From Nitrospira sp. (lineage in GTDB: Bacteria > Nitrospirota > Nitrospiria > Nitrospirales > Nitrospiraceae), in contig JACOEF010000282.1 of the NCBI GenBank assembly GCA_024998705.1, forward strand, positions 1-13,131: 13,131 nt of DNA. The letters are read 5' to 3'. The translations under genes and the position numbers were made by a program. Below are positions 1 through 13,131 of the stretch, one piece after another (position 1 is the stretch's first letter; the number at the start of each line of letters is the position of its first letter). The notes beneath the pieces are model-generated. The model was given only the letters and a program-made list of their open reading frames with translations. It did no database searches and was not told the origin of the DNA.

Positions 1-1
1 G

Positions 2-760
2 GATCGGCTGGCCTCGGAACCGGGATTGGTCGTGACCTCCACGCATTCGGAGAACAATCGGTATGGGCTCACCGGGCTGCGGGACCCGTTGGCCGCTGAC
101 CCGAATGCACTCTTGCAGGACAGTGGCCTGGCCTCAGATCGCGTCGACTCCAAATGGAGCCCATACTACGCACTCGATCCTGCCTTCACACTCAAACGAG
201 CCGACTTCGTGCTGTCTCCACCGAACACCGTCCAGCTGGCGGTGGAAGGCACGCGCCTGACGGCCAGCGGCACAGCCCCCGTGGAATGGATTCGGCAGAG
301 TCGCCCATTGGCCCGCGTACTGCCCGGTATCAGCGAGTATGACGATCGACGCGTCGTCGACCGATCGTTGGAAGAGCTGATCCAACGGCTGTCGGGAGTC
401 TGGATTCTCTTCGATCAGGGCGCCGCCACGATCAAGGCACCCGAGCAACTTCACGACGTGCGCCGTCTCTCGGAGATCCTTCGTCAAATGGATGACCTGG
501 CACGTCTCTCAGGCGCCGCGATGACAATTGAGGTCATCGGCCAAACCGACGCCCTGGGACAGTCAGGCCAGAACAAGCGCCTGAGCGAGAGTCGTGCTCG
601 AGCGGTCCTTGAAGCCATCCATCCAACAACCTTTACGGCACTCATGTTTCACACCCGTGGGATCGGCCCCCCACCTGAACCTCCGGACTCCCACCACACC
701 GGCACGCTGCCGCAGGACCGGCGCGTGTCTTTTCTGGCCACCGCCCAACCCGCTCCTTGA
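2..760 (+). CDS. BON-like/OmpA-domain envelope protein, 5'-truncated by the window edge
   Basis: The reading frame is open to the first bases of the window, so the true start lies upstream; a TTG at 26 is in frame but has no convincing ribosome site. The visible part has two modules. Around 205-340 there is a short BON-like stretch with the pattern VQLAVEG-LTASGTAP-W and LPGISEYD. Around 365-745 lies an OmpA-type C-terminal domain with ILFDQG, the IGQTD motif (Asp codon at 548), LSESRARAV (Arg codon at 593) and the terminal DRRVSF. The Asp and Arg correspond to the pair that binds diaminopimelate of peptidoglycan in this family, so the protein probably anchors to the cell wall from the membrane or periplasm. 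It ends 12 bp before a Ras-like GTPase gene, suggesting co-transcription and a joint role. The OmpA assignment is fairly secure; the BON-like call is tentative and the N-terminus is unseen. Confidence 0.85.
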   Translation, partial: DRLASEPGLVVTSTHSENNRYGLTGLRDPLAADPNALLQDSGLASDRVDSKWSPYYALDPAFTLKRADFVLSPPNTVQLAVEGTRLTASGTAPVEWIRQSRPLARVLPGISEYDDRRVVDRSLEELIQRLSGVWILFDQGAATIKAPEQLHDVRRLSEILRQMDDLARLSGAAMTIEVIGQTDALGQSGQNKRLSESRARAVLEAIHPTTFTALMFHTRGIGPPPEPPDSHHTGTLPQDRRVSFLATAQPAP

Positions 761-772
761 GATGCCCCTGAG

Positions 773-1309
773 ATGATCGAAAAGAAGATCTGCATGCTGG
801 GCGCCTTTGCCGTGGGAAAAACCAGTCTGGTGCGTCGCTTTGTCACCAGTTGTTTTTCTGAACAGTATCAGACGACCATCGGCGTGACAGTCGACAAGAA
901 AACCATGACCGTGGACGGCCAGCCCATCACATTAGTGCTCTGGGATCTCTACGGAGAAGACGAATTCCAGAAGCTGCGGCGCTCGTATCTGCGTGGAGCG
1001 TCCGCATACCTGTTGGTCCTGGATGGAATGCGTCGGGCCACGCTGGACATCGCCTCACGGATTCAACAGACCGCCCTCGAAACCCTCGGCCCGGTGCCGT
1101 TTGTCGTCCTCATCAATAAACTGGACCGACGATCGGACTGGGAAATGACCGACCAAGACCTCGCACAGTTGACACAACGTGGCTGGACGGTGCTCCTGAG
1201 CAGCGCCAAGACAGGACAGGGCGTCGAAGAGGCGTTCACGGCGCTCACGCGCGCCATGCGGCTCACTGCCCAAAAGACACCCTCCCCGGGGAGTACCGAT
1301 GGCGCATAA
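773..1309 (+). CDS. Small Ras/Rab-like GTPase
   Basis: This 178-residue protein is a stand-alone P-loop GTPase of the Ras/Rab/MglA-like class, presumably a cytoplasmic GTP/GDP switch. Visible motifs in order are G1 GAFAVGKTS (residues 10-18), switch I TTIGV (34-38), G3 WDLYGED (57-63), G4 NKLD (115-118) and G5 SSAK (143-146). The G3 motif departs from the Ras form DTAGQE: the catalytic Gln is Glu62 and the Ala is Tyr60, so intrinsic hydrolysis may be slow or need a dedicated activator. There is no C-terminal Cys for lipidation. It starts 12 bp after the OmpA-domain gene with only a weak ribosome site, and its last 11 bp overlap the start of the sigma-54 activator. Both features point to translational coupling and to a link between envelope sensing and transcription. 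The family assignment is secure; the partner and role are inference. Confidence 0.93.
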   Translation: MIEKKICMLGAFAVGKTSLVRRFVTSCFSEQYQTTIGVTVDKKTMTVDGQPITLVLWDLYGEDEFQKLRRSYLRGASAYLLVLDGMRRATLDIASRIQQTALETLGPVPFVVLINKLDRRSDWEMTDQDLAQLTQRGWTVLLSSAKTGQGVEEAFTALTRAMRLTAQKTPSPGSTDGA

Positions 1310-3089
1310 CACAAGCCCAGCCGCGGCCGACCGGCTGTATGCAGCCCTCCTGGAGCGATTCCAATTTGCGGTCCTCGAACACGTGACCGACACACAGTTC
1401 CGCATCATCGGACACCCACCGGCCTGGCTCTTCCATCTCTACCCGGAGGCCCAACACAACTTGCAGCTGTCAGTGGATGCGCGCACACCGGTGCTCCTGA
1501 ATTTCCTCGCCGACGCAGCAGAGGCCTGGGGCATAGACGGCGACTCGATCACGCGCTCAGGCTTTTGGACCGAGCAAAGGGGAACCGACGAACCCTGGCA
1601 CGTTGAGGCCATGGCACTGCGACAGGACTCCTGCCGTCTCTTGCTGATCCAGCGAAGTACAGCGACCTATGACCAACAGGCCACGCTTCTCCAGCGAGCA
1701 CGTGAACAGGTCCTCCAGCAGCACGAACATGATCGCGCACACCAGCGCACCCAGCAGAAACTCACTACGCAACTGGTAGACATGGAGCGGTCGCGGGATG
1801 ATGTCGCCGTCATTTTACAGCAGCTTGGGCTCGCCACCCTGCTGATCGACCAGGAAGGGCAGATACGCTTTCTCAGTGCGTCCGCAGCTCGCCTTCTGGA
1901 CACACCCAGCAATCCCGATGATCTCCGTTGGGACACTCTGCTTCTGCTCTCAAAAGGCGATCGGCTGGCCCTGCAATCGATGCTGCGACAACCCGCATCC
2001 GCACGGGAACGAGTCCGGTGTCGCATCGAGACCCAAACCGGGCGACACCTTTGGCTCGACATCGAAGTGCAGGACGACCCGCGAGACACGGGAATCAAAA
2101 TCCTGTTCCTCCACGACATGACCGACGTCCACCATCTCCGGCGTCTGCTGGAGCTGAAGGCGCACTACCACGATCTGGTCGGCAAGAGCCGCATCATGTC
2201 CCAGATCTATGAACAGATCCAGGAGTTGGCCCGTGTCGACGCAACCGTTTTGATCGAAGGGGAGACCGGGACTGGAAAAGAATTAGTAGCGCGCGCGCTC
2301 CACCAAGCGAGTGCCCGGCGAACAGGCCCCTTCATCGCGGCCAATTGCGCAGGACTCACAGACTCGCTCTTGGGCAGCCAATTGTTCGGCCACAAGAAGG
2401 GCGCGTTTACCGGAGCGATCGACGACCAGCAAGGGCTCTTCGAGGCCGCCCATGGCGGCGTCTTGTTTCTCGATGAGATCGGCGATATTCCCCACACCGT
2501 CCAGACCCACCTGCTTCGTGTGCTGCAAGAGAAAGAAGTCACGCGACTGGGTGAGACCAAACCGAGAAAAGTCAACGTGCGAGTGTTGACGGCCACCCAC
2601 CATAATTTGAGCCAGGATGTAGCGAAGGGCACCTTCCGCGCTGATCTGCTCTACCGGATTCGAGTCGCACGAATCCAGCTCCCCCCGCTCAGGGAGCGAA
2701 AAGAAGATATTCCCCTCCTCGTCACCTCGTTCCTCAGCGAAGGACGGGCCAGTATGGGGAAAGCCATCCATCGGGCCGGCCCGGCCGCGTTGGCGACACT
2801 GATGGAATATCACTGGCCCGGCAATGTGCGGGAGCTCAAGAGCACGATCGAGTGCGCGATGATTCATTGCAAAGGGGACACACTCGACGCCACGGACCTT
2901 CCGCCGGAACTTCGACAGGTGCCATCCGATGCTCCATCCGAAACGGTCAGGCCCGGAGACGAGCGCAGTCGATTTGTGGCCGCTCTTGAACAAGCTCGTG
3001 GGAACAGGACCAAGGCCGCACGCCTCCTGGGAATGAGCCGCGCCACCTTCTACCGCCGTTTGAATGAACTCGGTCTCCCAACCGGGTAA
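1299..3089 (+). CDS. PAS-containing sigma-54-dependent enhancer-binding activator
   Basis: The product (596 residues) is a bacterial enhancer-binding protein that uses ATP hydrolysis to open promoters held by sigma-54 RNA polymerase. The N-terminal part (about 1-118) looks like a divergent PAS-like sensory module. It is followed by a charged probable coiled coil (about 122-175) and a PAS domain (about 168-278). The AAA+ core has Walker A GETGTGKE (321-328), the sigma-54-contacting GAFTGA loop (368-373), Walker B LFLDE (389-393), the arginine-finger region FRADLLYR (447-454) and WPGNVRE (506-512). A Fis-type helix-turn-helix lies at 566-592. There is no response-regulator receiver domain, so control is not by a classic phosphorelay; the upstream GTPase is a candidate input. 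The ATG at 1299 follows GGGGAG at 1288-1293 and overlaps the GTPase gene. The function class is very secure; the signal is unknown. Confidence 0.97.
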   Translation: MAHNTSPAAADRLYAALLERFQFAVLEHVTDTQFRIIGHPPAWLFHLYPEAQHNLQLSVDARTPVLLNFLADAAEAWGIDGDSITRSGFWTEQRGTDEPWHVEAMALRQDSCRLLLIQRSTATYDQQATLLQRAREQVLQQHEHDRAHQRTQQKLTTQLVDMERSRDDVAVILQQLGLATLLIDQEGQIRFLSASAARLLDTPSNPDDLRWDTLLLLSKGDRLALQSMLRQPASARERVRCRIETQTGRHLWLDIEVQDDPRDTGIKILFLHDMTDVHHLRRLLELKAHYHDLVGKSRIMSQIYEQIQELARVDATVLIEGETGTGKELVARALHQASARRTGPFIAANCAGLTDSLLGSQLFGHKKGAFTGAIDDQQGLFEAAHGGVLFLDEIGDIPHTVQTHLLRVLQEKEVTRLGETKPRKVNVRVLTATHHNLSQDVAKGTFRADLLYRIRVARIQLPPLRERKEDIPLLVTSFLSEGRASMGKAIHRAGPAALATLMEYHWPGNVRELKSTIECAMIHCKGDTLDATDLPPELRQVPSDAPSETVRPGDERSRFVAALEQARGNRTKAARLLGMSRATFYRRLNELGLPTG

Positions 3090-3120
3090 CTCTCCCCGCC
3101 GCCACAACTTGCTCCATGAC

Positions 3121-3156
3121 TGTCTCGCACTGTCTCGCGCGAGACAGTGCGAGACA
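3121..3156. promoter_or_regulatory. Perfect 36-bp palindrome, likely enhancer (UAS)
   Basis: Every base from 3121 to 3156 pairs with its mirror base, with the centre between 3138 and 3139. The palindrome contains four half-sites, TGTCTC at 3121 and 3131 and the inverted GAGACA at 3141 and 3151, each exactly 10 bp apart and so on one helix face. It lies 32 bp after the activator gene and about 100 bp upstream of a -24/-12 promoter, the usual enhancer distance. I infer that it binds dimers of the neighbouring Fis-type activator. A terminator is the alternative, but there is no T-run. Confidence 0.75.
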
Positions 3157-3254
3157 CCTGCGTTCGTCTCACCGGCTCGCTCTCCTGCCAGATGCCTAAG
3201 GGTCCTCACGCACGTGGGCGCATCTGATCGGCATGATGCAATCTGTACCGATCG

Positions 3255-3270
3255 TGGCACAGAGCTTGAT
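3255..3270 (+). promoter_or_regulatory. Sigma-54 (-24/-12) promoter
   Basis: The sequence TGGCAC-AGAGC-TTGAT matches the consensus TGGCACG-N4-TTGCW with the correct GG to GC spacing; the main deviation is A in place of the C of the -12 GC. Expected initiation is near 3281, about 75 bp before the LuxR-type gene. The palindrome centre would then sit at about -143. Its location directly after a sigma-54 activator gene makes a chance match less likely. Confidence 0.7.
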
Positions 3271-3356
3271 AGTAGATACCCGCAAACAGCACGGCAAACC
3301 ACGCCGTGGAGATCCGCGGCACACCCTACGTCTCGAAGCAACCGCGAGGAGGAGAG

Positions 3357-3671
3357 ATGGACAAGCTCGTACCCCTTTCACAACCACGGCCGGATGAGCC
3401 AACCGCCCGGGAACGCGAAATACTGAATCACATTTGGGCTGGCCTGACGAGTCACGAAATTGCCGCCCGGCTTCAGATCGCCCCCAAAACGGTAGAATCC
3501 CACCGCGCTAATCTGTTGCGAAAATTCCGTGCATCCAACTCGGCACAACTACTCCGCCTGGCACTGCTTGAGGGAATTCTTCAAGTTCCGTCGACACATC
3601 CGACCCCCTCTGCTATCGTACGGAGGACTCAACACCCCAAAGGGGTACGGAAACTGGCCAGCCTCAAATGA
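3357..3671 (+). CDS. Single-domain LuxR/GerE-type DNA-binding regulator
   Basis: The protein (104 residues) is essentially one GerE/LuxR helix-turn-helix domain, with EPTAREREILNHIWAGL (14-30), SHEIAARLQIAPKTVESHR (32-50) and NLLRKF (52-57). Residues after about 76 form a basic, probably disordered tail. No receiver, autoinducer-binding or other sensory domain is present, so its activity is probably set by expression level or by a partner. The ATG at 3357 is chosen over an in-frame GTG at 3306 because AGGAGG lies at 3347-3352 and similarity starts only after this Met. The gene follows a predicted sigma-54 promoter and enhancer, so it is the most likely direct target of the activator encoded upstream and would form a second regulatory tier. 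The domain call is secure; its targets are unknown. Confidence 0.9.
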   Translation: MDKLVPLSQPRPDEPTAREREILNHIWAGLTSHEIAARLQIAPKTVESHRANLLRKFRASNSAQLLRLALLEGILQVPSTHPTPSAIVRRTQHPKGVRKLASLK

Positions 3672-4041
3672 CGCACCCGCACAGAGTCCATACCACTCGT
3701 TCTTCGTGGTACCGGTTCGCAGCAGGCCAGACGCACCGTCCGAATCCGCGCCGGCGTCGCATTGCACACCGCACCTCTGCACCATCTGATCTCCGGGGGA
3801 CACATCTCGGACACTCATGACAGACGAATATCTACGTATACGAGACAAGACGCGCCATTCATCCCGGAGAAACATAATGTCGAGCGTTCGACTACGCACC
3901 AGACCGAACCACCACGCTGAACGTTTCGCACAGCAAACTGTTGACCTCCTACGCAGAATCAATTATACATCGCGAACGTTCCTCACTGAGCGCACGGCCA
4001 CTGTGCGCATGCCCTACACAAGACCCAGGAGGAGAACCTGC
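3672..4041. other. 370-bp intergenic region between the LuxR-type and DUF481 genes
   Basis: I see no convincing gene here. The open frame that runs from 3817 into the DUF481 gene encodes a basic, non-secretory stretch without a ribosome site and is not taken as coding. A weak inverted repeat (TACCAC at 3691, GTGGTA at 3706) could act as a poor terminator. The downstream half carries a sigma-70-like promoter and the ribosome site AGGAGGAG at 4027-4034. Confidence 0.6.
3941..3969 (+). promoter_or_regulatory. Sigma-70-like promoter of the DUF481 gene
   Basis: A -35 element TTGACC (3941-3946) is followed after 17 bp by TATACA (3964-3969). The spacing is ideal, but the -10 lacks the usual final T. 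Transcription would start near 3976, giving a leader of about 65 nt. Confidence 0.45.
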
Positions 4042-5154
4042 ATGATACGTCGACTCGGATCCCTCTTTTGTGCGCTTTTGGTCATTATGCTTGCGACCTC
4101 CATTGCGCGAGCTGAACCTCCGACCTCAGCGGACACGGCCCCCGCGGCAATGGCCCTGGATGCCGTCACCCTCAAGGACGGAACGGTGATCTATGGTCAA
4201 GTCCTTGGCATGGTCGCGGACGAATTGCACATCAAGACCAGTTTCGGACCAACCGCCGGGGAGGACATCGTCAAAGTCATGTGGCCGAACGTGGCCAAAC
4301 CCACCGTCAATCGTCCCGTGCCGTTTATGCTCAAAGAAGGCACGACGGTGGTCGGCACCGCACAGTCTGCCGAACCTGGGAGCATGCTCCTGAAGGTTGC
4401 GCCGACCGGAACATCCATGGCGATTCCGCTCGATACGGTAGTGGGAATGAACCAACCTTCCGTCATCTATACCGGCGCGATCCAGGCCGGGTTCTCGCAA
4501 ACGACCGGCAACAGCCACTTGCGGAACGGCAGTTTACTGGGCGAACTCTCCGCCCGCAGCGAATCACTTCGCCTGACGATCCTGGGACGCTATATCTATG
4601 GCGATAACGCCCAAGCCCTCATCGTGAGAAACAGCCGCGGCACCATCAAGCTTGACTTCTTCCTTTCGAAGCGATTGTATTGGTTCGCGTCCGCCTACTT
4701 CGAACAAGATACCTTTCAAGATCTCAAACTGCGCACGGCGCTTGCCACCGGCCCCGGCTATCAATTCCTCGATCGTGGTGACCTGGCCGGTATCTTCAAA
4801 GACATGACCCTCTGGGTGGAAGGCGGCGCCGCCTACTTCAACGAAGATTTTAAGCTCGCCGACGATAAATCCAGCACCCGCGGTCGATGGGCCGTGAAAT
4901 GGAATTGGCCGCTCTGGGGCGGCGATCAGGTCAGCCTCTACCACTTCCAGGAAGGGTTTCAGTCGATGGCGAATTCGAAAGACCTCTACGTAACGGCCGA
5001 CACCGGCTTGCGCTTCAAGGTGTGGGGAGGGTTGGTCAGCGGGTTTCAGTGGACCATGCGGTACAACAAGAACCCGCCACCGGGCGTGTCGGATACCGAC
5101 AATCTCTATCTGATCACGCTGGGATATAGCTTCGACACCAGCCGGAAACAGTAG
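4042..5154 (+). CDS. DUF481-family outer-membrane protein with N-terminal repeat region
   Basis: This 370-residue protein begins with a Sec signal peptide (residues 1-24, cleavage after ARA). Residues about 37-145 contain two similar beta-rich segments, each starting with a KDGTV or KEGTT pattern followed by G-V/A, which may be small SH3/Lsm-like barrels. From about 147 onward, the [19 protein letters not shown] segment, alternating aromatic strands, and the terminal YLITLGYSF are typical of DUF481, a predicted outer-membrane beta-barrel family that includes YdiY of E. coli. The function of the family is poorly known, with salt or acid induction reported for some members. The start at 4042 is fixed by AGGAGGAG seven bases upstream and by the signal peptide. 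It precedes mscL by 50 bp, which fits an osmotic or envelope context. Family assignment is confident; function is not. Confidence 0.9.
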
Positions 5155-5204
5155 GGCCCGAACCAGGTTCCACACACATTCGGTTCACACAAGGAGGTGG
5201 TGCA

Positions 5205-5630
5205 ATGAGCATGATGAGTGAATTTAAGGAGTTTGCCGTAAAAGGCAATGTGCGCGATATGGCCGTGGGAGTAATCATCGGCGGGGCATTCGGAAAGATC
5301 GTCTCATCCGTCGTCAGCGATATTCTGATGCCCCCCATCGGGCTGTTGATGGGAAAAGTGGACTTCTCAAGCCTGTTCATCCCGTTGACCGAGGACGCCA
5401 AAGGGAAATCGCTGGCCGCAGCCAAAGCCGCCGGAGCCGCCACCATCAACTACGGCGTTTTCTTGCAAACCTTGCTCGACTTTACTATTCTGGCCTTCGT
5501 GATTTTCATGGTCATCAAACAAATGAACCGTTTTAAGAAAGCGACCCCTCCCGGGCCGCCGCCTGCCCCGCCCAAGGAAGAAGTGCTCCTGACAGCAATC
5601 CGAGATCTCCTAAAGAATCAACGTCACTGA
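5205..5630 (+). CDS. mscL: Large-conductance mechanosensitive channel MscL
   Basis: The product (141 residues, against 136 in E. coli) is the membrane channel that opens at near-lytic tension to release solutes on hypo-osmotic shock. The amphipathic N-terminus [19 protein letters not shown] leads into the pore-lining helix TM1 (about 18-48) with the signature [10 protein letters not shown] and MPPIGLL. A periplasmic loop rich in Ala and Lys (about 62-80) follows, then TM2 (about 86-107). A Pro-rich linker (114-123) precedes the C-terminal helix [13 protein letters not shown] that forms the cytoplasmic bundle. A strong AAGGAGG at 5191-5197 supports the ATG at 5205. No separate promoter is obvious, so it may be read with the DUF481 gene. 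Confidence 0.97.
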
Positions 5631-5673
5631 CCCCGTCTCCCCACGTTTGGTGGACACCGCATGCACGTTCCGC

Positions 5674-5685
5674 AACCGCGCGGTT
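5674..5685. repeat. 12-bp GC-centred palindrome before the OmpA-lipoprotein gene
   Basis: AACCGCGCGGTT is a perfect palindrome followed by two more Ts, lying just upstream of the ribosome site (5690-5696) of the next gene. It could be a weak terminator for mscL, an operator, or chance; the stem is too short to decide. Confidence 0.3.
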
Positions 5686-5701
5686 TTCGAAGGAGGATTC
5701 C

Positions 5702-6946
5702 ATGACCGACTCTCGCATCATCCCTCTGGTAGTAAGCGCCTTGCTGCTTGCTGCCTGCACCACGCCACAGGCACCCAATGACACGGCAAGTCGGGCGTTA
5801 AATGAAATGAAGGCTGCCGCGAAGCCACTCCCGCCGAAGCCAGATCCGCGCGATGCCAGGATAGCAGACCTTGAGCAACAGAACGCCAACCGCGATGCGG
5901 AGCTGGCACGGTTACGCTCCTCGCTTACCGGCGAACTGGATCAGGCGAAGACTCGAGCCGCTGGGCTTGAATCCCAACTCAGCCAACGCGATCAGGAATT
6001 AGCCGCGCTCCGGACGACCTCCGGTGACAAGGATCGGCTGGCCAATCAACTGTCCACGGCCGAACGGCAACTGTCGGCGAAGGATCAGGAGCTGGCAGCC
6101 CTGAGAAGTGGCGTCGGTGAGAAGGACCAGGAACTAGCAGCCCTGAGGGGAAGCGCCGGCGAGAAGGACCACTTAGCCGCACAATTAGCGGCTCTCCAGG
6201 GACAGTTGTCCTCGAAGGATCAGGAACTGACCGGCCTGAAAGGGAATGCAGCCGACCGCGATCGCCTTTCATCCGAGCTGGCGCACGCCAAACAACGGAT
6301 TACCGAATTGGAGCGACAGCTGGCCGCCAAGGACCACGAACTGGCAGGCCTAAAAAACGCAGCGAGCGACCGTGAGAAACTGGTCGCAGATCTTGCGGCG
6401 GCCAAACAACGAGCATCAGACCTCGAAAGCGAGCTCGGGCGGCGGGATCGCGAAATGGCCACCCTCAAAGGTGCGCTGGATCAACAAAAAACCAGCCTGG
6501 CCGAGGCAAAAGATGATCTCTCGAAACTGTTGCAGGCTGAAGTGGCTAAAGGCAACGTCACGATGAAGCAGTTGGGCGACCAACTCACGCTCGGACTGGC
6601 CACTACGTTGCTGTTCGACTCCGGGGAAGCAACGCTCAAGCCGGGTGGGGCGGATGTTTTGCACCGTATCGGCAGCGTGTTGAAGCAGTATCCTGATCGT
6701 TCGATCCATGTGGCCGGCCACACCGATAACGTACCGATCAAGGGAAGACTGGCGAAGACTTATCCGACGAACGTCGAACTCTCTCAAGCCCGCGCCGAAA
6801 GTGCACGTCAAGCGTTGACCGACGGCGGCATGGCGGCGGCAAAAATTGAAGCGACGGGGCATGCGGACAGCCGGCCGATTGCCAGTAACGCAACCGCCGA
6901 AGGTCGGCAGAAAAACCGGCGCGTCGAGATCGTCGTCGGCCAATAA
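5702..6946 (+). CDS. Coiled-coil OmpA-family lipoprotein
   Basis: This 414-residue protein starts with a type II signal peptide and lipobox LLAAC, with lipidated Cys19. A Pro/Lys-rich linker follows, and then a long coiled coil (about 50-280) built from recurring units of the pattern (R/K)D-x-E-(L/M)-A-x-L-(R/K). The C-terminal OmpA domain (about 288-414) has LLFDSGEATLKPGG, GHTDN (Asp342), LSQARAESAR (Arg364), GHADSRP and KNRRVEIVV, with the peptidoglycan-contacting Asp and Arg both kept. It probably tethers a membrane, most likely the outer one since residue 20 is Thr rather than Asp, to peptidoglycan across a rod-like spacer. The start at 5702 has AAGGAGG five bases upstream. The next + strand gene is a paralogue. 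Architecture is secure; the exact cellular role is not known. Confidence 0.93.
   Translation: MTDSRIIPLVVSALLLAACTTPQAPNDTASRALNEMKAAAKPLPPKPDPRDARIADLEQQNANRDAELARLRSSLTGELDQAKTRAAGLESQLSQRDQELAALRTTSGDKDRLANQLSTAERQLSAKDQELAALRSGVGEKDQELAALRGSAGEKDHLAAQLAALQGQLSSKDQELTGLKGNAADRDRLSSELAHAKQRITELERQLAAKDHELAGLKNAASDREKLVADLAAAKQRASDLESELGRRDREMATLKGALDQQKTSLAEAKDDLSKLLQAEVAKGNVTMKQLGDQLTLGLATTLLFDSGEATLKPGGADVLHRIGSVLKQYPDRSIHVAGHTDNVPIKGRLAKTYPTNVELSQARAESARQALTDGGMAAAKIEATGHADSRPIASNATAEGRQKNRRVEIVVGQ
5894..6472 (+). repeat. Intragenic coiled-coil coding repeats
   Basis: Seven related units encoding the pattern (R/K)D-x-E-(L/M)-A-x-L-(R/K) have their Asp codons at 5894, 5990, 6083, 6125, 6218, 6332 and 6446. 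The intervals are 96, 93, 42, 93, 114 and 114 bp, i.e. 32, 31, 14, 31, 38 and 38 residues. The DNA of the two central units (6083 and 6125) is especially similar. This suggests growth by internal duplication, and length may vary between strains. Confidence 0.8.
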
Positions 6947-6981
6947 CGAATAACCTGCTCGGCCCTGTCGACTTGCATCTA

Positions 6982-7020
6982 CCCCAAGAACACGCTAGAG
7001 TAGTAGGCGTGTTCTTGGGG
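6982..7020. terminator. Strong hairpin between the two OmpA-family genes
   Basis: A perfect 14-bp stem (CCCCAAGAACACGC at 6982-6995 pairing with 7007-7020) encloses an 11-nt loop. It lies 35 bp after the lipoprotein gene and 172 bp before the next one. There is no T-run on either side, so it is not a textbook intrinsic terminator. It may protect a 3' end, terminate with other factors, or be a protein-binding site. Confidence 0.55.
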
Positions 7021-7192
7021 CGTGCACGTTGTACCACTTATTCACTAGGCACGCAGTGCTCACACCGGCTGATCCCCATCCGTCAGTTCGGTTTCAGTCG
7101 TCCCTCCTCGCTGCCCCGTCCGGATTCCCTCGGACGACTGCCGACCTCAGACACCCCACATTATCTGCGCCCAGTCGCCAGGGAGAGATCGT

Positions 7193-8698
7193 ATGAGACG
7201 AGCTGTTTGGACGCTCATCATTCTCAGTTCCCTCACCGCACAATCTGTTCCCGTCACCTACGCGCAATCCCTCGCAACACAAGCCTCATCGACTGAGGCG
7301 AAGCTCCTAGCCCTCCAACAGGAGCGTGAGCAGTTGCTGGCGACCCTTGGGGAATTCCACGACCGGATTCGCGACCTCGAAAGCCGGCTTGGCGATCGAC
7401 AGAGTGAACCCGCCGCCGCATCCTATGATCAATTGCTGAGTGCCAAGGAGGCGGAACTCGTAGAATTGAGACGGTTGGGCCCTGAGCGCGAGAAACTGAC
7501 CGGGCAATTAGCGGCCACGACTCACGAGTTAGGACAGGCCCGTCAACGCATTGGAACACTTGAACAACAACTGGCGGCACGAGATAAAGACCTGATCGCC
7601 CTCCAGTCCCGCTCAACGGCCGTCGCAGAACTTGAGGTGGCTCGGCGCCGAATCACTGACCTGGAGGCTCACATCGCCCGGCAAGATCATGAGCTCCGCA
7701 CGGTTCGTATGGGAGCCGCTGAGCGGGAGAGCCTCGAAGCGCAGCTACAGACCGCCACCACCACCATCGATTCGTTGAAAGCCCGTATTAGCGCGCTCGA
7801 CCAGCAGCTGAAAGACCGGGAGAAGGCCTATGAAACGGTTCGGTCGCGCCTCTTAGAACGAGACAAATTGGTGCCGCAATATAACGCGATGATTGCGGAA
7901 ATCCATCAGGCCAGACACCGTATCGCAGCACTCGAGCAGCGGATAAATGAACAGGTGCGGGATGTGGCTCCACGACCCAAGAATACTCCCCCCACTGCCC
8001 GGCAACGCGAGGGGAATATCACGAACCAACGCGTCAGTTCTACGGACCAATCAGCCGGCGAGACCGGAAGACCGACGCTCGGCGAAAAATCCGCACTCAC
8101 GGGAAAATCTACCGGCCGCAGCGGAGGCCCATCTCAGAGTCCTCCTTCACCATCAGAAGCCAGGAGTGGAAACTTTGCAGAAGTGAAAGAAGAACTCCTC
8201 AGAGTCCTGCCCACGGACAGTGGACAGAAAACCCTCAGCGTCAGACAGGATGGAAACCGATTGACGGTTGCACTCGCCAGCAACTGGTTATTTACTGCTG
8301 GCGACGCGTCGCTGACCCCGGAAGGCACCACCATGCTGAAGCGAATCGGCACTGTGCTAGGACAGCTTTCCGACAAATTCGTACAAGTCACAGGGCACAC
8401 CGACAATCAGGCCCTCAGCAAAGGCCTCCAAAAATCATTCCCCGACAATAAAGCGTTTTCTTGGGCTCGTGCGGAGAATGCTCGCAGGGCGTTAGTGACC
8501 GGAGGGATGCCTGCCGACCGAACAAAGGCCGTGGGACTGGCCGATACACGTCCGCTCACATCCAATGCTACTGAGCAAGGAAGACAGAAGAATCGTCGGC
8601 TGGAATTGATCATCTTCCAAAATCCGACTGTTGCGTCAGCGGTCGAGGAGTCAAGACGCGAACACGACCGCCTCGCAGCGCTGAGCACCACACACTAG
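7193..8698 (+). CDS. Sec-exported coiled-coil OmpA-family protein
   Basis: This 501-residue protein has a Sec signal peptide (about 1-24, ending VTYA) instead of a lipobox. A long heptad-rich coiled coil (about 35-265) follows, rich in AELVELRRL, LEQQLAARDKDL and similar strings. A Ser/Thr/Pro/Gly-rich, probably disordered linker (about 270-325) comes next. The OmpA domain (about 345-476) has WLFTAGDASLTPEG, GHTDN (Asp404), SWARAENARRAL (Arg426), GLADTRP and KNRRLELII, plus a 25-residue tail. The Asp-Arg distance of 22 residues equals that in the neighbouring lipoprotein, and the overall plan is the same, so the two are probably tandem paralogues. A long periplasmic peptidoglycan-binding role is likely. 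The start has AGGGAGAG upstream. No promoter is clear in the 246 bp before it. Confidence 0.92.
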   Translation: MRRAVWTLIILSSLTAQSVPVTYAQSLATQASSTEAKLLALQQEREQLLATLGEFHDRIRDLESRLGDRQSEPAAASYDQLLSAKEAELVELRRLGPEREKLTGQLAATTHELGQARQRIGTLEQQLAARDKDLIALQSRSTAVAELEVARRRITDLEAHIARQDHELRTVRMGAAERESLEAQLQTATTTIDSLKARISALDQQLKDREKAYETVRSRLLERDKLVPQYNAMIAEIHQARHRIAALEQRINEQVRDVAPRPKNTPPTARQREGNITNQRVSSTDQSAGETGRPTLGEKSALTGKSTGRSGGPSQSPPSPSEARSGNFAEVKEELLRVLPTDSGQKTLSVRQDGNRLTVALASNWLFTAGDASLTPEGTTMLKRIGTVLGQLSDKFVQVTGHTDNQALSKGLQKSFPDNKAFSWARAENARRALVTGGMPADRTKAVGLADTRPLTSNATEQGRQKNRRLELIIFQNPTVASAVEESRREHDRLAALSTTH

Positions 8699-8769
8699 GT
8701 TGCTTCTTCAAAGGGGATCGGATCGGTGGGCGCCGATGGCCTTGCCCCCGACACATCATCGCACAACTC

Positions 8770-10014
8770 CTACAGCTGACAGACCCCCGGCTGGGCCAGA
8801 GCCGCAACACCCTCACCCCTAACCCTTGCCAGAATCTTGTAATGACCCAGTCCTAACTCTTTGCCGTAGGCTTCTCCGACCAACACATCCTGCACATGCT
8901 GATGATCTGCAGCCCTGAAGTACGACCGACCTTCTTTGAGCCCATCAAACTCGTGCCCTTCCAATGCCTTAATAAGAGCAGGGGCATCGGTCGAACCCGC
9001 GCGCTGAATCGCCTCGAGGATCTGCGTCATAGCAGCATATCCGAGATAACAACGCGAAGTGGGCGTGTGACTGTACTTGTCGACCACGCCCTGAATAAAC
9101 CGTCTCGACCCCGCGCTGTCGACCTTCGGGTCCCAGATCAGTCCCCAAATGCCGGCATTGTTGGCATACCCAAGCGGCCGGCCAATTTGTTCCCCCGCGA
9201 TCATTCCCCCGACACCGATTTTATCTTTGGCCACCTCGAGTTTCGTGTAGGCCTTCAACGCGTGGACCAAGTCCCACCCATAGAGATTGAGCACCACGAG
9301 TGTCGGATGTTTGTCCTTAGCCACGGTCAATGCCGCACTTAAGTCGGTTGCGCCAAAGGGCACCAGCGTCTCGCCCACAAACTCCACCCCATGAGCCTGA
9401 CCAGCCGTGACCATGGCTTGAGCCATGGCTTTGCCATCCAACGAGCTGGTCGTCAGCATGTACCAGCGAGAGCCGTATGCCTTGACCAAGTGCGGCACGA
9501 CCGCGTGTGCCATCATCGAGGCATTCGGCATAAACACGAAGGTGTGTGAACTACACGCAGCTCCGGTCAACTCGGGAAGATGAGCGCCCGTGACCATGAA
9601 CAACTTGTTCTCCTTCTTCGCCAACTCCGACACGACGAGCGCACAGTCTGCGTTGAACGTACCCATCAGAACATCTACGCGATCGTCATGGACGAACTGC
9701 TTAGCAGCCTGCAGAGCTGTCTCAGGGTTCGACGCATCATCAGCCTCGAGAATCACCACCGGCCGCCCCAGTACACCACCACGCTTGTTGAACAGATCCA
9801 CCGCCACGTTCGCCCCGTGCACATCATGGATCGAGGATGTCTTATAGGGACTCGACAGCGGATCAAGAATCCCGATCTTGATCGGCTCTGCAGCAGAGGC
9901 CACCGATTTATTGGGCGATAGACCTAGCATGCGGTCGGTCACATCGCTGAAGAGCAGTGCGCTGCCGGCCATGGCGGATACTTGCAAGAACCGTCGTCGC
10001 GAGATCACACTCAT
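8770..10014 (-). CDS. Tat-exported ABC-type substrate-binding protein (LivJ/UrtA/AmiC-like)
   Basis: The product (414 residues) is a periplasmic binding protein of the type I fold (Peripla_BP_6), the group that binds branched-chain amino acids, amides or urea. A twin-arginine signal SRRRFLQ (5-11) with a hydrophobic region ends near SVASAA (about 42). The mature part begins with IKIGILDPLSSPY, then GANVAVDLFNKRGGVLGRPV, EADDASNPETALQAAKQFV and DVLMGTFNADCAL, all typical of the first lobe. The ligand cannot be told from sequence. No permease or ATPase gene is adjacent, so it is an orphan that may serve a transporter elsewhere or act as a sensor. AAGGAG precedes the ATG. It lies 65 bp downstream of the HEAT-repeat gene on the same strand and may share its promoter. 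It converges with the OmpA-family gene across 71 bp. Confidence 0.9.
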   Translation of the reverse strand: MSVISRRRFLQVSAMAGSALLFSDVTDRMLGLSPNKSVASAAEPIKIGILDPLSSPYKTSSIHDVHGANVAVDLFNKRGGVLGRPVVILEADDASNPETALQAAKQFVHDDRVDVLMGTFNADCALVVSELAKKENKLFMVTGAHLPELTGAACSSHTFVFMPNASMMAHAVVPHLVKAYGSRWYMLTTSSLDGKAMAQAMVTAGQAHGVEFVGETLVPFGATDLSAALTVAKDKHPTLVVLNLYGWDLVHALKAYTKLEVAKDKIGVGGMIAGEQIGRPLGYANNAGIWGLIWDPKVDSAGSRRFIQGVVDKYSHTPTSRCYLGYAAMTQILEAIQRAGSTDAPALIKALEGHEFDGLKEGRSYFRAADHQHVQDVLVGEAYGKELGLGHYKILARVRGEGVAALAQPGVCQL

Positions 10015-10079
10015 ACACGTGCTCTCCTTTGTAATCGCTCAAACCCAACTGAAAGATTGTGCATGGCGATTCAGCTGTA

Positions 10080-11156
10080 CTAATCCTCAGTGTATACCTG
10101 CTTGATTGACCAAAAGACCGCCTCTTTTAGTTTCTTGATTTGAGGGTCAGGCGGATCATTCCGAATCTTCTGCAGCTTACGATCGAGGGCAAACAGCGGC
10201 TCAACCGATCGCCTGTCTGGGACCCGCCCCAAGGCCCAGGCAATTTCCGTTTGCACCATAATGTCAATGCCAGGCGCATCCAACATATCAAGAAGCGGCG
10301 GGACGACCCTCGGGTCGCTGTGAATATTCCCGAGATCACCCAACCCCTTAGCCGCCGCTGCCTGCAGGTCAGGCTGTTTGGAATGTTTTAAGATATCGAT
10401 AAGCACCGGGATTCCTTCTTTTCCCATATTGCCCAAGGCCACTGCCGCCTGCTTTGCCAGATCTTTATCCTTCAACGCCTCCGTGAGTTGGGGCAAGGCT
10501 TCATCGGCCACCATCTCCCCCAGCAGTGAAATAATCTTCAATTTCCGGAGCTGGTTGGTGCCAGGGGCATCCATCAATTTCAACAGTCGATCCGGCTGCC
10601 CCCATTCGGCCGTCAGGAGGAGAGGGAACTCATACTTCTCTAATTCCCCCTGGAGGGCCGCCAAGGCATAGGGACCAGCCTCGCCAGCCTGGGCCGATTG
10701 AGCAGCCTGGATGGCATCTTCAAATTCCGTCCGTACCTCTTTCTGCCACTTGATCTTCATCCCACCCAACGCATAAGTCACCTGACACGCCGGCCCCTTC
10801 CAGAGACGAGAAGGGGCGTCCAACAAATCATGATCTCCGCCGGCCGACGCAGTCCCTTCCCAGGTCTTGCGTTGCTCGCATTTTACCCGCACGACCACAT
10901 CATGAGAGTGACCAGGGTCCGCAACAACCGTATAACCCAGTTCCTCCATGCGCCGCATGACGACATTCCTGATGCCGTCCACGGGACCAGCCCCCTTGTC
11001 GGTCAACGCGATGACCTCGATAAGAACCGTACGAATATGTGCCAGCTCCGCTTTTTGCGCCTCACTAAAGTAATCACGATAGGCCTCTGCAGAAGAAGCG
11101 ATGCCCAAGATAGGCAGGAGGAACAAGGCGGCGGCCGTCGAACAACTCCGTGTCAT
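10080..11156 (-). CDS. Secreted HEAT-repeat protein
   Basis: This 358-residue protein has a Sec signal peptide (about 1-25, ending SSAEA). A domain of unknown type (about 26-175) has a predicted helical start and a beta-rich middle with VVVRVKCEQRKTWEG and WKGPACQVTYALG; its two Cys could form a disulphide. The C-terminal half (about 205-350) consists of HEAT/PBS-lyase-like helical repeats such as LPQLTEALKDKDLAKQAAVALGNMG and IPVLIDILKHSKQPDLQAAAAKGLGDLG, which normally form a protein-binding scaffold. The start at 11156 is preferred over an upstream in-frame start at 11309 because GAGAAGGAGG sits just before it and the signal peptide begins there. It may be co-transcribed with the downstream binding-protein gene. 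A role as a periplasmic scaffold is inferred; the specific function is unknown. Confidence 0.88.
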   Translation of the reverse strand: MTRSCSTAAALFLLPILGIASSAEAYRDYFSEAQKAELAHIRTVLIEVIALTDKGAGPVDGIRNVVMRRMEELGYTVVADPGHSHDVVVRVKCEQRKTWEGTASAGGDHDLLDAPSRLWKGPACQVTYALGGMKIKWQKEVRTEFEDAIQAAQSAQAGEAGPYALAALQGELEKYEFPLLLTAEWGQPDRLLKLMDAPGTNQLRKLKIISLLGEMVADEALPQLTEALKDKDLAKQAAVALGNMGKEGIPVLIDILKHSKQPDLQAAAAKGLGDLGNIHSDPRVVPPLLDMLDAPGIDIMVQTEIAWALGRVPDRRSVEPLFALDRKLQKIRNDPPDPQIKKLKEAVFWSIKQVYTED

Positions 11157-11222
11157 ACACACTTCCTCCTTCTCTAAGGGTGCCTGGACGAAGGATCCGA
11201 TCGACACGAGCATTGATGCCCC

Positions 11223-11228
11223 ATTATA
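11223..11228 (-). promoter_or_regulatory. -10 element for the HEAT-repeat gene
   Basis: On the minus strand this reads TATAAT exactly, 66 bp upstream of the chosen ATG. No good -35 is seen at 16-18 bp, so an activator or another element may be needed. Confidence 0.45.
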
Positions 11229-11384
11229 CTCTCTTACGCTCTCTAAGATCCCCCCAGGACCATGAACGACCGAAAGACATCGCAAACAAACGGCGGCACG
11301 TGTCCCCATTTTCTTGCTTTCACTCCAGCGATTTCCTTCCAGTCCAGAGCACCGGCTCCTACACAGGCCCCACCTGCGTATGGG

Positions 11385-11414
11385 TTGACAGGCAGACTCG
11401 ATCGACGGTACAAA
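11385..11414 (+). promoter_or_regulatory. Sigma-70-like promoter for tRNA-Leu (and possibly tig)
   Basis: A perfect TTGACA (11385-11390) is followed after 18 bp by TACAAA (11409-11414). Initiation near 11421 would leave a 75-nt leader before the mature tRNA. With no terminator visible after the tRNA, transcription may continue into tig. Confidence 0.5.
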
Positions 11415-11495
11415 ATGTCATTATTCATCGTGTCTTTCCACTCACAGACACATTCCTTATGTAGCATCGATAAGCAACCCATTACCCAGCGTCGC

Positions 11496-11578
11496 GCGAG
11501 AGTGGCGGAACTGGCAGACGCGCGAGACTTAGGATCTCGTGGGTAACCGTGGGGGTTCAAGTCCCCCCTCTCGCACCA
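11496..11578 (+). tRNA. tRNA-Leu (anticodon UAG)
   Basis: The acceptor stem GCGAGAG (11496-11502) pairs with CTCTCGC (11568-11574), followed by A73 and an encoded CCA (11576-11578). The anticodon stem CGAGA/TCTCG encloses the loop CTTAGGA, with anticodon TAG at 11530-11532 reading CUN leucine codons. An extended variable arm (11540-11550) typical of type II tRNAs and a T arm GGGGG-TTCAAGT-CCCCC are all present. Confidence 0.97.
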
Positions 11579-11594
11579 CCACTCACACACGTAC

Positions 11595-11608
11595 GTGATG
11601 CACATCAC
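11595..11608. promoter_or_regulatory. CRP/FNR-like inverted repeat between tRNA-Leu and tig
   Basis: GTGATG-CA-CATCAC has the dyad layout GTGA-N6-TCAC of Crp/Fnr-family operators. It lies 31 bp before the tig start. No clear promoter elements accompany it, so function is uncertain. Confidence 0.3.
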
Positions 11609-11638
11609 TTTTCGGACTCGGAGGACGCGAATAGCCTT

Positions 11639-12964
11639 ATGAAAATGGAAATGACCGAACTCGGCCCGATGAAGCGGGCCCTTAAAATCGAAGTCCCGGC
11701 TGATGAAGTCAACGTGCGCTTTGTTCAGGCCTACTCGGAGCTGAATCGGCAAGTTCGCATTCCAGGATTCCGACCCGGCAAGGCTCCGCTGCAATTGCTG
11801 GAAAAGCGCTACGCGAAGACTATCGAAGAGGATGTGATTCGCAGCTTGGTCCCGGATTATTATGATCGAGCCATCCGGCAGGCGGGCATCGTTCCGGTGC
11901 TCGTGGAAATTCCGCCTCTAGAACGAGTCAAAGTCAAGAAAGACACCCCCTTTAGCTTTACGGCAACGGTTGAAATCAAGCCGACCATCGAGCTTCGAGA
12001 TTACAAGGCACCGAACCCTATTTCCCTGAAGCAGGATCAGCGGACCGTCACGAACGAGCAGGTTCAAAAAGCTCTCGAGGTCCTCCGCGAGCAAATGGCT
12101 CAGTTACACCCGGCGCCCACAGGAACCGCATTGGCCGACGGCGACTTCGCGGTTCTAGACATTGCCGGAACCTTAGATGGCACTCCGCTTGATGGCACGA
12201 CCAAGGACGGCCACCTGCACAAGATGGGGTCACATGCCTCCGTTCTTGGTCTCGACATCGAAACGCACCTTGCCGGCAAGAAAGAAGGCGACATCGTCAC
12301 CATTCCACAAGCCTATCCGGCAACACACCCCGATACTCGAGTCGCCGGCAAGACTGTGACTTTTCGCTGTGCCATCAAATCCGTGAAGCAAAAACAACTC
12401 CCGGCGCTGGACGACGAGTTCGCAAAGGATTGCGGCCCCTACCAATCCTTGCAGGAAATCCGAGAGAAGCTTCGCACCGAGATGGAACGGGCCTTGAAGA
12501 AAGATATCGAGGATACATACAAAGAAACCATCATCAAGCGACTGGCAGAAACCCACCATTTTGAACTTCCCGGGACTTTGGTCGAGCGGGAATTGTCGGC
12601 GATGGTCAGGCAACAGGTGCAATCCCGCCAGCGTAAATCTACGGAGAGTACAGACACGTCGTCCGTCTCGCCCCAAACAGAAGATGCCAAAAAACTCCAG
12701 GAAGAGTTGCGCCCGGAAGCTGAGCGCCGCGTGAAGGTTGGACTCATTCTTGAAGCGCTTGCGGCGAAAGAAACCATCACCGTCACGAATGAGGACCTTG
12801 GCAACGAAATCGCAAGACTCGCGGCAGAGGTTAAACTCTCGGTCGAGGAAGTCACCCGCATGATCCAGGCCGGTGGGCAGGAGACCCTGGATGATCTTCG
12901 ATCTAGGATTTTAGCGGACAAAGCGTTGGATTTTGTCTACAAACACGCGATGATCCAGGGGTAG
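11639..12964 (+). CDS. tig: Trigger factor (ribosome-associated chaperone)
   Basis: This 441-residue protein meets nascent chains at the ribosome exit tunnel and assists early folding. The N-terminal ribosome-binding domain holds the signature GFRPGKAP (43-50). An FKBP-like domain spans about 155-255, with DGDFAVLDIAGTLDG, LAGKKEGD and VAGKTVTF, followed by LPALDDEFAKDCG. The C-terminal helical arms form the chaperone cradle. The usual PGFE stretch of the FKBP domain reads LGLD, so prolyl-isomerase activity may be weak. A Ser/Thr-rich polar insert (about 331-349) interrupts the C-terminal domain. The ATG at 11639 is chosen because homology begins here and GGAGGA lies 13 bases upstream; an ATG two codons later is possible, and the in-frame start at 11549 lies inside the tRNA. 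It precedes clpP, as in many bacteria. Confidence 0.97.
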   Translation: MKMEMTELGPMKRALKIEVPADEVNVRFVQAYSELNRQVRIPGFRPGKAPLQLLEKRYAKTIEEDVIRSLVPDYYDRAIRQAGIVPVLVEIPPLERVKVKKDTPFSFTATVEIKPTIELRDYKAPNPISLKQDQRTVTNEQVQKALEVLREQMAQLHPAPTGTALADGDFAVLDIAGTLDGTPLDGTTKDGHLHKMGSHASVLGLDIETHLAGKKEGDIVTIPQAYPATHPDTRVAGKTVTFRCAIKSVKQKQLPALDDEFAKDCGPYQSLQEIREKLRTEMERALKKDIEDTYKETIIKRLAETHHFELPGTLVERELSAMVRQQVQSRQRKSTESTDTSSVSPQTEDAKKLQEELRPEAERRVKVGLILEALAAKETITVTNEDLGNEIARLAAEVKLSVEEVTRMIQAGGQETLDDLRSRILADKALDFVYKHAMIQG

Positions 12965-13005
12965 CGTAGTCTGATGCAATGAGTCGCAACACTGGATTAC
13001 CGGGT

Positions 13006-13015
13006 GGTGATCACC
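13006..13015. repeat. Palindrome GGTGATCACC upstream of clpP
   Basis: This 10-bp perfect palindrome lies inside the tig-clpP gap, within a longer possible hairpin of GGGTG and CACCC arms (13002-13016). It lies just upstream of the predicted extended -10 and could be an operator or a weak terminator for tig. Confidence 0.35.
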
Positions 13016-13035
13016 CAGTCCATGTTAGATGCGTA

Positions 13036-13044
13036 TGGTAAACT
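13036..13044 (+). promoter_or_regulatory. Extended -10 promoter candidate for clpP
   Basis: TGG-TAAACT resembles the extended -10 pattern TGN-TATAAT, with expected initiation near 13051 and a leader of about 40 nt. No -35 is convincing. Confidence 0.35.
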
Positions 13045-13090
13045 GAAGAGTTTCCACCTGTCAGGCCTCTAGCGGAAAGGATTCAGCTGA

Positions 13091-13131
13091 ATGCTAGTTC
13101 CGATTGTCATCGAACAGACGAACCGCGGCGA
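13091..13131 (+). CDS. clpP: ATP-dependent Clp protease proteolytic subunit, 5' end only
   Basis: Only the first 13 complete codons are visible. They read MLVPIVIEQTNRG, which matches the conserved N-terminus of ClpP (LVPxVIEQTxRGER), the serine peptidase barrel that degrades substrates fed by ClpX or ClpA. AAAGGA at 13076-13081 precedes the ATG by nine bases. The position after tig is the usual bacterial order. The catalytic residues lie beyond the window. Confidence 0.92.
   Translation, partial: MLVPIVIEQTNRG

Follow-up and report, generated by a model that had tools for sequence, protein, structure and literature searches.

The upstream activating sequence of NifA has the form TGT-N10-ACA. 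In Escherichia coli, NorR acts on norVW through three enhancer sites, which the accessible portion of the source describes as essential for activation and as a scaffold for the NorR oligomer (PMC2941729). For the PrsR/PEP-CTERM system, excerpts of the original report set a motif 1 beside a sigma-54 motif 2 and give the sigma-54 promoter pattern as -24(GG)/-12(GC) (PMC1569441). In Nitrospira, quorum sensing is described together with rpoN co-expression in the available passages of PMC8553950. An enhancer site in Nitrospira was described in none of the matches listed from open-licence PMC papers, and a literature search with the bare 6-mers gave unrelated papers (best 15 of 3,739).

Here, we analyse a half-site array in a 13,131-nt stretch of Nitrospira DNA (the window), located between the gene of a sigma-54 activator and a sigma-54-like promoter. 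The array is an ordinary kind of switch and a clean example of it, with a sister copy that has a different site. Judged by sequence comparison, it is most likely the means by which the adjacent activator turns on the genes that follow.

The locus and its palindrome

The window opens with a gene for an OmpA-domain protein (2–760, 5' end beyond the window), the first of a conserved OmpA-GTPase-EBP set. It is followed by a Ras/Roc-like small GTPase gene (773–1309), whose 3' end overlaps by 11 nt the start of the gene for the sigma-54 activator (EBP, 1299–3089). The first gene past the putative promoter encodes a stand-alone GerE/LuxR-type HTH protein of 104 amino acids (3357–3671), after which come, in conserved order, the genes for a DUF481 protein (4042–5154) and a MscL mechanosensitive channel (5205–5630), all on the forward strand; two OmpA genes also lie downstream of the GerE gene. 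An Rfam search of the window at the gathering threshold returned only a tRNA at 11496–11575. The GTPase gene adjoins the EBP gene in 28/28 stretches that contain the whole EBP, with G039 and G159 entering the count twice.

Between the EBP stop at 3089 and the next gene start at 3357, positions 3121–3156 read TGTCTCGCAC TGTCTCGCGC GAGACAGTGC GAGACA, an exact zero-loop palindrome with arms of 18 bp. The original prediction had described a perfect 36-bp palindrome outside a gene, with TGTCTC beginning at 3121 and 3131 and GAGACA at 3141 and 3151; the half-sites start where it had put them, and the symmetry was confirmed. That such symmetry is unlikely by chance, as it had also claimed, is borne out: arms of at least 18 bp are expected 2.5e-7 times per window and 8e-5 times per 4.16 Mb, the longest arm in 200 first-order Markov simulations of the window was 11, and the next longest zero-loop palindrome within the window has arms of 7 bp. 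The four half-sites are phased at 10 bp. Half-sites 2 and 3 are convergent and one turn apart, as expected for a dimer, and form the inner dyad TGTCTC-N4-GAGACA (3131–3146), which we propose as the core dimer site. Half-sites 4 and 5 are divergent and 15 bp apart, the fifth being a forward-strand GTCTC at 3166–3170.

The palindrome starts 31 bp past the EBP gene and ends 98 bp before a putative forward-strand sigma-54 promoter, TGGCAC-N5-TTGAT (TGGCACAGAGCTTGAT, 3255–3270), with GG at 3256–3257 and GA at 3268–3269. Of the original placement next to a Fis-type activator and upstream of a -24/-12 promoter, the neighbour stands and so does a GG-bearing element, but the -12 reads GA and not the canonical GC. 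The predicted transcription start lies at about 3281, which would put the dyad centre near -142.

The EBP comprises an N-terminal region, a weak PAS, an AAA+ part and a Fis-type HTH_8, with domain matches to Sigma54_activat, HTH_8 and, weakly, PAS; it carries GAFTGA at residue 368, and its recognition helix reads SRATFYRRL. The adjacent gene thus has the Sigma54_activat domain, GAFTGA and HTH looked for in the cognate activator of a sigma-54 enhancer. The genome also contains rpoN. Among the NCBIfam matches listed (25 of 33), NifA is the top match of the EBP (337 bits, cut-off 529), the others including NtrC (319, cut-off 559), NorR (301.5, cut-off 476) and PEP_resp_reg (297, cut-off 503), and none of the families listed reaches its cut-off. 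With 337 bits against 529, the EBP is therefore not a NifA, and we rejected an assignment as NifA, NtrC, NorR or PrsR equivalog, every score being below its cut-off.

Conservation of array and promoter in Nitrospira

Our genus set comprised 29 genomes, searched with the EBP at E≤1e-80. Matches were found in 28 genomes and are orthologous by identity in 26 (L005–L030, own included), the close orthologous loci including that of the Candidatus Nitrospira defluvii chromosome. G009 has no EBP match, G015 has only 45–48% matches to the AAA+ and HTH part, and G017 has only a partial match of the type of EBP-A, the sister activator treated below. Twenty-four of the 26 loci are complete, in that they reach the EBP stop. 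L026 and L028 are cut by contig ends, and the arrays of these two genomes lie on other contigs (L135, L136); the G002 array stands directly past the missing EBP tail, and the G011 array, ahead of the GerE gene, at the end of a contig.

GTCTC/GAGAC half-sites follow the EBP stop in 24/24 complete loci, own included, and in the alignment of these loci half-site 5 never varies and half-site 1 hardly does. Conservation of multiple half-sites in orthologues is what is looked for in an enhancer. The original prediction had held that a lack of the palindrome at orthologous loci would speak against it. Taken literally, the palindrome is indeed lacking there, because only our own locus among the 24 has the perfect dyad; what the orthologues conserve is the half-site array. 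The perfect palindromy of the window is a lineage-specific sharpening of a conserved, incompletely palindromic array, and the symmetry as such is incidental.

Is the palindrome a DNA site or an RNA hairpin? A terminator, possibly factor-dependent, or a 3' stabiliser of the OmpA-GTPase-EBP operon would be well placed 31 nt past the stop codon, where the palindrome RNA forms a 16-bp stem and the surrounding 115 nt have a folding energy of -38.1 kcal/mol (z -3.3, with 1/200 shuffles equally good). However, no terminator-like site was called at the palindrome, no U-run follows it, and the long hairpin is confined to our own locus; at the 23 remaining complete loci the best arm score is ≤9, and single half-sites and the distance to the promoter are conserved. 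We then analysed the columns of 19 gap-free orthologous arrays, taken from the 24 loci after leaving out our own genome and excluding L017, L027, L029 and L030, which fell below the ungapped score limit. Mean information was 1.80 bits in half-site columns and 0.67 bits in spacers, and at the spacer positions paired in the window hairpin, complementary letters made up 35% of cases, where column composition predicts 33%. Since the half-sites are conserved, the spacers are not and covariation is absent, selection appears to act on an array of DNA half-sites; a conserved hairpin would have kept its spacer pairing. We therefore consider an RNA hairpin very improbable, as stem and spacers are not conserved and the U-run is absent. 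An intrinsic terminator, which would call for a G+C-rich stem, a U-run and a conserved structure, was rejected, the last two being absent.

Downstream of the array, GGCAY-N5-TTG is found in 24/24 complete genus loci, with GG-N10-GA/GT (A or T for the canonical C) at each of the 24. The first exact half-site precedes the GG by 134–137 bp in 21/24 loci (19 directly, and also L010 and L012 once a stray half-site lying farther upstream is disregarded), by 125 bp in L025 and by 124 bp in L029 and L030; in L027, L029 and L030 the first exact half-site is half-site 2, because half-site 1 is degenerate. The spacing falls within the 80–200 bp looked for between an enhancer and its -24/-12 promoter, but the -12 letters depart from the GC looked for there. 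What the sequences show directly is a conserved array at a nearly constant distance from GGCAY-N5-TTG, itself conserved.

A long array pattern (≤3 mismatches) matched one place per genome in 23/29 genomes, and its reversed control matched none. Twenty of the 23 places lie directly past the EBP gene, and the other three (G002, G011 and G017) before the GerE gene. The genomes without a match are G009 and G015, which have no EBP orthologue, and G004, G008, G020 and G021, where the array has diverged or its spacing has shifted. In our own assembly (88.8% complete), the genome-wide search for TGTCTC-N4-GAGACA that the original prediction had proposed gave the exact site once, and 7 places at ≤1 mismatch against 2 for the reversed-pattern control. 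Perfect symmetry would also suit a REP-like palindrome, repeated or mobile, or structural DNA of another kind. We rejected a repeat because the site is single copy, both as the exact inner dyad in its own genome and as the long array in the 23 genomes, where it keeps to the EBP or GerE gene; such an origin is extremely improbable.

Three genus genomes lack an EBP orthologue (G009, G015 and G017). All three have a broken orthologous DUF481 gene, interrupted in G017 and present as fragments in G009 and G015, and each also has a distant DUF481 protein (~30% identical). No TGTCTC/GAGACA is left in the G009 stretch, while G017 keeps a recognisable array and the GerE gene, with no EBP adjacent and GGCGC-N5-TTA as its promoter element. 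The broken DUF481 genes would fit a loss of the activator that made the operon dispensable, in three genomes only and with draft assemblies that can err. Of these three genomes (loci L133, L198, L202 and L203), G017 and G009 give MscL alignments that span the whole protein.

Half-sites and activators beyond the genus

Across the family, EBP orthologues at E≤1e-170 occur in 46/175 genomes and 4/22 genera; in genus g15, 36/79 genomes have EBP matches at E≤1e-135, with at most 16 initial candidates scored per genome. The 20 matches from outside the genus at E≤1e-170 (L115–L132, L137 and L138) come from three other genera, and at 18 of these loci at least three GTCTC/GAGAC half-sites lie within 60 bp past the EBP. 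By eye, L123 has two half-sites and a degenerate one; L126 has none by the cluster criterion. The geometry of the array varies between genera (for example, TGTCTCATGAGACA in several g15 loci), the half-site is constant, and the EBP recognition helix reads SRAT[FL]YRR across genera. A promoter scan covered 20 main loci (14 g15, 4 g17, 1 g9 and 1 g1; the fetched g15 loci L121, L126, L127, L131, L137 and L138 were left out). TGGCAY-N5-TTG[AT] was the best-scoring element in 14/14 g15 loci (tied in L125), and the g9 locus has CGGCAC-N5-TTGAT. The four g17 loci carry a weaker TGGCAY element in which GAG replaces the TTG-like -12, and it is not the top element in L117 and L155.

These loci bear on whether the array could instead be the operator of the downstream GerE/LuxR-type protein, which would then regulate itself. 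A GerE-domain gene does stand past the array in the examined g1 and g9 loci, a REC-GerE protein is encoded further downstream in the g15 locus L119 in place of the stand-alone one, and the array of G017 accompanies a GerE gene without an adjacent EBP. However, tblastn found no stand-alone GerE protein next to the array in the g15 loci examined, and there TGTCTC(A) is unchanged and the EBP helix is kept. In addition, half-sites and a -24/-12 element precede a gene without a GerE domain, and the placement of the array far upstream of the -24/-12 element fits an enhancer. Because g15 retains the half-site and the EBP helix without the stand-alone GerE protein, the comparison argues that the EBP, and not the GerE protein, dictates the half-site; a GerE operator is quite improbable.

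In g15, GTCTC/GAGAC half-sites, in part with the geometry of the inner dyad at 3131–3146, also stand upstream of a second promoter element, GGAAY-N5-TTGC, which is followed by an orphan receiver-domain gene. This gene, with its canonical -24/-12, is a likely second target of the motif (L149, 4780–5518; loci L168–L197). It occurs in 33/175 family genomes, all g15, and 30 of its 34 matches were fetched for the following counts: at least two half-sites lie within 45 bp in 24/30 loci (up to 600 bp upstream, two loci offering <200 bp), and GGAAY-N5-TTGC is the best element in 27/30. The -12 letters are TTGA/TTGT at EBP (24/24) and EBP-A (22/22) targets and TTGC at this second g15 target (27/30).

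Among the 33 genomes with the receiver gene, 22 have an EBP match and 11 have none at E≤1e-135. We examined nine of these 11: L181, L183 and L195 have an exact TGTCTC-N4-GAGACA, and L175 and L177 a GAGAC/GTCTC/GAGAC trio, so that at least 5/11 keep the dyad or the trio. With 11/33 genomes lacking an EBP match, reading of the second target exclusively by the EBP was not upheld, and this is the chief finding against such a pairing; since the motif is kept, these genomes may have another activator that reads it, unless their EBP escaped the search.

A family-wide search for TGTCTC-N0-4-GAGACA and TGAGACA-N5-9-TGTCTCA gave 20 places that were inspected among the matches listed. Alignment identifies five as EBP loci (L154, L155, L160, L162 and L163), and a sixth place, L152, contains a duplicated EBP tail; L148, L149, L153 and L147 carry the orphan-receiver promoter motif (in L147 the contig stops short of the gene), the orphan-receiver promoter of G056 accounts for L161, and nine are other dyads (L150, L151, L156–L159 and L164–L166). 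Two g15 genomes have, downstream, a fragment of the EBP C-terminus (residues 542–593) together with a second array (L127, 4332–4658; L152, 2784–3732); DNA-binding domain and array appear to have been duplicated together there.

The sister locus offers a second view of the pairing between activator and site. EBP-A gave 23 matches (62–66% over the AAA+ and HTH part), of which 22 were used, G024 being left out; a partial, divergent copy in G017 (helix SRRTFYPR) was also kept out of the counts, and none was found at E≤1e-80 in the window's own incomplete assembly. EBP-A has the architecture REC-AAA+-HTH and follows an ORF that by eye is hybrid-kinase-like. The layout is that of the EBP locus, with an array and then TGGCAY-N5-TTGAT in 22/22; in L033 and L034 a GerE gene lies further down. 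Two features differ: (i) the half-site is TGRCACA/TGTGYCA, with 1–3 copies in the 200 bp before the promoter at EBP-A and 0–1 at EBP, whereas TGTCTC/GAGACA has 2–4 at EBP (24 loci) and 0–1 at EBP-A (22 loci); and (ii) the recognition helix is SRRTFYRR in 22/22, against SRAT[FL]YRR in EBP, a single A-to-R difference. This pairing of helix and half-site is correlative and drawn from two groups of paralogues. It is possible, if somewhat doubtful, that a Nitrospiraceae activator family runs two paralogous circuits, a PAS/GTPase-linked EBP and a kinase-linked EBP-A, each with its own array and TTGA/TTGT sigma-54 promoter and each feeding a GerE regulator, the two being insulated by a change of A582 to R matched by one of GTCTC to GTGYC, with the Ras-like GTPase gating one of them.

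Proposed mechanism and known systems

What is the function of the array? Positions 3121–3170 very probably serve the sigma-54 activator whose gene directly precedes them as its upstream activating sequence (enhancer). The original enhancer interpretation is supported by phylogenetic footprinting, by the array following the EBP into other genera and by the sister locus. Its "two-dimer" form is not established, because five half-sites are present and two to three dimers are possible. Two or three EBP dimers would contact the GTCTC/GAGAC half-sites with their Fis-type HTH domains, with TGTCTC-N4-GAGACA at 3131–3146 as the core dimer site, and would assemble an AAA+ oligomer. This oligomer would loop onto sigma-54 RNA polymerase at 3255–3270, ~140 bp away, and open the promoter for the GerE regulator, perhaps also for the DUF481-MscL-OmpA genes. 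The activating signal may involve the small GTPase: the 11-nt overlap and the gene order suggest, as a guess, a GTPase-gated activator.

For Nitrospira, which oxidise nitrite, the locus offers a defined candidate site with its activator, promoter and target operon, all testable in vitro without culturing the organism. The paralogue pair EBP/EBP-A, moreover, allows a direct test of a specificity switch, activator helix versus half-site.

How does the locus compare with known systems? TGTCTC-N4-GAGACA is itself a TGT-N10-ACA sequence, like the NifA site, but the target genes seen at the Nitrospira locus are not nif genes. The PrsR system, as far as the excerpts of its report go, shares an activator motif upstream of a -24/-12 motif, recognised by comparative genomics; in contrast, PrsR is there of the receiver type with sites before many genes, whereas Nitrospira has one long array per genome, by its activator. 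The nearest worked example for a multi-site enhancer is NorR, which like the EBP is an AAA+ protein that carries GAFTGA and binds DNA with a C-terminal domain, and which has several sites by the activator gene and upstream of a sigma-54 promoter. Unlike NorR, the Nitrospira activator has a PAS-type N-terminus and a GTPase neighbour, and its half-site is (T)GTCTC(A), packed at 10 bp.
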